A DNA stretch of 64,000 nt. It comes from Lentzea guizhouensis (GTDB lineage: Bacteria > Actinomycetota > Actinomycetes > Mycobacteriales > Pseudonocardiaceae). The position numbers were made by a program, and so were the translations under genes. Numbering within the stretch: position 1 is the first letter of the stretch; every line of letters starts with the position of its first letter. Location: NCBI RefSeq assembly GCF_001701025.1, contig NZ_CP016793.1, positions 1,860,001 through 1,924,000 of the forward strand. Direction: 5' to 3'. Below the pieces are notes generated by a model. That model was not told the DNA's origin. It made no database searches and saw only the letters and a list, made by a program, of their open reading frames with translations. Shown in pieces: positions 1 to 64,000 of this stretch.

Positions 1-516
1 GTCGGTGCGGCCGACGTAGTAGGCGCCGCCGGTCAGGAACGTCGCGAACGCCTCGTCCACCGACTCCACGACCCCGGCGCGGATCAACGCCTGCGCGAGG
101 TGCGGGCGACCGGCGGGCGCGTCGAAGGGCAGCCGTTCCATCAGCTCGACCGGGTCGATCGGGAAGCCGTCGGCCTGCATCATCTCGGCCATCTTCTGCA
201 GCCGCTGCCTGCGCTCCTGGCGCAGCCGCGACTGCTCGACCATCAACGCCGAGTGCGTCGGGTCGTACAGGTAGGCCAGCAGGTGGACGGTGATCGTGCG
301 GCCGTAGCCGTCAGGGCACTCGCACGAGAGCTCGGCCCCGCGCACCAGGCGCAGACCCGGTGGCAACGCCGCGACCGCCTCCGCCCACCCCGCCGACGTG
401 TCGTGGTCGGTGAGCGCCACCGCGTCGAGTCCTGCTCGGGCCGCCGCCCTCACCAGCTCGGCTGGGCTGTCGGTGCCGTCGGACTCGGACGAATGGGTGT
501 GCAGATCGATGACCAC
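1..516 (-). CDS. PHP-domain metal-dependent phosphoesterase, 3' end cut by window
   Basis: The frame opens at a GTG at 516, 36 bases after the stop of the PH-domain gene, and runs off the left edge without a stop. The visible 172 residues start VVIDLHTHSSESDGT, the first PHP metal motif (HxH), followed by a TDHDT motif near residue 45 and RGAELSC near residue 70. These are the metal-binding signatures of PHP phosphoesterases of the YciV/TrpH type, which hydrolyse nucleotide or oligonucleotide phosphates. The substrate cannot be assigned from this fragment. The short gap suggests cotranscription with the membrane PH-domain gene. Confidence 0.85.
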   Translation of the reverse strand, partial: MVIDLHTHSSESDGTDSPAELVRAAARAGLDAVALTDHDTSAGWAEAVAALPPGLRLVRGAELSCECPDGYGRTITVHLLAYLYDPTHSALMVEQSRLRQERRQRLQKMAEMMQADGFPIDPVELMERLPFDAPAGRPHLAQALIRAGVVESVDEAFATFLTGGAYYVGRTD

Positions 517-552
517 GTCGTCCAGTGTGGACGACGTGGTGCACGGCCCGCG

Positions 553-1113
553 TTACGGGACCATCTTCTTCCCGCGGGCGGCCCGCTGCGCCTTGATCAT
601 CGAGAACCGCTCGGCCTGCGCCTTCTTGTCGCCGAAGGTCAGCTCCGAGATGGCGTCGTAGACCTCTTCGGGGTCCGGCAGGAACTCCAGGCGGTTCAAC
701 GCCTGGATCTGACCTGCCGACTCGACGATCAGCGTGCCGTAGCCGAACATGCGGCCGGCCACCGTGCGCTCGTAGGTGAGGTCGGTGACCTTGCTGATGG
801 GCATCATCGCGACCTTGGTCTCGAAGACGCCCGACGTCAGCATGAACCGCTTGTCGGTGACGACGATCCGCTCGACCCACCACTCGATGATGAAGTAGGC
901 GAGCCGCAGCAGCACCAGCAGCGCGCCGTACCACAGCACGTTCTGGATCACTCCGGCGTTGGCCGGGAGCAGGTACGAGATCATCATGAAGCCGGCGAGC
1001 AGCGCCGCGGCCTCGAGCACGTCCCAGATCAGGTAGGACCAGTGCCTGCGCACCCGGATGACCCGACGCTCGCTCGACAGCAGGTAGTCGTCCGGATCAC
1101 GTGGTGCGAACAT
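553..1113 (-). CDS. PH-domain (YdbS-like, bPH2) membrane protein
   Basis: This 186-residue protein has two hydrophobic segments at about residues 27-50 and 57-80, then a soluble bacterial PH-like domain beginning at the VERIVVTDKRFML stretch. That arrangement is typical of YdbS/DUF304 proteins, which sit in the cytoplasmic membrane and have no known catalytic activity. The C-terminus is basic. The ATG at 1113 is chosen because it gives the complete first membrane segment; an AGGAAGGG-like stretch lies about 13 bases upstream. Its role is unknown. Confidence 0.8.
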   Translation of the reverse strand: MFAPRDPDDYLLSSERRVIRVRRHWSYLIWDVLEAAALLAGFMMISYLLPANAGVIQNVLWYGALLVLLRLAYFIIEWWVERIVVTDKRFMLTSGVFETKVAMMPISKVTDLTYERTVAGRMFGYGTLIVESAGQIQALNRLEFLPDPEEVYDAISELTFGDKKAQAERFSMIKAQRAARGKKMVP

Positions 1114-1189
1114 GCGCTACCAGCCCTTCCTGGTACCAGCCAGTGCCCTGTCTGCCCTGCTCCTGGCCTCCCAGCGGGAGCCGGGGAGC

Positions 1190-1348
1190 CTAGAACAATT
1201 GTCGCACGAAGGTGATCAGGGCCTCAGCCGCAGTTCGCAGCGAGTTGAGGATGTTCTGCACCAGCTGAGCTGCTTGCTGAGGCTCAGCGATGAGGAAGAA
1301 CAGCAACAAGGCAATACCGGCGAAAGTGAGGATCTTCTTCAAGTTCAC
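1190..1348 (-). CDS. small single-pass membrane protein (52 aa)
   Basis: A GTG at 1348 with GGGGTGG upstream opens a 52-residue protein starting VNLKKILTFAGIALLLFFLI. It has a basic N-terminus, one membrane helix and an amphipathic tail rich in Gln, Ala and Leu. The frame is also open upstream to 1408, but the extra residues are Arg/Gly-rich and do not look like protein. No family is recognised. It diverges from the Nudix gene. Confidence 0.6.
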   Translation of the reverse strand: MNLKKILTFAGIALLLFFLIAEPQQAAQLVQNILNSLRTAAEALITFVRQLF

Positions 1349-1475
1349 GGTGTCCACCCCGTCCGCGTTCGCACCCGTTTGGCGCCGTTCGTGACCGTTG
1401 TACAGCACGATTCAGTGCCTTGGGAGATTTGTACCGCAGCTGGGGTAGTCCGCTGCACCGCCGTTCCGGTGTGAC

Positions 1476-1481
1476 TACGCT
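1476..1481 (+). promoter_or_regulatory. -10 element of a leaderless promoter
   Basis: TACGCT lies 8 bases before the GTG at 1490. This spacing places the transcription start at or next to the GTG and selects it over the GTG at 1484, which is only 2 bases away. Confidence 0.5.
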
Positions 1482-1489
1482 TCGTGATC

Positions 1490-1903
1490 GTGACGGGCAG
1501 CAGCGAGCGCACCATCCGTTGTGTCGGGGCCATCGTTCATGACTCGAACGGGCGACTACTGCTCGTGCGACGAGCCAACGCACCAGGTGAGGGCCTGTGG
1601 TCGGTACCGGGTGGGCGAGTGGAGCCGAACGAGACCGATGAGGCTGCTGTGACGAGGGAAGTCCTCGAGGAGACCGGTCTCTCCGTCACGGCGGGTCACC
1701 TCGTCGGCAGCGTCGAGCGACCGGTCCCGAACGGGGTTTTCCGGATCTACGACTACGAGTGCCAGGTCAGGTCGGGTGTGCTCCAAGCGGGCGACGACGC
1801 ATCGGATGTCGCTTGGGTCGACAGTGCGACGTTGGCCACACTTCGGACCACCGAGGGGCTGGTGGAAGCGCTCTCCGAGTGGAACTGCCTGCCCAGGGCC
1901 TGA
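1490..1903 (+). CDS. Nudix hydrolase
   Basis: This 137-residue protein carries a complete Nudix box at residues 41-64: GGRVEPNE, seven residues, then REVLEETGL. This is the signature of enzymes that hydrolyse nucleoside diphosphates linked to another moiety. It is a single-domain protein of usual Nudix size. The substrate (NDP-sugar, NADH or oxidised nucleotide) cannot be deduced. The start is the GTG placed 8 bases after a TACGCT -10 element; the frame is also open two codons upstream, at 1484. Confidence 0.85.
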   Translation: MTGSSERTIRCVGAIVHDSNGRLLLVRRANAPGEGLWSVPGGRVEPNETDEAAVTREVLEETGLSVTAGHLVGSVERPVPNGVFRIYDYECQVRSGVLQAGDDASDVAWVDSATLATLRTTEGLVEALSEWNCLPRA

Positions 1904-1942
1904 TCCGGGTTCACGCGATCGGGAACGGGCCGGGTTCACCGC

Positions 1943-2938
1943 TCAGCGCCAAACGAGACGGTGCCCGTGCGCCTCGGTGGTCGCCAGAGTGGTGCTCGAA
2001 ACCTCGCCGGCACGCACTCGGACCAGGCGGACCTCACCGTCCTCGTGCGCGGCCCACCAGGACTCCCTGCCCAAAGTGGACAAAGCGGGCACGAGGTCGA
2101 GCCCCGAGCCGCTGGTGATCACCACGAGCGGGGCGTCGATCGGGTCGGCCGCCTTGGCGAGGTCGCCGACCGGGTCGCCGGCCACCAGGCGGGGCGGGTT
2201 CTTGCGCAGCACGCCGGAGGCCACGCCGAAGAGCCGCAGGCGCTCCGGCTGGTCGGCCCACACGCAGGCCTCCAGCCACGCGTAGGCGTCCTCGTCGGCC
2301 AGGTCGGCCGGGGAGACACCGATGCCCGCCTTCGCGGCCACCTTGACCGTCTTGGGCAGCTTCGGCAGCGCCGCACCCGGCGCGAGCTCCAGCGAGCAGT
2401 GCAGGCCCAGCGCGGCCTTGGTGGGCCCGGCGACGACCTGGCCGGCCTCCGCGGTCTGGTAGCGGTAGGAGTACTGGTCGAGCCCGAGCAGCAGGCCCGC
2501 GGTCGTGGCGGCCTCGACGAGCCCGATCGGCCCGCCCGCCTGCTTCGCCGCCGCGGCCACCGCCGGGTAGAGCAGCGCGGCCCTGCGCACCTCGTTCGTC
2601 TGGATCACCTGTGAGGCGACCAACGCGCGCACGCGTTCGGAACGCTCCAACAGGAAGTCGCGGAACAGCGGCCACGTGCTCTCGTCCGCGCCATAGGTGC
2701 CGCCGAGCGACGGGTAGTAGTTCGAGAGCTGGTGGAACGGTTCGGCCTGCACGAGCCGATGCGCCGCCGCCAGCAGGAGCTCGCCCGTGGCGTGCTCCTC
2801 ACCGGCGGCGGTCAGCAGATCGGCGACCTCCGGATCTTCGGCGGCGCGCGACGCGAGGTGTTCGTAGAGGGGCGAGATGCCGGAGGCCTCCTCCGCGAAC
2901 GCGCGCAGACGCTGCTGAGCCAGATCCAGAGAGGTCAC
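1943..2938 (-). CDS. DUF2332 family protein
   Basis: This 331-residue protein contains the QTNE motif (VIQTNEVRRAALLYP) and the YPSLGG motif of DUF2332, a family of unknown function with a methyltransferase-like fold. The glycine-rich loop after the QTNE region reads LVEAATTAGLLLGL and lacks the GASGGLN residues kept in the paralogue at 5306-6421, so any SAM-binding site may be degenerate. The GTG at 2938 starts one base after the stop of the MaoC-type gene, so the two are probably cotranscribed. The frame is open further upstream, but only into the MaoC gene. Confidence 0.8.
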   Translation of the reverse strand: MTSLDLAQQRLRAFAEEASGISPLYEHLASRAAEDPEVADLLTAAGEEHATGELLLAAAHRLVQAEPFHQLSNYYPSLGGTYGADESTWPLFRDFLLERSERVRALVASQVIQTNEVRRAALLYPAVAAAAKQAGGPIGLVEAATTAGLLLGLDQYSYRYQTAEAGQVVAGPTKAALGLHCSLELAPGAALPKLPKTVKVAAKAGIGVSPADLADEDAYAWLEACVWADQPERLRLFGVASGVLRKNPPRLVAGDPVGDLAKAADPIDAPLVVITSGSGLDLVPALSTLGRESWWAAHEDGEVRLVRVRAGEVSSTTLATTEAHGHRLVWR

Positions 2939-2939
2939 G

Positions 2940-3443
2940 TCACTCCTTCGGTTGGGGGCGCCCCGGCTGCTCGCCGCCACGGGCGTCACCGTAGGACTTC
3001 TTCGGCACCATCACCTTGCGGCGGAAGATGCACACGACCGTTCCGTCCTGCTTGTACCCGCGAGTCTCCACGTACACGACGCCCCTGTCGTCCTTGGACT
3101 TGGACGGCGTCTTGTCGAGCACCTCGGTCTCGCCGTAGATCGTGTCACCGTGGAACGTCGGCTTCACGTGCCGCAGCGACTCGATCTCCAGGTTGGCGAT
3201 CGCCTTGCCGGAGACGTCGGGCACGGACATGCCCAGCAGCAACGAGTAGATGTAGTTGCCGACGACGACGTTCTTGCCGAAGTCCGTCGTGTTCTCCGCG
3301 TAGTTCACGTCCATGTGGAGCGGGTGGTGGTTCATCGTGAGCAGGCAGAACAGGTGGTCGTCGTACTCGGTGACCGTCTTGCCCGGCCAGTGCTTGTAGA
3401 CCGCTCCGACCTCGAACTCCTCGTAGTACCGACCGAACTGCAC
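2940..3443 (-). CDS. MaoC-family acyl-CoA dehydratase
   Basis: This 167-residue single hot-dog protein starts MQFGRYYEEFEVGAVYKHWP. It contains the MaoC hydratase stretch HPLHMDVNYAENTTDFGK (residues about 40-57) and VVVGNYIYSLLLGM, in which catalytic Asp/His-type residues are expected. It resembles M. tuberculosis Rv2499c, which sits beside the CitE-like lyase Rv2498c in a branched acyl-CoA degradation cluster. A CitE-like lyase and an acyl-CoA dehydrogenase are also present here, but 18-22 kb away. The GTG at 3443 is preceded by GGAGG with ideal spacing. Confidence 0.85.
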   Translation of the reverse strand: MQFGRYYEEFEVGAVYKHWPGKTVTEYDDHLFCLLTMNHHPLHMDVNYAENTTDFGKNVVVGNYIYSLLLGMSVPDVSGKAIANLEIESLRHVKPTFHGDTIYGETEVLDKTPSKSKDDRGVVYVETRGYKQDGTVVCIFRRKVMVPKKSYGDARGGEQPGRPQPKE

Positions 3444-3580
3444 CGCGCCTCCAACTACGTGTGATCGAGATCTGTGTCAGGTGGGGAGACAGTGTTATGG
3501 GAGGGGGAGTACCCTCGGCAACCGGTGTGTGAGGATTTCCACCACTGTCGATTTCGCCCCGAGGAGGTGAGGACCCCTAA

Positions 3581-3640
3581 ATGAGCAAGGACCCCCACCC
3601 TGCCAGTACCAAGCGCGTCCTCACCGAGGTGGCCCGCTAG
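3581..3640 (+). CDS. possible 19-aa leader peptide upstream of corA
   Basis: An ATG at 3581 follows a very strong Shine-Dalgarno stretch (GAGGAGGTGAGG at 3561-3572) and encodes MSKDPHPASTKRVLTEVAR before a TAG. It lies 93 bases before corA. The near-perfect ribosome binding site on such a short frame suggests a translated leader peptide. Chance cannot be excluded, since conservation could not be tested. No clear terminator/antiterminator pair was seen between it and corA. Confidence 0.4.
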   Translation: MSKDPHPASTKRVLTEVAR

Positions 3641-3733
3641 ATCGTTCCAGTTCTAGGCGGTTCGAGCTTCCCCGGTCAGGACGCCCGTCGTTTTCTCGGT
3701 CTCCGACGACGTGTGGCCCTGGAGGAACTCACC

Positions 3734-4804
3734 ATGCCCAGCCTGCCCTCGATCCGCGGACGTGGCGCTGCGCAGCGCCCTGCTCCGCACATCTCCGTGC
3801 CGTTGTCGCACTACGTGGTCGACTGCGCGGTCTACGTCGACGGCAAGCGCTTGCCAGGCCGGTGGACGCACACCGACGCGGTGAAAGAGGTCCGCAAGCG
3901 CAAGGACGGGTTCGTCTGGATCGGTCTGCACGAGCCGGACGCCGAGCAGATCGAGGGCATCGCGGAGACGTTCGGGCTGCACGAGCTCGCCGTCGAGGAC
4001 GCGGTCCACGCGCACCAGCGCCCGAAGCTCGAGCGCTACGACAACACGCTCTTCATGGTGTTCAAGACCGTGCGGTACGTGACGAACCCCTCGCCGGACA
4101 CCGCCAACGAGATCGTCGAGTCCGGCGAGATCATGGTGTTCCTGGGCAAGGACTTCGTCATCACCGTGCGGCACGGCAACCACTCCGGGCTCTCCAAGCT
4201 GCGCCACGTGCTGGAGGCCGACCCGGAGCGCCTGGAGATCGGCCCCGCCGCGGTGCTGCACGCCATCGCCGACCAGGTGGTCGACAACTACCTCGAGGTC
4301 ACCGACCACATCGAGGACGACATCGACCGCATGGAGGAACGGGTCTTCGCGCCGCGCACCGAGGTGAGCGCCGAGCAGATCTACCTGTTCAAGCGCGAGG
4401 TCGTGGAGCTGCGCCGCGCGGTGATGCCGCTCGCGAACCCGTTGCGCCGCTTGGCGGAGGGCTACACGCCGCTCATCCCGGAGCAGGTCCGCGCGTTCTT
4501 CCGCGACGTCGACGACCACCTCACCGAGGTCTCCGAGCGCGTCACGGCGTTCGACGAGCTGCTGACCACGCTGGTCGACGCGACGCTCGCGAAGATCACG
4601 CTGCAGCAGAACACCGACATGCGCAAGATCACCTCGTGGGTCGCGATCATCTCCGTGCCCACCATGGTCGTCGGTGTGTACGGCATGAACTTCGACTACA
4701 TGCCCGAGCTGAAGTGGAAGTTCGGCTATCCCCTGGTGATGAGCCTGGTCCTCATCGCCTGCCTCACGCTCTACCGAATACTGCGCCGAAATCGCTGGCT
4801 GTGA
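3734..4804 (+). CDS. corA: CorA-type magnesium/divalent cation channel
   Basis: This 356-residue protein has a long soluble N-terminal domain and two C-terminal membrane helices. The hallmark GMN motif is in YGMNFDYMPE at about residue 317, at the end of the first helix, as in pentameric CorA channels for Mg2+ (Co2+/Ni2+). The short basic tail RRNRWL follows the second helix. The ATG at 3734 is chosen because GGAGGAACTCACC lies directly upstream. It corresponds to Rv1239c, which is also near the sugABC operon. A possible leader peptide precedes it. Confidence 0.92.
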   Translation: MPSLPSIRGRGAAQRPAPHISVPLSHYVVDCAVYVDGKRLPGRWTHTDAVKEVRKRKDGFVWIGLHEPDAEQIEGIAETFGLHELAVEDAVHAHQRPKLERYDNTLFMVFKTVRYVTNPSPDTANEIVESGEIMVFLGKDFVITVRHGNHSGLSKLRHVLEADPERLEIGPAAVLHAIADQVVDNYLEVTDHIEDDIDRMEERVFAPRTEVSAEQIYLFKREVVELRRAVMPLANPLRRLAEGYTPLIPEQVRAFFRDVDDHLTEVSERVTAFDELLTTLVDATLAKITLQQNTDMRKITSWVAIISVPTMVVGVYGMNFDYMPELKWKFGYPLVMSLVLIACLTLYRILRRNRWL

Positions 4805-4847
4805 ATCCCGGTTTCGCCCGCTTTTGTTCGTGTAGAAGGGTTTTGTC

Positions 4848-4943
4848 ATGACCAGACTGCTCACCAACATCCGGTTCTGGATCCTCGCGTTCCTGCTCTG
4901 CTGGATCACCACCGTGTTCGTGCTGATCTCCGGAACGCCCTGA
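4848..4943 (+). CDS. 31-aa single-pass membrane microprotein
   Basis: The ATG at 4848 is preceded by AGAAGGG at good spacing and encodes a 31-residue peptide made of a short basic start and one membrane helix. The segment NIRFWILAF closely matches NLRFWILVF at the same place in the next gene, which begins 1 base after this stop. The pair therefore looks like a duplication in which this copy kept only the membrane anchor. The function is unknown; it may be a partner or regulator of its neighbour or of CorA. Confidence 0.55.
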   Translation: MTRLLTNIRFWILAFLLCWITTVFVLISGTP

Positions 4944-4944
4944 C

Positions 4945-5322
4945 GTGCACCGGCGGCTGCGCAACCTGCGCTTCTGGATCCTGGTGTTCGCCGTCAGCTG
5001 GCTCACGATGGTGGTCATCTCCATCGCGAGCTGGCCGGAACCCGGTGAGGACACACCGGAGGAGCTGGCCGCGCAGGTGACGAAGGCGTTGCGCGCCAAC
5101 GACTTCCACCAGCTGGAGCCGTTGCTCGCGGTCGGCGGCGAGGACGTCGCGAAGTCGACCGTCGAGCACTTCTCCACCACGCGCGTGGACGGCGGCTTCT
5201 ACCGCGACGGCGCCGTCGTCGTGCAGTACACCCGCGACGGCACGCGGTCGGAGTTCAAAGCGCCCGTGCAGGAGCAGGACGGCCGGTACGTGGTGAACCT
5301 GGTGGTCACTCCCACGGGGTGA
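4945..5322 (+). CDS. membrane-anchored exported protein of unknown function
   Basis: This 125-residue protein has an N-terminal membrane helix (residues about 8-28) followed by a roughly 95-residue acidic domain predicted outside the cell. The domain starts with an alpha-helical part (PEELAAQVTKALRANDF) and ends in beta strands, an NTF2/DUF4878-like layout that I cannot assign firmly. The GTG start at 4945 is 1 base after the 31-aa microprotein, so the two are probably translationally coupled. Its 3' end overlaps the convergent DUF2332 gene by 17 bases. Confidence 0.65.
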   Translation: MHRRLRNLRFWILVFAVSWLTMVVISIASWPEPGEDTPEELAAQVTKALRANDFHQLEPLLAVGGEDVAKSTVEHFSTTRVDGGFYRDGAVVVQYTRDGTRSEFKAPVQEQDGRYVVNLVVTPTG

Positions 5323-6421
5323 CGTCCCAGGTGAAGGGGATGCCGTGGCCCACGCCGACACCGAGGCACAGCGAGATCCCGGCCGGCCAGATCTTGAGCA
5401 TCAGCGCGAACCTGTAGTCGATCTCCCGGCGCGGCTCGAACACCAGCAGCGCCAACGGGGTCGTCGGCGTGGCCTTCGCGGCGGCGTCGGCGAGCACCGC
5501 CCTGCCCATCGCCCGGTCGGCCGGTGAGACGTACTGCCACACCACCGAGTGCCACACGACGGTGAGCACGTCGCGTTCGGCGCGGGCGAGGTGCTTCGCG
5601 AGCCATTCCGGCCCCGCCGCCCGGTCGACCTTCACCGGGTCGGCCGCCGCCAGGTCGAGCGCGTCCCGCAGGCGGTTCCAGCGGTTGAGCTGGTCCGCCC
5701 AGACGAACGAGCTCAGGTGCAGCCGCCCGTCCTCTGTGGACACGTCGACCGGCTGGAGGTCGCAGCCGGCCCTGCCGACGACGCGCAGCCGGTGGGTGAG
5801 GTCGGCGGGCGGCCGTCCGGTCCACTCCGGGTCGAGGACGAGGGTGCTGCCGGGATCGCCGAGCGTCGTGCCGTCGTCGAGCCGGTAGGCGACGTGGTGC
5901 GGCCGCAGGTTGAGCCCGCCGCTCGCGCCGACCTCCAGCAACCGCACGCAGAACGGCACCTGCCTGCCCGCGGCCTTCGCGGCCTCCTGCGCGGCGACGA
6001 GCAGCCCGCCGTAGAGGGGCGCGCACCGGCCGGGTTCGTTGGTCTGCACGACCGTGGCGCCGATGCGGTGCCGGAGCAGGGCGGTGTACTCGTTGAGGGC
6101 GGGCAGCGCGTCCTCCCACAGCCGCGGCAGGTCGGGCTGGCCGCCGACGGAGGGGTAGTGCTTCGCGAGCGCGGGCGCCCGCCCTTCGAGCACGAGCCGG
6201 TGCACGGCGCCCGCGAACCGCAGACCGGGCACGCTGCCCTCCCGGTCGCGTTCGGCGCCCGCCATGATCCGCGCCGTCACGCCGCCTCTGGAGAGGTCGT
6301 CGGCGGCGTCGGCCAGGAGTCGCTGGGTCAGCGGACTGCGGTCGCGGCAGCCGTGAGCGGCCGCGGCGAACAGCTCGGCAAGCACGGTGTTGACGCTAGT
6401 GGCAGCGCTGTCCCGCGTCAT
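5306..6421 (-). CDS. DUF2332 family protein with intact glycine-rich loop
   Basis: This 371-residue paralogue of the protein at 1943-2938 has AKHYPSVGG, VVQTNEPGRCAPLYG and the loop LLEVGASGGLNLRPH, which resembles the SAM-binding loop of class I methyltransferases. SSFVWADQLNRWNRL follows about 80 residues later. DUF2332 proteins have no established activity, so a methyltransferase role is only an inference from the fold. It diverges from the phosphoesterase gene at 6450. Confidence 0.8.
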   Translation of the reverse strand: MTRDSAATSVNTVLAELFAAAAHGCRDRSPLTQRLLADAADDLSRGGVTARIMAGAERDREGSVPGLRFAGAVHRLVLEGRAPALAKHYPSVGGQPDLPRLWEDALPALNEYTALLRHRIGATVVQTNEPGRCAPLYGGLLVAAQEAAKAAGRQVPFCVRLLEVGASGGLNLRPHHVAYRLDDGTTLGDPGSTLVLDPEWTGRPPADLTHRLRVVGRAGCDLQPVDVSTEDGRLHLSSFVWADQLNRWNRLRDALDLAAADPVKVDRAAGPEWLAKHLARAERDVLTVVWHSVVWQYVSPADRAMGRAVLADAAAKATPTTPLALLVFEPRREIDYRFALMLKIWPAGISLCLGVGVGHGIPFTWDVTPWE

Positions 6422-6449
6422 CCGGAGCGGGCCTCATTACGCTGCTGGA

Positions 6450-7121
6450 ATGGTTCGAGTGCTCGCGGTGGCGGACGAGGTCGTCGAACAGCTGTGGACT
6501 GATCAGGTGCACGCCCACTCCGGCGTGGACCTGGTCCTCGCGGCCGGCGACCTGCCGTTCGACTACCTGGAGTTCCTGGCCAACGCCCTGGACAAGCCGC
6601 TCGTGTTCGTCCCCGGCAACCACGACGCCGACCTCTCCGGCTACTCGAACGTCCGCGGCCTGTGGACCAAGGCGGGCGTCCCGGTCCGCTGGCCAGGACC
6701 AACCGGTGCGGTGAACGCGGACGAACGCGTGGTCGACGTCGCCGGCCTGCGCATCGCGGGCCTCGGTGGCTCGATCCGCTACAACAAGGGCCCCAACCAG
6801 TGGACGGAACGGCAGCAGGCCCGCCGCGCCCGCCGGGTCTCCAGGCTGGCCGGCTGGCGCAGGCTGCGCGACGGACGTGGCGTGGACGTGCTGCTGACCC
6901 ACTCACCACCGCTCGACTGCGGCGACGAGCCCGACGCACCCCACCGCGGCTTCGGGTGCCTGCACGACCTGGTCTCCCGCCTGCGACCACCGTTCCTGCT
7001 GCACGGCCACATCCACCCGCACGGCGTCCCACGCCCGGATCGCGCATTGGGCGACACCCGCGTGGTGAACGTCGTCGGATTCAAGGTCCTCACCATCCCG
7101 GGAGCGCACGATGAGACGTGA
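6450..7121 (+). CDS. metallophosphoesterase (calcineurin-like)
   Basis: This 223-residue protein has the metallophosphoesterase motifs in order: LAAGDLPFDY (GD motif), VPGNHDAD (GNHD), LLTHSPP and LLHGHIHPHG (GHxH). Only the first DxH motif is altered (VLAVADEV). These residues bind a dinuclear metal site that cleaves phosphomono- or diesters. The ATG at 6450 is 6 bases after a TACGCT -10 element. It overlaps the next gene by 11 bases, so the phosphoesterase and the ParB-like protein are probably made together. Confidence 0.85.
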   Translation: MVRVLAVADEVVEQLWTDQVHAHSGVDLVLAAGDLPFDYLEFLANALDKPLVFVPGNHDADLSGYSNVRGLWTKAGVPVRWPGPTGAVNADERVVDVAGLRIAGLGGSIRYNKGPNQWTERQQARRARRVSRLAGWRRLRDGRGVDVLLTHSPPLDCGDEPDAPHRGFGCLHDLVSRLRPPFLLHGHIHPHGVPRPDRALGDTRVVNVVGFKVLTIPGAHDET

Positions 7122-7977
7122 CACCGGCTTCCCCCTCGCCGACGCCGAGAACGACTTCACCCGAGCCCGCCGCGGCCAGGTGATGTCCCGCCTGGCCGCC
7201 TGGCTGCGCCGCGAGCCGGACGACGTGAACATCATGCTGCCGTTCCACGAGGTCGTGGACGCCCTCGGCATGGTCTCCGAAAAACGCCTCGGCCTGCAGA
7301 ACATCCGCCTCGACTCGATCGTCGGCAGCGTCGACCGCGGCCGCGACTTCGACCGCCGCTTCCGCCCCACCTCCGGCCGCGTCCGCGAACGCTGGCAACG
7401 CCTGGCCCTGGCCACCCGCCGCGGCGAGTCCATCCCGCCGATCGAGGTCTACCGCATCGGTGAGCTGCACTTCATCATCGACGGCCACCACCGCGTGTCC
7501 GTCGCCCACGCACTCGGCCTGACCACCATCGACGCCTACGTGACGCAGGTGATCACGCGGATCAACGCGGCCGGCATCCGCTACCGCGGCGACCTGATCG
7601 TGAAGGACTACCGCCGCCTCTTCCTCGACCGCGTGCCCCTGGTCGGCGAGGCACGGGCCGCCGTCGTGCTGTCCGACCCGTGGGACTACGCCGAGCTGGG
7701 CGAGTGCGTCGAGGCGTGGGGGTTCCGGCTGTCGCAGGACGAGCGGGTGTTCCTGGACCGCGGTGTGGTGGCGCGGCGGTGGTACGCGGAGGAGTACCGG
7801 CCGGTGGTGGCGATGCTGCGGCAGGCGGACATGGTCGGGGACCGGACGGAGGCCGAGGCGTACCTGTGGGTGGCGGCGGAGAGGTACCGGCTGATCAGGA
7901 CGCACCGGTGGGACGCGGAGGTGATCAACGCGGTGCGGGCGGAGAGTGGGGTGCAGCGGCGGGCGGACCGGGGTTAG
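7111..7977 (+). CDS. ParB/Srx-fold protein
   Basis: This 288-residue protein has a ParB/sulfiredoxin-type core around residues 105-140: IPPIEVYRIGELHFIIDG followed by HHRVSVAHALG. The DGHHR segment is the conserved ParB-like nuclease/CTPase loop. The rest is helical and has no recognised helix-turn-helix, so this is not the chromosome-partitioning ParB itself. It is translationally coupled to the upstream metallophosphoesterase. The last third changes codon style (many GTG/GCG runs) but stays in frame. Confidence 0.65.
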   Translation: MRRDTGFPLADAENDFTRARRGQVMSRLAAWLRREPDDVNIMLPFHEVVDALGMVSEKRLGLQNIRLDSIVGSVDRGRDFDRRFRPTSGRVRERWQRLALATRRGESIPPIEVYRIGELHFIIDGHHRVSVAHALGLTTIDAYVTQVITRINAAGIRYRGDLIVKDYRRLFLDRVPLVGEARAAVVLSDPWDYAELGECVEAWGFRLSQDERVFLDRGVVARRWYAEEYRPVVAMLRQADMVGDRTEAEAYLWVAAERYRLIRTHRWDAEVINAVRAESGVQRRADRG

Positions 7978-8129
7978 GGCTCTGGGGCGGCCGGGATGAG
8001 GGCGTGGCGGGGGACGAGGCCGTGGCCGTGGCCGGGGACGAGGCGCGGTCAGGGCTGAACACGCCACGATCGGATGCCCCGCCGGAAAGTCGGTCGCACC
8101 GCCCCGCCGACCGCCGTTAGCGTGCGGCC

Positions 8130-8615
8130 GTGACTGATCTTGAGACTGCTCGCCTGGCGCTGCGCCCCTGGACCGCCCTCGACGTGAAGCAGGTCGTCGC
8201 CGGCGACCGTCAGCCGTCGTGGGCCGCGGACTTCCCCGCCGAGGGCGACACGGTGATCGCCGGGGTGCTGGCGGAGAACCCGGCGTGGCTGTCGCCGTTC
8301 GGGCACCGGCTGATCATCGAGCGGGCGAGCGGCGAGGTCGTGGGGTCGCTGGGGCTGTTCTGGCCACCGATGGACGGGTGTGTGGAGATCGGGTACGGCG
8401 TGGTGCCGTCGCGGCAAGGGCTCGGGTACGCGGCTGAGGCGGCTGCGGCGCTGGCCGAGTTCGCGTTGACGTCGGACGACGTGCACACCGTGCACGCGAG
8501 CGTCGAACAGACGAACCCGGCGTCGGCTCGGGTGTTGGAGAAGGCCGGGTTCGAGCGGTTCGGGGAGACCGACGAGCTGTTCAGCTACCGGCGCGGGCCG
8601 GGGACGCCGAGCTGA
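8130..8615 (+). CDS. GNAT N-acetyltransferase, RimJ/RimL type
   Basis: This 161-residue protein begins TDLETARLALRPW, the usual N-terminus of RimJ/RimL-like acetyltransferases. It carries the acetyl-CoA binding motif SRQGLGYAAEA around residue 95 and the later block TNPASARVLEKAGFERFG. These enzymes acetylate ribosomal-protein N-termini or small amines; the acceptor is not predictable here. The GTG start is 6 bases after a TAGCGT -10 element, so the transcript is probably leaderless. Confidence 0.85.
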   Translation: MTDLETARLALRPWTALDVKQVVAGDRQPSWAADFPAEGDTVIAGVLAENPAWLSPFGHRLIIERASGEVVGSLGLFWPPMDGCVEIGYGVVPSRQGLGYAAEAAAALAEFALTSDDVHTVHASVEQTNPASARVLEKAGFERFGETDELFSYRRGPGTPS

Positions 8616-8700
8616 CCCACCGGCGCTCCCCTGCGCCCGCGTCACCGCTCAACACGGCTGGGCCCGGCGGTCTGTTGCAGTTGCTCCTTCCGCGCGCCGC

Positions 8701-9693
8701 TCAGCGCGGCGCCACCCGTGGGCCGTCCGCGTCCGGCAGCGGGCGGGCCTGGTCCAGCACCTCGTCGGTGTACTTGTCGAGCAGGCGCGTGCCGATCTGT
8801 TGCGCGTACCCGAAGATGACCGCCCACAGCAGCAGCGCGGCGGCCGACGGGATGCCGATCAGGCCGCTCGTCACGCCCGCTCCCAGGGCCAGGATGCCGA
8901 CCACCGCCAGTGCCGCGCCGAGCATGATCTTGATCAGCGCCTGGTAGCCGATCATCACGTACGGCGAGAGCGATGGCCGGCGGCGTAAGAGCAGGACCAC
9001 CGCCGCGAGCACGGCACCGAACGCGCCGAGCACCTGCACGAGCCAGACGTCCACCCCGGACGCCTTCGCCGTGCCGCCGGGACAGACCGTCGGCAGCGCG
9101 TTCTCCTTGGGGTCGACGCACAACGGGAGGATCCCCGGCCGCACGATGCCCACGACGCCGAGCACCGTGTTGATCACGAACAGCACCAGCGACGCCGCGA
9201 TCAGCTTGTTGCGCAACGCCCGCGAGCCCGCGTGCGCGAAGTCCGAGTTGTCGTACGCCGCCCGCAGCGCGTCCACCACGATCGCCCGCTCCACCGCCGG
9301 CGCGAACTCCCCCGGCCGCAACGCCTCCAGCGCACGGCGGCGCGGATCGTCGTCGTCCAGGTACTGCGCCACCCGCGCCTGCAACCCCGGCAACCGCCCC
9401 AGGAACCCGCGCTCGGCCGAGATCGTCGCCACCTCGGCCTCGTGCAGCGCGCGCCAGGCCCGTTCGATGTACCAGCCCGACCACCACGACGGCACCATGC
9501 GCCACCACGGCTCGCGATCGCTCAGCATCGCCTCCACGACCGCCGCCTGCTCCTCGGCGGTGCGCCGCCAGACATCGCCCTCGGGATCGACCGGGTCGGG
9601 CGGGCCGAGCGCAGCCAGATCCGCGCGGACCCGGTCCAACCGGGACTGCACGACGAGTCGCCAGTCGGTGACTCTGGGTTTGCGTTCGGCCAT
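8701..9693 (-). CDS. multi-pass membrane protein of unknown function
   Basis: This 330-residue protein has a charged helical N-terminal half (about 170 residues, rich in Arg, Glu and Ala) followed by four to five membrane segments, for example NKLIAASLVLFVINTVLGVV and GAFGAVLAAVVLLL. Two cysteines (LCVDPKENALPTVCPGG) lie in the loop between the first two helices and could form an extracytoplasmic disulfide. The ATG at 9693 is chosen because upstream residues look non-protein. It diverges from the ArsR gene. I do not recognise the family. Confidence 0.65.
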   Translation of the reverse strand: MAERKPRVTDWRLVVQSRLDRVRADLAALGPPDPVDPEGDVWRRTAEEQAAVVEAMLSDREPWWRMVPSWWSGWYIERAWRALHEAEVATISAERGFLGRLPGLQARVAQYLDDDDPRRRALEALRPGEFAPAVERAIVVDALRAAYDNSDFAHAGSRALRNKLIAASLVLFVINTVLGVVGIVRPGILPLCVDPKENALPTVCPGGTAKASGVDVWLVQVLGAFGAVLAAVVLLLRRRPSLSPYVMIGYQALIKIMLGAALAVVGILALGAGVTSGLIGIPSAAALLLWAVIFGYAQQIGTRLLDKYTDEVLDQARPLPDADGPRVAPR

Positions 9694-9739
9694 GAAGTGA
9701 TGGTGACAGGCACCCCTGACAATTTCCGCAGCCATCCGT

Positions 9740-9759
9740 GTGACGTGCGAAAACGTCAC
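9740..9759. promoter_or_regulatory. operator-like palindrome GTGACGT-N6-ACGTCAC
   Basis: Perfect 7-base arms separated by 6 bases lie between the divergent membrane-protein and ArsR genes, about 20 bases upstream of the ArsR -35 element. The size and symmetry suit binding by a dimeric repressor, but the cognate protein is not proven. Confidence 0.45.
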
Positions 9760-9777
9760 CAAATCATCAATATCCAC

Positions 9778-9806
9778 TTGTGCTTATATACGCAACACGT
9801 TATACA
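9778..9806 (+). promoter_or_regulatory. promoter of the ArsR-SRPBCC operon
   Basis: TTGTGC (9778-9783) and TATACA (9801-9806) are separated by exactly 17 bases. The GTG at 9814 lies 7 bases after the -10, so the mRNA is predicted to be leaderless. The surrounding stretch is notably AT-rich for this genome. Confidence 0.6.
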
Positions 9807-9813
9807 ACTCACC

Positions 9814-10116
9814 GTGGACGTCTTCGAGGCCGTGGCCGAACCCCACCGCAGGCACCTCATCAGCCTGCTGGCCGAACACGAGCGCACCGCGGGCGAGCTC
9901 GTCGACAGCCTGCCGTCACTGACCCAGCCGGCCGTGTCACGCCACCTCCGCGTGCTCAGGGAGGTCGGCCTGGTCGAGGTGCGGCCCGACGGCCAACGCC
10001 GCATCTACGCGCTCAAACCCGATGGCCTGCAACGCATCGACGACTGGATCACCCCGTACCGCCGCTTCTGGCGCAACCACCTCGACGCACTCGAACAGCA
10101 CCTGGAGGACGAATGA
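9814..10116 (+). CDS. ArsR-family transcriptional regulator
   Basis: This 100-residue winged-helix protein begins VDVFEAVAEPHRRHLISLL. The recognition helix region is LTQPAVSRHLRVLREVGLVE, standard for ArsR/SmtB proteins. There is no metal-binding cysteine pair. The gene overlaps an SRPBCC/AHSA1 gene through ATGA, a common pair in which the ArsR protein represses the operon. The start follows from the -10 spacing. AT-rich sequence and a perfect palindrome upstream fit autoregulation. Confidence 0.85.
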   Translation: MDVFEAVAEPHRRHLISLLAEHERTAGELVDSLPSLTQPAVSRHLRVLREVGLVEVRPDGQRRIYALKPDGLQRIDDWITPYRRFWRNHLDALEQHLEDE

Positions 10117-10616
10117 ACTTCGGCACCGTCACCGTCGAGGGCGACCACGCCGTCCTCACCTTCGAACGCAGGCTCAGGTTCCCGATCGACCGCGTCTGGT
10201 CCGCCATCACCGACGACGCCGAGCGCAAGGCGTGGTTCGGCCACGGCACCGTGGACCCGCACGGCAAAGAGGTCGTCATCGAGCCCGAGGACCCGCCCGC
10301 GCCGATGGAGGCCAAGCGCGTCACCGGCCGCATCCTGACCTGGCAGCCACCGGAGAACGGCCACGCCGTCTTCGAACACGAGTGGCACCAACGGATCGTG
10401 GAGGACAGCGTCGTGCGCTACGAGCTCACGGCGGACGGCGACGAGACGGTGCTGACGTTCACCCACCGCGGACTGTCCGAACGCAACGCCAAGGGCTTCG
10501 CGCCGGGCACGCACGCGTTCCTCGACCGGGCGGAGGCTCATCTCAACGGCGAGCAGCCGCCGAACTGGGACGAGCGCTACGCCGAGGTCGCGCCGGACTA
10601 CCCGTCCTGGGGCTAG
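10113..10616 (+). CDS. SRPBCC/AHSA1-domain protein
   Basis: This 167-residue protein has the START-like AHSA1 signature FERRLRFPIDRVWSAITD at residues about 15-32, followed by AWFGHGTVD, and ends with a long C-terminal helix. AHSA1-type proteins have a hydrophobic pocket for small ligands, and many are encoded with ArsR regulators. The ligand is unknown. It is translationally coupled to the regulator (ATGA overlap). Confidence 0.8.
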   Translation: MNFGTVTVEGDHAVLTFERRLRFPIDRVWSAITDDAERKAWFGHGTVDPHGKEVVIEPEDPPAPMEAKRVTGRILTWQPPENGHAVFEHEWHQRIVEDSVVRYELTADGDETVLTFTHRGLSERNAKGFAPGTHAFLDRAEAHLNGEQPPNWDERYAEVAPDYPSWG

Positions 10617-11165
10617 CTGACAGCCAGCCGTTGGGCTGCCTCGAAGCGCTTGTCCGGGTTGCCGAGGTAGGCCCACGGCCACCGCGCGGCGCGCTGTCCG
10701 CTGCGGCCGAGGTGCAGGGCGAGCCTGTCCTTCACCTCGGCCTGGAAGCAGAACATCGCGAAGATCTGGTACGCCCACAGCGAGCAGGGCTGACCGTCGG
10801 CACCTGCGAGCAGCCGGTCGGACACGTCGTCCGCAGCCTGCGCAGGTTCGCGTTGACCAGGTCCGGCACCCGCTTCACGACCTCTTCGTGGACCTCCGCG
10901 GGCCCGCTGCGACGGGTCGGAGCCCCCAGCGCCACCGACATCAGCGCGGCCCGCGGTGCGACGTCGTCGGGATCCAGCTCGGCTGCGCGGTGCAGGGTCG
11001 TGCGCGCCCGCTGGGTGAAGTCGGCCAACCCGGCGAACTGCTCGGCGCCGGTGTGCTTGGCCCGTGCGGCACCGCGTTCCTGCCAACCGGCGGTGGACTG
11101 TCGAAGGCGGTGTCGACGTACGCGGGGAGCGGAGAAACCACGGGCGAAAACCAGCACCGCGTCAA
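10613..11165 (-). pseudogene. decayed gene with at least two frameshifts
   Basis: On the minus strand a protein-like sequence jumps between frames. LPAYVDTAFDS appears near 11125 in one frame. A helical stretch with LHRAAELDPDDVAPRAALM and VHEEVVKRVPDLVNANLRRL follows in a second frame. SLWAYQIFAMFCFQAEVKD up to the stop at 10613 lies in a third. The amino-acid composition looks real in each piece but no single frame spans the locus. It resembles TPR-like hypothetical proteins of actinomycetes. It fills the gap between the SRPBCC gene and the SDR gene. Confidence 0.5.
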
Positions 11166-11233
11166 GCGCGACCGTCCGCGGTTGTCCAGGACGGGGGAGC
11201 GCCGCGGCACAGTGCGGCACTCCCCCGTCCACC

Positions 11234-12121
11234 TCAGGCGGTCTGCGAAGGCTCCACCAGCGCACGGAGCCGGGGAGGCATCCTCTTCTCCAACCCGTAC
11301 GGTTCGAGGTGCGCCTGCAGCACGCCCGTGAACGCCCGCTCGACCGAAGCGGTGTCCCAGTTGTCGCTCTCCAGGATCGGTTGCTTGAAGTACGGCTGGC
11401 CGACGATGTGCAGCTGCCTGCCGTTGCAGCGGACGACCTGGCCGGTGATGCCCTCGGACCGGTCCGAGAGCAGGAACAGCACCAGCGGCGCCACCTTGCC
11501 CGGCGTGCGGTCGGCCGGAATGGCGCGCAGGGAACGTTCGGACTTCCACACCATCCGCGTGTGCGCGACCGGGCAGACGGCGTTCACGCGGATGCCCTCC
11601 GACTCGAGGTCGAGTGCCCACGAGTAGCTCAGCGAGGCCACGGCGCCCTTGGTGGCGGAATAGGTGCCGAGTTTGCGCTGGCCGAAGGAGGCGCCGGAGG
11701 AAATGTTGATGATGGATCCGCCGCCGAAGCCGCGCATCGCCCTCATTGCCGCGATTCCGACGTAGATGACGCCGAGGACGTTGACCTCGACGACCTCCCT
11801 GATCGTCTCGGGATCGTCCTCCCACGGCAACGTCTCGTAGTTCAGGCCCGCGTTGTTCACCAGGCCGTCGATTCGGCCGAACTCGTCGACGCAGAGGTCC
11901 ACGATCTTCGCGGCCTCGCTCGGGTCGGCCACCGTGTGGTTCGAGGCGACCGCGCGGCCGCCGTAGCCGCGGATGTGCTCCGCCACCGTCTCGGCCAGGT
12001 CACCGTCGTTGTCGTTGACCACCACCGAGGCGCCCGCAAGCGCCGCGTGCATCGCGTAGGCCTCGCCGAGTCCTCGGCCGGCCCCCGTGATGACGACGGC
12101 TTTTCCGTCCAGGATCCCCAT
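11234..12121 (-). CDS. short-chain dehydrogenase/reductase
   Basis: This 295-residue SDR has the NAD(P)-binding motif TGAGRGLG at residues 12-19, NNAG near residue 90, a catalytic Ser region INISSGASF and the YSATKGA catalytic Tyr/Lys pair. VNDND after strand 2 (acidic) favours NAD(H). It carries a C-terminal extension of about 40 residues beyond the usual SDR end. It resembles hydroxyacyl or steroid dehydrogenases of actinobacteria (FabG-like/HSD10-like). The ATG at 12121 follows GAAAGAGAGCG. Substrate unknown. Confidence 0.85.
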   Translation of the reverse strand: MGILDGKAVVITGAGRGLGEAYAMHAALAGASVVVNDNDGDLAETVAEHIRGYGGRAVASNHTVADPSEAAKIVDLCVDEFGRIDGLVNNAGLNYETLPWEDDPETIREVVEVNVLGVIYVGIAAMRAMRGFGGGSIINISSGASFGQRKLGTYSATKGAVASLSYSWALDLESEGIRVNAVCPVAHTRMVWKSERSLRAIPADRTPGKVAPLVLFLLSDRSEGITGQVVRCNGRQLHIVGQPYFKQPILESDNWDTASVERAFTGVLQAHLEPYGLEKRMPPRLRALVEPSQTA

Positions 12122-12382
12122 TGCACGCTCTCTTTCGATTCTCGGCGACGGTTCCCCGGACCCCCCTGTGGTCCTGTACCCGCCTTCGACAAGCGTGGGG
12201 ACCAACCGGAGCGGCGCAGTGCACGTTTCGTTGAGGTGTCACTGCCGAGCGCCCAATGGCGAACGGAGTTCACCCCTGCCGATGACCTCGACTAATCGGC
12301 CCGGTGACACGAAGACTTTCGCCCTCACTCGATCGAGTGACCCACAGGGACAAAGCGCTCCAATGGGTCCCGAAGAGTATCG

Positions 12383-12416
12383 AAAAGGGCCGCCCTCCCG
12401 ACGGGAAGGCGGCCCT
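12383..12416 (-). terminator. intrinsic terminator of the lpqY-sugABC operon
   Basis: An 8-base stem (GGGCCGCC at 12387-12394 with GGCGGCCC at 12408-12415) has an inner TCCC/GGGA pairing in its loop. On the minus strand it is followed by TTTT at 12386-12383. It lies 13 bases after the sugC stop. The rest of the 307-base gap (12122-12428) holds only the upstream region of the SDR gene; nothing else was recognised there. Confidence 0.85.
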
Positions 12417-12428
12417 GAATTCGACAAT

Positions 12429-13613
12429 TCACCGGTCCGTGTAGGTCAGGTTCTTGCCGCTGGACGGGTCGAAGAGCTGCACCTTGTCCACGTCGAACCA
12501 GATGTCCGCGGACGAGCCCGCGGTGGCACCCGAGGCCGACGACAGCCGGGTCACGAGCGAGATGCCGTCACCGGGCACGTCGTCCGCGCCCATGTCCGCC
12601 GCGAGGTCCTGCAGGTCGGCCGAGGTCGCCTGCTCACCGGTGAGGTTGAAGTAGGCGTACTTGTCCGACCCCATCGACTCCAGGACGTCCACGTGGGACG
12701 TGAACTTGGCACCGGAGGACAACGCGGTGGCGTCCACCAGCGCCGCGTCCTCGAAGTGCTCGGGACGGATGCCCATGATCACCTCGCGGGGCGCGTCGGC
12801 ACCCTCCAGCAGCTGCCGCACCCGGTCGGTCAGCGTCACGTCGCCCAGCGGCGAGCGCAGACCGCCGTTCTCCAGCGACGCCGGCACGAAGTTCATCGAC
12901 GGCGAGCCGATGAAGCCCGCCACGAAGAGGTTCGCCGGGTGTTCGTAGAGGAACTGCGGCGCGCCGATCTGCTGCACGACACCACCGCGCATGACCACGA
13001 CCCGGTCGCCGAGGGTCATCGCCTCGGTCTGGTCGTGCGTCACGTACACCGTGGTCGTGCCGAGCTGCTTCTGCAGGCGCGACACCGAGGTGCGCATCTG
13101 CACGCGCAGCTTGGCGTCCAGGTTGGACAGCGGTTCGTCCATGAGGAACGCCTTGGGGCTGCGCACGATCGCGCGGCCCATCGCCACGCGCTGCCGCTGG
13201 CCACCGGACAGGTTGGACGGTTTGCGGTCGAGGTGCTGCGACAGGTCCAAGATCTCCGCGGCTTCCTTGACCTTCTTCTCGACCGTCGCGTTGTCGACCT
13301 TGGCCAGCCGCAACGGGAAGGCCATGTTCTCCTTCACCGTCATGTGCGGGTAGAGCGCGTAGGACTGGAACACCATCGCGATGTCGCGGTCCTTGGGCGC
13401 CTTCTCGTTGACGCGCTGCCCGCCGATGCGCAGCTCGCCGTCGGTGATGTCCTCCAGCCCCGCGATCATGTTGAGGGTGGTGGACTTCCCGCAGCCGGAC
13501 GGTCCGACGAGGATGATGAACTCCCCGTCGGCGATCTCCAGGTTGACCTCCTGGACGGCCAACGCGCCGTCCGGGTACCGCTTGGTCACCTTGTCCAGAA
13601 CGATCTCTGCCAT
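12429..13613 (-). CDS. sugC: trehalose importer ATPase SugC
   Basis: This 394-residue ABC ATPase of the MsmK/UgpC type has Walker A GPSGCGKST near residue 38, the signature LSGGQRQRVAMGRA, Walker B FLMDEPLSNLDA and a C-terminal TOBE/OB regulatory domain of about 150 residues. With SugA, SugB and LpqY it forms the importer that recovers trehalose in mycobacteria (Rv1238). It is the last gene of the operon and is followed by a strong terminator. The specificity is assigned from synteny with the Rv1234-lpqY-sugABC order. Confidence 0.9.
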   Translation of the reverse strand: MAEIVLDKVTKRYPDGALAVQEVNLEIADGEFIILVGPSGCGKSTTLNMIAGLEDITDGELRIGGQRVNEKAPKDRDIAMVFQSYALYPHMTVKENMAFPLRLAKVDNATVEKKVKEAAEILDLSQHLDRKPSNLSGGQRQRVAMGRAIVRSPKAFLMDEPLSNLDAKLRVQMRTSVSRLQKQLGTTTVYVTHDQTEAMTLGDRVVVMRGGVVQQIGAPQFLYEHPANLFVAGFIGSPSMNFVPASLENGGLRSPLGDVTLTDRVRQLLEGADAPREVIMGIRPEHFEDAALVDATALSSGAKFTSHVDVLESMGSDKYAYFNLTGEQATSADLQDLAADMGADDVPGDGISLVTRLSSASGATAGSSADIWFDVDKVQLFDPSSGKNLTYTDR

Positions 13614-13621
13614 TGGTCAAC

Positions 13622-14467
13622 TCACCCCTTGACGGCGCCGGAGGTCAGGCCGGCGACGATCCGGCGCTGGAAGAACAACACGAAGAGGATGATCGGGATG
13701 GTGATGACCACGGCGGCCGCCGCGATCGACCCGGCCGGGTCCTCGAACTGCGAGCTGCCGGTGAAGAACGACAGCGCCACCGGCACGGTCCGCGACTGCT
13801 CGGTCGAGGTGAGCGAGATCGCGAACAGGAAGTCGTTCCAGCAGAAGATGAACACCAGGATCGCCGTCGTGAACACACCCGGCGCGGCCAGCGGCGCGAT
13901 GACGCGACGGAACGCCTGCCCCGGCGTCGCACCGTCCATCTTCGCCGCCTTCTCGAGCTCCCAGGGGATCTCGCGGAAGAACGCCGACAGGGTGTAGATC
14001 GCGAGCGGCAGCGCGAACGTGATGTACGGCAGGATCAGGCCGGGCCACGTGTCGAACAGACCCAGCGAGCGCTCGATCTCGAACAGCGGGGACACCAGCG
14101 AGACCTGCGGGAACATCGCGATCAGCAGCGAGACGCCCACCAGCACGTTCTTGCCGGGGAAGTCCAGCCTGGCGATGGCGTAGGCGGCCATCGTGCCGAA
14201 CACCACGGCGATCGCGGTCGCGATGAGCGCGATGCCGATGGAGTTGATCAGCGCCCTGGTGAACTCCGACGTCGAGAAGATGTTGCGGTAGTTCTCGAGA
14301 CTCCACTCGCGCGGGATGAAGTTGCCGTCCGCCAGCGTCGCCGACGACTTGAACGACAACGACACGATCCACAGCACCGGCAACAGCGCGTAGATCACCA
14401 CGACGGTGTTGAGCACACCCCAGCCGACCTTCTTGCCGGTGGTCTCGGCTCCTCCGATACCAGCCAT
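13622..14467 (-). CDS. sugB: trehalose importer permease SugB
   Basis: This 281-residue binding-protein-dependent permease has six predicted membrane helices and the EAA motif [20 protein letters not shown] at about residues 190-209, the contact point for the ATPase. It overlaps sugA by one base and ends 8 bases before sugC, fitting one operon. It matches MalG-type permeases; the trehalose assignment comes from gene order. Confidence 0.88.
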
Positions 14468-15417
14468 CAGCGCTTCCCCCCGTCGTCGCTACCGGGGGCA
14501 GCGGTGCCGAAGAGCTTGATGAACACGAACGCGATGATCGCGACCATGATGAAGATCAGCACGGACATGGTCGACCCGATGCCGAGGTTCAAGCCCTTGA
14601 TGAGGTTGTTGTAGGTCAGCATCGACACCGACGACGTGCCCTGCGAGCCCGCGGTGAGCACGAAGAGGTTGTCGAAGATGCGGAACGCGTCGAGCGTGCG
14701 GAACAGCAGTGCCACCAGGATCGCCGGCTTCATGATCGGCACGGTGATCCTGATGAACCGCTGCCACCCGCTCGCGCCGTCCATCGCCGCCGCCTTGAGC
14801 AGGTCGTCCGGCACGAGCGCCAGACCGGCCATCAGCAGCAGCGCCATGAACGGCGTGGTCTTCCAGATCTCCGCGAGGCCCACGACCATGAGCGCGGGGA
14901 TCTTCTCGGTCAGCACCGGGTCGCCGCCGAGCGCCTCGGCGAGGTAGCCGGTGCCGGGCGTCCAGGCGAAGCGCCAGGAGAACGCGGCCACGACCGTCAC
15001 GATGCCGTACGGGATCAGCGTCGTCGTGCGGACGATGCCCCGGCCGACCAGGGCGCGGTGCATGATCAGCGCGAGCGACATGCCCAGCACCAGCTCGACC
15101 GCGACGGTGACGACGGTCAGCACGACCGTCACCCACACCGCGTTCCACCAGTACGGGCTGCTGAGCACGGCGACGTAGTTGTCGAACCACACCCACTCGG
15201 TGCGGTCGGGGAACTTCAGGTCGAACTTCTGCATCGACAGCAGCAGCGAGTAGAGGATCGGCCAGCCGGTCACCGCGACCATGGTGAGCGCGGCCGGCGC
15301 GCAGAGCAGCCAGCCGAGCCTGCGCTCGGCCTTCTTGCCCTCGCTCAGCGCCTTCTTCTTGGGAGCAGCGGGTTCTGGCTCCGCTGTCGCAGCCTTCTCG
15401 GCTGTCGCGTGGCTCAC
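14467..15417 (-). CDS. sugA: trehalose importer permease SugA
   Basis: This 316-residue MalF-type permease has a charged Ala/Glu/Lys-rich cytoplasmic N-terminus of about 35 residues, six membrane helices and the EAA loop [20 protein letters not shown]. The GTG start overlaps the lpqY stop by GTGA, so translation is coupled. It pairs with SugB to form the membrane channel. Confidence 0.88.
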
Positions 15418-16667
15418 GGCAGCACCCCCTTGGAGTCGAGCGCGTCCTGGAGCTCCTCGCGCAACCGGTCACCCGTGGCCTTCGGGTCGATGCTCGCCGG
15501 CGGCGACAGGACCGTGGCGATGACGGTCGAGGCGTTCTGGTACGCGGGCGTGAGCGGCCTGACGCTCGCGTTCTTCAGCGTGTCCTTGATGGTGTCGCGC
15601 ATCGGGTACGCCTCGGCCATCTCCGGCTCGTCGTAGACGGACTCGATGGTCGGCGGCACACCGTCCTTGAGCGCGGCGAGCTTCTGGTTCTCCGCACTGC
15701 GCAGGCAGAGCACCGCGTCGAACGACTGGTCCGGGTGCCTGGTGTACGCGCTGACGGCGAAGTTGATGCCACCGACGGTGACCTTCGACGTGTCACCGCC
15801 GAGCGCGGGGTACGGCGCCCACTTGAAGTTCTTCGCGAAGTCCGGCTTCTTCTGCGCCGCCGCGTAGACGTACGGCCAGTTGAGCTGGAACGCCGCGTTG
15901 CCGTTCTCCATGGCGAGGCGCGCGTTGTCCTCCGCCGCGTTGGAGAACGACGGGTCGATCGCCTTGGACGTGGCGAGCTTCTTCAACGCCGCCAACGCTT
16001 CCACGGCCTTGTCGTCGACCACGGCCTTGGTGCCGCTCTCGTCGATGATCGTGCCGCCGTTGGAGTTGACCAGCGTGTTGTACAGCACGACGAGCCCCTC
16101 GTACTGCTTGCCCTGCCCGACGATCTGGCCCGGCTTGCCCTGTGCGACCAGGGCTTCGGCCATGCTGATCATCTCGTCCCACGTCTTCGGCGGCGTCGGC
16201 ACGAGGTCCGAGCGGTACCACAGCAGCTGGACGTTGGTGTTGTCCGGGGCCGCGTAGAGCTTGTTCTCGTAGGTGGCGGTCTCCAGCGGCGTCTGCAGCG
16301 TGCCGCTCTCCACCTGGGACTTGACGGACCCCGTGAACTCCTTGAGCCAGCCCGCCTCCGCGAGCTCGGCGGTCCACGTGACGTCCAGACCGAGGACGTC
16401 CATGCTGTCGTCCTCGGCCGCGAATCTGCGCACCATCTGTTCGCGCTGACCGTCGGCTTCCCGCGGCAGCTTGTTGTAGACGATCTTGTAGCGCCCCGCG
16501 GCCTTGGCGTTGCAGTTGTCGACGACCGCCTGGAAGTTCTCCTGGGGATACTTGTAGACGTTGACGGTGATCCCATCGTCGCTCGACCCGCACGCCGTGA
16601 CGGTTGATGCCGCGAGCAACGCGACCCCCACCCCAGCGGCGAGTCGATAGCGCCGTTTCGCACCCAT
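15414..16667 (-). CDS. lpqY: trehalose-binding lipoprotein LpqY
   Basis: This 417-residue solute-binding protein has a lipoprotein signal (MGAKRRYRLAAG, hydrophobic core, lipobox VTAC with Cys26). The mature part is an MBP-type fold, with VDNCNAKAAGRYKIVYNKLP near the N-terminus and a conserved QLNWPYVYAAA stretch. It delivers trehalose released from cell-wall mycolate or glycan turnover to SugABC. The ATG at 16667 is preceded by GGAGG and a plausible promoter lies about 96 bases upstream. Confidence 0.88.
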   Translation of the reverse strand: MGAKRRYRLAAGVGVALLAASTVTACGSSDDGITVNVYKYPQENFQAVVDNCNAKAAGRYKIVYNKLPREADGQREQMVRRFAAEDDSMDVLGLDVTWTAELAEAGWLKEFTGSVKSQVESGTLQTPLETATYENKLYAAPDNTNVQLLWYRSDLVPTPPKTWDEMISMAEALVAQGKPGQIVGQGKQYEGLVVLYNTLVNSNGGTIIDESGTKAVVDDKAVEALAALKKLATSKAIDPSFSNAAEDNARLAMENGNAAFQLNWPYVYAAAQKKPDFAKNFKWAPYPALGGDTSKVTVGGINFAVSAYTRHPDQSFDAVLCLRSAENQKLAALKDGVPPTIESVYDEPEMAEAYPMRDTIKDTLKNASVRPLTPAYQNASTVIATVLSPPASIDPKATGDRLREELQDALDSKGVLP

Positions 16668-16762
16668 CGGCCCTGCCTCCTTCCCGACTACACGGAGGAG
16701 CCAGACCGCAATGCCCGGCACCTCGTCGTGCCACCGGCCGCACCGGGCGGACCGGTGCACCG

Positions 16763-16791
16763 AACCTAGGCCTGGTGATCAGGAGCCGCAA
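16763..16791 (-). promoter_or_regulatory. likely promoter of lpqY-sugABC
   Basis: Read on the minus strand, TTGCGG (16791-16786) and TAGGTT (16768-16763) are separated by 17 bases. Transcription would begin near 16756, leaving a leader of about 90 bases before lpqY. Confidence 0.45.
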
Positions 16792-16818
16792 CCAACGGAA
16801 GCAACGATTCAGAACCAA

Positions 16819-16845
16819 TAGCTGTTTTTCTTGTCTCAACAGCTA
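16819..16845. promoter_or_regulatory. inverted repeat TAGCTGTT-N11-AACAGCTA
   Basis: Perfect 8-base arms start inside the stop codon of the Rv1234-like gene and lie about 30 bases upstream of the proposed lpqY -35 element. The sequence is AT-rich. It could be an operator for the trehalose operon or the stem of a weak terminator for the upstream gene; no U-tract follows. Confidence 0.45.
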
Positions 16846-17361
16846 CGGGTTTGAGGGGCGCATCGCCAGCTTGGCCAGCAGGTCACGGCCTCTTTCGGCG
16901 GACTTCGGGTGGCAGAGCACGTCGTAGCGCCCCGCGACCAGCTGACTCGCCGACTGGAAGTCCCGCTTGCCGCGCGCCGACCCGTACCCGACCGCGGCGA
17001 ACACGAGCCCGAAGAACACACCGGTGATCAGACCGGTCAGCACCGGCCCGACGGTCACCCCGGGTTCCGGGCTGAAGAGCGTGAGCAGCAGTCCGACGAA
17101 CAGACCGAACCACGCACCGCTGGCCGCGCCGGTCATGAGGACGCGCCCCCAGGTGAGCTTGCCGGTGACCCGCTCGACCAGCATCAGGTCCACGCCGACG
17201 ATCGTCACGTCCTGCACCGGGAAGTCCTCGAGCGCCAGGAAGTCGACCGCCCGCTGCGCCTCCTCGTAGGTGGCGTACGACCCGACCGGCCACCCCGTCG
17301 GCGGCGTGGGCAGGCGTGGCGGGACACCGGGCCGGTTCGGGTTGGCGAACGGACTCGTCAC
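16843..17361 (-). CDS. Rv1234-like membrane protein with GSP17M/YflT-type domain
   Basis: This 172-residue protein has a Pro-rich start, a soluble domain WPVGSYATYEEAQRAVDFLA followed by VQDVTIVGVDL (the YflT/general stress 17M-like fold), two membrane helices containing many Gly and Val, and a C-terminal soluble repeat of the domain edge (SAERGRDLLAKL). It sits directly upstream of lpqY as Rv1234 does. The GTG at 17361 is chosen because GAGGTGG lies upstream; an ATG at 17397 is also in frame. Its function in relation to trehalose uptake is unknown. Confidence 0.75.
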   Translation of the reverse strand: MTSPFANPNRPGVPPRLPTPPTGWPVGSYATYEEAQRAVDFLALEDFPVQDVTIVGVDLMLVERVTGKLTWGRVLMTGAASGAWFGLFVGLLLTLFSPEPGVTVGPVLTGLITGVFFGLVFAAVGYGSARGKRDFQSASQLVAGRYDVLCHPKSAERGRDLLAKLAMRPSNP

Positions 17362-17455
17362 AGGGACCACCTCTGTCGGACGCGCTGATCGTTCCATCCT
17401 GCCAGTGCCCGTTGCCGCGTGCTGAGACGCCTACGGGTGTTTTGCCCCGATCCCC

Positions 17456-17475
17456 GTGCGCCGGCTCCCGCGCAC
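17456..17475 (-). terminator. possible hairpin terminator
   Basis: GTGCGC and GCGCAC arms with an 8-base loop lie 11 bases after the stop of the immunity-like gene. There is no clear U-tract, although GCAAAACA follows on the minus strand. Confidence 0.35.
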
Positions 17476-17485
17476 CACCCAGGAC

Positions 17486-18043
17486 TCAGGTGAGCCGGTG
17501 GAAGTCGAGGCCGTCGAACTCGAACCGCGCCTGGGCCACCGCGTCCTGCTCGCTCGAATGGCACGTGTCGGACACGACGTTCCACTCCTCGTCGCAGTAG
17601 AAGAGGTAGATCGCGTCCTCGTCGTACTGTGCCAACGCCAGCCCGCACACGACGTCCGCGAAGTTCGTGACCGAGTGGACGGTCCTGCCGGTGTGCGTGT
17701 GCGCGGGACCGACCAGCGCGTAGCCGAAGACCCGTGCGCCGTCCAGCTCGCGCGGCGGTTCTCCCGGCGTGGCAGGGCGCTCGCCGAGGTCCCTGGTGAC
17801 CTCCTCCAGCCGCCGGACGGCACCGGGGACGCCCAGGACGCCCGCCACGTCCGTGAGGCGGAGGAGGTAGTCGCGGCTGATCTCCACCTGGTCCTCGAAG
17901 ATCCAGCTGCACAACGTGTCGAAGGCCAGCGCGATCTCGTCCGCCGCGAGCAGGTGGCGGACGTCGTCCCGCACCTCGTCGCGCGAGATGGGCGAGGAGT
18001 CGAGCAGCTGCCGGACCGCCGTCACGAGCAGGCGAGCGTCCAT
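17486..18043 (-). CDS. MafI-like immunity-type protein with unknown C-terminal domain
   Basis: This 185-residue protein has an all-helical N-terminal half containing ALAFDTLCSWIFEDQVEISR, very like the conserved core of MafI-family immunity proteins (an ALAFETLxxWLYEDDLPIS pattern). The C-terminal half is alpha/beta, with CGLALAQYDEDAIYLFYCDE and a WNVVSDTCHSS strand. MafI proteins neutralise polymorphic toxins, but no toxin gene is seen nearby. It overlaps the LamG gene by one base, so they are coupled. Function by family resemblance only. Confidence 0.55.
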   Translation of the reverse strand: MDARLLVTAVRQLLDSSPISRDEVRDDVRHLLAADEIALAFDTLCSWIFEDQVEISRDYLLRLTDVAGVLGVPGAVRRLEEVTRDLGERPATPGEPPRELDGARVFGYALVGPAHTHTGRTVHSVTNFADVVCGLALAQYDEDAIYLFYCDEEWNVVSDTCHSSEQDAVAQARFEFDGLDFHRLT

Positions 18044-18765
18044 CACGCCTCGCTGAGGTAGAGCGCGAACACCTCGTCCATGTTCAGTGCGGAGTCGTAG
18101 AACCGGACCTCGTCGACGGCGCCGGGGAAGAACGACGTGGTCGCGCCTGCCTTGCGGGCCGCGCCGACGGTGAAGGTGCCGGTGCCGCTCCACTGGTTCT
18201 CCGCCCTGCCCGCGCCGACCAGGTTGCCGTCGACGAACAGCAGGGTCTGCAGGTTCTCGGCGTCGTACACGCCGACCACGTGCGTCCACTGGCCCGCGTC
18301 CACCGGTACGACGGACACGGCCGTCGCGGTGACCGGGGCGAGGTCGGTGTCGGCCTCGGCGACCACGAAGTTCCAGTTGCCCAGGTGGTTGCGGTCCTTG
18401 ACGTAGCCGAGGCTGAAGCGGCTGCTGCGCACGCCGTCGGCGCTCACCGCGGCCAGCTTGCAGTTGGCGGTGCAGGCGGCCGACAGGGTGACCCAGGCGG
18501 AGACGGTGAAGCTCTGGGCGGTGTCGACCGTCAGCGGGCCGGTCGCGGTGCCGCCGCTCAGGACCAGGCCGTTGCCGGACTTGCCGGGGCCGAACGCGAC
18601 GCCGCCGGACAGGGTGGCGGTGGCGGCGGTGACCGTGTCGGTCGTGGTGGTGCCGGACGTCTCGCCGAACTGCCAGTGGCTCGTCAGCTGGGCGTCGGCC
18701 TGAGCGGCGCCGGTCGTCAGGCACAGCGCCATGACGGCAGCCGACATCGCAAGTACTGCACGCAT
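18043..18765 (-). CDS. secreted LamG-domain (concanavalin-like) protein
   Basis: This 240-residue protein has a Sec signal peptide (MRAVLAMSAAVMALCL, cleavage near AAQADA) followed by a single LamG-like jelly-roll domain: SHWQFGETSG at the start, FTVSAWVTLS, WTHVVGVYDA in the middle and DEVRFYDSALNMDEV at the end. LamG domains bind glycans or proteins; there is no catalytic domain. Two Cys (AACTANCK) may form a disulfide. The ATG at 18765 is preceded by GGGGGAT. It is coupled to the immunity-like gene. Confidence 0.8.
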   Translation of the reverse strand: MRAVLAMSAAVMALCLTTGAAQADAQLTSHWQFGETSGTTTTDTVTAATATLSGGVAFGPGKSGNGLVLSGGTATGPLTVDTAQSFTVSAWVTLSAACTANCKLAAVSADGVRSSRFSLGYVKDRNHLGNWNFVVAEADTDLAPVTATAVSVVPVDAGQWTHVVGVYDAENLQTLLFVDGNLVGAGRAENQWSGTGTFTVGAARKAGATTSFFPGAVDEVRFYDSALNMDEVFALYLSEA

Positions 18766-18832
18766 GTGAATCCCCCGGGTGTTGGTGCTACGGGCGCACA
18801 CGGTAATTGCGGAACCGGCGTGCTGCCAGCAC

Positions 18833-19429
18833 TTATCGCGAGAACATCAACCCGAACCTGTGGACGAACACGCGGAAGGCACGCGCGTAGGAGTCCGTGC
18901 TGTCCGCGATCCGCTCGCGTTCCTCGCCGAGGACCGCGAGCGCCTTGCCGACCTCGCCGTTGATCGCGTGGATGATCGCCAGCTTGCGCGGCCGGTCGAA
19001 GCCGAGCAACGGCTCGCTGCCCAGCACCTCCTTCACCACCGCGTCCCACTTCGCGAGGCGGTCGACGAAGGGCTGGCCGTGCTTGACCAGCGTGCCCACC
19101 AGCTCCTGCGCGGCCGCCTCGTGGCCATCGCGGCCGAACGTCCAGCGCCAGCACGGCTTCTCGGGCATCAGGAAGCCCAGCGGCAACGACAGCAGCGGGG
19201 CCGGGGGCACGCCGAGGGCACGTGAGACGGTGTCGAAGCGGGTGAAGCAGACGCCGACCAGCGGGGTCACGTCGAGGGCGGCCGGGCTGCCCGCGGTGCT
19301 GAGGCAGAGCCAGCCGCGCACGCCGCCGCCGCGCTCCTGGTGCCAGACGTGACCGCGGCGGACGAAGCCGGTCGGGTGCAGCGCGGTGTCGACGGCGACC
19401 AGCGCGGTGGTCTTCGCTGAAGGCCTCAC
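18833..19429 (-). CDS. DUF4304-like hypothetical protein
   Basis: This 198-residue cytoplasmic protein begins with a helix and LHPTGFVRRGHVWHQE, the pattern of DUF4304-like proteins ('full-length protein ... rkGf..r....f'). LPLGFLMPEKPCWRWTFGRD lies in the centre and a long helical tail follows. No catalytic motif is visible. The GTG at 19429 is chosen over an upstream ATG because the added residues are His/Pro-rich. It belongs to a run of small unknown genes between the conserved sug and mrp regions. Confidence 0.55.
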   Translation of the reverse strand: MRPSAKTTALVAVDTALHPTGFVRRGHVWHQERGGGVRGWLCLSTAGSPAALDVTPLVGVCFTRFDTVSRALGVPPAPLLSLPLGFLMPEKPCWRWTFGRDGHEAAAQELVGTLVKHGQPFVDRLAKWDAVVKEVLGSEPLLGFDRPRKLAIIHAINGEVGKALAVLGEERERIADSTDSYARAFRVFVHRFGLMFSR

Positions 19430-19473
19430 CGGCCCAGGGTGCCAGCAGTGGGCGGGCACCGCTGGGTGACCAC

Positions 19474-19525
19474 TCCGCCGCAGCTCAGTCCGCCGCAGCT
19501 CAGTCCGCCGCAGCTCAGTCCGCCG
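19474..19525. repeat. 15-bp tandem repeat, 3.5 copies
   Basis: Three exact copies of TCCGCCGCAGCTCAG (19474-19518) and half a fourth run through the 3' end of the next gene. Each copy carries a TGA in that gene's frame, so shortening or lengthening the array leaves the protein end unchanged. Confidence 0.9.
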
Positions 19526-19838
19526 GGGGGTCGTCGAGCATGGGTAGCAGCTCGGCGGCGAGCACGCGGAGCTCGGCCCACTGCGGTGCGGTGGCCAGCG
19601 CGTCGACGCGCCACACCGGGTTCGGGCCGCTCATGGCGTCGAGGAGGGCGTCGATGCGGCCGATGAGCACGCCGGCCTCCGCGCCGAAGTCCCCGAAGCG
19701 GTGGCGCAGGTCGTCGAACTCCAGTGCCAGCTCGTCGGCGGACGGCGCGGTGCCGATCGACTCCAGGTAGGAGCGCTGGGCCGCGGCGGGCGAGGCGAGC
19801 CGGCTGACCGGGCCGACGAGCGGGTGCACGGAGGTCAT
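19515..19838 (-). CDS. small hypothetical protein (107 aa)
   Basis: This is a soluble, largely helical protein of 107 residues with LASPAAAQRSYLESIGTAPSA, then ALEFDDLRHRFGDFG and WRVDALATAPQWAELRVLA. It looks like a genuine protein with typical third-position GC, but no family is recognised. It lies in an array of unknown same-strand genes, and its stop codon falls within the 15-bp tandem repeat. Confidence 0.55.
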   Translation of the reverse strand: MTSVHPLVGPVSRLASPAAAQRSYLESIGTAPSADELALEFDDLRHRFGDFGAEAGVLIGRIDALLDAMSGPNPVWRVDALATAPQWAELRVLAAELLPMLDDPPAD

Positions 19839-19871
19839 GGTCCGAGTGTGAGCGGGCGGGCAACCGGGTTT

Positions 19872-20693
19872 TCAGTGCAGCACCGGGCGGAGGAACCTCG
19901 TCAGCTCCACCACCGCCTCCTCCGGCACCTCGTCGAGGTGTTCGGTGAGCTGCAACAGGATGCGGCCACCGCCCAGGTCCGTGATGGCGAAGCAGGGCGC
20001 GGCCGAGCAGACCTGTTGCACGCCACCGAGAGCGGCGACCTGACGCGGGCCCAGCAGCGTTGCCCAGTGCGGGCCGCGGGACAGTTCCGCTGCCATGAAA
20101 AGGGATTCGTCGATGCCGACGCCGGCCGAGACCTCGTGGGCGGTGCGCGGGCCGGCGCGGTCCAGGGTGATCCAGCCGCCGGACGCGCGGACCAGCGCGG
20201 CTCCCGAACGGAGCTTCGTCAGCCAGTCCTGCTGCACGGCATGGGAGATCCACCCGCCGAACAGCGAGCGGGCGGCGGCGACCACGACCTGGTGCGGGAA
20301 CTCGGGGTCGTCCTTCAGCACCACCTCCGCGCTCCAGCCACCGTCGACCAGGGGCAGGCCCTGCGAGTCGAGCTGGACCAGCTGCACGCGCAGGAAGGAG
20401 GGCAGGTCGGACAGCGCCGCATTCCACGCGGCTGGGCTGAAGTCACCCGATGAGAGCAGCAGGCGCGCGTAACCGGGCGGGCCCCACGGCGTTGTGTCGG
20501 AAGGGAAGTAGTCGCGGGCCACGGACACGAGCTCGTCGACCGACGCCGGGCACAGCGGTGCCAGCAGGTCGGTGAACAGCGTGCCGAACCAGGTCGCCAG
20601 CGGGGGACGGTCGACGGGGCCGAACCAGTCCAGCTCCATGCGGACCACGTGCGGCGGCGACACGGGTCTCGGGAGTGTCAGGTCGTTGCTCAA
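19872..20693 (-). CDS. hypothetical protein (273 aa)
   Basis: This soluble 273-residue protein begins SNDLTLPRPVSPPHVVRMEL, with a WFGPVDRPPLATWFGTLF block and a beta-rich second half (GGWITLDRAGPRTAHEV). The start used is a TTG at 20693, 10 bases after TAGGGT; an ATG at 20639 is the alternative. No family is recognised. It is the first gene of the minus-strand run of unknown genes. Confidence 0.55.
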   Translation of the reverse strand: MSNDLTLPRPVSPPHVVRMELDWFGPVDRPPLATWFGTLFTDLLAPLCPASVDELVSVARDYFPSDTTPWGPPGYARLLLSSGDFSPAAWNAALSDLPSFLRVQLVQLDSQGLPLVDGGWSAEVVLKDDPEFPHQVVVAAARSLFGGWISHAVQQDWLTKLRSGAALVRASGGWITLDRAGPRTAHEVSAGVGIDESLFMAAELSRGPHWATLLGPRQVAALGGVQQVCSAAPCFAITDLGGGRILLQLTEHLDEVPEEAVVELTRFLRPVLH

Positions 20694-20732
20694 GGTGAGC
20701 GAGACCCTATGGTGCCCAAACGAAGAGCGTTA

Positions 20733-20760
20733 GGGGCCACCCTCGTGAAAGAGTGACCCC
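20733..20760 (-). terminator. likely terminator of the acyl-CoA dehydrogenase gene
   Basis: On the minus strand, GGGGTCACTCT pairs with AGGGTGGCCCC (two or three G-U pairs) around a 6-base loop, 8 bases after the stop at 20768. The following sequence is only weakly U-rich. Confidence 0.5.
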
Positions 20761-20767
20761 CAACGGC

Positions 20768-21964
20768 CTAACCCCGGGACTGGTAGTCGCGCAACAGCCC
20801 GCGGGAGATGATCGTCTTCTGGATCTCCGAGGTGCCCTCGCCGATCAGCAGGAACGGCGCCTCGCGCATCAGGCGCTCGATCTCGTACTCCTTGGAGTAG
20901 CCGTAGCCGCCGTGGATGCGGAACGACTCCTGCGTCACCTCCGCGCAGTACTCCGACGCGATGAGCTTGGCCATGCCGGCCTCGACGTCGTTGCGCTGGC
21001 CGGAGTCCTTCAGCCGGGCGGCGTTGACCATCATCAGGTGCGCCGCCTCGACCTTGGTGGCCATCTCGGCGAGCTTGAACGCGATGGCCTGGTGCTCGGC
21101 GATCGCCTTGCCGAACGTCCTGCGCTGCTGCGAGTACTCGATCGCGAGCTCGAAGGCGCGGATCGCGATGCCGCACGCGCGCGCGGCGACGTTGACGCGG
21201 CCGACCTCCACGCCGTCCATCATGTGCCGGAAGCCCTGGCCGGAGACGCCGCCGAGGATCTGGTCGGCGGAGATCTCGAAGCCGTCGAACACCATCTCGG
21301 TGGTGTCGACGCCCTTGTAGCCCATCTTGTCGATCTTGCCGGGGATGGTGAGGCCGGGCAGCACCTCCCCGTAGCCCTCCGGCTTCTCGACCAGGAACGT
21401 CGTGAGGTTCTGGTGGGCCTTCTCGGCACCCTCGTCGGTCTTGACGAGCACGGCGGTCAGGTTGGACGTGCCGCCGTTGGTCAGCCACATCTTCTGGCCG
21501 TTGATCGTGTACCCGGCGTCGCCCTTGACGGCGCGCGTCCGGATCGCCGCGACGTCCGAGCCCAGCTCCGGCTCCGACATGGAGAACGAGCCGCGCACCT
21601 CGCCCGCGGCCATCCGCGGCAGGTACTTCTCCTTCTGCTCCTGCGTGCCGTGCTGCTTGAGCATGTGCGCCACGATGAAGTGCGTGTTGATGACACCGGA
21701 GACGCTCATCCAGCCGCGCGCGATCTGCTCGACGACCAGCGCGTAGGTCAGCAGCGACTCACCGAGCCCGCCGAACTCCTCAGGGATCGTCAGCCCGAAG
21801 AGGCCCATCTCCTTCATGCCGTCGACGATGTCGGTGGGGTACGTGTCGCCGTGCTCCAGCGTCTGGGCGTGCGGGATGATCTCCTTGTCCACGAACGTGC
21901 GCACGGTCGCGAGGATTTCTTCCTGGATGTCCGTGAGACCCGCTGTCTGGGCGAGGCGCGCCAT
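20768..21964 (-). CDS. acyl-CoA dehydrogenase
   Basis: This 398-residue flavoenzyme has FSMSEPELGSDVA (FAD/substrate region), WLTNGGTSN, the C-terminal helical signature IHGGYGYSKEYEIERLMRE and IGEGTSEIQ, whose first Glu is the expected catalytic base. Length and layout are those of short- or branched-chain acyl-CoA dehydrogenases (FadE family), which oxidise acyl-CoA to enoyl-CoA with FAD. The ATG at 21964 starts MARLAQTAG. Its substrate is not determined; it may work with the MaoC and CitE-like enzymes elsewhere in the window. Confidence 0.9.
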   Translation of the reverse strand: MARLAQTAGLTDIQEEILATVRTFVDKEIIPHAQTLEHGDTYPTDIVDGMKEMGLFGLTIPEEFGGLGESLLTYALVVEQIARGWMSVSGVINTHFIVAHMLKQHGTQEQKEKYLPRMAAGEVRGSFSMSEPELGSDVAAIRTRAVKGDAGYTINGQKMWLTNGGTSNLTAVLVKTDEGAEKAHQNLTTFLVEKPEGYGEVLPGLTIPGKIDKMGYKGVDTTEMVFDGFEISADQILGGVSGQGFRHMMDGVEVGRVNVAARACGIAIRAFELAIEYSQQRRTFGKAIAEHQAIAFKLAEMATKVEAAHLMMVNAARLKDSGQRNDVEAGMAKLIASEYCAEVTQESFRIHGGYGYSKEYEIERLMREAPFLLIGEGTSEIQKTIISRGLLRDYQSRG

Positions 21965-22166
21965 CGCACTTCCCTTCCGAAGCAAGAGTTACCGGCGAGT
22001 ATGAACCGGTTAACGCTCGTTTGCGACCGCGATGTGCTCTCCACAACACACACGTGTCACCTGTACCGAAACAGGATCCCGAACAGGGGGAATCGCGCAC
22101 CCACACGCGACTAACTGCCCGGCGGAGCTTAGGATCCCCGCTCACCAGACCTCAGGGGGAACCGCG

Positions 22167-22571
22167 ATGACCCACGACCCGTACAACCCGAAGCAGGACC
22201 CGTACGGCCAGCAGCCGGACCCGTACGCCCAACAACCGGGCCAGCCCTACGGCCAGCAGCCCGGCCCGTACGGCCCCGCGCAGCCGATGTACGGCTACGG
22301 CTACCCGCCGCCCGTGCAGAAGCCGCAGACGAACGCGATCCTCGCCCTGGTGCTGTCCTGCGTGGGCGTCGCCACCTGCGGCGTGACGGCCATCGTCGGC
22401 GTCATCTTCGGCCACATCGCGATGGCGCGGATCAAGCGGGGCGAGGAGGACGGCCGCGGCATGGCGCTCGCGGGCGTGATCGTCGGCTACGTCGTCATCG
22501 CCGGTTACCTGCTGTACCTGGCGGTCATCGTCATCGCGATCATCGCGGCGGCCAACCAGAACACGTACTAG
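22167..22571 (+). CDS. DUF4190 membrane protein with Pro/Gln/Tyr-rich tail
   Basis: This 134-residue protein starts with about 55 residues of low complexity rich in Pro, Tyr, Gln and Asp (repeated DPYGQQP-like units). The DUF4190 part follows: membrane helix AILALVLSCVGVATCGVTAI, the FGHIAMARIKRGEEDGRGMA loop, and a second helix. DUF4190 proteins are common in actinobacteria, and their role is unknown. AGGGGGA lies upstream of the ATG. Confidence 0.8.
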   Translation: MTHDPYNPKQDPYGQQPDPYAQQPGQPYGQQPGPYGPAQPMYGYGYPPPVQKPQTNAILALVLSCVGVATCGVTAIVGVIFGHIAMARIKRGEEDGRGMALAGVIVGYVVIAGYLLYLAVIVIAIIAAANQNTY

Positions 22572-22573
22572 CT

Positions 22574-22750
22574 TCAGCCCGCGAGGGCGATCTCCAGGGC
22601 ACCACCGCAGTGGCGGCAGACGTCGGCGAACACGTGGACGTCGGCATCGCATCCCGGGCAGCTGCGGAAGCTGCGCTCCAGCAGGTCGTCCTCGCGGCGC
22701 TTGAAAAGACGCAACCGTCTGCTCACCTTGCCGTTACTCGAACGTGACAT
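22574..22750 (-). CDS. zinc-ribbon protein (58 aa)
   Basis: A short basic protein with the double CxxC zinc ribbon CPGCDADVHVFADVCRHCGG at residues about 34-53. The N-terminal half is Arg/Lys-rich, suggesting nucleic-acid contact. The ATG at 22750 is used; another ATG at 22762 is in frame. It ends 2 bases from the convergent DUF4190 gene. Function unknown. Confidence 0.6.
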   Translation of the reverse strand: MSRSSNGKVSRRLRLFKRREDDLLERSFRSCPGCDADVHVFADVCRHCGGALEIALAG

Positions 22751-22794
22751 GCCCACGAGCATGCACCGCACCCTGGGGCTGATCGCAAACTTCG

Positions 22795-22892
22795 GTGACG
22801 GATTGTGCGCCACTTCACCCGTTTTGGATGCAACCCGTGACGTTCGAACACGTCCAGTGACATTCAAGGTGAAATGACGCACAATCCGTAAC
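22795..22892. repeat. 98-bp element with 25-bp inverted terminal arms
   Basis: The arms at 22795-22819 and 22868-22892 match at 22 of 25 positions when one is inverted (both read GT.ACGGATTGTGCG at the outer end). They enclose 48 bases containing a TTCGAA palindrome. The right arm ends 2 bases from the stop codon of the DUF4276 gene. It could be a long-stem terminator or a small non-autonomous mobile element; no target-site duplication is obvious. Confidence 0.75.
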
Positions 22893-22894
22893 GG

Positions 22895-23545
22895 TTACGC
22901 GAGCGAAGTGAGCCACTCATCAAGATGCGGACAGCGCGCCCTCAAGGCGGCCACGCCGAGCTCCTCAATGGCCATCGGCCCATCTGAGGTCTTCATGTAG
23001 CCGGGGCAGTAGCGGAGGATCCGTTTGGACGGAGCAGTCGTCGGCCCGTCGTTCACGAGTTCAGGCCCGCCGGCCCTCTCCTCGTCCTCCTTGAGCTTTT
23101 GGGCGATGTCGGGGCCGTGCAGCAGGCCGAGCTGGTCGGAAGCCGCGAACACCCACGCCTCCAACTCGTGCAGCACGAGGTGTGGCACGAATCGCTGGTC
23201 ACCGATAGCGGCCGCGAACTGCTGCTCGACATGGGCCACCCGCGTGTACGGATCACCAGTCGGCAGATTCTGCATTCCGGGGAAGTCCGCGGGAAGGCCG
23301 TAGAAGTCGAACAACCTGGTCAGACTGGAGTTCCCGAGCAGCAGCCGCACATCGGTCTCGACCTGCTTCCACGTGGAGATCCCGCCCTTGAAGCTGGGAC
23401 CTCCTGCGGGCCGCTTCGTCTTCACGAGCGACACCGAGACCGACCACCCGAGGCCGGTCAGGTACGGCCTGAGCACGGTGCTGACGACCGTTTCCTCGGT
23501 CTGCCCCTCGACGAGGAGGTGCAGACTCCGATAGCCACCGCTCAT
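22895..23545 (-). CDS. DUF4276 family protein (TOPRIM-like), partner of AAA ATPase
   Basis: This 216-residue protein begins RSLHLLVEGQTEETVVSTVL; the LVEGQTEE acidic motif is the hallmark of DUF4276 and resembles the first acidic motif of TOPRIM nucleases. HLVLHELEAWVFA in the middle supplies a second acidic cluster. It overlaps the ATPase gene by 4 bases (ATGA). AAA ATPase/DUF4276 pairs resemble OLD-type ATPase plus TOPRIM nuclease modules, several of which act against phage. Nuclease activity is inferred, not seen. Confidence 0.75.
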   Translation of the reverse strand: MSGGYRSLHLLVEGQTEETVVSTVLRPYLTGLGWSVSVSLVKTKRPAGGPSFKGGISTWKQVETDVRLLLGNSSLTRLFDFYGLPADFPGMQNLPTGDPYTRVAHVEQQFAAAIGDQRFVPHLVLHELEAWVFAASDQLGLLHGPDIAQKLKEDEERAGGPELVNDGPTTAPSKRILRYCPGYMKTSDGPMAIEELGVAALRARCPHLDEWLTSLA

Positions 23546-24639
23546 GAGTTCCCGCTCGGCCTGCCACCGAGGAGGTTCTTCTCCCAGAGCTCGCCGAGCG
23601 AGTACTCCGCAAGCCAATCCTGCAGCTCGTCCGCGTTCGGCCTGGTCAGCACAGACGCACCGGCCACCCGTTCGACCACGATCAGGTCTCCGAGCTCGAA
23701 CTGGTTCATCAACGTCACCGACTGCGTGGCGATGATCACCTGGCTGTGGACGGAGGCGCGCCGCAGCAACTCGGCGAGGTGCACGATCGCGGACGGGTGC
23801 AAGCCGAGTTCTGGCTCGTCCAGCACGACCAGGGCGGGCGGCCACGGATGCAGCAGCAAGGTCGCGAGACAAACGAAGCGGAGGGTCCCGTCCGACATCT
23901 GGTCGGCGGAGAAGACCGCATCGGAGTCGTTCTGCGTCCACCGCAGTCGAAGATGGTCTCCGCGCTCCCGTTCGAGCACGAAGTCGCGGAAGAACGGCGC
24001 GACCAGCCTGATGGTGCCGACAATCCGCTTGTACGACGCTTGTTCTTCGACGCTGCTGCCGTTTCTCAACGCCAACAGCACTGCGGCCAGATTGCCCGCA
24101 TCGTCACGTAGTTTGATGTTGTCAGCCGTCGGAACCATCTGTTTGACCGGAGCATCCCGGCTGGTGTCGTGGAAGTGATAAACCCGGCAACCACGCAGCA
24201 GTTCCTTCACGTACCCGGCCACAGGTTCCTGGGACTCCGCCAGCCGCGTCTCTCGTTGCCCGCTGCCGAGTCCTGAGGTCCATGGCCGATCATGCCCAAG
24301 CCCCTGGAACTCGACGGCCTCGCGCTCGAAGATCAGCTCGTCGTTGGCGGCGGGCACCAGCACGGCTTCGTAGGCGTTCGGCGGCGCGTTCAGCCGGAGC
24401 TTGATGTGCGCAGTTCCATCGCCGCGGTGCAGGAGAGCAGAGGCTCCTCCGTTGAGACCCACGAACAACCCGAGTCGCTGGTCGACAATGCGTCCCAGCA
24501 TTTCCAGTGCGTGGATGAAGTTGCTCTTGCCCGCGCCGTTCGCACCGACCAGGACGTTCAGTTTGCCGAGTTCAACCCGCGTGTCACGGATCGAGGTGTA
24601 CCCCTCGATCTCGATCGACTCCAGCGGCCTGTCGGTCAT
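23542..24639 (-). CDS. AAA (OLD/RecF-like) ATPase
   Basis: This 365-residue protein has Walker A GANGAGKSN (residues 32-40), an ABC-like signature QMSDGTLRF at 248-256, Walker B ALVVLDEPELGLHP at 269-282 and the H-loop-like IIATQS. The insert between Walker A and the signature matches AAA_21/OLD-type ATPases rather than transporters. A DUF4276 gene follows with a 4-base overlap. The ATG at 24639 is 6 bases after TAGAGT, so it is probably a leaderless promoter. The isolated two-gene unit in an accessory block suggests a defence role. Confidence 0.8.
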   Translation of the reverse strand: MTDRPLESIEIEGYTSIRDTRVELGKLNVLVGANGAGKSNFIHALEMLGRIVDQRLGLFVGLNGGASALLHRGDGTAHIKLRLNAPPNAYEAVLVPAANDELIFEREAVEFQGLGHDRPWTSGLGSGQRETRLAESQEPVAGYVKELLRGCRVYHFHDTSRDAPVKQMVPTADNIKLRDDAGNLAAVLLALRNGSSVEEQASYKRIVGTIRLVAPFFRDFVLERERGDHLRLRWTQNDSDAVFSADQMSDGTLRFVCLATLLLHPWPPALVVLDEPELGLHPSAIVHLAELLRRASVHSQVIIATQSVTLMNQFELGDLIVVERVAGASVLTRPNADELQDWLAEYSLGELWEKNLLGGRPSGNS

Positions 24640-24645
24640 GCGCTC

Positions 24646-24651
24646 ACTCTA
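24646..24651 (-). promoter_or_regulatory. -10 element of the ATPase/DUF4276 operon
   Basis: TAGAGT on the minus strand lies 6 bases before the ATG at 24639, predicting a leaderless mRNA for the two-gene unit. Confidence 0.5.
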
Positions 24652-24682
24652 CGGCGCATGACCGACAGGCCGCCGAGCGTGA

Positions 24683-25642
24683 TCAGTCCTCCGGCGGCGT
24701 CCAGACGTTCGACCGCGACATGCCCGCCGCGCGCCCCTTGCCGGAGATCACCAACGCCATCTTCCGCGACGCCTCGTCGATCATCTCGTCGCCGAGCATC
24801 ACCGCGCCGCGCTTGCCGCCCGCCTCGGACGTGAAGTACTCGTAGGCGTCGAGGATGTTCTCGGCGTGGTCGTAGTCGTCCTGCTTCGGGCTGAAGACCT
24901 CGTTGGCCGCGTCGATCTGGCCGGGGTGCAGGACCCACTTGCCGTCGAAGCCCAGTGCCGCGGACCGGCCGGCGACGCGCTTGTAGCCCTCGACGTCGCG
25001 GATCTGCAGGTAGGGGCCGTCGATGGCCTGCTTGTCGTGGGCCCGCGCGGCCATCAGGATCCGCATCAGGATGTAGTGGTAGGCGTCGCCGACGTCGTAG
25101 CCGGGCGGCTGCTCGCCGACGACCAGCGACTTCATGTTGATCGAGGCCATGAAGTCGGCCGGGCCGAAGATGATCGTCTCGACGCGCGGGGACGCGGTGG
25201 CGATCGCGTTGACGTTGTTCAGGCCCAGCGCGTTCTCGATCTGGGCCTCGATGCCGATCTTGCCGACCTCGTAGCCCATCGTCTTCTCGATCTGGGTGAT
25301 CAGGAAGTCGAGCGCCACGACCTGTTCGGGCGTCTGGACCTTGGGGAGCATGATGCAGTCGAGGTTCGCGCCCGCGCCCTCGACGACCTCGGTGACGTCG
25401 CGGTAGGTCCACTCCGTCGTCCAGTCGTTGACGCGCACGACGCGGGTCCGGTTGCCCCAGTCGCCCTCGTTGAGCGAGGCCACGATGGTCTTGCGGGCGT
25501 CCGGCTTGGCCAGCGGCGCGCAGGCGTCCTCCAGGTCCAGGAACACCTGGTCCGCCGGCAGCGTGCGGGCCTTGTCGATCATCTTCTGGCTCGAGCCGGG
25601 GACCGCCAGACACGAGCGACGGGGACGCTGCTGGTCGACCAC
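24683..25642 (-). CDS. HpcH/HpaI aldolase (CitE-like) acyl-CoA lyase
   Basis: This 319-residue TIM-barrel protein has LDLEDACAP near residue 36, IMLPKVQTPEQV near residue 95, an IEAQIENALGL motif carrying the metal-binding Glu, and FGPADFMASI with the metal-binding Asp. GKWVLHPGQIDAANEVF comes near the C-terminus. These are the features of L-malyl/citramalyl-CoA lyases such as Rv2498c. The GTG at 25642 is preceded by GGAGGT. It probably cleaves or condenses a 3-hydroxyacyl-CoA, but the substrate is inferred from the family. Confidence 0.85.
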   Translation of the reverse strand: MVDQQRPRRSCLAVPGSSQKMIDKARTLPADQVFLDLEDACAPLAKPDARKTIVASLNEGDWGNRTRVVRVNDWTTEWTYRDVTEVVEGAGANLDCIMLPKVQTPEQVVALDFLITQIEKTMGYEVGKIGIEAQIENALGLNNVNAIATASPRVETIIFGPADFMASINMKSLVVGEQPPGYDVGDAYHYILMRILMAARAHDKQAIDGPYLQIRDVEGYKRVAGRSAALGFDGKWVLHPGQIDAANEVFSPKQDDYDHAENILDAYEYFTSEAGGKRGAVMLGDEMIDEASRKMALVISGKGRAAGMSRSNVWTPPED

Positions 25643-25752
25643 TGGAGTACCTCCTTGTACCGGCCGGTAACTATGAGCGCCACAGTGGCACGCATCGCTT
25701 CCAGCCGCATATCCGCTGAGTCCCGTTTCACAAAGCCTGGCAGGCTGAACCG

Positions 25753-26091
25753 GTGGAGATCACTCGAATCCTCGACGCGGCACTGCGCAAGGCCGCCGCC
25801 GTGTGGATCACCTCACCCGGTCACGAACCGAAGCTCGTGCACGCCCACTGGCGTGATGAGGCGTTGTGGGTCATCACCGGCGGCACGGAACAACACGTGC
25901 CGGGACTGAGCGACAAGGCACAGGTCACCGTCACCGTCCGCTCCCCCAGCACCCACTCGCACCTCATCGACGCCAAGGCCACGGCGCACCTCACCGAGCC
26001 CGACGACGAGACGACCCAGGCCCTGAAAACCGCGCGGCTCAACACCGAACCCGAGTGGGACGCCGTCTACCGGCTGGAGTTCGGCGCATGA
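25753..26091 (+). CDS. pyridoxamine-phosphate-oxidase-like split-barrel protein
   Basis: This 112-residue protein has the split-barrel pattern: KLVHAHWRDEALWVITGG, then QVTVTVRSP, and a C-terminal EWDAVYRLEFGA strand. It is shorter than true PdxH and probably binds FMN or a related ligand, if anything. The GTG start is 6 bases after CAGGCT. It overlaps the kinase gene by ATGA. Confidence 0.55.
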   Translation: MEITRILDAALRKAAAVWITSPGHEPKLVHAHWRDEALWVITGGTEQHVPGLSDKAQVTVTVRSPSTHSHLIDAKATAHLTEPDDETTQALKTARLNTEPEWDAVYRLEFGA

Positions 26092-26921
26092 TCACCGTGC
26101 CGGAGGGCTTCGGCCTGGAACTCGGTGAAGGCGCGCCGGAATGGGTCGCCAAGCTCCCGAGCATCGCCACCAAGGCGTGCGCGCGCTGGCGGCTCACCCC
26201 GGACGGCGCGCTGATGCACGGCTTCTGCGCCGTCGTGCTCCCGGTCCGCCGGCCGGACGGGCACCCGGCCGTGCTCAAGCTGACCTGGATCGACCACGAG
26301 ACCGAGCACGAACCCATCGCGCTGCGGCTCTACGACGGCAACGGCGCGGTCAAGCTGCTCGACCACGACGCGGAGCTGGGCGCGTTGCTGCTGGAACGCC
26401 TCGACCAGCACTCGCTCGACGACGAGCCGATCGACCTGGCGATCGGCGTGATCGGCGACCTGCTGCGCCGCCACAAGCACCTGCAGGCGCCCGACGGCTT
26501 CCGCAGGTTCCGGGACACCCTGCAGGACCACCCCGCCATTCCGTCGAAGCTGGTCGACGCGGCGCGTGAAGTGGCCCAGCGCACGATGGGCACCACGCTC
26601 GTCAACGAGGACCTGCACTACGAGAACGTGCTGCGCGGCGACCGGGAACCGTGGCTGGTGATCGACCCGAAGCCGCTGTCCGGTGATCCGGAGTACTGCA
26701 TGATTCCGTTGCTGTGGAACAGGTTCGACGAAATGGACGGGCCCAAGGGCCTCACCGACCGGTTCCTCGCCGTGTGCGACGCGGGCGAGCTGGACGTGGC
26801 GAAGGCGCGTGACTGGACGTTGCACCGCGCGGTGGCGAACTGGATCTGGTGCCTGGAGGAAGGCCTCGACGAGATGGCTGTGGTCTGCGCCGAGATCGCT
26901 CGGTGGGCGGTCAGGTCCTGA
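26088..26921 (+). CDS. aminoglycoside/hydroxyurea resistance kinase family (APH(6)-like)
   Basis: This 277-residue protein has the APH fold motifs: VLKLTWIDHETEHEPIAL in the N-lobe, LVNEDLHYENVL as the catalytic loop (Asp, then the metal-binding Asn) and WLVIDPKPLSGDPEY as the second metal motif. The IDPKP block is typical of streptomycin 6-kinase relatives. The catalytic loop has NED where most members have HGD. It may phosphorylate an aminoglycoside or an endogenous small molecule; resistance is not demonstrated. Confidence 0.75.
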   Translation: MITVPEGFGLELGEGAPEWVAKLPSIATKACARWRLTPDGALMHGFCAVVLPVRRPDGHPAVLKLTWIDHETEHEPIALRLYDGNGAVKLLDHDAELGALLLERLDQHSLDDEPIDLAIGVIGDLLRRHKHLQAPDGFRRFRDTLQDHPAIPSKLVDAAREVAQRTMGTTLVNEDLHYENVLRGDREPWLVIDPKPLSGDPEYCMIPLLWNRFDEMDGPKGLTDRFLAVCDAGELDVAKARDWTLHRAVANWIWCLEEGLDEMAVVCAEIARWAVRS

Positions 26922-26936
26922 TCTAGCCTGGACCAC

Positions 26937-28190
26937 GTGGTGGCTGTGAACCGGATCTACATCGCTCAGCTGGCCGGACTTCCCGTCTTCGGCCCCGACG
27001 GCGAACACGTCGGCAAGGCCAGGGACGTCGTGATCAGCCTCCGCATCGACCGCCAGCCGCCGCGCGTGCTCGGCATGGTCGTCGAGCTCGCCACCCGCAG
27101 GCGGATCTTCGTGCCGATGCTGCGGCTCACCTCGATCGAGCCGAACGCCGTGACGCTCGCGACCGGGTCGGTGAACCTGCGGCCGTTCCACCAGCGGGTC
27201 AACGAGGTGCTGGTGATCGGCGAGGTGCTGGACGCCAAGGTGGAGCTGGAGGACGGGACGACCGCCACCGTCGTGGACGCCGCGATGGAGCTCACCCGCA
27301 CCCGCGACTGGCGGATGGTCAAGGTCGCCGCCCGCCAGCGCACCGGACGCCTCGGCCGCCGTGGGCCGGTGCAGGTGTGGCGGTGGGAGGACATCGGCGG
27401 ACTGAGCGTCAACGAGCTCGCGGGCCAGCCGCAGGGCGCCCAGCAGCTGGTCGCGGTGTTCGAGGGCATGCGCGCGGCGGACGTTGCCAACGCCCTGCAC
27501 GAGCTGCCGCCCAAGCGCCGCTACGAGGTCGCGGACGCGCTCGACGACGAACGGCTCGCCGACGTCATCGAGGAACTGTCCGAAGAGGACCAAAAAGACG
27601 TGCTGTCGCACCTGGACGAGGAACGCGCCGCGGACATCCTGGAGGCGATGAACCCGGACGACGCGGCCGACCTGCTCGCCGAGCTCTCCGAGGTGACCAA
27701 GGACCGGCTGCTCGACCTGATGGAACCGGAGGAGTCGGCGCCGGTCCGCCGCCTGCTGGAGTACTCGTTCGACACCGCCGGCGGTCTGATGACGCCGGAG
27801 CCGATCATCCTCACGCCGGACGCGACGATCGCGGAAGCCCTGGCACGGGTGCGCAACCCCGACCTGACCCCGGCGCTGGCGTCGATGGTCTTCGTGTGCC
27901 GGTCACCTTCTGCGACGCCGACCGGGCGGTACCTGGGCTGCGTGCACATCCAGCGGCTGCTGCGCGAACCACCGTTCGACCTGGTCGCCGGAGTCCTCGA
28001 CACGGACCTCGCCCTGCTCTCGCCGAACGCCTCGCTGAGCGACGTGACCCGCTACTTCGCCACATACAACCTGGTGTGCGCCCCGGTGATCGACGAGTCG
28101 GAGCACCTGCTCGGCGCGGTCACCGTCGACGACGTGCTGGACCACCTGCTGCCGGACAACTGGCGCGAGACGGGACTGAGCCATGCCTGA
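26937..28190 (+). CDS. MgtE N-domain/CBS protein with PRC-barrel (Rv1232c-like)
   Basis: This 417-residue soluble protein has two PRC-barrel-like repeats at the N-terminus (GLPVFGPDGEHVGKARDVVI and a second near residue 90). An MgtE_N superhelical domain with LxxLxxE repeats (residues about 165-275) and paired CBS domains (about 285-415) follow. It lacks the membrane channel part of MgtE. The family is conserved beside mrp in actinobacteria and is thought to sense Mg2+ or nucleotides. The GTG follows TAGCCT by 7 bases. Confidence 0.85.
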   Translation: MVAVNRIYIAQLAGLPVFGPDGEHVGKARDVVISLRIDRQPPRVLGMVVELATRRRIFVPMLRLTSIEPNAVTLATGSVNLRPFHQRVNEVLVIGEVLDAKVELEDGTTATVVDAAMELTRTRDWRMVKVAARQRTGRLGRRGPVQVWRWEDIGGLSVNELAGQPQGAQQLVAVFEGMRAADVANALHELPPKRRYEVADALDDERLADVIEELSEEDQKDVLSHLDEERAADILEAMNPDDAADLLAELSEVTKDRLLDLMEPEESAPVRRLLEYSFDTAGGLMTPEPIILTPDATIAEALARVRNPDLTPALASMVFVCRSPSATPTGRYLGCVHIQRLLREPPFDLVAGVLDTDLALLSPNASLSDVTRYFATYNLVCAPVIDESEHLLGAVTVDDVLDHLLPDNWRETGLSHA

Positions 28191-28668
28191 ACTGCTGCCG
28201 CGGCGCAGACTCGACCAGCCGCGCGAACCCCGCGGCCTGCGCTTCTCCATCGACCCGGACGCGTTCGGCCAGTTCTCCGAACGGCTCGCGCGGTTCCTCG
28301 GCACCGGCAAGTTCCTGTTCTGGCAGACCCTGCTGGTGATCGCGTGGATCACGGTGAACCTGGTCGCGGTCTCGCTGCGCTGGGACCCGTACCCGTTCAT
28401 CCTGCTGAACCTGGCGTTCTCGACGCAGGCCGCCTACGCCGCGCCGCTGATCCTGCTGGCGCAGAACCGGCAGGACGACCGGGACCGGGTGTCGCTGGAG
28501 GAGGACCGGGCGCGGGCGGCGCAGACGAAGGCGGACACCGAGTTCCTGGCGCGCGAGCTGGCGGCGCTGCGGCTGGCGGTGGGTGAGGTGGCGACGCGCG
28601 ACTTCATCCGGGGTGAGCTGGAGAAGCTGGTGAAGGAGCAGGACAACCGCAAGAAGGTCAGGCCGTGA
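28183..28668 (+). CDS. DUF1003 membrane protein (Rv1231c-like)
   Basis: This 161-residue protein has two membrane helices in the centre (FWQTLLVIAWITVNLVAV and ILLNLAFSTQAAYAAPLILL) and the DUF1003 block LRWDPYPFILLN. Its charged C-terminus is predicted to form a coiled coil (DRDRVSLEEDRARAAQTK). It overlaps the MgtE-like gene by 8 bases, the same pair as Rv1231c-Rv1232c. Function unknown, possibly ion-related from the neighbour. Confidence 0.85.
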   Translation: MPELLPRRRLDQPREPRGLRFSIDPDAFGQFSERLARFLGTGKFLFWQTLLVIAWITVNLVAVSLRWDPYPFILLNLAFSTQAAYAAPLILLAQNRQDDRDRVSLEEDRARAAQTKADTEFLARELAALRLAVGEVATRDFIRGELEKLVKEQDNRKKVRP

Positions 28669-28692
28669 CGGTCGAGCGGGACCTGCCACGGC

Positions 28693-29091
28693 TCACGGCC
28701 TGACGTGCCCGGCCTCGACCAGGTCGGCGAGCACCTCGTGGATCGCGGGCGCCGTCTCGACGTGCGCGCGGTACTCGTCGCGCGTGACCCAGGTCAGCTC
28801 GGCGATCTCCCCGGTCGGCTGCGGGGTGCCGTGCAACGTCGCCGTGAAGCAGGTCATGTCGACCATCGCGCCCTCACCCTCGCCGTAGGCCGGGGCGACG
28901 TAGCGCTGGAGGACCTCCGGCCGGTCGGCCTCGACGCCGAGCTCCTCGCGAACCTCTCTGCGAAGCGCTTCACCGGGCGTCTCGCCTGGCTCGATCTTGC
29001 CGCCGGGGAGGTAGAAGGCCTTCTTGTTGCGTGAGCGCACAACGAGGAGGCGGCCGGCCTCGACGTGCACAAGTCCCACCACGGTGATCAC
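28693..29091 (-). CDS. Nudix hydrolase
   Basis: This 132-residue single-domain Nudix protein has the full box GGKIEPGE, seven residues, then REVREELGV at about residues 29-51. A second conserved block is PTGEIAELTWVTRDEY. It resembles MutT-like 8-oxo-dGTP or NUDT-type enzymes. The GTG start overlaps the MarR stop by GTGA, so translation is coupled to the regulator. Confidence 0.85.
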   Translation of the reverse strand: MITVVGLVHVEAGRLLVVRSRNKKAFYLPGGKIEPGETPGEALRREVREELGVEADRPEVLQRYVAPAYGEGEGAMVDMTCFTATLHGTPQPTGEIAELTWVTRDEYRAHVETAPAIHEVLADLVEAGHVRP

Positions 29092-29555
29092 GGGAAGACG
29101 TCGTCCGCGGCCAGCCGGTCGCAGGTGCGACCGAAGGCCTCCAGCTCACCGGGTCCGAAACTCTCGCCGAAGTGCTCGGCCACGCCCGCCAGGTGGGTGG
29201 CGGAGGCGCTGCGGAGGCGTTCGGCACCGAGCGGTGTGAGCACGGCCACGATGCCGCGTCCGTCACCGTCGGCGCGTTCCCGCCCGACGAGCCCAGCCCG
29301 TTCCAGCCGGTCCACGAGGCGGGTCACGCCGGAGCGGGACAGCAGGACGGCGTCGGCGAGTTCGGTCATGCGCATGCGCGTGGAAGGCGCCTCGGCCAGT
29401 TGAACCAGCACGTCGTACGCCGCGAGCGAAAGGCGCTGCTCAGCAATCAGTTCGGTCTCGAGGACCCGCGTGATCCGTGCATGCGCGCGGAGGAACGATC
29501 GCCACACCCCGAGCTCGACACGGGTGGGCAACCGGGAACTACCCGATTCCGGCAC
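29088..29555 (-). CDS. MarR-family transcriptional regulator
   Basis: This 155-residue winged-helix protein has the helix-turn-helix TELADAVLLSRSGVTRLVDR followed by the wing EADGDGRGIV-type sequence (ERADGDGRGIVAVLT), the conserved DxR-like turn of MarR proteins. It is encoded with a Nudix hydrolase and probably represses the two-gene operon in response to a small ligand or oxidation. It has no Cys in the DNA-binding half. Confidence 0.85.
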   Translation of the reverse strand: MPESGSSRLPTRVELGVWRSFLRAHARITRVLETELIAEQRLSLAAYDVLVQLAEAPSTRMRMTELADAVLLSRSGVTRLVDRLERAGLVGRERADGDGRGIVAVLTPLGAERLRSASATHLAGVAEHFGESFGPGELEAFGRTCDRLAADDVFP

Positions 29556-29650
29556 GGACGTCGATGTTACGGACAGCGCTCCCCCGGCTACGACCTGGCC
29601 CTGTGCTGGATTGTGACCGGCTGGTAGGTACGGCCCGCGCCGGACGTAGC

Positions 29651-30805
29651 ATGGCTGATGTGACCACCACGCAGCCCCTCCCCACCGCGGAGGACGTCCG
29701 CAAGGCGCTCTCCGGTGTGCAGGACCCCGAAATCCGCCGTCCGATCACCGAGATCGGCATGGTCAAGGACGTCGAGGTGGCCGCGGACGGCTCGGTCGTG
29801 GTCGGGGTGTACCTGACGGTCGCGGGCTGCCCGATGCGGGACAAGATCACCACCGACGTCACCGCCGCCGTGTCGGCACTGGACGGCGTCTCGTCGGTCC
29901 GGGTCGACCTCGACGTGATGAGCGACGCCCAGCGCACCGAACTGCGCAAGACCCTGCGCGGCGGCACCGAGGAACCGGTCATCCCGTTCGCCCAGCCGGG
30001 CTCGCTGACGCGCGTGTACTGCGTCGCGTCCGGCAAGGGCGGCGTCGGCAAGTCCTCGGTCACCGTGAACCTGGCCGTCGCGATGGCCGCCCGCGGCCTG
30101 TCCGTCGGCATCGTCGACGCCGACATCTACGGCCACTCGATCCCGCGCATGCTCGGCGCCGACGGCCGCCCCACCCAGGTCGAAAAAATGATCATGCCGC
30201 CGCAGGCCCACGGCGTGAAGGTCATCTCGATCGGCATGTTCACCCCGGGCAACACGCCGGTCGTGTGGCGCGGCCCGATGCTGCACCGCGCCCTTCAGCA
30301 GTTCCTCGCGGACGTCTTCTGGGGCGACCTCGACGTCCTGCTGCTCGACCTGCCCCCCGGCACCGGCGACGTGGCCATCTCCGTCGCCCAGCTGGTCCCG
30401 AACGCCGAGATCCTGGTCGTCACCACCCCGCAGATCGCCGCCGCCGAGGTGGCCGAACGTGCGGGCTCGATCGCGCTGCAGACCCGGCAGCGGGTGGCGG
30501 GCGTGATCGAGAACATGTCGTGGCTGGAGATGCCCGACGGCTCGCGCATGGAGGTCTTCGGCGCGGGCGGCGGCGCGGCGGTGGCGGAGTCCCTGACCCG
30601 CGCGGTGGGTTCCGACGTCCCGCTCCTCGGCCAGATCCCGCTGGACCCGCGCCTGCGGGAGAACGGCGACGCGGGCACGCCGATCGTGCAAGCCGTACCG
30701 GACTCGGCGGCCGCTCAGGTCCTCTCCGACGTGGCGAAGAAGCTCTCGGTGCGCTCCCGCGGCCTGGCGGGCCGCCTCCTGAACGTCTCCCCTGCCGGCC
30801 GCTAG
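29651..30805 (+). CDS. mrp: Mrp/ApbC-type Fe-S carrier ATPase
   Basis: This 384-residue protein has an N-terminal DUF59/MIP18 domain (residues about 10-95, with AGCPMRD) and a MinD-type ATPase with the deviant P-loop GKGGVGKSS at 128-136 and LLLDLPPGTGD as Walker B. The usual CxxC after ENMS is absent (ENMSWLEMPDGSR), as I recall from other actinobacterial members, so the cluster site must differ from that of enteric Mrp. It matches Rv1229c. The ATG at 29651 has no clear ribosome binding site; GTG at 29660 is possible. Confidence 0.9.
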   Translation: MADVTTTQPLPTAEDVRKALSGVQDPEIRRPITEIGMVKDVEVAADGSVVVGVYLTVAGCPMRDKITTDVTAAVSALDGVSSVRVDLDVMSDAQRTELRKTLRGGTEEPVIPFAQPGSLTRVYCVASGKGGVGKSSVTVNLAVAMAARGLSVGIVDADIYGHSIPRMLGADGRPTQVEKMIMPPQAHGVKVISIGMFTPGNTPVVWRGPMLHRALQQFLADVFWGDLDVLLLDLPPGTGDVAISVAQLVPNAEILVVTTPQIAAAEVAERAGSIALQTRQRVAGVIENMSWLEMPDGSRMEVFGAGGGAAVAESLTRAVGSDVPLLGQIPLDPRLRENGDAGTPIVQAVPDSAAAQVLSDVAKKLSVRSRGLAGRLLNVSPAGR

Positions 30806-30830
30806 CCCGCCACTCGCCGCTCACGTCGTG

Positions 30831-30972
30831 GCACGCGGGGACCCTTCGTGCGCTCCTGCAGTACGCGGGGAGCTTCCGTGCGATCCCCGCGTGCGCCGGT
30901 TGCCCGCGCTTGCAACAGGTGACGCAGGGGCCCCGCGTTGCCCACCGGGGAACGTAGGGCTCCCGCGTGACC
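30831..30972. repeat. GC-rich intergenic repeat, copy A
   Basis: This stretch fills the convergent gap between mrp and tatB. It shares long blocks with the stretch at 34971-35145, including GCACGCGGGGACC, TTCGTGCG/TGCGATCCCCGC, GCAGGGGCCCCGCGT and GGGCTCCCGCGTGAC. The units contain short palindromes and can fold into hairpins, so a bidirectional terminator role is possible. Confidence 0.8.
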
Positions 30973-30978
30973 TGAGGG

Positions 30979-31353
30979 TCAGGTGGCGTCCGGGTCGTAG
31001 GGCGGGCGTTCGCCGGGGGCGAGGGGGCGCTGTTCCGGAGCGGTCGGCGTGGCCGGCGTCGGGTAGCCGTTCGCCTTCGTCGGCTCCGGATCCTCGAACA
31101 GGTGCTTCGTCACCGCCCGCTTCGGGTCGAAGTTGCGCAGCTCCCGCAGGTCTTCGAGGGGCTTGCGCAACTGCTCGAACTCCGGCCCCATCTCCTGCTT
31201 CAGCTGCTCCCGCGCCCCGGTCGCGTACTCGCGCACCTGACGCACGGTCTTCCCCAGCCAGGCCGCAGCCGAAGGCAGCCGCTCGGGCCCCAGGATGAAG
31301 AGACCCGCGATGACGATGATGAGGATCTCAACCCATCCGATGCTGTCGAACAC
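30979..31353 (-). CDS. tatB: Sec-independent translocase subunit TatB
   Basis: This 124-residue protein has a short N-terminal membrane helix ([20 protein letters not shown]), the conserved hinge LGPERLP, a long amphipathic helix to about residue 70, and a Pro-rich tail. This is the layout of TatB rather than TatA because of the Glu in the membrane helix and the long amphipathic part. It sits just after htrA as in Rv1224. TatA and TatC are not in the window. Confidence 0.92.
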
Positions 31354-31370
31354 GGGTCCCAGCCTACTTG

Positions 31371-32897
31371 TCAGTCGGACTTGAGGGTGACGTCGATTTT
31401 CAACTCACGTCCTTGGCGCGCAAGGACGACCTGCACGGTCTCGCCGATCTCGTGCTCGCGGACCGCGACCACCAGCTCGGCGGCGTTGCGGACCATCCGG
31501 TCGCCGATCTTGGTGATCACGTCGCCCTCCTGGATGCCGGCCGCGGCAGCGGCTCCACCTGCGGGGACGTTCTGCACCTGGGCGCCTTCGGAGGTCTCGG
31601 CGGAGACCGACTTGACGTTGACGTTCATGTCGGCGTGCTTGACCGAGCCGCTGCGGATCAGCTCCTGGCCGATCTTGCGGGCCTGGTTGCCGGAGATGGC
31701 GAAGCCGAGGCCGACGGAGCCGCCCGTCTCGGTGCGGATCGAGGAGTTGATGCCGACCAGGGCGCCGCGCGAGTCGACCAGGGCGCCGCCGGAGTTGCCG
31801 GGGTTGATGGCCGCGTCGGTCTGGATGGCGTCGTAGGTGACCTGGGGGCCGCCGTTCTCGCCGGCGGCGGTCACAGGGCGGTGCAGGGCGGAGACGATGC
31901 CCTCGGTGACCGTGTTGGAGAGCTGCAGCGGGGAGCCGACGGCGATGACGGTGTCGCCGACCTGGAGCTCGTCGGAGTTGCCGAACTGCAGGACGGTCGG
32001 GTTCGTCACCTCGACCTTGATCACGGCGAGGTCGGTCTTGGGGTCGCGGCCGACGACGCGGGCCGCGGCGCGGGTGCCGTCGGTGAAGACGGCGCTCAGC
32101 TTGGCGGAGGAGTCTTGGGCCGCGGGGGCGACGACGTGGTCGTTGGTGAGGATGTAGCCGCCGCCGTCGATGACGACGCCGGAGCCGACGCCCGCGACGT
32201 TCGCGCCCTTGAACTCGATCGAGACCACGCTGGGGGTGACGCGCTTGGCGATGTCGGAGACGGAGCCGGCCGGGCGTTCCTTGCCCTCGGCGACCTCGGC
32301 CAGGGTGACCGTCGAGTCGGTCAGCGGGTTGCCCGCGCGGCCGATCAGCCAGCCGATGAGGCCGCCGACGCTGCCGACCAGCAGGGCGGCGACCATCAGC
32401 AACGCCAGCGCGGTGGGCTTGACGCGGCGGCCGAACAGCAGCTCGGGGACGCTCAGCTGGGGGCCGGGTTCCTGCTTCTTCTCCGGCTCGTCCGGCGGGT
32501 CCTCGCCCACGGCGGGCGGGCCGATGACGGCGCCGGCGGCCGGGTCGCGCCACGGGTCGGCGACGGGCTTGCCGTCCCAGAAGACCGGGTCGACGTCCTG
32601 GTCGGGGTTGCCGGAGGGCTGGTAGCCGGGCGGGCGCTGCAGCAGCTCGCCGGAACCCTGGCGGCCGAACGCGGTGACCAGCGACTCGGGGGGCGGCGGC
32701 GCGGACTGCACCTGGGGCACCTGCACGTCACGTGTGGCGAACGCGCCGTCGACGCCGGTGGGGCGGCCGAAGGCGGTGGCGTAGCTGGGGTCGACCGGCG
32801 GCTGCACGAGCGGCCGCGGCCGGAGCCTGCGGTGCTCTCCGTCGTCCACTCCGGACACAGGTGTGGGCGTCTGGCCGTTGGGCGACTGCTGGCTCAT
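31371..32897 (-). CDS. htrA: HtrA/DegP-type membrane serine protease
   Basis: This 508-residue protein has a disordered Pro-rich cytoplasmic N-terminus (1-160), one membrane helix (162-186), a trypsin-like domain with His254 (TNDHVV), Asp289 (KTDLAVI) and Ser369 (NPGNSGG), and a single PDZ domain at about 415-500. It degrades or refolds misfolded envelope proteins. In M. tuberculosis the orthologue Rv1223 follows sigE-rseA. GGGGAGAG precedes the ATG. All catalytic residues are intact. Confidence 0.94.
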
Positions 32898-32962
32898 CTC
32901 TCCCCGAGTTTTCCGCTAGGAGTGCTGAACCACAGACTGCCTGACGAGCGGTGAAATACCTG

Positions 32963-33505
32963 TCAGCGGGTGCCGACGAGCGCGCCGCTCAGGTCTTGGT
33001 GGATCAGTGGTGCCGGCTGGGCGGGAACCTTCGGCTCACCGTCCGGCGTGGCGAACGCGAGCGCGCCGAGGAGCATGCCGCTCACCACGACGCCGGCACC
33101 CTGCCGGGCTCTGCGGCCGCTGAACCAGCCCTGGCTGCCCAGCGGCTTCGACGACCCCAGCACGGGGCCGGAGCCGAACGCGGGCTTGTCGGTGCGTTGC
33201 ACGGCCACGAACTGGCCGTCCTCGGTGATCGCGAGCCCGTCCGGAGCGGACGGCAGCTCCACCTCCTGCGGGATGGCGCCGAGCCGGTCCAGCAGCGAGG
33301 CCGACGCCGTGGGCGCCGACGCGGTGCGCACGGCCGCGCGCGCCTGCTGCTGGCTGTAGGTCTCGAAGGCGCAGAAGCCGCAGTGCTGGATGTGCGCGGA
33401 GACGCGTTCGTGTGCGACCGAGGACAGCTCCCCGTCCACGAACGCGACCACGGCATCCGGCAACAGGTGCTGCTCAGGCAGGCCCCAACCACGGAGGTCG
33501 GTCAT
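32963..33505 (-). CDS. rseA: anti-sigma factor RseA (zinc-type)
   Basis: This 180-residue protein has the zinc anti-sigma motif His38-x3-Cys42-x2-Cys45 (AHIQHCGFC) in a short N-terminal domain, a linker with a W-rich segment, and one membrane helix at about 136-154 followed by a short extracytoplasmic tail. It binds and inhibits SigE; release would follow disulfide stress or proteolysis, as for Rv1222. It overlaps sigE by ATGA, giving coupled synthesis. Confidence 0.9.
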
Positions 33506-34155
33506 GCAGTGTCCTCCAGCAACGATTCCTGACGACGGCGTTCCAGGGCGACCTTCAGGGCCTGGCGGCCCCGGTGGATCCTGCTCCTCACGGTACCCAT
33601 CTTCACCCCGAGCGTGGCACCGATCTCCTCGTAGGAGAGTCCTTCCACGTCACAGAGCACGACGGCCGCGCGGAACTCCGGCGGGAGCTCGTCGAGCGCC
33701 GCCTGCAGGTCCGGGTCGAGGTGGTTCTCGTCGTAGATCTCCTCGGGGGACAGGTCGTCACCCTCGAGGCGGTCGTTGTCCTCGGGCAGCGCCTCCATGC
33801 GCACGCGGCTGCGCCGGCGTGCCATGTCCAGGAAGAGGTTGGTGGTGATGCGGTGCAGCCACCCCTCGAAGGTGCCCGGCTTGTACGATGCCAGGGAGCG
33901 GAAGACGCGGATGAACGTCTCCTGCGTGAGGTCCTCGGCGTCGTGCTGGTTGCCGGTCAGGCGGTAGGCCAGCCGGTAGACCCGGTCCGCGTGCTCGCGA
34001 ACGATCGCGTCCCACGAGGGCGGCGTCCAGTCGGCCGTCTCGACGAGCGCGACGGCCTCCGGCGAACTCGACTGCGTGCGCATCAGGTGTTTCGGCACCT
34101 CCAGGTGGGCCGCCCGGCGACCCTTATGCGGCTCAACGGACGACGGGGCCGGCAT
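33502..34155 (-). CDS. sigE: ECF sigma factor SigE
   Basis: This protein is 217 residues from the ATG at 34155. It has region 2 ([20 protein letters not shown], then ETFIRVF) and region 4 ([18 protein letters not shown]), almost identical to those of mycobacterial SigE, which controls the envelope-stress response. The start is uncertain: the frame is open to a GTG at 34266, and an ATG at 34083 has GGAGG upstream. A good ECF-type promoter overlaps the 34155 start, so the shorter 193-residue form may be made from it. The neighbours rseA, htrA and tatB confirm identity. Confidence 0.93.
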
Positions 34156-34161
34156 GTTCCC
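34135..34161 (-). promoter_or_regulatory. ECF (SigE-type) promoter inside the 5' part of sigE
   Basis: On the minus strand GGGAAC (34161-34156) and CGTT (34138-34135) are separated by 17 bases, matching the consensus recognised by SigE-like factors. Transcripts would start near 34128 and could use the ATG at 34083. This suggests positive autoregulation. Confidence 0.6.
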
Positions 34162-34302
34162 GTCACGAGCCTGGCTTCTTGCTTCTGTACCTTCTCCTGC
34201 CCGGTTTAAACGATCGTGAGAGTGGGCTGAGAGCACCCTGAGAATCTCGGTTCGGGCCGCGTTCACCCGTTTTGGGCACGAGTGGCACTAGCCTGCGTGC
34301 TT

Positions 34303-34935
34303 GTGACCCCGGAATCGGCCCTGCGGGAGTACGTCGAGCAGTACCTCCCCGAGGACGACGTGCACCTCGAAGCGCGCGCACGCGGCGAACAGCTGGGCTG
34401 CGTGCCCATCGGCGCGGGCGGCGGCGCCGCCCTCAGGTTCCTCGCGACCGCCCTGCAGGCGAAGGCGGTCGTGGAGATCGGGACGGGCGCGGGCACCAGC
34501 GGCCTCTACCTGCTCTCCGGCATGCCCAAATCCGGCGTGCTGACGTCGATCGACGTCGCCCCCGAACACCAGCGCGCCGCCCGCGAGGCCTACGCGGCCG
34601 CCGGCATCTCGCCGTCGCGGACCCGCCTGATCATGGGCAAGGCGCTGGAGGTCCTCCCCCGCCTCACCGACGCGGCCTACGACCTGGTCTTCGTCGACGC
34701 CTACAAGCCGGAGTACCCGCAGTACCTCGAACACGGGGTGCGGATGCTGCGGCCGGGCGGCGTCATCGCGTTCGACAACGTGCTGTGGCACGGCAAGGTC
34801 GTCGACCCGAAGGTCAAGGACGAGTCGACCCAGGCGATGCGGGAGATCGCGCGCTCGTGCCGGGACGACCCGCGCCTGGTGCCGGTGATCCTGCCGCTGG
34901 GTGACGGCCTCCTGGTCGCCGCCCGCCGTCCCTAG
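34303..34935 (+). CDS. class I SAM-dependent O-methyltransferase (Rv1220c-like)
   Basis: This 210-residue protein of the catechol O-methyltransferase type has the SAM motif VVEIGTGAGTSGLYLL, an acidic strand-2 end LTSIDVAPEH and the metal-binding FVDAYKPEYPQYLEH. IAFDNVLWHGKVVDP is typical of the family. The acceptor is unknown. It diverges from sigE as Rv1220c does. The GTG at 34303 follows TAGCCT by 8 bases; GTG at 34282 is the longer alternative. Confidence 0.85.
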   Translation: MTPESALREYVEQYLPEDDVHLEARARGEQLGCVPIGAGGGAALRFLATALQAKAVVEIGTGAGTSGLYLLSGMPKSGVLTSIDVAPEHQRAAREAYAAAGISPSRTRLIMGKALEVLPRLTDAAYDLVFVDAYKPEYPQYLEHGVRMLRPGGVIAFDNVLWHGKVVDPKVKDESTQAMREIARSCRDDPRLVPVILPLGDGLLVAARRP

Positions 34936-34970
34936 CAACCACACGGCCACTCGCGCGCGTCCCTGAGAAC

Positions 34971-35145
34971 GCACGCGGGGACCTTTCGTACTCTCCTGCC
35001 GCACGCGGGGACCCTTCGTGCGATCCCCGCATGCGCGGATTACCTGCGCGTGCAAGAGGTCACGCGGGAGTCCCGCGTGACCTTCAGGGGAACGCAGGGG
35101 CCCCGCGTGGCGCCGGAAGGGAACGTGGGGCTCCCGCGTGACGCG
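34971..35145. repeat. GC-rich intergenic repeat, copy B
   Basis: The homologue of copy A at 30831-30972 again lies between convergent genes (methyltransferase and glgC). It has one or two more internal units, including the perfect palindrome ACGCGGG-AGT-CCCGCGT. Similarity with copy A begins right at the stop codons of the flanking genes. Confidence 0.8.
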
Positions 35146-35147
35146 AG

Positions 35148-36362
35148 CTAGTAGGCGCGGACGCCCTTGCCGAGGACGGTGACGCCGCTCGCGGACACCG
35201 TGTAGCGCTCACGGTCCATCGGCGCGTCCACGCCGATCAGCGCGCCGTCGGGCACCACGACGTTCTTGTCCAGGATCGCCCGCCGCACGACCGCGCCCTT
35301 GCCGATGCGCACGCCCGGCAGCAGCACCGAGCCCTGCACGACCGAGCCGACCTCGACCGTCACGTCCGAGGAGATCACCGAGCCGTGGATCTTGCCGGAG
35401 ATGATCGAGCCGGGGCCGACCATCGAGTCCTCGGCGGATCCGCCGGCGATGAACTTGGCGGGCGGCAGCGGCGGCGTGGCGGTGCGGATGGGCCACAGCT
35501 GGTTGTAGAGGTTGAAGATCGGGTGGACCGAGACCAGGTCCATGTGGGCGTCGTAGTAGGCGTCGATGGTTCCCACGTCGCGCCAGTAGCCGCGGTCGCG
35601 GTCGGTGGCGCCGGGCACCTCGTTGTCCTGGAAGTCGTAGACGTGCGCCTTACCGCGGTCGACGAGCATGGGGATGATGTCGCCGCCCATGTCGTGGTCG
35701 GAGTCCGGGTTCAACGCGTCCCCGCGCAGCGCGTCGAGCAGCGCCTCGGTCGTGAAGACGTAGTTGCCCATCGAGGCGAACGTGACGTCCGGGTCGTCCG
35801 GCACGTGCGGCGGCTCGGACGGCTTCTCCAGAAAGCGGGTGATCTTGCCGGACGCGTCCGAGTCGATGCAGCCGAAGGCCTTGGCCTCGGTGCGCGGCAC
35901 GCGGATGCCGGCGACGGTCACGGCCGCGCCCGACTCGACGTGCTGCGAGATCATCTGCGCCGGGTCCATCCGGTACACGTGGTCGGCACCGAAGATGACG
36001 ACGTGGTCCGGCTTCTCGTCGTGGACGAGGTTCAGCGACTGGAAGATCGCGTCGGCCGAGCCGGTGTACCAGCGGGGGCCCAGGCGTTGCTGCGCCGGGA
36101 CCGGGGTCACGTACTGACCGAGCACATTGGACAGGCGCCACGTCGTCGAGATGTGGCGGTCCAGCGAGTGCGACTTGTACTGCGTCAGCACGCAGAGCTT
36201 CGCGAGCCCGGCGTTGACCAGGTTCGACAGCACGAAGTCGACCAGCCGGTAGTTGCCCCCGAAGGGCACAGCCGGTTTCGCGCGGTCGGCCGTCAACGGC
36301 CAGAGGCGCTTGCCTTCACCACCGGCAAGCACAATTCCGAGAACGTGCGGCTGCCCCTTCAC
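35148..36362 (-). CDS. glgC: glucose-1-phosphate adenylyltransferase
   Basis: This 404-residue enzyme has the nucleotide loop [14 protein letters not shown] near residue 12, [10 protein letters not shown], the [10 protein letters not shown] catalytic region and a left-handed beta-helix C-terminal domain ([20 protein letters not shown]). It makes ADP-glucose for glycogen and, in actinobacteria, for maltose-1-phosphate synthesis by GlgA/GlgM. It diverges from glgA. The GTG at 36362 is 8 bases after TAGGGT. Confidence 0.94.
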
Positions 36363-36370
36363 AACACGTG

Positions 36371-36376
36371 ACCCTA
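36371..36376 (-). promoter_or_regulatory. -10 element of glgC
   Basis: TAGGGT on the minus strand lies 8 bases before the GTG at 36362. The divergent glgA has its own -10, TACGGT, at 36439-36444, 6 bases before GTG 36451. Both mRNAs are predicted to be leaderless. Confidence 0.5.
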
Positions 36377-36450
36377 TCCGTGCGATCGTTTTCGAACCAG
36401 ACGCAAAGCGGCTCGTCCCAACAAGTACGTCCGTGATCTACGGTGGGTGC

Positions 36451-37589
36451 GTGCGAGTTGCGCTCATGACGCGGGAGTACCCGCCGGAGGTCTACGGCGG
36501 CGCTGGTGTGCACGTGGGATTCCTCGTGCCGCACCTCAGAGAGCTCTGCACTGTTTCGGAGCGCCCAGAGGGGACGCGACGGCGCACAACCCTCCCCACT
36601 CTCTCGAGCAGGCAAACGCGGCGTTGACCACACTTGCGGTTGATCTCGAAATGGCTGCCGCAGTGTCCACGGCGAACCTCGTGCACTCGCACACCTGGTA
36701 CGCGAACATGGGCGGCCACCTCGCGAAACTCCTGCACGGCGTCCCGCACGTGGTCACGGCGCACTCGCTGGAGCCGCGCCGGCCGTGGAAGGCGGAGCAG
36801 CTCGGCGGCGGGTACCGGATCTCGTCGTGGGCGGAGCGGACCGCCTATGAACACGCGGACGCGGTCATCGCGGTCAGCGAGGGCATGCGCACGGACGTGC
36901 TCGACGCCTACCCGGCGCTCGACCCCGCGAAGGTCCACGTCGTCCGCAACGGGATCGACTCCGTGGCGTACCACCCCGTTTCCGAGACCGACGCCCTGAC
37001 GTCTCGTGGGATCGATCCCACGAAGCCGATCGTGGCTTTCGTGGGGAGGATCACCCGGCAGAAGGGTGTCGGACATCTCGTCGCCGCGGCGCACCAGATC
37101 TCGCCGGAGGCGCAGATCGTGCTGTGCGCGGGCGCGCCCGACACGCCGGAGATCGCCGAGGAGACCCGGCTCGCGGTGAGTGAGCTCGCGGCGGCGCGCG
37201 AGGGCGTCTTCTGGATCCAGAAGATGCTGCAGCCCGCCGAGGTCCGGCAGATCCTCAGCCACGCGACGGTGTTCGTGTGCCCGTCGGTCTACGAACCGCT
37301 CGGCATCGTGAACCTGGAGGCGATGGCGTGCGGCACCGCGGTCGTCGCGTCGGACGTCGGGGGCATCCCCGAGGTCGTCGCGCACGGTGAGACCGGGCTG
37401 CTCGTTCACTACGACGAGCAGGATTTGTCGACATATCGACTGCAACTGAGTGAGTCGATCAACTCACTCATCGCTGATCCGGAGCGGGCGCAGAGGTTTG
37501 GCGCAGCTGGTCGCAAGCGGGCTGAGCAGGAGTTCTCCTGGGCCGCGATGGCGGAGCAGACGGTCGAGGTCTACCGCAGTGTGATTTGA
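36451..37589 (+). pseudogene. glgA: glgA (ADP-glucose-dependent glycogen/maltose-1-phosphate synthase) with apparent frameshift
   Basis: A GT5/GT4-type synthase is split into two frames. MTREYPPEVYGGAGVHVGF and LVPHLRELC are read from the GTG at 36451. From about 36550 the protein continues in the next frame (LHCFGAPRGDATAH, VVHSHTWY-like VHSHTWYANMGGHLA) to the stop at 37589. Relatives read RELCxVDVHCFGAPR here, so a few residues and a non-multiple-of-three number of bases are missing. Downstream motifs are intact, including FVGRITRQKGVGHLV and EPLGIVNLEAMACG. It is either a recent inactivation, a sequencing error or, less likely, recoding. Confidence 0.85.
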
Positions 37590-37591
37590 GC

Positions 37592-37621
37592 CACACTCGT
37601 CCGGGGCAACCCCGAAGTGTG
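37592..37621 (+). terminator. hairpin after glgA
   Basis: Outer arms CACACT and AGTGTG (6 bp) and inner arms CGGGG and CCCCG around CAA lie 2 bases after the glgA stop. No strong U-tract follows. Confidence 0.6.
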
Positions 37622-37680
37622 AACGCCGCCTTTAACCAGTAGTGACATTTCGGTTCCAACTGGTGAGGGGCGCGAGGACT

Positions 37681-39081
37681 GTGCGTGCTGCGGTGCTGGG
37701 TCTGGCGGTCCTCCTGGTGACAACCGGGTGTGCGACAGCCCCGCAGGCCGGACAGCCTGCGCCGACGCTCACGATCGGCGGCAAGAAGCTCGCCGGGGCC
37801 TCTGACCTGCAGTCGGAGGCCGAGGCGCAGATCTCCTTCACGCTCGAGTACGGCTACGTGGCGCGGGCCGGCGCGGCGGCGGTGAGCTGCTGGTTCGCGA
37901 AGACCGGTGTCGACGGCGAGGTGGACCAGCGGCTGTGGTGCGGGCCCGTCCAGGTGCCGGGCACCGGCGCGTCCACCGACTGGGTGCCCGTGCCGATCAA
38001 GGAGGTCACCAAGTCCGACGACGAGGTCCGCTACGAGGTGCAGTCGCCGCAGGTGCCGGAGAGCGGCAACCGCAGCACCCCGGTCGGCACGCTGGTCCGC
38101 ACCGACGGCAAGCAGTTCGACCCGGGCAAGCAGCAGGACCTGACCGCGGGCAAGGACTTCCTCGCCGTGCTGCCCGACGACGGCAAGCGGTCGAACTCCG
38201 ATCTCGGACTCGGTGACATCGATGTCAAGGTGCGCGACGACCTGCTCGCCGCCGCCGTGACGGGCTGGGCGAACCCGGACCTGTGGCACACCTCCGACGG
38301 CACCGTCCGCGCCGAGGACGGCGTGCGGCTGCGCGTGCTGCGGATGAAGGTCGAGAAGCTGAACGAGACCGACAGCGGCTACCTGCGCACGAACTGGCAG
38401 GGGTTCGCCCCGCAGCCCTCCGAGCTCGCGCTGGAGCTGCCGGGCAAGCGCCAGGTGCTCCCGCAGGACCGGCTGCCGGCCAACGGCTCGGTGTTCGTCG
38501 TCTACACCGTGCCGGACCCGCAGGCGGGCACCGAGACGCTGGCGCTCGGCACGCTCGGCACCAAATCGCTCGAACAGCGCGTCGAGGTCCCCTCCGGCAA
38601 GCGCGGCGAGAACCCGCCCGCCGTGCTGCTGCGCGCGGCCGGTCCCGCGCACTTCCAGGAGCAGACCCAGAAGTTCCGGCTCGCCGCGTTCGCCATGGGC
38701 ATGAAGGTCACCGGGATCAAGCTCGGCAGGCAGCGCCCGGTCAAGCTCGGCCAGAGCCAGTACGACGTCGCCACGACCTCCGCGCCGGACAAGGCACTGC
38801 TGGAGGTCCGGCTGGAGGCCACCGGCGACGTGCCGGACACCGCGGGCGGCCTGATGACCAAGGACCTGATCACCGTGACGCTGCCGGACGGCTCGACCGC
38901 ACCGCAGGTCGGCGCCCGCTACGACGGCGGCCCGCTGCCGTTCGCGGTCGTGGTGGAGATCCCGGCGGACACCCGCTCGGTCTCGGTGGGCCTGGTCGAC
39001 GGCAACCCGGACCTGCCCCGGCTCGGCAAGGTCGCCCTCGTGCCGGTCGACCAGCGCCTCACGCTCGCGTTGGAGTTCTGA
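37681..39081 (+). CDS. large exported lipoprotein of unknown function
   Basis: This 466-residue protein begins VRAAVLGLAVLLVTTGCATA, a lipoprotein signal with Cys17. The mature part is long, beta-rich and without cysteine motifs apart from two Cys near residue 75 (VSCWFAK and RLWCGPV). It looks like an extracytoplasmic beta-sandwich protein; no family recognised. GAGGGG lies upstream of the chosen GTG; GTG codons at 37642 and 37663 are in frame. Its 3' end overlaps the convergent MFS gene by 163 bases. Confidence 0.65.
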   Translation: MRAAVLGLAVLLVTTGCATAPQAGQPAPTLTIGGKKLAGASDLQSEAEAQISFTLEYGYVARAGAAAVSCWFAKTGVDGEVDQRLWCGPVQVPGTGASTDWVPVPIKEVTKSDDEVRYEVQSPQVPESGNRSTPVGTLVRTDGKQFDPGKQQDLTAGKDFLAVLPDDGKRSNSDLGLGDIDVKVRDDLLAAAVTGWANPDLWHTSDGTVRAEDGVRLRVLRMKVEKLNETDSGYLRTNWQGFAPQPSELALELPGKRQVLPQDRLPANGSVFVVYTVPDPQAGTETLALGTLGTKSLEQRVEVPSGKRGENPPAVLLRAAGPAHFQEQTQKFRLAAFAMGMKVTGIKLGRQRPVKLGQSQYDVATTSAPDKALLEVRLEATGDVPDTAGGLMTKDLITVTLPDGSTAPQVGARYDGGPLPFAVVVEIPADTRSVSVGLVDGNPDLPRLGKVALVPVDQRLTLALEF

Positions 39082-40163
39082 ACGAGCATGGCGGCCAACG
39101 CCAGCCAGCCGAGGACCACCGCGACCAGTCCGCCCCAGCCCCACTCGCCGAACGCCGTGCTGCCGGCCGTGCCGCCGACGCTGCTGCCCACGTAGAAACC
39201 GAGCAGGTAGAGCCCGGACGCCTGACCGCGGGCATGGTCCGGAGCGCGCGCACCGACCCAGCCGCTGGCCGTGGCGTGCGCCGCGAAGAACCCGCCGGTG
39301 ACGACCGCGAGCCCGAGCGGCACCCACACGAGGCTCGCCAGCGCGCCGAGCGCCAGGACCCCGATGCAGGCGAGCAGCACCCGCCCGCGCCCGAACCGGT
39401 CGGCGAGCCGGCCCGCGAACGCCGACGCCACGCTGCCGACGCCGTAGAAGAGGAAGACCAGCGACTCGAGCCAGGTCGGGCCGCCGAGCTGGAAGCCGAC
39501 GACGTTGTAGAACGAGATGAACGAGCCGACCAGCAGCACCGACACCGCGTAGAGCGAGAGCAGCACGGGGTCTTTGAGCGCCGCCTTCATCGCCTTCGGT
39601 GCGCGCTTCGGCCGGTTGCTCGCCGGTGGCAGGAAGAACACCACCACAGCCGCCGCGACCAGCCCGAACACCCCCGCCGCCAGCAACGACCCGCGCCACC
39701 CCAGCCAGTCCGCCGTCAGACCGGACACGAGCCGCCCGAGCATCCCGCCCGCGCTGTTGCCCGCGATCATCGCGCCCATCGCCGCACCGAGCCCGCCGTT
39801 GTCGAGCTCGTCCGCGAGGTACGCCATCGCCGCCGCCGGCACCCCGGCCACCGCCGCCCCCTGCAGCACGCGCAGCACCAGGAACACGTCGAAGTCCGGC
39901 GCGAACGGCAACGCGAACCCGATCACCCCGGCCAGCAGCACGCTCGTGACGATCACCCGCCTGCGCCCGACCCGTTCCGACAACGCCGCGACCGGCACGA
40001 CCACCAGCGCGAGCGCGATCGTGGACGCCGAGATCGCCAGCGACGCCCCACCGGGCCCGAGCCCGTACTCGTGCGCGATCAGCGGCAGCACCGGCTGCGG
40101 CGCGTAGAGCAACGCGAAGCCGGCGAGCCCGGACGCGGCGACGGACGCGGTCAACCTGTTCAC
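38919..40163 (-). CDS. MFS efflux transporter (YnfM/arabinose-efflux type)
   Basis: This 414-residue protein has twelve predicted membrane helices, the loop 2-3 motif LSERVGRRRVIV and a second-half LADRFGRGRVLL repeat, the signatures of drug/sugar-efflux MFS proteins. The last 60 residues after ALAAMLVQ are hydrophilic, Arg/Ser/Thr-rich, and run opposite the lipoprotein gene, so the natural stop may have been lost. The GTG at 40163 is 7 bases after TAGCGT. It is divergent from a LysR gene that probably controls it. Confidence 0.85.
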   Translation of the reverse strand: MNRLTASVAASGLAGFALLYAPQPVLPLIAHEYGLGPGGASLAISASTIALALVVVPVAALSERVGRRRVIVTSVLLAGVIGFALPFAPDFDVFLVLRVLQGAAVAGVPAAAMAYLADELDNGGLGAAMGAMIAGNSAGGMLGRLVSGLTADWLGWRGSLLAAGVFGLVAAAVVVFFLPPASNRPKRAPKAMKAALKDPVLLSLYAVSVLLVGSFISFYNVVGFQLGGPTWLESLVFLFYGVGSVASAFAGRLADRFGRGRVLLACIGVLALGALASLVWVPLGLAVVTGGFFAAHATASGWVGARAPDHARGQASGLYLLGFYVGSSVGGTAGSTAFGEWGWGGLVAVVLGWLALAAMLVQNSNASVRRWSTGTRATLPSRGRSGLPSTRPTETERVSAGISTTTANGSGPPS

Positions 40164-40170
40164 GCTTCCG

Positions 40171-40176
40171 ACGCTA
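40171..40176 (-). promoter_or_regulatory. -10 element of the MFS gene
   Basis: TAGCGT on the minus strand, 7 bases before the GTG at 40163. Adjacent bases up to 40200 contain a CCAT/ATGG symmetry and an ATACG direct repeat that could bind the divergent LysR protein. Confidence 0.45.
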
Positions 40177-40215
40177 AGCCATACGTCCAATACGGAAATG
40201 GGCCAGAATCGATCC

Positions 40216-41103
40216 GTGGACGAATTGGACCTGGCCCCGAAGCTGGCGGTGCTGAAAGCGCTTGCCGCCGACGAGCACGTGACCCGCGCCGCCGAACGCG
40301 TCGGCCTTCCCCAGCCCACAGTCAGCCGCTGGCTGGCCGAGCTCGGCGACGCGCTCGGCTCGCCGGTGGTGGTGCGTTCCGGTCGTCGCGTCCGCCTCAC
40401 CCGAGCCGGCCGCCTGCTCGCCGAGGCCGCCACACGCTCGTTGGCCGCCCTGGAACCGGGCCTGCGCGAGGTCGAGGAGGAGCTCGACCCGGAGAAGGGC
40501 CGCGTGGTGCTCGGCTTCCTGCACATGCTCGGCCGCTCGGTCGTCCCCGAACTGGTCCGCGGCTTCCGCGCCGAACACCCGCACGTCCGCTTCGGCCTGG
40601 TCCAGAACGCACGCCAGAGCGTCGTCGACAAGCTCGTCGCCGGCGAGATCGACCTGGCACTGGTCGCGCCACCGCCTACGGGTCCCGAGTTCGTCTCGGA
40701 GGTGCTGTTCGAGCAGGAGCTGATCATCGTGGTGCCGTCGACGCACCGGCTGGCGGAGCGCAGGTCGGTGCGGCTGCGGGACCTGGCGGACGAGGACTTC
40801 ATCGTGCTGGAGCACGGCTACGGACTGCGGCAGATCACCGACGACATGTGCGCGGAGGCCGGGTTCACACCCCGGATCGCCTTCGAGTCGCAGGAGATCG
40901 AGACCGTGCGCGGGCTGGTGGCGGCGGGGCTCGGGGTCGCGCTGATCACGCGGGCCGAGCTGACGGCGCCGGCGGGACTGCGCGAGGTGCCGCTGACGCC
41001 GCGGTCGGCGCGGGTGTTCGGGCTGGCGTGGCTGGCGGACCACCCGCTGCCGCCGGCGGTGCGGGCGTTCCGGGATCACGCGTTGTCGAGCAGCCGGTCG
41101 TAG
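40216..41103 (+). CDS. LysR-family transcriptional regulator
   Basis: This 295-residue protein has the N-terminal helix-turn-helix (VLKALAADEHVTRAAERVGL then PQPTVSRWLAELG) and a periplasmic-binding-protein-like effector domain with VVLGFLHMLGRSVVPELVRG. It is divergent from the MFS gene, the usual LysR/target arrangement. The GTG at 40216 is 6 bases after CAGAAT. The inducer is unknown. Confidence 0.88.
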   Translation: MDELDLAPKLAVLKALAADEHVTRAAERVGLPQPTVSRWLAELGDALGSPVVVRSGRRVRLTRAGRLLAEAATRSLAALEPGLREVEEELDPEKGRVVLGFLHMLGRSVVPELVRGFRAEHPHVRFGLVQNARQSVVDKLVAGEIDLALVAPPPTGPEFVSEVLFEQELIIVVPSTHRLAERRSVRLRDLADEDFIVLEHGYGLRQITDDMCAEAGFTPRIAFESQEIETVRGLVAAGLGVALITRAELTAPAGLREVPLTPRSARVFGLAWLADHPLPPAVRAFRDHALSSSRS

Positions 41104-42092
41104 GACGCGAGTTGGACGTGCACGCGGGTGGGGAGGTCGGACAGGTCTTCCTGTTCACCGCGCCGTCCATGCAGGAAGAGCACGGAGAAGTTCCACACGC
41201 CCGGCCGCCGGTGGTGAATGTTGCGCGATTCGAGCGACTTGGAGAGCTTCTCCGTCAGTGCGTGCACGAGGGGGAACTCGCCGGCACGACGTCCAGGGAG
41301 GTAGTTGTTGTACGGGCGTTCGTGGAACTCGACCTCCGGCCCGAACGCCTGGTCGACCTCGGCCAGCACGTCGGCGCCGCCTGGTCCGGTTGGCCCGAGC
41401 ACGACGAACGTCATCTCGATCGGCCCGGTCATGCCGTGACGCCTGATGGTGACGAAGTCGCCCGGCAACCCTTCGATGACCCGGCCGGGCGGCACGAAGG
41501 ACCCGTAGACCACCGTTGCGAGCAGGCGTCGGTGAACAGTGAGCACCTGGCGGACGTCATCGCAGCCACCTCCTGCCGCGAGCACCGCGCGGAGCGGTTC
41601 CCGGGCCGCCTCCACCACGGTGAGGCGTTCCTCCGGCGAGTCCGCCCGCGGCAGTTCGCCGACACGTTCGGGGAAAGCCGCCCGCACGAGCTTTCCCGCC
41701 ACCACGTGCAGGCCACGCGCCGTGCTCACGCCCTTCACGTCCGCCAGCAACGGCGAGTACCGCGCCACGTCCGCCACATTCATGCCGTGCCACACCGGCA
41801 GCACCCGCCGATCGCCGCCCGCCGTGGCCATCAGCCCCGCCAGCTCGCGCTGCGGCCACTGCTTCGCGAAGAAAGCCTCGCTCAGCACCACCACGCCGTA
41901 GCGCGACGACCCGAGGCCGCGGTCGATCTCCCGCAGCACCGAGTCGCCGACGCGCAGCGTGAAGTCGTCGTACCAGACCGAGAACCCGACCGACTGCAGG
42001 TAGTGGGCCAGCGGGCCCGCCACGAGCCGTTTGTCCTCACTGGCGTGGCTGATGAAGAAGTCCCACTCGTCAGGGGTTCCAGCGCTGTGCAC
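41076..42092 (-). CDS. TIR-domain protein with unknown C-terminal domain
   Basis: This 338-residue protein starts with a TIR domain (residues about 8-140): box 1 DFFISHASEDK, SVGFSVWYDD, and QWPQREL, whose Glu83 occupies the position of the catalytic Glu of TIR NADases. The remaining 200 residues are alpha/beta, with YGSFVPPGRVIEGLPGDF and a TLTEKLSKSLESRN-like helix, and match no family I know. Bacterial TIR proteins often cleave NAD+ in defence. It overlaps the dipeptidase by 23 bases and LysR by 28 bases. Confidence 0.8.
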   Translation of the reverse strand: MHSAGTPDEWDFFISHASEDKRLVAGPLAHYLQSVGFSVWYDDFTLRVGDSVLREIDRGLGSSRYGVVVLSEAFFAKQWPQRELAGLMATAGGDRRVLPVWHGMNVADVARYSPLLADVKGVSTARGLHVVAGKLVRAAFPERVGELPRADSPEERLTVVEAAREPLRAVLAAGGGCDDVRQVLTVHRRLLATVVYGSFVPPGRVIEGLPGDFVTIRRHGMTGPIEMTFVVLGPTGPGGADVLAEVDQAFGPEVEFHERPYNNYLPGRRAGEFPLVHALTEKLSKSLESRNIHHRRPGVWNFSVLFLHGRRGEQEDLSDLPTRVHVQLASYDRLLDNA

Positions 42093-43668
42093 CCGACCAG
42101 GTTCGCAGGTACGACTCCGCGCCACTCAGCATGTCCGTCACCAGCTGGTCCCCGCCGATCTGCCGCACCTGCTCCACCCAGTCCGGCAGCAACCCGATAT
42201 GCGCGCCGCCGTCGGTGTTGACGTCCCACACGCGTTCGCCGGTGCGTTGCCGGTCCACCAGCGGGCCGTCCGGGTAGCTGCGGAACGGGTAGGTGACGCC
42301 GGTGCGCGGGGCCGGGTGGGAGCCGACGCCGTTGTAGTCGGAGCCGAAGCCGAGGCCCACGTCGTACTTGCGGCGCAGGGCCTCGGTGGAGGCGGCCTGG
42401 GCGACGTAGCCGTCGGCGTCGTTCTCGTAGCCCGCGATGAAGCCGCCGAGCGCGTAGACCTTCTCGGTCCACTGGGCGTCCATCCAGCTGTGGCTCGACA
42501 GGATGCCGGGGTACCGGGCAGCGGAAGCCAGGTCCAGGGTGCGGCCGGCGGCCTTCACGCTCATGTGGTCGATCTCGATCATCATGTGCCTGCGCATCAT
42601 GCCCTGCACCGCGTACTCGCCGAGCGCCGTCAGGCCGCGCACGTTGCAGCGCTTGGCCGGGTCGTAGGACGGCGCCACCACGGTGGCGGGGATCAGGGCG
42701 TTCGGGCCGGCGAAGCCGATCGGGTTGTCCTGCTGCGGGCCGCGGCACTGCTCGGTCTGCCACCAGGTGCCGGTGCGCAGGAACTGGCCCGCGTTGAGCA
42801 CGCCGCCTTGGACGCCGGAGTCGAAGCGGACGCCGCAGAGGGCGTTGTCGAACTTGTGGCACAGGAACGCGCTGCGCACGCCGAGCGCGTAGACCTCGTC
42901 CAGGCCCCGGTCGATGTCGGCCCTGCTGCACAACGGCAGGTCGAGCAGCTGGCGGCAGCCGAAGAGCTCAGAAGTCTCGATGCCGAGGACCACCGCGAGC
43001 TTGCCGGACGCGACTACCGAGCGGGCCTGTTCGGAGGACGTGACGATGCGGAACCAGCCCTTGCCGGGGCCGCCGAACATCCGGTCGACGTAGTCCTGCA
43101 GCTGGTAGGTGCGGTGCGCCTGCAGCCGGACCGACGCCATCTCGTCGCACGGCCGGTCCTTGAACGGGTAGATCACGCACAGCTCGGCGTTGCTGGTCAG
43201 GTCGGTCACCAGGATCCGCTGGCCGCCGCGCCACGCCCGTTCCAGCCAGGCGTAGTAGTTCTGCTGGTGCGAGACGGTCGTGGACGAGGGCCAGTCGCGG
43301 AACGTCGGCCAGCCCACCGGGTCGTGGCCGTCGAAGTCCGAGGTCACCAGGGCCTCGAAGATCGCGCCGAGTCCGGCGGGGTGGTGCTCGGGGCAGTCCC
43401 GCAACGCCTCGGGGGCGCCGCCCTCGGCAAACGGCGCGCCGCAGATCAGCCGGCCGCCGAACGCCTCGTTGGTCATCAGGTGGTTGTGGGCGTCAACGAG
43501 TCCGCGCACCCGGCCCTGGCCGTCCGTTCCGCGGAACGGCTCGCCGGTCACGTTGATCTGGGAGTCCTGCGCGGGCCGGGCGACCGGTTCCCACCACGGG
43601 GTGGTCGCCACGGCGGGGGTCAGCGCGGTCAACAGCAACGAGACGGCGAGAGCCAGGCGGAGTAACAC
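42070..43668 (-). CDS. secreted M19-like (membrane dipeptidase/amidohydrolase) protein
   Basis: This 532-residue protein has a Sec signal (LLRLALAVSLLLTALTPAVA) and amidohydrolase metal motifs VDAHNHLM (HxH), MIEIDHMSVKAAG, LSSHSWMD and GFGSDYNGVG (Asp). These match the renal-dipeptidase TIM-barrel family, but the protein is about 130 residues longer than usual, with inserts rich in Cys and Gly. Substrate unknown; it may hydrolyse dipeptides or a D-amino-acid derivative outside the cell. AGGAG precedes the GTG. Confidence 0.75.
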   Translation of the reverse strand: MLLRLALAVSLLLTALTPAVATTPWWEPVARPAQDSQINVTGEPFRGTDGQGRVRGLVDAHNHLMTNEAFGGRLICGAPFAEGGAPEALRDCPEHHPAGLGAIFEALVTSDFDGHDPVGWPTFRDWPSSTTVSHQQNYYAWLERAWRGGQRILVTDLTSNAELCVIYPFKDRPCDEMASVRLQAHRTYQLQDYVDRMFGGPGKGWFRIVTSSEQARSVVASGKLAVVLGIETSELFGCRQLLDLPLCSRADIDRGLDEVYALGVRSAFLCHKFDNALCGVRFDSGVQGGVLNAGQFLRTGTWWQTEQCRGPQQDNPIGFAGPNALIPATVVAPSYDPAKRCNVRGLTALGEYAVQGMMRRHMMIEIDHMSVKAAGRTLDLASAARYPGILSSHSWMDAQWTEKVYALGGFIAGYENDADGYVAQAASTEALRRKYDVGLGFGSDYNGVGSHPAPRTGVTYPFRSYPDGPLVDRQRTGERVWDVNTDGGAHIGLLPDWVEQVRQIGGDQLVTDMLSGAESYLRTWSGAQRWNP

Positions 43669-43748
43669 GAGTGCGCTCCTCTACGGCGTTGTGAAGGAGC
43701 TCACATCATGCCGTGGAACGCGTCCGTCTCGTATGGGCCGAAAGTCGT

Positions 43749-45188
43749 CTAACGCGAAAAATCTTCAGCAAGCTCCACGAGCGTCCGCGCGCCGAAACCG
43801 GTGGCTCCGGCGACGACCTCCTCGTAGACCTTCTCCGACCGGGCCGGGCCCGCGATGTCGAGGTGCGCCCACGGCACGTCGCCGGCGAACTTCTGCAGGA
43901 ACAGCGCCGCGGTGATGCCGCCGGGGCCGGGCGGGCACTGCCGGTAGTCCGCGATCTCGCTGTCGACGGCCTCGACGTGCTCCTCCAGCAGCGGCATCCG
44001 CCACCACTTCTCACCGACCCGCGCGCCCGCGCCGACGACCGACCGCGCCAGGTCCGGCGAGGCCGTGAACACCGCACCCGTGCGCAGGCCGAGCGACACC
44101 TTCATCGCGCCGGTCAGCGTCGCCACGTCCACGACCAGGTCCGGCTTGAGGTTCCGCACGGCGTACGCCATCGCGTCGGCCAGCACCATGCGGCCCTCGG
44201 CGTCGGTGTTCTGCACCTCGGTGGTCGCGCCGCCGTAGTGCCGCACGACGTCGCCGGGCCGGTAGGCCGAGCCGGAGATGTGGTTCTCGGCACACGGCAC
44301 GAGGCCGGTGACCCTGATCGGCAGGCCGCGCCGCGCCACGGCCATCAGCGCGGAGACCACCGCGCCGCCGCCGGCCATGTCGGTGCGCATGAGGTGCATG
44401 CCGTCGGCCGGCTTCACCGAGATGCCGCCGGTGTCGAACGTGATGCCCTTGCCGATGAACACCAGGTGCGGGCCCGCGCCGCCGTCGTAGGTCAGCTCCA
44501 CCAACCGCGGCGGGCGCGCCGATCCGCCGCCGACGGCGAGCACGCCGCCGAAGCCCTGCTGCGCCAGCCACTTCTCGTCGCGCACCACGGCGGACAGGCC
44601 GGGCACCTTCTCCGCGAGCCTGGCGGCCGTCGTGGCGAGCCAGCGCGGGTCCTTCACGTTGGAGGGCGTGTTCGCGAGGTCACGGGCCAGCGAGGTCGCC
44701 GTCGCGAGCGCGTGCGCCTTCAACGCCGCCGAGGTCAGCACCTCTTCGAAGCCCTCGTCGGGCGTCACCAGCCGCAGCGAGCCGACCCGCGGGGGCGCCT
44801 CCTCGCCGGTGACCTTGAACCGGTAGCCGCCGAGCGCGGCGCCGAGCACGAACGCCCGCACCTTCTCGGCGTCGAAGTCGACGGTCAGCAGCACGTCCGC
44901 GGTCTTCGGCGCGTCGTCACCGCTCAACGCGCGCACGAGCGCCGCACCGGCCGTGCGGTAGTCGCTGGACGTCCCGGTGCCGACACCGAGCGTCCAGGCG
45001 TCGGCGGAGCGGTGCCGGACCGTCTCGCCGGCCTTGCCCGTCAGGTCAGCGGTGGCGATGCCCTCGCCACCCGGCCCGAGCGCCGGTCCGGTGCTCGTGA
45101 GCACGACGGCCGGCACGCCGCGCCGCGGCGCTTCTGCCACCTCGACCTCGACGAGCTTGGTTGGCACTGACGGAACCGTCGACCCCAC
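43749..45188 (-). CDS. pepA: leucyl aminopeptidase (M17)
   Basis: This 479-residue enzyme has the M17 metal site motifs GKGITFDTGG (Lys, Asp) and NTDAEGRMVLADA (Asp, Glu, Arg), plus MRTDMAGGGAVV. It is a hexameric cytosolic aminopeptidase that trims N-terminal residues and takes part in glutathione/Cys-Gly turnover. The N-terminal domain is complete. GGGAGAGG lies 9 bases before the GTG. Confidence 0.92.
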   Translation of the reverse strand: MGSTVPSVPTKLVEVEVAEAPRRGVPAVVLTSTGPALGPGGEGIATADLTGKAGETVRHRSADAWTLGVGTGTSSDYRTAGAALVRALSGDDAPKTADVLLTVDFDAEKVRAFVLGAALGGYRFKVTGEEAPPRVGSLRLVTPDEGFEEVLTSAALKAHALATATSLARDLANTPSNVKDPRWLATTAARLAEKVPGLSAVVRDEKWLAQQGFGGVLAVGGGSARPPRLVELTYDGGAGPHLVFIGKGITFDTGGISVKPADGMHLMRTDMAGGGAVVSALMAVARRGLPIRVTGLVPCAENHISGSAYRPGDVVRHYGGATTEVQNTDAEGRMVLADAMAYAVRNLKPDLVVDVATLTGAMKVSLGLRTGAVFTASPDLARSVVGAGARVGEKWWRMPLLEEHVEAVDSEIADYRQCPPGPGGITAALFLQKFAGDVPWAHLDIAGPARSEKVYEEVVAGATGFGARTLVELAEDFSR

Positions 45189-45277
45189 GACTGGACCTCT
45201 CCCTATGCATCAACGACCGCTCATTCTCACCCAGCGCCGCGGCCGCTCGCCTCCGCCCCTGGTTGCAACAAGCGATG

Positions 45278-45304
45278 CCCCGGTCTCCACTGTGGAAACC
45301 GGGG
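45278..45304 (-). terminator. hairpin after the DUF3117 gene
   Basis: CCCCGGT and ACCGGGG arms plus inner TCCA/TGGA form a near-perfect stem 28 bases after the DUF3117 stop; no clear U-tract. It separates this small gene from pepA. Confidence 0.55.
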
Positions 45305-45332
45305 CTTCACGTGTTTCTCGCCGGGATGCCTC

Positions 45333-45500
45333 TCAGCCGGCGGCGGCCTTCAGCGCGTCGCCCAAGGCGCTGGCCTCGTCCGCCGACATCTCGACGACGA
45401 GGCGCCCACCACCCTCGAGCGGCACGCGCATGACGATGCCGCGTCCCTCCTTGGTGACCTCGAGGGGACCGTCGCCGGTCCGGGGCTTCATGGCCGCCAT
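45333..45500 (-). CDS. DUF3117 domain protein (55 aa)
   Basis: A short gene encodes MAAMKPRTGDGPLEVTKEGR followed by GIVMRVPLEGGGRLVVEM and an alanine-rich helix ending DALKAAAG. DUF3117 proteins of 55-57 residues are among the most conserved small proteins of actinobacteria; their role is unknown. The ATG at 45500 is preceded by GGGAGCACGCG. Length and sequence are complete. Confidence 0.88.
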   Translation of the reverse strand: MAAMKPRTGDGPLEVTKEGRGIVMRVPLEGGGRLVVEMSADEASALGDALKAAAG

Positions 45501-45709
45501 CGCGTGCTCCCTCCGTCAACATCTTCCCCGTCCGGCCAGGCCGGATCTGCTCCATTCTCCCCTATCGCGACTTCAGCGCGAAACCGAACCGATCTTTTGG
45601 CGGGTTCGGGTGACTTTTGTCGATCTTCACTTGTCCCTGGTCAGTGGGTAATTTCACGACCGCGCAACACTTTCGGCACGGTCCGGCGCGGCGTGACAGA
45701 CTGGGCAGG

Positions 45710-46507
45710 GTGCGAGCCCGTTCCGCGCTCTTCGACGTCTACGGCGGCCACCTGCGCGATCGCGGGGGCGCCGCCACCATCGCCGCCCTCGTCCGGTTGC
45801 TGGAACCGCTGGGGTTCGCCGCGCCCGCCGTCCGCACGGCCGTGTCGCGCACGGTCCGGCAGGGCTGGCTGCACCCCGTGCGGCTGCCTGACGGGCCCGG
45901 ATACGCGATGACACCTCGCGGGGAACGGCGCCTCGACGAGGCCGCTGCCCGCATCTACCGCACTCGGCCGTCCACCTGGGACGGTCGCTGGCACGTGGTG
46001 GTCCTGGAGGAGATGCCGGGCCGCGACTCGCGCGACCACCTGGCCTCGGAGCTGCAGCTGCTCGGCTACGGCGCGCTGGGTCCAGTGACGTGGATCGCAC
46101 CCCGGCCCTCGCCGGAGCTGACCGACGTGCTGGCCGCCGAGGAGATCTCCGCACGAACTTTTCACGGTTCACACGACGGTGAGGACGCCGAGCTCGCCGC
46201 GAAGGCCTGGGACCTGGCCGAGCTGGGCCGCGACTACGCCGCGTTCGTGGCGCACTGGCAGCCGATCGTGTCCGTTGTGGACGAATCGGACGACGCGGCC
46301 GCCTTCGCCGCCTCCCAGCAGCTGCTGCACGCGTGGCGGAAGTTCCTGTTCCGCGATCCCGGTCTTCCTGCTGAACTGTTGCCGGAGGACTGGCCGGGCC
46401 AGGCGGCAGCGTCGTTCTTCGACGAACAGACGCTGCGGCTGGCACCGGGCACGAGCCGCTTCGTCGACGAGTGCCTGCGGCCGGTCCGCAACGTTTCCAC
46501 TGCTTGA
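45710..46507 (+). CDS. paaX: PaaX-family transcriptional regulator
   Basis: This 265-residue protein has an N-terminal winged helix (ARSALFDVYGGHLRDRGG, then AVRTAVSRTVRQGWLHP) and the PaaX C-terminal domain with RWHVVVLEEMPGRDSR and AFVAHWQPI. PaaX represses phenylacetate catabolic genes and binds phenylacetyl-CoA. It lies immediately before paaG, as the family context predicts. The GTG at 45710 is 7 bases after CAGACT. Confidence 0.85.
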   Translation: MRARSALFDVYGGHLRDRGGAATIAALVRLLEPLGFAAPAVRTAVSRTVRQGWLHPVRLPDGPGYAMTPRGERRLDEAAARIYRTRPSTWDGRWHVVVLEEMPGRDSRDHLASELQLLGYGALGPVTWIAPRPSPELTDVLAAEEISARTFHGSHDGEDAELAAKAWDLAELGRDYAAFVAHWQPIVSVVDESDDAAAFAASQQLLHAWRKFLFRDPGLPAELLPEDWPGQAAASFFDEQTLRLAPGTSRFVDECLRPVRNVSTA

Positions 46508-46518
46508 TGGAGGTCCGA

Positions 46519-47304
46519 GTGTCCGAGCTCCTCGTCGACGACGCTGGTGGAGTGCGCACGTTCACGTTCAACCGGCCGGAGTCGTTCAACGCCTTCACCG
46601 TGGGGTTGAAGGTGGCGTTCCTGGAGGCGTTGAAGGAGACGGCGGCCGATCCTTCCGTGCGCGCGGTGGTGATCACGGGCGCCGGCCGGGCGTTCTGCGC
46701 GGGCCAGGACCTCAAGGAGCACATCGGGTTGCTGCAGGCCGGTGATCCCGCGCCGCTGAACACGGTGGAGCTGCACTACAACCCGATCGTGCGCGAGCTG
46801 ATCGGCATGCCGAAGCCGGTGATCGCCGCGGTCAACGGCAGCGCGGCGGGCGCGGGCGCGTCGTTCGCCTACGCGGCGGACCTGCGGATCGCGGGCGAGT
46901 CGGCGAAGTTCCTGATGGCGTTCGCGAACGTCGGCCTGACCGCGGACTCGGGTGCGTCGTGGACGTTGCCGCGGCTGATCGGGCACGGCCGCGCGATGGA
47001 GATGATGCTGCTGGCCCAGCCGGTCGGCGCCGAGGAGGCGCTGCGGATCGGCATGGTCAACCAGGTCGTGCCGGACGCCGACCTGCTGCCCACCGCGCAC
47101 GCGCTCGCCGCCCGGCTGGCCGCCGGTCCGACGACGGCCTACGCGAAGATCAAGGAAGCGCTCGCGTCGGCTGCCGACGGGACGCTGGAGGACGCGCTGG
47201 AGGCCGAACGGCGCACGCAGGCCGACTGCGGCGCGACCGAGGACCACCGCGAGGCCGTGGACGCGTTCGTGACCAAGCGCGCCCCGAAGTTCACCGGCCG
47301 CTGA
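46519..47304 (+). CDS. paaG: enoyl-CoA hydratase/isomerase (PaaG-like)
   Basis: This 261-residue crotonase has AGRAFCAGQDLKEHIGLL (oxyanion hole) near residue 58 and NGSAAGAGASFAYAADLRIAG near residue 100 (second oxyanion residue and active site). PaaG isomerises ring-1,2-epoxyphenylacetyl-CoA; the assignment follows from the AGQDL motif and from paaX upstream. GGAGG is 5 bases before the GTG at 46519; an ATG at 46507 overlapping the paaX stop is the alternative. The other paa genes are absent. Confidence 0.8.
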   Translation: MSELLVDDAGGVRTFTFNRPESFNAFTVGLKVAFLEALKETAADPSVRAVVITGAGRAFCAGQDLKEHIGLLQAGDPAPLNTVELHYNPIVRELIGMPKPVIAAVNGSAAGAGASFAYAADLRIAGESAKFLMAFANVGLTADSGASWTLPRLIGHGRAMEMMLLAQPVGAEEALRIGMVNQVVPDADLLPTAHALAARLAAGPTTAYAKIKEALASAADGTLEDALEAERRTQADCGATEDHREAVDAFVTKRAPKFTGR

Positions 47305-47335
47305 CCCCGTCCTGGCCGCCCCGTCTGCTGTTGGC

Positions 47336-47382
47336 GCGTCTGCAAGTACCGCCAACCTGGTGGTTGGGGTACTTGCAGACGC
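47336..47382. terminator. long perfect-stem hairpin between convergent genes
   Basis: GCGTCTGCAAGTACC and CCAACC pair with GGTTGG and GTACTTGCAGACGC around a TGGT loop, with one bulged base, giving a stem of about 21 bp. It lies between paaG and tag and can terminate both transcripts. Confidence 0.75.
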
Positions 47383-47384
47383 CT

Positions 47385-47933
47385 TCAAGACGAGGCGCGG
47401 AAGCAGGTGGCGATGTGGTCGTCGACCATGCCGGTCGCCTGCATGAGCGCGTAGCACGTGGTGGGGCCGAGGAACTTGAACCCGCGGCGCTTGAGCTCCT
47501 TGGCCATCGCCTTGGACTCGTCCGTGATCGCGGGCACGTCGCCGATCGTCGCCGGGCGGACGTGGTGCTCCGGCGCGAACGACCACAGCAGCGCGTCGAG
47601 GTCGACGTCCTGCTCGGTGATCACGCGGGCGTTGTGGATGGCCGCGTCGATCTTGAGCCGGTTGCGGACGATGCCCGCGTCGGCCATCAGCCGTTCGACG
47701 TCGGCCGGTCCGAACCCGGCGACCAGCAACGGGTCGAAGTCGGCGAACGCGGCGCGGAACGCCGGCCGTTTGCGCAGGATCGTGATCCACGACAGCCCGG
47801 ACTGGAACGCCTCCAGCGACATGCGTTCGAAGAGCGCGCTCGTGCCGTGCAGCTCCACGCCCCACTCAGTGTCGTGGTAGGCGACGTAGTCCGGTGTGGA
47901 GTTGCCCCACGGGCAGCGCTCACGCTCGCTCAT
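47385..47933 (-). CDS. tag: DNA-3-methyladenine glycosylase I
   Basis: This 182-residue protein begins SERERCPWGNSTPDYVAYHD, with the zinc-binding Cys7 and His19 region, the catalytic MSLEAFQSGLSWITILRKR block and the C-terminal FLGPTTCYALMQATGMVDDH with further zinc ligands. It removes 3-methyladenine from DNA. The orthologue Rv1210 (tagA) occupies the same position. It overlaps the DivIVA-like gene by 14 bases. Confidence 0.94.
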   Translation of the reverse strand: MSERERCPWGNSTPDYVAYHDTEWGVELHGTSALFERMSLEAFQSGLSWITILRKRPAFRAAFADFDPLLVAGFGPADVERLMADAGIVRNRLKIDAAIHNARVITEQDVDLDALLWSFAPEHHVRPATIGDVPAITDESKAMAKELKRRGFKFLGPTTCYALMQATGMVDDHIATCFRASS

Positions 47934-48216
47934 GGCTTTCCAGCTCCTGCACGCGCGCCTTGAGCGTCTCGATCTCGGTGCCGAGCCGCTGCAGCGCCCA
48001 GTCGACCTCGCTCATCTTGTAGCCGCGGAACACCTGCTGGAACTTCAGCCCGCGGACGTCCTCCGCGGTGATGTCGTCCGCCGGCAACCGCGTCGGCGAG
48101 GCACCGGGCGGCAACGGGGCGAGCTCCTCGCCGCGGCCGAACACCAACGCCGCGAGCAGGAACACCACTGCCGCGACGGCCACCATCACGATCAGGTAGA
48201 TCAGGGCGTTGGTCAC
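47920..48216 (-). CDS. DivIVA-domain membrane protein (Rv1209-like)
   Basis: This 98-residue protein has an N-terminal membrane helix (ALIYLIVMVAVAAVVFLLAA) and then a DivIVA-like segment (LPADDITAEDVRGLKFQQV, FRGYKMSEVDWALQRLGTEI) ending in a short coiled coil. The same small protein precedes tagA in mycobacteria. DivIVA domains bind curved membranes at poles and septa. Confidence 0.85.
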   Translation of the reverse strand: MTNALIYLIVMVAVAAVVFLLAALVFGRGEELAPLPPGASPTRLPADDITAEDVRGLKFQQVFRGYKMSEVDWALQRLGTEIETLKARVQELESHERA

Positions 48217-48878
48217 GCGACGATCGTGGCACAGCTCAGACAGCGACGAGCGAGCAGACCGAGCCGGACGATCACCGCCCACGTGATCAGGCTGGCGACG
48301 CTCATCGGCAACGACTGCAGCAACCTGCCGACGTCGAGGTGCGCGGTGGCCGCGATGATGGCGAGGTTGCCCAGCAGCACCATGGCGACGGCCCCGATCG
48401 CGACGCCGGCGGAGGCCTTGGCCAGCAGCTTCGTGTCGTACCCGCGGGCGAGCACGCGGCCCAGGACGAGAGCCGCGAGTGCGATGCCGGACGCGATGCC
48501 GCTCGCCAGGTCGTTGGCCTTGGCGATGAAGAGGTACCACTGCGGCGGCATCGCGCCGAAGTCCTGCCACGGCCCGATGAGCAGCATCCGCCCGTACTCC
48601 CACGCCATGTGCATGAGCGGGAGCACGATCGCCACCCAGATGAGCGTCCTCGTGCCGTAGGCGACGGCGAGCTCGGCCTGGTACTCGTTCGCGATCTCCC
48701 TGACCGGCCCGAACTCCTGGACGGCCCTCCGCTGCGCTTCGTGCTCGTCGAGCCCGCGGTCGAGGTAGGCGTCGGTGGCGTCGGTGAGACTGTCCTTGGT
48801 CTCGGTGAGGAGGTCGCGGACCTGCTTCCGCGAGCCCTGCAACCGCGACCCGAGATCGGTCACGTACCGCTCGATCAC
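48213..48878 (-). CDS. permease-prefix-domain membrane protein
   Basis: This 221-residue protein has a helical cytoplasmic start (VIERYVTDLGSRLQGSRKQV, then a DLLTETKDSLTDATDAYLDRG segment typical of permease prefix domain 1), followed by four membrane helices. It overlaps the PadR gene by GTGA. PadR plus permease-prefix pairs are common in actinobacteria; the pair is thought to control or sense a membrane system, but no substrate is known. Confidence 0.75.
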   Translation of the reverse strand: MIERYVTDLGSRLQGSRKQVRDLLTETKDSLTDATDAYLDRGLDEHEAQRRAVQEFGPVREIANEYQAELAVAYGTRTLIWVAIVLPLMHMAWEYGRMLLIGPWQDFGAMPPQWYLFIAKANDLASGIASGIALAALVLGRVLARGYDTKLLAKASAGVAIGAVAMVLLGNLAIIAATAHLDVGRLLQSLPMSVASLITWAVIVRLGLLARRCLSCATIVA

Positions 48879-49213
48879 ATCTGCGCCCACTTGCCACCAC
48901 CCCCCAGCACGCCGTCGATGACCGTCGTGAACTCGCGCCACGCGCTGCGCTCGGCGTTCAGCGCCCGCTGGCCCGCCGACGTGAGCTTGTAGGTGCGGCG
49001 TTTGCGGCCGCCGACCGTGCTCCAGTCGCTCGTGACGTGGCCCGCGCGCTCCAGCCTGCGCAGCGCGGGGTAGACCGTGCCGGTGGGCAGGTCCAGCGCA
49101 CCGCCGCTGAGCTGCTGCAACGCCTCGATGATCGCGTAGCCGTGCAGTTGCCGACCGTCGAGCGTCGCGAGCAGCAACGCGTCCAGGTGGCCACGCAGCG
49201 CATCGGGCTTCAT
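48875..49213 (-). CDS. PadR-family transcriptional regulator
   Basis: This 112-residue winged-helix protein begins MKPDALRGHLDALLLATL and carries HGYAIIEALQQLSGG, LPTGTVYPALRRLERAGHVTS and a wing VGGRKRRTYKLT, the standard PadR signature. Its ATG is 8 bases after TAGAGT, and a near-perfect palindrome covers the start and the -10. It is probably autoregulated and cotranscribed with the permease-prefix gene. Confidence 0.9.
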   Translation of the reverse strand: MKPDALRGHLDALLLATLDGRQLHGYAIIEALQQLSGGALDLPTGTVYPALRRLERAGHVTSDWSTVGGRKRRTYKLTSAGQRALNAERSAWREFTTVIDGVLGGGGKWAQM

Positions 49214-49233
49214 GAGTAGTGACTCTACTGATG
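49211..49233. promoter_or_regulatory. PadR operator-like palindrome over its own promoter
   Basis: CATGAGTAG and CTACTGATG (8 of 9 bases complementary) flank TGACT. The element covers the PadR start codon and its -10 TAGAGT (49227-49222), the position expected of an autorepressor site. Confidence 0.6.
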
Positions 49234-49239
49234 CGGATG

Positions 49240-49280
49240 CTCAGGGGAGCCCTGAGATCTCCCTGATATCGACGGAGATC
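49240..49280. promoter_or_regulatory. two abutting palindromes between PadR and cydA
   Basis: CTCAGGG-GAG-CCCTGAG (49240-49256) and GATCTCC-N11-GGAGATC (49256-49280) are both perfect, with 7-base arms. They sit between the PadR operator and the cydA operator. Confidence 0.5.
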
Positions 49281-49288
49281 CGGCTTGC

Positions 49289-49311
49289 TGTAGCCAGGCT
49301 ACATATAGCGT
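49289..49311 (+). promoter_or_regulatory. cydA operator and -10
   Basis: A perfect TGTAGCC-A-GGCTACA palindrome (49289-49303) is followed 2 bases later by the -10 TAGCGT (49306-49311), 8 bases before the ATG. It is likely the control site of the cyd operon. Confidence 0.6.
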
Positions 49312-49319
49312 CCCAACTC

Positions 49320-50480
49320 ATGAGCGCAGCAGACCTCGCCCGCCTCCAGTTCGCCCTGACGACGTCGTTCCACTTCCTGTTCGTGCTGCTCACGCTCGGC
49401 CTGGTGACCCTGCTGGTGGTCATGCAGCTCCGCTGGACGATCACGAGGAACCCGGTGCACGAGCGGATGACGCGCTTCTGGGGGCGCATCTACGTCATCA
49501 ACTACGCGCTGGGGATCGTCACCGGCATCGTCATGGAGTTCCAGTTCGGGCTGAACTGGTCGGGGCTCGCGACCTACGCCGGCGACGTGTTCGGGGCGCC
49601 GCTCGCCATCGAGACGCTGGTCGCGTTCTTCCTGGAGTCGACGTTCCTGGGGCTGTGGATCTTCGGGTACGGCCGGCTCAACCGGTGGGTGCACCTGAGC
49701 CTGCTGGTGCTGACGGCGCTCACGGCGTTCGCGTCGGCGTTCTGGATCATGGCGGCGAACGCGTTCCTGCAGAACCCCGTCGGCTACCGGGTCGAGGGTG
49801 ACGTGTTGCGGCTGGACGACTTCTCGGCGTTGCTGAGCAACCCGACGTTCACGAGCGCGCTGATGCACGTCATCTTCGCGTCGATCACCGTCGGCGGGGT
49901 GTTCGTGACCGGGGTGTCGGCCTACCACTTCATCAAGCGCACGCAGGAAACCGACTTCTTCCGGCGGTCGCTCAGGCTGGGTGTCGTCACGACAGCGCTG
50001 GCCACGCCGTCGCTCATCGGGGCCGGGTTCGCGCAGTTCCCGGTGATCGCGAAGTACCAGCCGGGCAAGAGCGACGCGGCGCAGTGGATCGGGGCGCCGC
50101 TCGGGTTCATGATCATAATTGGGATGACGCTGACGATGGTCAGCTGGCTGACAGTGCCGCTGCTGATCAAGGATGCCGTGATCAAGCTCCGGTTTCCGTT
50201 GTACCTCATGGTGATCGGCATTCCACTGCCGTTCGCGGCCGCGATCTTCGGCTGGGTCTTCCGCGAGGTCGGCAGGCAGCCGTGGCTGATCTACGGGCTG
50301 CTCAGGACCGAGGACGCGGTGTCGCATGTGGACGCGAGCCAGATCTTGTTGTCGCTCATCGTGTTCACGTCGTTGTTCGCACTGCTGGCTGTCGCCGACT
50401 GGGCGTTGATCGCACGCGCGGTCCGCCGTGGCCCGGACACGACGCCGGCTCCGGTTTCGCCGTTGGTGGTGACGCTCTGA
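49320..50480 (+). CDS. cydA: cytochrome bd oxidase subunit I, short form
   Basis: This 386-residue membrane protein has ALTTSFHFLFVLLTLG (His of the high-spin heme), MHVIFASITVGGVFV (a second heme His), GFMIIIGM (a Met-type heme ligand region) and GRQPWLIYGLLRT near the C-terminus. CydA is normally about 480-520 residues: the periplasmic Q-loop after YQPGKSDAAQ is almost absent. The KxAAxE-type quinol motif reads KSDAAQ. It overlaps cydB by one base. This is probably a genuine but minimal bd-type oxidase. Confidence 0.85.
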   Translation: MSAADLARLQFALTTSFHFLFVLLTLGLVTLLVVMQLRWTITRNPVHERMTRFWGRIYVINYALGIVTGIVMEFQFGLNWSGLATYAGDVFGAPLAIETLVAFFLESTFLGLWIFGYGRLNRWVHLSLLVLTALTAFASAFWIMAANAFLQNPVGYRVEGDVLRLDDFSALLSNPTFTSALMHVIFASITVGGVFVTGVSAYHFIKRTQETDFFRRSLRLGVVTTALATPSLIGAGFAQFPVIAKYQPGKSDAAQWIGAPLGFMIIIGMTLTMVSWLTVPLLIKDAVIKLRFPLYLMVIGIPLPFAAAIFGWVFREVGRQPWLIYGLLRTEDAVSHVDASQILLSLIVFTSLFALLAVADWALIARAVRRGPDTTPAPVSPLVVTL

Positions 50481-51100
50481 TGGAAATGCTCTGGCTGACG
50501 ATTCTCGGTGTGCTGACGGTGGGTTACTTCGCGTTGGCCGGGTTCGACTACGGCACGGGACTCCTGCTTCCGTTCAGCGACAGGACCAAGGCGTTGCGGC
50601 GCATGACGCCGTTCTTCCTCGGCAACGAGGTGTGGCTGGTGGCGGCGATCGGGGTGCTGTTCGCGGCGTTCCCCCGACTCGAAGGCGAGCTGTTGTCCGG
50701 AGCGCACAGCGTCTTCACGCTCACGCTCGCCGGGCTCGTCCTCTTCATGGCCGCGGTGCAGCTGCGGTTGTGGTGGTGGCTGGTGTTCACCGGCGCGCTC
50801 ATGGTGTCCACCGGCTGGGGGCTGTTCCTGGTGCACCTGCTCGACGCGCCGGTGCCGGTCGCCCTGGTCATGCCCGCGCTGTTCGCGGTGCACGGATGGG
50901 TTTTCCAGCACCGGAAGAAGCTCCTCCCGGTGACCGGAGTGCTCGTCGCGCTGCCGATCCCGCTCGCCTTCAGCCGGATCGACACGACCGGGCTGATGGC
51001 GCACGCCGACACGCTCGGCCTGCTCGCGTGGGTCGCGGTCCCGGTCATCCCGTTGGTGGTGTTGGTGCAGTGGTCGATCGTCGCCATCTCCTCGCGCTGA
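50480..51100 (+). CDS. cydB: cytochrome bd oxidase subunit II, short form
   Basis: This 206-residue protein starts with the conserved YFALAGFDYGTGLLLPF and has FLGNEVWLVAAIGVLFAAFP, where most CydB proteins have WDGNEVWL. About six or seven membrane helices are present instead of eight, and the length is about 130 residues below the usual size. The loss of the conserved Trp-Asp before GNEVWL may alter the proton pathway. It is translationally coupled to cydA. Confidence 0.8.
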   Translation: MEMLWLTILGVLTVGYFALAGFDYGTGLLLPFSDRTKALRRMTPFFLGNEVWLVAAIGVLFAAFPRLEGELLSGAHSVFTLTLAGLVLFMAAVQLRLWWWLVFTGALMVSTGWGLFLVHLLDAPVPVALVMPALFAVHGWVFQHRKKLLPVTGVLVALPIPLAFSRIDTTGLMAHADTLGLLAWVAVPVIPLVVLVQWSIVAISSR

Positions 51101-52395
51101 TCCCGGTCCCGTTCCTGGTGCTGGCGCAGGCCGAGCTGCTCGCCGCGGTGCTGAGCGGTGGTACCGGGTACGTGCTGCTGTGCCTGACGATCGCGGCGCG
51201 GGTGCTCGTCTGGTGGGGGCACCGGGAGCTCGCTCACCGCGCTGCCGAACGGACCCGCACCAGACTGCGCGAAGCGTTCCTGCGCACCCCCGGGACCAGG
51301 GCCGGTGAGGTCGCGACGCTGGTCACGCGGGGCGTGCACGACGTCACGCCGTACGTGACCGGGTACCTGCCGCAGCAGGTCCTCGCGGTCGCGGTCCCGA
51401 TCGCGGTGGTCATCAGGCTGGCGTTCGCGGACCTCACGGCCGCGCTGACGATCCTCGTCACGCTGCCGCTGGTCCCGGTCTTCGGGGCACTGGTCGGGGC
51501 GCACACCCGCGAGCGGACCGCACGGCAGTGGGACGCGCTGGCGACGCTCGGCGGGCACTTCCTCGACGTGGTCAAGGGAATCGGCACGCTGCGGGCGTTC
51601 GGACGGGCCGAGGCGCAGTCCGCGACGGTCCGCAAGCTCGCCTCGCAGCACATGACCGAGACGATGTCGGCGCTCCGAGTCGCGTTCCTGTCCGCGTTCG
51701 TGCTGGAGCTGGTGGCCACGATGTCGGTGGCGCTGGTCGCCGTGCCGGTCGGGCTGCGGCTGCTCGACGGAGGCGTGCCGCTGCACACCGCGTTGCTCGT
51801 GCTCTTCCTGGCACCAGAAGCTTTCTTGCCGTTGAGAGCAGCCGGTGCGCAGTACCACGCGAGCGCGCAGGGCCGCGAGGTGCTGAGCAAGGTCCCGGCG
51901 CACACCGCACACGACGGCGTGGCACCGCCCGACCTCGGCACGGCCGAGATCGTGTTCGACCACGTCAGCGTCCGCAGCCTCAAGGACTTCTCGCTGCGGA
52001 TCGAACCGGGCGAACGGGTCGCGCTGGTCGGCCCGAGCGGCGCCGGCAAGAGCACGGTCCTGGGCCTGCTGCTGGGGTTCGTCACGCCCGACAGCGGCCG
52101 GGTGCTCGTCGGCGGCGTGGACCTCGCGGAGATCGACCGCCGGAAGTGGCTCGACGCGCTGTCCTGGGTGCCCCAACGCCCCACGCTCGTCCCGCCGAAC
52201 CTCTCGTCCGGCGAACGGCAACGCGTCGCGCTCGCCACCGCGCTCAACCGGCGGCAAGCCGGACTGTTCCTGCTCGACGAACCCACCGCACACCTCGACG
52301 CGGAGACGGAGGCACTTGTGCTGGAAGCGGCCAGGGAGTTCACGAAGGGGCGCACCGCCGTGATCGTGGCGCACCGTCCGGCGCTGCTCGAATAG
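51070..52395 (+). CDS. cydD: ABC exporter subunit CydD, short form
   Basis: This 441-residue membrane-ATPase fusion has helices from residue 10, an ATPase domain with Walker A GPSGAGKST, Q-loop VPQRP and signature LSSGERQRV, then Walker B LFLLDEPTAHLD. Usual CydD proteins are about 530-570 residues; here roughly 45 residues of the helical region between the Q-loop and the signature are missing. CydDC exports cysteine/glutathione for bd oxidase assembly. A TAG at 52393 interrupts the end; the frame continues VDRVVAV to a TGA at 52417-52419. Confidence 0.8.
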   Translation: MVDRRHLLALIPVPFLVLAQAELLAAVLSGGTGYVLLCLTIAARVLVWWGHRELAHRAAERTRTRLREAFLRTPGTRAGEVATLVTRGVHDVTPYVTGYLPQQVLAVAVPIAVVIRLAFADLTAALTILVTLPLVPVFGALVGAHTRERTARQWDALATLGGHFLDVVKGIGTLRAFGRAEAQSATVRKLASQHMTETMSALRVAFLSAFVLELVATMSVALVAVPVGLRLLDGGVPLHTALLVLFLAPEAFLPLRAAGAQYHASAQGREVLSKVPAHTAHDGVAPPDLGTAEIVFDHVSVRSLKDFSLRIEPGERVALVGPSGAGKSTVLGLLLGFVTPDSGRVLVGGVDLAEIDRRKWLDALSWVPQRPTLVPPNLSSGERQRVALATALNRRQAGLFLLDEPTAHLDAETEALVLEAAREFTKGRTAVIVAHRPALLE

Positions 52396-52415
52396 GTCGA
52401 CCGGGTGGTGGCGGT

Positions 52416-53714
52416 GTGAAGCTCGCCATCCTCGTCGGCACCCTCGCCGAACTGGCCGGGGTCGGCCTCACCGCCACCGCCACCTGGCTGGTCATGCGCG
52501 CCGCCGAACACCCGCCGATGCACGCGCTGACCGTCGCGATCGTCGCCGTCCGCACGCTCGCGCTGGCCAAGGGAGCCCTGCGCTACCTCGAACGCCTGAC
52601 GAGCCACAGAGCCGTGCTCAGCGAGGCCGTCGAGCTGCGCGGCCGGGTCTACGACGACCTCGTCGAACGCAGGCACGTCCCGTCCGGCACCGCGCTCACC
52701 CGCATCGTCACCAACGTCGACCAGCACCTCGACGCCAAGCTCCGCACCACGCTGCCGTGGGTCACCGCCGCCCTCGCCGGCACGACCGTGGCCGTCGTCG
52801 CGGCCTCGTTGCCGCTGGTGATCGGCCTGGTGATCAACCTCGCCCTGCTCCCCTGGCTCGCCACCCGCACCCGCGAGGACCTGACCCCGTTGCGCGCCAG
52901 GCTCACCGACCAGACCACCGAACTGGTCCACAGCCGTGAGGAGCTCATCGCCCACGACCTGTTCGAGGAGAAGCTCCAAGCAGCGACCAGAACCGCGAGA
53001 GCGTTGTCCCGCAGGGAACGCACCCGCGACCTCACCCCGCTCGCCATCGCCGTCCAGTTCGGCGCGGCCCTGCTCATGCTCGCCCAGCACGAGCCCGCCT
53101 GGCTGATCATGGCCGCCGTCGCGACCTTCGAGATCACCGTCCCGCTCGCCGCACTCACGAGGCCGTCCCCGGAACCGGCCGACGAACCACAGCCCGCCGA
53201 GATCAGCGAAACCCCGGCGCTGCAGGGGAAGACGGCCATCGTCGGCCCGAGCGGCTCCGGCAAGACCACGCTGCTCAACGCCATCGCCCGCCGGCTCGAA
53301 CCCAGCCGGGGCGCGCTGGCCGACGCCCACGTCTTCCACACCACGGTCCGCACCAACGTCCTGCTGGCCAAACCCGATGCGACCCGGGAAGAACTCGACC
53401 GGGCCGCGCGGATCACCGAGCTCGACCTCGACTGGGACCGGGTCGTCGGCGAACGCGGTGAGGAGATCTCAGGCGGTCAGCGCCAACGCCTGATCCTCAC
53501 CAGAACGGTGCTCGCGAACCCGGAGATCGTGTTGCTCGACGAGCCGACCGAAGGCCTTGACCCGCAGCAGGCGGACCGGGTGCTCGGGAAGGTCCTCGAC
53601 GACTGCCGGGGCACCGCGCTCGTCGTCACCCACCGCGAAGAGCAGCTAGCGCTCTTCGACCACGTGCACCATCGGCGGCCGGTCGGCCACGAGCACGTCG
53701 GCCGAGTCGGGTAA
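52416..53714 (+). CDS. cydC: ABC exporter subunit CydC, short form
   Basis: This 432-residue half-exporter begins VKLAILVGTLAELAGVGLTA and has the RAAEHPPMHALTVAIVAVR, then LRYLERLTSHR block typical of CydC. The ATPase part has GPSGSGKTT and SGGQRQRLIL, then LLDEPTEGLD. About 20 residues including the usual Q-loop region are missing after the Walker A helix. The GTG at 52416 overlaps the ancestral end of cydD (GTGTGA). The last residues run opposite gpgS over 69 bases. Confidence 0.8.
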   Translation: MKLAILVGTLAELAGVGLTATATWLVMRAAEHPPMHALTVAIVAVRTLALAKGALRYLERLTSHRAVLSEAVELRGRVYDDLVERRHVPSGTALTRIVTNVDQHLDAKLRTTLPWVTAALAGTTVAVVAASLPLVIGLVINLALLPWLATRTREDLTPLRARLTDQTTELVHSREELIAHDLFEEKLQAATRTARALSRRERTRDLTPLAIAVQFGAALLMLAQHEPAWLIMAAVATFEITVPLAALTRPSPEPADEPQPAEISETPALQGKTAIVGPSGSGKTTLLNAIARRLEPSRGALADAHVFHTTVRTNVLLAKPDATREELDRAARITELDLDWDRVVGERGEEISGGQRQRLILTRTVLANPEIVLLDEPTEGLDPQQADRVLGKVLDDCRGTALVVTHREEQLALFDHVHHRRPVGHEHVGRVG

Positions 53715-54569
53715 CCACTCCCCGCCGACCTGCACGAACTGCGTCAGCGTCCGATCCCGGGAGCCCGCCTCCACCTCGACCCCGCACCGGGCCAGCGCCG
53801 TCCCCGTGATCTGCGCCGACATCACGCCGAGCTGCAGCAACGACCGGTTCCGGTGCTTGCGCACGCCCAGGTTCACCTGCGCCAGCGCCGCCAGCCCGTG
53901 CATCCGGTGCACGTCCAGCAACAGCCCGATCTCCACCCCGTACCCGGCCGCGAACGGCACTGACTCCAGGAAGGACCGCGTCGCCGCGTACTCACCGCCG
54001 AGCGGCTGGACCACCCCGGACAGCTCCGGCCGCAAGGTGTTCAGCAACGGCCGCGCCACCAGCTCGGTGACCCGCCCGCCACCGGTGCTCTCCACCCGCA
54101 ACGGCCGCCGGTAGAAGCCCTTCACCAGGTGCACGTCCGGCACCTCCAGCAACGGCCCCAGCAACGCCGTCACGAACGCCGTCTCCGGGTCCACCAGGTC
54201 GGAGTCCAGGAAGACGACCAGGTCACCGGTGGTCGCCGCGAGCGAGCGCCACAGCACCTCGCCCTTGCCGGGCAACGGTTCCAGCCACGGCACGACGTCC
54301 TCGCGCAGCACCACCCGCGCCCCGGCCTCGGCGGCCACGGCGACGGTCCGGTCGGTCGACCCGGAGTCCATCACCACCAGCTCGTCCACCAGCGTCCCGA
54401 GCAACGGCCGCACCACGGCGACGACGGCACCCACGGTCTCTTCCTCGTTCAACGCGGGCAGCACGACGGACACCGTCCGCCCGCGCTTCAACGCCACCAG
54501 CTGCTCGACCGTCCACTCCGGCTGCTGCCAGGTGTGCGTGCCGAACCAGGACTCCACAGCGGGCAGCAT
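53646..54569 (-). CDS. gpgS: glucosyl-3-phosphoglycerate synthase
   Basis: This 307-residue GT81/GT2-like enzyme has VSVVLPALNEEETVGAVVAV, LVVMDSGSTDRTVAVAAEAG, PLPGKGEVLWRSL and VFLDSDLVDP, where DSD is the metal site. GGEYAATRSFLESVPFAAGY is the C-terminal conserved block. It makes glucosyl-3-phosphoglycerate from UDP-glucose, the first step to glucosylglycerate and methylglucose polysaccharides. The orthologue Rv1208 is flanked by folP2, as here. Confidence 0.92.
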   Translation of the reverse strand: MLPAVESWFGTHTWQQPEWTVEQLVALKRGRTVSVVLPALNEEETVGAVVAVVRPLLGTLVDELVVMDSGSTDRTVAVAAEAGARVVLREDVVPWLEPLPGKGEVLWRSLAATTGDLVVFLDSDLVDPETAFVTALLGPLLEVPDVHLVKGFYRRPLRVESTGGGRVTELVARPLLNTLRPELSGVVQPLGGEYAATRSFLESVPFAAGYGVEIGLLLDVHRMHGLAALAQVNLGVRKHRNRSLLQLGVMSAQITGTALARCGVEVEAGSRDRTLTQFVQVGGEWLPDSADVLVADRPPMVHVVEER

Positions 54570-54907
54570 CAGGCGAGCGCCCGCACGGCTCGGGCCGGCG
54601 GACGGGTCCCCGTCACGCTCGCGACCATCTCCACGACCTTCCTCGCCTGCCGCACGTCGGACGCCCGGACAGCGCGTGCTCCGGACAGCGCGGCCACGGT
54701 GGCGGCCGCCAGCGTGAAGTCCTCGTCCCCCGCGGGGATCGTCACCACGTCCACCGTTTCAGTGAGCGACGGCAACTCCAGCTCACCGTCGAACTCGACG
54801 ACGTCGGCGCCATCGGAAACGGCTTCTTCCAGACCATCCGCGCTGGTCAGATGCGCAACGACCAGCACCCGGTCTTTCGGCAGCTCACTGACGCGGAATC
54901 GGTTCAC
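54569..54907 (-). CDS. shrunken FolP2-like (dihydropteroate-synthase-related) protein
   Basis: This 112-residue protein sits where folP2 (Rv1207) precedes gpgS. It keeps pieces of the dihydropteroate synthase barrel: HLTSADGLEEAVSDGADVVE, which resembles the GADIVDVGGES helix, and the C-terminal VRASDVRQARKVVEMV, like the RVHDV end of DHPS. The middle of the barrel, the pterin loop and the catalytic residues are missing. It overlaps gpgS by one base. The GTG start is 7 bases after TACGCT. It is likely a non-catalytic remnant. Confidence 0.65.
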   Translation of the reverse strand: MNRFRVSELPKDRVLVVAHLTSADGLEEAVSDGADVVEFDGELELPSLTETVDVVTIPAGDEDFTLAAATVAALSGARAVRASDVRQARKVVEMVASVTGTRPPARAVRALA

Positions 54908-54914
54908 ACCACCC

Positions 54915-54920
54915 AGCGTA
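54915..54920 (-). promoter_or_regulatory. -10 element of the FolP2-like/gpgS operon
   Basis: TACGCT on the minus strand lies 7 bases before the GTG at 54907; the transcript is predicted to be leaderless. Confidence 0.5.
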
Positions 54921-54946
54921 AACAGTGACCTGACTCACAGCCTCTT

Positions 54947-54985
54947 GCTACCCGCGAGTAGCTCTCTGCTTTACTCCCGAGTAGC
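54947..54985. promoter_or_regulatory. tandem TetR-like operators
   Basis: Two 16-base sites, GCTACCCGCGAGTAGC (54947-54962) and TTTACTCCCGAGTAGC (54970-54985), are identical at 12 positions, and both show TAC...GTA dyad symmetry. They lie 40-78 bases upstream of the CocE gene start. The form matches operators of TetR-type repressors; no tetR gene is nearby. Confidence 0.45.
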
Positions 54986-55024
54986 AACCCTGTGTGATCT
55001 ACGTCATGGTCAAGGAGGACCGGC

Positions 55025-56518
55025 GTGCGGCGGTCACTTGTTCTGGTCCTGGTACTCCTCACATCCCTGCTCGGTGCTCCGGCCGCCATCGCGGCTCCTG
55101 GGCACCAGATCACGTACAAGACCATCCCCGGTGTCGGCGGCACCGCGCTGAGGGCCTTCGTCATCGAACCCACCGGCCGGGGCGACGGCCCGTTCCCGCT
55201 GCTCGTCATGCCGTCGAGCTGGTCGGTCCCGAACATCGAGTACGTCGGCGCGGCGGCCAAGCTCGCCAAGGAGTCCGGCTACGTCGTGGTGAGCTACACC
55301 AGCCGCGGCTTCTGGGACTCCGGCGGCGAGATCGACATCGCCGGGCCCGACACGGTCGGTGACGTCAGCAAGGTGATCGACTGGGCCGTCGCCAACGCCC
55401 GTGCCGACGGCACCAAGGTCGGCGCGGCCGGGATCTCCTACGGCGCCGGGCAGTCGTTGCTCGCCGCCGCGAACGACCGGCGGATCAAGGCGGCCGCCGC
55501 GCTCAGCACGTGGACCGACCTGGCCCGCTCGCTCTACCCGAACAGCACCGTCAACAAGCAGGCCGTCGAGGTCCTGCTGGCCGCGGGCCACGCCACCGGA
55601 CGTCCTGGACCCGTTCTCCTGGAAGCGGAGGACGCCTACCGCGACGGCCGGTTCCAGGAGGTCGTGCCGATCTCCGCCGGCCGGTCCGCCGCCTCGAAGA
55701 TCGCGCAGATCAACGGCAACGGCACCGCCGTGCTGCTCGGCAACGCCTGGAACGACGGCATGTTCGCGCCCGGCCAGATCGCGGACTTCTACTCGCGGCT
55801 GACCGGCCCGAAGCGGCTCATGCTCTCGCCGGGCGACCACGCCACCGCCGAGCTGTTCGGCGCGGCCGGGCTGCCCAACGAGATCTGGGAGTCGGTCGGC
55901 CGCTGGTTCGACCGGTACGTCAAGGGCACGGCCAACGGCGTCGACACCGAGCAGCCGGTGCAGCTCAAGCCCAACAACGGCGGCACCTGGAAGAAGTTCG
56001 CTGCGTGGCCGGACGGCAACGCCGACACGGTCGCGCTCGACGCCAGGAAGATCCACGCCGGGTGGAACACCGTCGCCGACAGCGGCACGATCCTGCTCTC
56101 CGGTGCGCTGCAGGGGTTCCTGAACATCCCGACCGGCGTCTCGCTGCCGTTCGTCGACCGCGACGTCGCCGGCGTCTGGTACGGGCCGCAGTACCCGAGG
56201 AGCACCACGCTCGCCGGCACGCCGAAGCTCAGGCTCACCGTGACGCCGAGCGCGGAGACGACCACGTTGTTCGCCTACCTGTACGAGGTCGGCCCGCTCG
56301 GCCTGGGCGCGCTGGTCACGCACAAGCCGGTGAAGGTCACCGGCGCCGGCCGCACGCAGACGCTGGACGTGCCGCTGGAGCCGACGGTGTGGAACGTCGG
56401 CGCGGGCAACCGGCTCGCACTGGTGATCGACACGGTCGACCCGCGTTACCTCACCGAGTCGACGCGTGGCTCGACCGTCACCTTCGGACCGTCGAGCCTC
56501 ACCGTGCCGAAGGCGTAA
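55025..56518 (+). CDS. secreted CocE/NonD-type alpha/beta hydrolase
   Basis: This 497-residue protein has a signal peptide (RRSLVLVLVLLTSLLGAPAA, cleaved near AAIAA). A core containing GISYGAGQS (nucleophile Ser), MFAPGQIADF and LSPGDHATAE (His of the triad) follows. The C-terminal jelly-roll X-Pro dipeptidyl-peptidase-like domain (residues about 350-490) is also present. Such S15 relatives cleave esters or Xaa-Pro peptides outside the cell. AGGAGG precedes the GTG. Confidence 0.82.
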   Translation: MRRSLVLVLVLLTSLLGAPAAIAAPGHQITYKTIPGVGGTALRAFVIEPTGRGDGPFPLLVMPSSWSVPNIEYVGAAAKLAKESGYVVVSYTSRGFWDSGGEIDIAGPDTVGDVSKVIDWAVANARADGTKVGAAGISYGAGQSLLAAANDRRIKAAAALSTWTDLARSLYPNSTVNKQAVEVLLAAGHATGRPGPVLLEAEDAYRDGRFQEVVPISAGRSAASKIAQINGNGTAVLLGNAWNDGMFAPGQIADFYSRLTGPKRLMLSPGDHATAELFGAAGLPNEIWESVGRWFDRYVKGTANGVDTEQPVQLKPNNGGTWKKFAAWPDGNADTVALDARKIHAGWNTVADSGTILLSGALQGFLNIPTGVSLPFVDRDVAGVWYGPQYPRSTTLAGTPKLRLTVTPSAETTTLFAYLYEVGPLGLGALVTHKPVKVTGAGRTQTLDVPLEPTVWNVGAGNRLALVIDTVDPRYLTESTRGSTVTFGPSSLTVPKA

Positions 56519-56528
56519 GAATGTCCGG

Positions 56529-57578
56529 GTGGACCTCACCCGGCAGCAGGTGCTCCTCCACCGGATCCACCAGCACGAGCTGGACCGGCGGGTCTCCGGC
56601 GCGACCGAGCTCGCGGTGTTCTCCCTGGGCGTCCAGGACAACACCGCGGGCTCGGCCCTGCTGAGCCTCGCCGCCCGCCTCACCGAGCCGACCGCGGACG
56701 ACTTCACCGTCACCTGGTCCGTGCGCGGTGCGCCTCACCTGCACCGGGCCGGTGAGCTGAAAGCGTTCGCCCGCGCGCTGTGGCCGTGGAGCGACGCCGA
56801 CGCCCGTGCCCGCGCCTCCCGGCCGAAGGTCGACGACCTGCTGGCGTCGTTGCGGCACGTCGCCACGGCCATGCGGTCGATCGTCACCAAGCCGATGGCC
56901 AAGGGCGACGTCAGCGCGGCGCTGACCCCGCTGGCACCGAAGCAGACCGTCGAGGACTGCCGGGGCTGCGGCACCGCGCACGTCAGCGACCCGGTCTTCC
57001 GGCTCGCCGCGCTGCCGGCGGGCCTGCGCATCCTGCCGGAGTGCAAGACCGTCACGTTCGAACGGATCCACGGCTGGCCGGGTGTGCCGCGCCAGACCGC
57101 CGGGTTCGACGAGCTGGTGCACCGGTACCTGACGCTGCACGGGCCGGCCGGACCGTCCGAAGTGGCCTCCTACTTCGGCACGACCGTGCGCGAGGTCAAG
57201 AAGAGGTGGCCGGACGACCTCGTGGAGGTCACCGTCGAGGGGCAGCGGGCGTGGCTGCCGGAGGGCCTGGAGATCGCCGACGCCGAACCGCCGCGGGTCA
57301 GGTTCCTGCCGCCCACCGACCCCTACCTGCAGGCGCGCGACCGCGACCTGCTGCTGCCGGACAAGGCCGCGCAGAAGGACGTCTTCCGCATTCTGGGCAG
57401 GCGCGGCGCCGTGCTGGTGGACGGCGAGATCGCGGGCTCCTGGCAGGGCAGGGTGGTGTCCGGCAAGCGGTTCGAGGTGACGGTCAACCCGTACCGGCCG
57501 CTGCCGGACCTCCTGCCGGAGGCCCAGTTCCTGGCTCAGGTCAAGGGACTAGCGGAGGCAAGCGTCCAGGGCGGCTGA
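56529..57578 (+). CDS. winged-helix (AlkZ/YcaQ-like, HTH_42) protein
   Basis: This 349-residue protein matches the HTH_42/AlkZ family of DNA glycosylases: TRQQVLLHRIHQHELDRR at the start, LGVQDNTAGSALLSLAAR with the QD motif near residue 38, WSVRGAPHLHRAGEL near residue 65 and three winged helices to the end (GPAGPSEVASYFGTTVREVK). AlkZ-type enzymes unhook interstrand cross-links; this branch is not proven to act on DNA. The GTG at 56529 follows TAAGAA by 7 bases. Convergent 30-base overlap with the LOG gene. Confidence 0.75.
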   Translation: MDLTRQQVLLHRIHQHELDRRVSGATELAVFSLGVQDNTAGSALLSLAARLTEPTADDFTVTWSVRGAPHLHRAGELKAFARALWPWSDADARARASRPKVDDLLASLRHVATAMRSIVTKPMAKGDVSAALTPLAPKQTVEDCRGCGTAHVSDPVFRLAALPAGLRILPECKTVTFERIHGWPGVPRQTAGFDELVHRYLTLHGPAGPSEVASYFGTTVREVKKRWPDDLVEVTVEGQRAWLPEGLEIADAEPPRVRFLPPTDPYLQARDRDLLLPDKAAQKDVFRILGRRGAVLVDGEIAGSWQGRVVSGKRFEVTVNPYRPLPDLLPEAQFLAQVKGLAEASVQGG

Positions 57579-58082
57579 CACGTCCTCGGTCACGACCAGC
57601 GAGTCGAGCGCGGCGTGCGAGACGAAACCCTTGTCCCGCAGCTCGGTCAGCCACGCGACGAGCCCCTTGTAGTGGTCGTCGACGTCGAGCAGCACGACCG
57701 GCTTGCCGTGCATGCCGAGCACGCCCGCCGTCCACACCTCGAAGAACTCCTCCGCGGTGCCGATGCCGCCGGGCAGTGTCAGGAACGCGTCGGCCTTCTC
57801 GTCCATCATCCGCTTGCGCTCGCGCATGGTGTCGACGACGTGCAGCTCGGTCGAGTCCTCGTCGGCGATCTCCCTGGTGGCCAGGCCCTTCGGGATCACG
57901 CCGTACGTGCTCGCGCCACCGGCCCGCGCCTCCCGCGCGACCGCGCCCATCATCGAGGTCTGCCCGCCGCCCCACACGAGGTTCCACCCGCGCGCGGCGA
58001 TCTGCCTGCCGACCTCGGCGGCGATGTCCACATAGGTCTGCGGGACCGTTGCCAGACTGCCGCAGTAAACAGCTACGTACAT
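57549..58082 (-). CDS. LOG-family cytokinin-riboside monophosphate phosphoribohydrolase
   Basis: This 177-residue Rossmann-fold protein has the LOG motifs WGGGQTSMMGAVA and LPGGIGTAEEFFEV. These motifs form the AMP/cytokinin-nucleotide pocket. The orthologue Rv1205 releases free cytokinins or adenine-derived aldehydes. It overlaps the larger LOG-like gene by one base. Confidence 0.88.
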   Translation of the reverse strand: MYVAVYCGSLATVPQTYVDIAAEVGRQIAARGWNLVWGGGQTSMMGAVAREARAGGASTYGVIPKGLATREIADEDSTELHVVDTMRERKRMMDEKADAFLTLPGGIGTAEEFFEVWTAGVLGMHGKPVVLLDVDDHYKGLVAWLTELRDKGFVSHAALDSLVVTEDVSAALDACLR

Positions 58083-58864
58083 CAGTGTGCGTCCGCCCAT
58101 GCCTGGTGCGCTTCCTCGACCACGCGCACCGCGTCGTCGATGTCGTCGGTCAGGTGCAGCAGCGCGAGGTCCTTCTCGCCGACCTTGCCGCCCTCGAGCA
58201 CCGAGCTCTTGATCCAGTCGTACAGGCCCTGCCAGTAGCTCTTGCCGAACAGCACGACCGGGAACTTGGTGACCTTCTTGGTCTGCACCAGGGTCAGCGC
58301 CTCGAACAGCTCGTCGAGCGTGCCGAAACCGCCCGGCAGGCAGATGAAGGCCTGCGAGTACTTGATGAACATCGTCTTGCGCACGAAGAAGTAGCGGAAG
58401 TTCACGCCGAGGTCGACCCACGGGTTGAGCCCCTGCTCGAACGGCAGCTCGATGCCGAGCCCGATCGAGAACCCGCCGGCCTCCGAGCACCCGCGGTTGA
58501 CCGCCTCCATGACACCGGGACCGCCGCCGGTGATCGTCGCGAACCCGGCCTCCGCCAACGCCTTCCCCAGGTCACGCCCGGTCTGGTACTCCGGGTGGTC
58601 CCGCCCGGTCCGCGCCGACCCGAACACGGTCACCGCGCTCGGCACCTCGGCCATCGCCCCGAAGCCCTCGACGAACTCGGCCTGGATCCGCAGCACCCGC
58701 CACGGGTCCGTGTGCACCCAGTCCGACGGGCCGCGCGAGTCGAGCAGGCGCTGGTCGGTGGTGGTGAGCTCGTCCCGGCGCTCCCGCCGCAGCACGACCG
58801 GACCGCGCTGCTTCTCCTTGGGATGCTCGTCCACCGCGCCGTTGTTGTTCTTTTCTTCCGTCAT
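58082..58864 (-). CDS. TIGR00730-type Rossmann-fold (LOG-like) protein
   Basis: This 260-residue protein has the same family core, TVFGSARTGRDHPEY, ITGGGPGVMEAVNRG and CLPGGFGTLDELFEAL. An N-terminal extension of about 65 charged residues and a longer C-terminus are typical of type II LOG proteins. Its substrate may be a nucleotide monophosphate. The two LOG genes are adjacent and probably cotranscribed, upstream of dapE on the same strand. Confidence 0.85.
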   Translation of the reverse strand: MTEEKNNNGAVDEHPKEKQRGPVVLRRERRDELTTTDQRLLDSRGPSDWVHTDPWRVLRIQAEFVEGFGAMAEVPSAVTVFGSARTGRDHPEYQTGRDLGKALAEAGFATITGGGPGVMEAVNRGCSEAGGFSIGLGIELPFEQGLNPWVDLGVNFRYFFVRKTMFIKYSQAFICLPGGFGTLDELFEALTLVQTKKVTKFPVVLFGKSYWQGLYDWIKSSVLEGGKVGEKDLALLHLTDDIDDAVRVVEEAHQAWADAH

Positions 58865-58880
58865 TCAATGATCCTAATGA

Positions 58881-59948
58881 TCAGCTCAAGAGAAATCGCT
58901 TAAGCACGTCGAAACAACCGGTGATCTGTGGGACCGGCACGTTCTCCTCCTGGGTGTGCGCCAGCGTCGGATCGCCGGGCCCGAAGTTCACCGCGGGCAT
59001 GCCCAGCGCCGCGAACCGCGCCACGTCCGTCCACCCCAGCTTGGCCACGGGCGTTCCCCCGGCCGCTTGCACGAGCTCCTGCGCGGCGGGCGCGTGCAGC
59101 CCCGGCAACGCCCCGCCCGAGAAGTCCGTGACCGTCACGTCGTACCCGGCGAACACCTCGCGCAGGTGGGCTTCCGCCTGTGCCACCGAACGATCCGGCG
59201 CGAACCGGTGGTTGACCGTCAGCACGGCCTCGTCCGGCACCACGTTGCCGGCGACCCCACCGCTGATCTTCACGGCCTGCAGCCCCTCGTGGTAGCGGCA
59301 GCCGTCGATCTCCGGCTGCCGCGGCTCGTAGACCGCGAGCCTGCTCAACGCCTCGCCGAGCCCGTGGATGGCGTTCTCGCCCATCCACGCCCGCGCGGTG
59401 TGCGCCCGCTTCCCGGTCGTCCTGACCTCGATGCGCATGGTCCCCTGGCAGCCGGCCTCGACCGTGCCGCCGGACGGCTCGCAGACGATCGCGAGATCAC
59501 CCTGGAGCCACTCGACGAGCTCCCGCTCGATCCGGGTCAGCCCGTTGCGCTCGGCCTCGATCTCCTCGCAGTCGTAGAAGACGAACGTCAGGTCGTGCCG
59601 CGCGTTCTGGCTGAGCGCCGCGATCGCGAGCATGACCGCGTCGCCGCCCTTCATGTCCACGGTCCCGCACCCGTGCAGCACGTCGCCCTCGCGCCGGCTC
59701 GGGAAGTTCCGGTTGACCGGCACGGTGTCGAGGTGCCCGGCCAGCACGACCCTGCGCTCCTTGCCGAGGTTCGTGCGCGCCAGCACCGCGTTGCCCGACC
59801 GGGTGATCTCCAGGTGCGGCGCGTGCCGCCGCAGCGACCGTTCGACCAGGTCCGCGATCTCGTCCTCCTCCCCGGACACGCTGCGCACATCCACCAGTGC
59901 GGCGGTGAGGTCGATCGGGTCGGCGAACAGGTCAAGGGTGTCGGACAC
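58881..59948 (-). CDS. dapE: succinyl-diaminopimelate desuccinylase
   Basis: This 355-residue M20 metallohydrolase has [13 protein letters not shown] (first metal His/Asp), [14 protein letters not shown] (bridging Asp), [13 protein letters not shown] (catalytic Glu) and the C-terminal [14 protein letters not shown]is. It produces LL-diaminopimelate from its N-succinyl form in the succinylase branch of lysine/peptidoglycan synthesis. The GTG at 59948 is 7 bases after TAGGGT; the frame is open three codons upstream. Orthologue of Rv1202. Confidence 0.92.
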
Positions 59949-59955
59949 GCCGCTC

Positions 59956-59961
59956 ACCCTA
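59956..59961 (-). promoter_or_regulatory. -10 element of dapE
   Basis: TAGGGT on the minus strand lies 7 bases before the GTG at 59948 and decides this start over the GTG at 59957, which would overlap the -10. The divergent lipoprotein gene has TAGCGT at 59996-60001. Confidence 0.5.
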
Positions 59962-60008
59962 CTGCGGCCGCTTTCCGGCTAGGCCGTTCAGCCGATAGCG
60001 TGCGGTGC

Positions 60009-60422
60009 GTGACCGATCGCACACTCCTCGTCATCCCGTTGTTGCTCCTGGCGACCGCGTGCGGCGAGTCCCCGGCGGCCTGCGACCGCCAGTGCGGCGA
60101 GATCAGGGCGCTCTTCGCCGCCCCGTGCGGCTCCCAGCACAACGGCACGCCCGCCGACTGCGCCGCCTGGGTCGGCCGGGTCAGCTCCATGACCCGCGAG
60201 CTCGACAGGTCGTTGCAGGGCAAGGAGGTCGAGCAGGGCGTCAGCGAGGTCCTGCCCCGGCTGATGACCGCGGTCGGCGACTTCGAGACCCACCGGTGCG
60301 GTGAGGTGGAGGTCGACAACGTCTCCGCGACCGACGCCCGCCAGTCGAGGTGCAACGAGGCGTTGATCGCGACGCGCGGCGACCTCAGCGCCCTCTACTT
60401 CACCGCGGATGTTCCCGACTGA
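60009..60422 (+). CDS. small lipoprotein of unknown function
   Basis: This 137-residue protein begins TDRTLLVIPLLLLATACGES, a lipoprotein signal with lipobox ATAC. The mature part carries six further cysteines, in pairs (CDRQCGEI, CGSQHN...ADCAAW, HRCGEV, SRCNEA), suggesting three disulfides in an extracytoplasmic helical domain. It diverges from dapE and overlaps the PPOx fragment by 28 bases. The family is not recognised. Confidence 0.7.
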   Translation: MTDRTLLVIPLLLLATACGESPAACDRQCGEIRALFAAPCGSQHNGTPADCAAWVGRVSSMTRELDRSLQGKEVEQGVSEVLPRLMTAVGDFETHRCGEVEVDNVSATDARQSRCNEALIATRGDLSALYFTADVPD

Positions 60423-60652
60423 CGTGGCGCCGCCGCTGGCGCCCGCACGCGGCCGGCGGGGTCGCCCCGTGGTGAGACGTCCACGCCGCCGTCCGCGCCG
60501 GTGGTCGCGAACAGGTAGAACGTCGAGGCCTCCACGAACGCGCGCGAGCCGTCGTCCACGACGGTGATCGCCTTGTCCCGCAGCTGCGGCAACGGTTCCG
60601 GCACGAGCTCGCGCAGCTCGGCCAGGCTCGTGATCGGCGTGCCGCGGCTCAC
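60395..60652 (-). pseudogene. truncated FMN-dependent PPOx-family gene
   Basis: An 85-residue reading frame begins VSRGTPITSLAELRELVPEP and continues LVATTGADGG-like sequence (FYLFATTGADGGVDVSPRGD). This matches the first third of MSMEG_1061-type pyridoxamine-phosphate-oxidase proteins, which continue for about 130 more residues. Here the frame turns into Arg/Ala-rich sequence and stops, so the FMN site is lost. It looks like a 5' fragment of a broken gene. Confidence 0.6.
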
Positions 60653-60780
60653 GACGCACGCACTTGGTGCCGGCCCGGCAGGAACGCGGCGGTGACCGGG
60701 AACCGGCCGCCTTCCGGTGTTCCGGTGCAGACCTGGACGACCGGCGCCCCGGCGGGGAGGAGGGACCGAGCGGTGCGCAT
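60649..60780 (-). CDS. small ORF overlapping the PPOx fragment (43 aa)
   Basis: An ATG at 60780 with GGAG upstream opens 43 residues (MRTARSLLPAGAPVVQVCTG then TPEGGRFPVTAAFLPGRHQV) and overlaps the next start by GTGA. It could be part of the same decayed locus. The remaining gap to dapD (60781-60914) holds nothing recognised. Confidence 0.3.
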   Translation of the reverse strand: MRTARSLLPAGAPVVQVCTGTPEGGRFPVTAAFLPGRHQVRAS

Positions 60781-60914
60781 GCGTGGGCTGCTCCAACCGG
60801 GTGGTCAGCGAGGGCTGTCGGCGGCGATCTCAAGACAGCCTCACCTGACTTCGGCTCGTTCTGGTGGCTACGTCACACGAATCGGCCTGACGGTGGCGCG
60901 ACGGCCCGGCGGAC

Positions 60915-60920
60915 TAAGCT
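60915..60920 (+). promoter_or_regulatory. -10 element of dapD
   Basis: TAAGCT lies 8 bases before the GTG at 60929, predicting a leaderless mRNA. Confidence 0.5.
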
Positions 60921-60928
60921 AGGCGCCC

Positions 60929-61885
60929 GTGAGCACCGCATACGGCATCGGCTTGGCCACTGTGACCCCGGACGGCACCGTCCTCGACACCTGGTACCCG
61001 TCGCCCGTCCTCGAGGAGACGCCGGACCTGGGCACGATCCGGCTGTCGTCCGCCGACATCGCGGCAGCGCTGGGCGAGCCCGCCGCCAAGCTCCTCGGTG
61101 AGGACCCGGAGCGCGAGGTCGAGGTCGTCGGCGTGCGCGTGGCCGTGGACCTGGAGGCCGCCCCGGCCGACACCTACGACGTCTGGCTGCGGCTGCACCT
61201 GCTCAGCCACCGGTTGATCCAGCCGCACGGCGCGAACCTCGACGGCGTCTTCGGCCTGCTCACCAATGTCGTGTGGACGAACCACGGCCCGTGCGCGGTC
61301 GACGGCTTCGAGCAGACCCGCGCCCGCCTGCGCGGCCGCGGTCCGGTGACCGTCTACGGCGTCGACAAGTTCCCGCGCATGGTCGACTACGTCGTCCCGT
61401 CCGGTGTCCGCATCGGCGACGCGGACCGGGTGCGCCTCGGTGCCCACCTCGCGTCCGGCACGACGGTCATGCACGAGGGCTTCGTGAACTTCAACGCCGG
61501 CACGCTCGGCAGCTCGATGGTCGAGGGCCGCATCTCCGGCGGTGTCGTGGTCGGTGACGGCTCCGACGTCGGCGGCGGCGCGTCGATCATGGGCACGCTG
61601 TCCGGTGGCGGCAAGCAGGTCATCTCGATCGGCGAGCGGAACCTGCTGGGCGCGAACGCCGGTCTGGGCATCTCGCTCGGCGACGACTGCGTGGTCGAGG
61701 CGGGCCTCTACATCACCGCCGGCACGAAGGTGACGTTGCCGGACGGCACGGTCACCAAGGCCGTGGAGCTCAGCGGCCAGTCGAACCTGCTGTTCATCCG
61801 GGACTCCACGGACGGCGTGGTGAAGGTCAAGCCGCGCAAGGGCACCGGCGTCGAGCTCAACGCCGCCCTGCACGCGAACGACTGA
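60929..61885 (+). CDS. dapD: tetrahydrodipicolinate N-succinyltransferase
   Basis: This 318-residue protein of the actinobacterial DapD class has a mixed N-terminal domain ([14 protein letters not shown]) and a left-handed beta-helix with hexapeptide repeats ([33 protein letters not shown]). It ends in [20 protein letters not shown]. It succinylates tetrahydrodipicolinate using succinyl-CoA. With dapE and dapC it supplies diaminopimelate. Orthologue of Rv1201c. Confidence 0.93.
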
Positions 61886-61902
61886 GAGGCAGCGCGATGT
61901 TC

Positions 61903-61936
61903 AGGGCCCGGTCTGCTGAAGCAGGCTGGGCCCTTG
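61903..61936 (+). terminator. terminator after dapD
   Basis: AGGGCCC (61903-61909) pairs with GGGCCCT (61928-61934); inner CTGCT/AGCAG arms extend the stem. TTG follows. It lies 17 bases after the dapD stop. Confidence 0.65.
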
Positions 61937-61967
61937 CCACCTGCGGGACCTGGCTGAGGAGGTGCAC

Positions 61968-62873
61968 GTGCTGAAACAGCGACTCGAGTTGAACGCTCGC
62001 GCCGCGATCGAGCGTGCCCTGCAGGGGGCGCAGTCGGAGGACTCCTTCGTGGAGTTCAAGACGCAGTGGCCGGTCGACCACGGCAAGGCCGCCAGGCAGA
62101 TCGCCGCCCTCTGCAACGCCGCCAGGGGTTCCGAGGCGATGTGGGTCGTCGGCGTCGACGAGAAGGGCCGCTACGTCAAGGGAGCGCCGGCCGAGGAGCT
62201 GTCGAGCTGGTGGCCCAAGGTGGAGAGCCACTTCGACGGTGTCGCGCCGGGACTCACCACGGTCGCGTTCGACTGGGCTCCCAGGAGGACGGTCGTCGTG
62301 CTGTCCCTGCAGACCGACAACGCGCCGTACGTGTTCGTCACCAAGAAGGAGCCCTACAGCCGGGAGATCCCGTGGCGCTCCGGTGAACGCACGCGGTCAG
62401 CGCGCCGGGGCGAGATCCTGGAGCTGCTGATCCCCAGGCTGGAGATGCCGGGCTGGGAGTTCGTCAGCGCCCGCGCCACGCTCAGCCAGCACTCGCCGAC
62501 GCTGCGGTTCGAGGGCGACCTCTACCTGGAGACGAACCAGCCGCTGTCGTTGCCGCACCACCGCTGCCACTCCTACGCCACGTACGGGCTGGACAGCGAG
62601 ACGGTCGACCTGGCGTTCAGCTTCCGCACCAACAGCAGGGACGTGCGCGCGGTCGAGCGGGTCGTGCGGGTCGCGGAACCGGCCGTGCTCCACGTCAGCG
62701 CGGACGCCGATGTGGAGCTCGACTCGTTCCAGGACCTCTGGGACCTGCACTGGCACCTCGTGCTGGGTCTCGGCCTGAGCGGCGAGGAGATCAGCACGAG
62801 CGTGCGGCTCACGACGGACGCGGTGCCGCCCAACCAGTTCACCCGCCGGGTGTGGTCGGCGCTGAAGCCGTAG
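61968..62873 (+). CDS. AlbA_2 (Schlafen-like) domain protein
   Basis: This 301-residue protein carries the AlbA_2 core DSFVEFKTQWPVDHGKAARQ, IAALCNAARGSEAMWVVGVD, then KGRYVKGAPAEELSS, with the EFK motif and the G-x-D loop used for nucleotide or nucleic-acid binding. The C-terminal 140 residues are beta-rich and not assigned. AlbA_2 proteins have been linked to transcription control and defence. AGGAGG is 5 bases before the GTG at 61968. Confidence 0.7.
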   Translation: MLKQRLELNARAAIERALQGAQSEDSFVEFKTQWPVDHGKAARQIAALCNAARGSEAMWVVGVDEKGRYVKGAPAEELSSWWPKVESHFDGVAPGLTTVAFDWAPRRTVVVLSLQTDNAPYVFVTKKEPYSREIPWRSGERTRSARRGEILELLIPRLEMPGWEFVSARATLSQHSPTLRFEGDLYLETNQPLSLPHHRCHSYATYGLDSETVDLAFSFRTNSRDVRAVERVVRVAEPAVLHVSADADVELDSFQDLWDLHWHLVLGLGLSGEEISTSVRLTTDAVPPNQFTRRVWSALKP

Positions 62874-62885
62874 GGCTCACGCCGC

Positions 62886-62988
62886 GGAAGGTCAGGCGCT
62901 CAGCCGCGGCCGCGACGCGCTCGTCGGCCGTGGAAGCTCAGGCCTTCAGCCGCTCGGCAGCCGCCGCGACCCGTTCGTCGGTGGCCGT
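62886..62988. repeat. decayed tandem duplication of the dapC 3' end
   Basis: The end of dapC (62932-62988) is followed, in its direction, by a second degenerate copy at 62886-62931. Both translate to nearly the same peptide: ATDERVAAAAERLKA in the gene, TADERVAAAAERL in the outside copy, which continues past the stop. The outside copy has lost about 11 bases. Confidence 0.7.
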
Positions 62989-64000
62989 CAGCGCGATCCG
63001 GACGTGCTTCGCGCCCGCCGGGCCGTAGAACGTGCCGGGAGCGGCGAGGACGCCCCGATCCGCCAGCCACGCGATGGTCTCCCAGGCGTCCTCGTCGCGC
63101 GAGGACCACAGGTACAACCCCGCCTCGGAGTGCGACACGGTGAACCCGGCCGCCTCCAGCGCGGGCTTGAGCACCTCGCGCCGGGCCTGGTACCTGGCCC
63201 GCTGCTCGGCGACGTGCGCGTCGTCCTCCAGGGCGGCGCGCATGGCCTCCTGCACCGGCCGCGGCACGATCATGCCCGCGTGCTTGCGCAGTTCCAGCAG
63301 CCCGGCGACCAGCTCGGGGTCGCCGAAGACGAACCCGGCACGGTAACCGGCCAGCGAGGACGACTTCGACAGCGAGTGCACGGCGAGGACACCGTCGAAA
63401 CCGTCCACAACGGACGGATGCAGCACCGACACCGGCTCGGCGTCCCACGGCAGCGCGAGATAGCACTCGTCGGAGGCGACAACGGCTCCGGCCTCACGCG
63501 CGGCGGCGACGGCGGAACGCAGTTGTTCGGTCGACAGGACACGGCCGGTCGGGTTCGACGGCGAGTTCAGCCACACCAGCTTCGTGCCGGCGGGCGGCTT
63601 CTCATCGTCGGCCAGCCGGACGACCTCGGCACCGGCCAGCAGCGCGCCCACCTCGTAGGTCGGGTACGCCACCGACGGCACGGCCACGACGTCACCGGGA
63701 CCGACGCCCAGCAGCGTCGGCAGCCACGCCACGAGCTCCTTGGAGCCGATCGTGGGCAGCACGGCGTCGGCGGACAGTCCGGTGATGCCGTACCGGCGCC
63801 GCACGGCCGCCACGAAGGCCGCACGCAGCTCGGGCGTGCCGTGGGTGGTCGGGTAGCCGGGGACGTCCGCGACGGACGACAGCGCGGACTGGATCACCGC
63901 GGGAACCGGGTCGACGGGTGTGCCGACCGACAGGTCGACCACGCCACCGGGGTGCTTGCGCGCCTTGGCGGCGTGGCCGGCCAGCGAGTCCCACGGGAAG
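62938..64000 (-). CDS. dapC: N-succinyldiaminopimelate aminotransferase, 5' end outside the window
   Basis: The visible part starts inside the gene (FPWDSLAGHAAKARKHPGG at the right edge). It has VVDLSVGTPVDPVP, GSKELVAWLPTLLGVGP, NSPSNPTGRVLS, SDECYLALPWDAE and the PLP-lysine SLSKSSSLAGYRAGF. This is the fold-type I aminotransferase of the DapC class, which transaminates N-succinyl-2-amino-6-ketopimelate. It completes the DAP group with dapD and dapE. The stop at 62938 lies within a local duplication. Confidence 0.9.
   Translation of the reverse strand, partial: FPWDSLAGHAAKARKHPGGVVDLSVGTPVDPVPAVIQSALSSVADVPGYPTTHGTPELRAAFVAAVRRRYGITGLSADAVLPTIGSKELVAWLPTLLGVGPGDVVAVPSVAYPTYEVGALLAGAEVVRLADDEKPPAGTKLVWLNSPSNPTGRVLSTEQLRSAVAAAREAGAVVASDECYLALPWDAEPVSVLHPSVVDGFDGVLAVHSLSKSSSLAGYRAGFVFGDPELVAGLLELRKHAGMIVPRPVQEAMRAALEDDAHVAEQRARYQARREVLKPALEAAGFTVSHSEAGLYLWSSRDEDAWETIAWLADRGVLAAPGTFYGPAGAKHVRIALTATDERVAAAAERLKA

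Follow-up and report, generated by a model that had tools for sequence, protein, structure and literature searches.

The 64,000-nucleotide stretch of the Lentzea guizhouensis genome analysed here (the window) carries a compact cydABDC operon, and the original prediction left two explanations for it: a minimal oxidase lineage or coordinated decay of four genes. Which of the two applies, and what such an operon could still do, is the question that this locus raises. Our results indicate that it is probably a second, miniaturised cytochrome bd operon, kept and regulated by the genus Lentzea beside a full-length one.

Organisation of the compact cyd locus

Re-reading of the frames confirmed the compact lengths noted at first (386, 206, 441 and 432 aa), all four frames being open between positions 49320 and 53714. 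The operon and the elements upstream of it are as follows.

48213..48941, minus strand: HAAS-type membrane protein, partner of the PadR regulator; PF22564, 25.2 bits, just below the 27-bit cut-off
48875..49213, minus strand: PadR-family transcription regulator, divergent from cydA; PF03551, 76.3 bits
49216..49228, no strand: palindrome GTAG-N5-CTAC, candidate operator, beside the PadR start
49290..49302, no strand: palindrome GTAG-N5-CTAC, candidate operator, 17 nt upstream of cydA
49320..50480, plus strand: cydA, 386 aa, subunit I of the bd oxidase, without the Q-loop body; PF01654, 383.8 bits
50480..51100, plus strand: cydB, 206 aa, subunit II of the bd oxidase, lacking a two-helix hairpin; PF02322, 81.7 bits
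51070..52395, plus strand: cydD, 441 aa, half of an ABC heme exporter; TIGR02857, 435.8 bits (cut-off 435)
52416..53714, plus strand: cydC, 432 aa, half of an ABC heme exporter; TIGR02868, 235.8 bits (below the cut-off of 329)

Pfam and NCBIfam profiles are consistent with the names CydA, CydB, CydD and CydC, while the strict NCBIfam cut-offs were not reached by compact CydC and CydB. The cydB frame overlaps both cydA and cydD, and cydD of the window ends eight codons before its 449-aa orthologues. An assembly artefact was ruled out, since 23 other assemblies give lengths identical or almost identical to these.

A divergent PadR–HAAS gene pair and an invariant GTAG-N5-CTAC palindrome are located upstream of cydA in all 24 loci of the genus. 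In each of the 23 loci other than that of the window, the PadR protein is 92–97% identical and its gene lies 107–256 nt from cydA, and a HAAS homologue adjoins the cyd operon. The HAAS gene has an uncertain start, and its listed coordinates overlap those of the PadR gene. The palindrome has two matches in the 64 kb of the window, versus a mean of 0.05 in 100 shuffles.

The same genome also encodes an independent full-length cyd operon, a finding that the original prediction had listed against itself, although it leaves a maintained minimal lineage unrefuted. The compact operon is therefore to be regarded as a second, specialised copy and not as the only bd oxidase of the cell.

The oxidase subunits

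The axial heme ligands of CydA (His, His, Met and Glu) and the Glu pair of the proton path are present in 24/24 Lentzea loci and in all 86 further clade rows, three of which are Lentzea records counted again. The columns that we take to correspond, in role and numbering, to E. coli H19, E99, E107, H186, K252, M393 and E445 are unchanged in 24/24 loci. The proposed absence of the Q-loop from CydA held for the loop body and failed for its first motif, QPxK, which is still there. The Q-loop of the qOR quinol oxidases joins helices 6 and 7 and carries a conserved Lys and Glu; compact CydA falls short of this pattern, since the Lys (in QPxK) is retained in all 24 Lentzea proteins and in 85 of the 86 further rows, while the Glu and the loop body are absent from 24/24. 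The position of R391 is occupied by Gly in all 24 proteins and that of E257 is lost, which makes it doubtful that compact CydA oxidises quinol as the known enzymes do. According to the available portions of PMC8413341 and PMC8951039, bd oxidases are classed by their Q-loop, which is regarded as the quinol-binding site and as a drug-target region for tuberculosis.

The Trp-Asp preceding GNEVWL in CydB is indeed lost, the sequence being PFFLGNEVWL versus PVWDGNEVWL in Mycobacterium smegmatis (7d5i_B). Compact CydB also lacks a two-helix hairpin, having shrunk on the Lentzea branch from about 281 to 207 aa. In fold comparisons its predicted model has the CydB fold; matches beyond CydB and CydDC were set aside as widespread helical or ABC folds. 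A split gene with the missing part of CydB encoded elsewhere was ruled out, since the gap lies inside the protein and the helix that ends compact CydB aligns with the C-terminal end of the full protein. A metagenomic CydB (P0096; 233 aa, 46% identity) seems, as judged by eye, to be short at the same site. Two non-Lentzea CydB sequences shorter than 206 aa were rejected as natural compact proteins: the one of 167 aa (L148) continues in another frame, and the one of 185 aa (L097) carries foreign sequence after the shared part.

With the Q-loop body, R391 and E257 gone, CydB two helices shorter, and the PadR–HAAS pair as a constant neighbour, it could be imagined that compact CydAB has ceased to be an oxidase and instead uses its hemes to sense redox state or gases, or serves as a sink for heme or electrons tied to the PadR–HAAS switch. 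We consider this rather unlikely, since the heme ligands and the proton-path glutamates, needless for a pure sensor, are kept, as is a dedicated CydDC. There is also little chance that the compact enzyme is an ordinary short-Q-loop quinol oxidase, working by the known bd quinol oxidation with only peripheral pieces missing: almost no loop remains as a lid, and R391, replaced by Gly, is counted among the aurachin-site residues in the available part of PMC13189123, even though the QPxK lysine is nearly universal and the same 2026 cryo-EM report, as far as its available text goes, describes Lys252, Glu257 and Glu280 as Q-loop stabilisers separate from the identified quinol contacts. Q-loops are, moreover, reportedly not exchangeable between bd forms, except for that of E. 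coli bd-II into bd-I (PMC8951039, available portion), which also speaks against this explanation.

The heme exporter halves

CydD and CydC form a pair of ABC half-transporters, each with Walker A, signature, Walker B and H-loop. The Walker A Lys, Q-loop Gln, signature Ser/Gly, Walker B Asp/Glu and H-loop His of CydD are present in all 23 scorable loci; in CydC, the Walker A Lys is present in 24/24 and the signature, Walker B and H-loop residues in 23/23. The heme and ATPase motifs thus remain, as originally proposed, with the CydA ligands intact in 24/24 loci and the catalytic residues of CydD and CydC invariant in scorable copies. However, a canonical ABC exporter ATPase is not matched, since the CydD segment is incomplete and the CydC Q-loop is gone. 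In CydD, the helices between the Q-loop and the signature are missing, only 7 aa separating PQR from the signature versus 37–54 elsewhere. CydC runs from Walker A to ADAHVF with no Q-loop glutamine, which is absent from 24/24 genus loci; it also lacks the A-loop strands and retains the segment before the signature. All four missing or changed pieces first noted in CydA, CydB, CydD and CydC are therefore real, and three of them (those in CydA, the CydB motif and CydC) also occur in relatives.

The histidines of the putative heme clamp are conserved as well: H263 in TM6 of CydD in 23/23 loci and H64 in TM2 of CydC in 24/24. The former aligns with the His of the AFHAA motif in M. smegmatis CydD, by our count His276 of PMC10691846 in its available text, and the latter with a histidine of M. 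smegmatis CydC; it would be the counterpart of E. coli H85. The structure model of CydD is of moderate quality (pLDDT 81.7, pTM 0.57).

CydD has retained its Q-loop and core and lost the pre-signature segment, whereas CydC has retained that segment and lost the A-loop strands and Q-loop, a pattern suggesting that most of the work falls to a single composite ATP site; which one it may be is a guess. In E. coli CydDC, the working ATP site is that of CydC, as described in the available part of PMC10374445. Altogether, the alignments show that the residues predicted to serve heme binding, proton movement and ATP hydrolysis are retained in the compact operon.

Conservation, selection and origin

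The compact operon is present in all 24 genomes of the genus examined, the named members of which are almost all Lentzea, with 62–91% identity and nearly fixed lengths, and the lengths are nearly frozen among the first 50 database clusters listed as well. Pairwise NG86 estimates on 22 genomes, not corrected for relatedness and codon bias, gave median dN/dS values of 0.236, 0.238 and 0.239 for compact cydA, cydB and cydC (231 pairs each) and 0.168 for cydD (210 pairs), versus 0.192 for full-length cydA in the same genome pairs (22 genomes). The highest value for a single pair was 0.50, in cydB, and the dN of the compact genes was somewhat above that of full-length cydA (1.35 to 2.11 times). The compact operon is thus conserved genus-wide under purifying selection.

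Three of the 24 loci are damaged or disturbed, by a frameshift in cydD (L045), a TnpB-type insert separating cydA from cydB (L042) and, in the window itself, an early stop in cydD. These lesions, like the existence of a full-length operon, would fit a redundant paralogue shrinking by in-frame deletions, its task being done by the full-length copy, but such decay is highly improbable in view of the low dN/dS (medians 0.17–0.24, no pair above 0.50), the invariant catalytic residues and palindrome, the nearly frozen lengths, and the metagenomic CydB short, by eye, at the same place. Therefore, of the two explanations initially offered, the minimal oxidase lineage is supported by an operon found in 24/24 genomes, dN/dS near that of the full-length copy and invariant catalytic residues, while coordinated decay is not.

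The supposed parallel loss across the four genes does not reflect one parallel event, since some changes predate the genus and others fall on the Lentzea branch. Trimming of the CydA Q-loop, the replacement of Trp-Asp by Phe-Leu in CydB and the loss of the CydC Q-loop are older than the genus and common to other actinobacteria, while the CydB two-helix hairpin and the CydD segment between the Q-loop and the signature (37–54 aa reduced to 7) were lost on the Lentzea branch. The intermediates and the tree show that the compact operon arose by stepwise in-frame shortening. Because intermediates survive in Amycolatopsis, Saccharothrix and Lentzea, the order of losses is open to laboratory test.

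Proposed function of the compact operon

The compact operon is best read as encoding a putative minimal bd oxidase, under regulation and equipped with a stripped heme exporter of its own. CydA and a seven-helix CydB would form a reduced heterodimer in which O2 is still reduced at heme d, while electrons from quinol or some other donor could reach heme b558, which has no Q-loop lid, at an exposed site close to QPxK. The stripped CydDC would be the dedicated heme exporter of this oxidase. Acting at GTAG-N5-CTAC, the divergent PadR may repress both promoters, perhaps together with its HAAS partner, and release them on a signal of membrane or redox stress.

A more specific hypothesis, which we put forward only tentatively, joins these elements: the heterodimeric ABC transporter would be reciprocally dismantled, CydD having lost its helical ATPase segment and CydC its Q-loop and A-loop strands, so that heme export is driven by a single composite ATP site and a single coupled domain. 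The exporter would serve a bd oxidase that has no Q-loop and whose CydB is shorter by two helices, and electrons would enter this oxidase at an open heme b558 site other than the known quinol pocket.

A naturally selected bd enzyme with no Q-loop and with a hairpin-cut CydB would show which parts are indispensable for heme assembly and O2 reduction and which are not, and compact CydD raises the question of whether an ABC ATPase domain works without its pre-signature segment. More generally, an apparently selected shortening of both oxidase and transporter bears on how much of a well-known machine may be dispensable. The PadR–HAAS gene pair and the palindrome offer a ready entry point to the regulation of the operon.

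Comparison with known systems

Literature searches on Lentzea cytochrome bd, PadR-cydABDC, shortened bd oxidases and Streptomyces cyd copies revealed no title or abstract describing the compact operon. Its direct relatives belong to a clade with the CydB motif PFFL[GA]NEVWL and trimmed Q-loops, comprising Saccharothrix, Amycolatopsis, Kibdelosporangium, Micromonospora, Streptomyces, Nonomuraea and others. Clade members in Saccharothrix, Amycolatopsis and Actinokineospora have an adjoining PadR–HAAS pair, as in Lentzea, and several genera of the clade share the palindrome: of the 84 named clade loci tested, 32 carry it in the 200 nt preceding cydA, three of these 32 being Lentzea. However, clade CydB proteins with complete, unbroken frames have 240–360 aa versus 206 in the window, 42 of the 53 CydD proteins scored have 37–54 aa from PQR to the signature, and complete named operons span 4911–6254 bp, compared with a Lentzea median of 4401.

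Among solved actinobacterial CydAB structures (Corynebacterium glutamicum 8b4o, M. smegmatis 7d5i and M. tuberculosis 7nkz), the CydB chains have 333–360 residues versus 206 in the compact form; relative to them, the Lentzea enzyme lacks the Q-loop body and one CydB hairpin, has R391 replaced, and carries PFFL instead of PVWD. The closest solved sequence relative of compact CydD and of the membrane part of CydC is M. smegmatis CydDC (8ipq, 8ipr; PMC10691846), which, in the available text of that report, likewise has deletions in the A-loop region of both ATPase domains and remains an active ATPase. The clamp histidines are common to both complexes. In contrast, M. smegmatis CydD has a segment of about 40 residues between the Q-loop and the signature that compact CydD lacks, and compact CydC, with no Q-loop glutamine, is only 432 aa long versus 504–531 for the M. 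smegmatis PDB chains.

The Compact Operon and Its Full-Length Counterpart

The short cyd genes of the Lentzea guizhouensis window form a real, selected miniature of a known system, one that is probably regulated. Their products have the lengths reported in the original prediction:

49320–53714 (operon), + strand, compact cydA, 386 aa
49320–53714 (operon), + strand, compact cydB, 206 aa
49320–53714 (operon), + strand, compact cydD, 441 aa
49320–53714 (operon), + strand, compact cydC, 432 aa

The identities of these proteins were supported by Pfam and NCBIfam profiles; CydC and CydB fell below the strict NCBIfam cut-offs in the profile search. The last 69 bases of cydC are shared with a convergent family-2 glycosyltransferase gene (53646–54569).

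The L. guizhouensis genome is a single 10.0 Mb contig, of which the window spans bases 1860001–1924000, and also contains a full-length cydA (a 491-aa frame at 2786480–2787862), together with a CydB frame of 326 aa and one long frame matching both CydD and CydC. The cell can therefore draw on a bd oxidase whose Q-loop is complete, and an independent full operon, which the original prediction had named as speaking against it, is present.

Conservation within the Genus

A short CydA, detected as a two-piece match skipping profile positions ~251–315, was found in all 23 other genomes of the genus set (named members almost all Lentzea), and all four short genes are present in these 23 loci. CydA has 384–387 aa and CydB 206–208 aa, except for two of 215 and 224 aa (23 loci each); CydD has 449 aa in 22 of 23 loci, compared with 441 aa in the window and 430 aa in the frameshifted gene of locus L045. 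CydC has 430–433 aa, except for two of 447 and 451 aa, a range given without locus L042, whose fetched stretch ends inside cydC. The only lesions observed in the 24 loci are the L045 cydD frameshift, an early stop in the window cydD (52395), and an insert in L042. The latter, from a Lentzea albidocapillata assembly, is 1.4 kb long, splits the operon between cydA and cydB, and encodes a TnpB-like protein (by eye, of the IS605 type). One CydA copy is in pieces in genomes G015 and G020, and some Lentzea carry further CydA copies.

A search of 297 genomes of the family revealed matches of at least 68% that extend to the C-terminus of the 206-aa CydB in all 24 genus genomes (split by a small insert in G005), while among the matches listed for the 273 other genomes there were none, the best being 62% over residues 2–143. 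The compact CydB matched 588 database proteins; among the best 120, the top 50 have 205–208 aa and 68–91% identity, with named sources being Lentzea except for one record labelled Nocardia sp. NRRL S-836 and one Pseudonocardiales bacterium. Below them are mostly proteins of 274–284 aa from Saccharothrix, Actinosynnema, and Umezawaea, and a handful of short proteins, two of which have 172 and 161 aa. The database entry P0096, a CydB from a metagenome with 233 aa and 46% identity, by eye also lacks the hairpin and perhaps represents a sister compact lineage. Short CydA homologues with ~35% identity occur at loci L060 and L061 (genomes G037 and G052), where the flanks as fetched contained no CydB, CydD, or CydC matches to the compact operon.

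Selection on the Compact Genes

The dN/dS check proposed in the original prediction was performed pairwise (NG86) on the same 231 pairs from 22 genomes; the pairs are not independent and the values are descriptive. The medians were 0.236 for cydA, 0.238 for cydB, 0.239 for cydC, and 0.168 for cydD (210 pairs, L045 left out), versus 0.192 for full-length cydA of the same genomes, and the top single-pair value was 0.50, in cydB. By region, values of 0.198 and 0.186 were obtained for the ATPase parts of CydD and CydC, with looser linkers (0.34–0.38). The dN of the compact genes was 1.35 to 2.11 times, and dS 1.10 to 1.76 times, that of full-length cydA.

Decay of the operon would agree with the longer homologues in relatives and the full-length operon in the same genome; however, apart from a modest excess in dN, nothing in the compact genes points to relaxed selection, and decay is disfavoured. 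Of the two alternatives in the original prediction, a minimal lineage is supported, as a selected miniature conserved in 24/24 genomes, and coordinated decay is disfavoured; longer homologues exist, but without the relaxed selection with which they were to be paired, save for that excess.

Relatives and Branch-Specific Losses

The wider clade is defined by construction, having been searched with the CydB motif PFFL[GA]NEVWL; at least 119 stretches were obtained, 106 of them with a complete CydB frame, so its spread is a lower bound. On a CydA tree of 42 rows, including 8 of the 24 Lentzea, Lentzea adjoins Saccharothrix among the Pseudonocardiaceae rows, and full-length CydA lies far outside. 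The A/B/D/C lengths are ~416/335/536/580 aa in Micromonospora relatives, 387/283/495/467 aa in Saccharothrix obliqua, and mostly 386/207/449/433 aa in Lentzea; the operons measure 5151–6254 bp in other complete named loci, 4911 bp in S. obliqua, and 4401 bp (median) in Lentzea. Neighbouring genes overlap at each of the three junctions (−1, −31, and −4 nt) in 20 of 23 Lentzea loci, the exceptions being L034, L042, and L045, and the last junction of the window is +20 nt because cydD stops early. Another branch of the clade with a short CydB (mostly 240–264 aa, one row of 315; L056, L070, L092, and relatives) comprises Actinomadura, Nonomuraea, Jiangella, some Streptomyces, and Saccharopolyspora.

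The losses specific to the Lentzea branch are the CydB hairpin and the CydD segment. The predicted absence of the helices between the CydD Q-loop and signature was confirmed: PQR and the signature stand 7 aa apart in 22 of 24 Lentzea, versus 37–54 aa in 42 of 53 other loci (nine gave no value and two impossible values). Of the remaining two Lentzea, L045 is frameshifted, and L040 escaped the pattern through a P to A change, with the same gap by alignment. The loss of the CydC Q-loop region is also real but not peculiar to Lentzea: Ala or Asp replaces its Gln in Micromonospora and in most rows from Pseudonocardiaceae, whereas Streptomyces and Actinomadura rows and Saccharopolyspora keep it.

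A Candidate Operator

Divergent PadR and HAAS-like genes adjoin the operon in 24/24 genus genomes, with PadR being 92–97% identical, and are likewise next to the cyd operon in Saccharothrix, Actinokineospora, Amycolatopsis, and Rhodococcus rhodnii; several Micromonospora carry them at the opposite end. The pair (48213–49213 in the window) is a companion of the clade across several families of actinobacteria, and its side relative to the operon varies. The 64 kb window contains two copies of the palindrome GTAG-N5-CTAC (49216 and 49290), versus 0.05 expected, and the one preceding cydA is unchanged in 24/24 genus loci. Its longer form, GTAG-N5-CTAC-NN-ATA, has two copies in the 10 Mb genome, one at the compact operon, while the reversed control has none there. 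The palindrome lies within 200 nt of cydA in 32 of 84 named loci tested (three of the 32 being Lentzea) and was absent from this interval in 52; in Micromonospora it is often doubled, with copies 15 nt apart. GTAG-N5-CTAC is a candidate operator that PadR may bind.

Retained Residues and Comparison with Known CydDC

The CydA alignment included 24 compact rows, 86 further clade rows, of which three repeat Lentzea records, and 22 full-length rows; residue numbers are those of E. coli. The columns of H19, E99, E107, H186, M393, and E445 are invariant in all three groups, and K252 is kept in 24/24 compact and 85/86 further clade rows. The R391 column is Gly in 24/24 compact CydA and varied in the clade. 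The Q-loop body, as had been predicted, and the E257 position are missing from compact CydA. According to PMC13189123, Lys252, Glu257, and Glu280 serve to stabilise the Q-loop and are not among the quinol contacts seen; therefore, loss of this lid need not end quinol oxidation by compact CydA.

The predicted retention of heme and ATPase motifs extends across the genus, in the CydA ligand columns and in the catalytic residues of both transporter subunits. The CydD Walker A Lys327, Gln369, signature Ser379 and Gly381, Asp403, Glu404, and His435 are invariant in 23/23 sequences, as are CydC Ser352, Gly354, Asp375, Glu376, and His406, with CydC Lys283 in 24/24. The heme-clamp histidines are likewise kept (CydD H263 in 23/23, CydC H64 in 24/24), including in wider alignments (37/37 CydD and 36/36 CydC rows). 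CydD H263 aligns with the His of the AFHAA motif in M. smegmatis CydD, by count His276, an axial ligand according to PMC10691846. The same paper describes M. smegmatis CydDC as lacking A-loop regions in both ATPase domains, with arginines rescuing ATP binding; a stripped CydDC can therefore work.

For E. coli CydDC, PMC10374445 places the hydrolytic site in CydC and reports coupling from the CydD helices to the CydC domain, not from the CydC helices to the CydD domain. Since the CydC Q-loop is also lost in the compact form, sequence alone does not name the working ATP site. Nevertheless, in comparison with E. coli, the segment missing from compact CydD belongs to the domain without such coupling, whereas compact CydC keeps its own; this pattern would fit a compact CydDC reduced to a single coupled domain.
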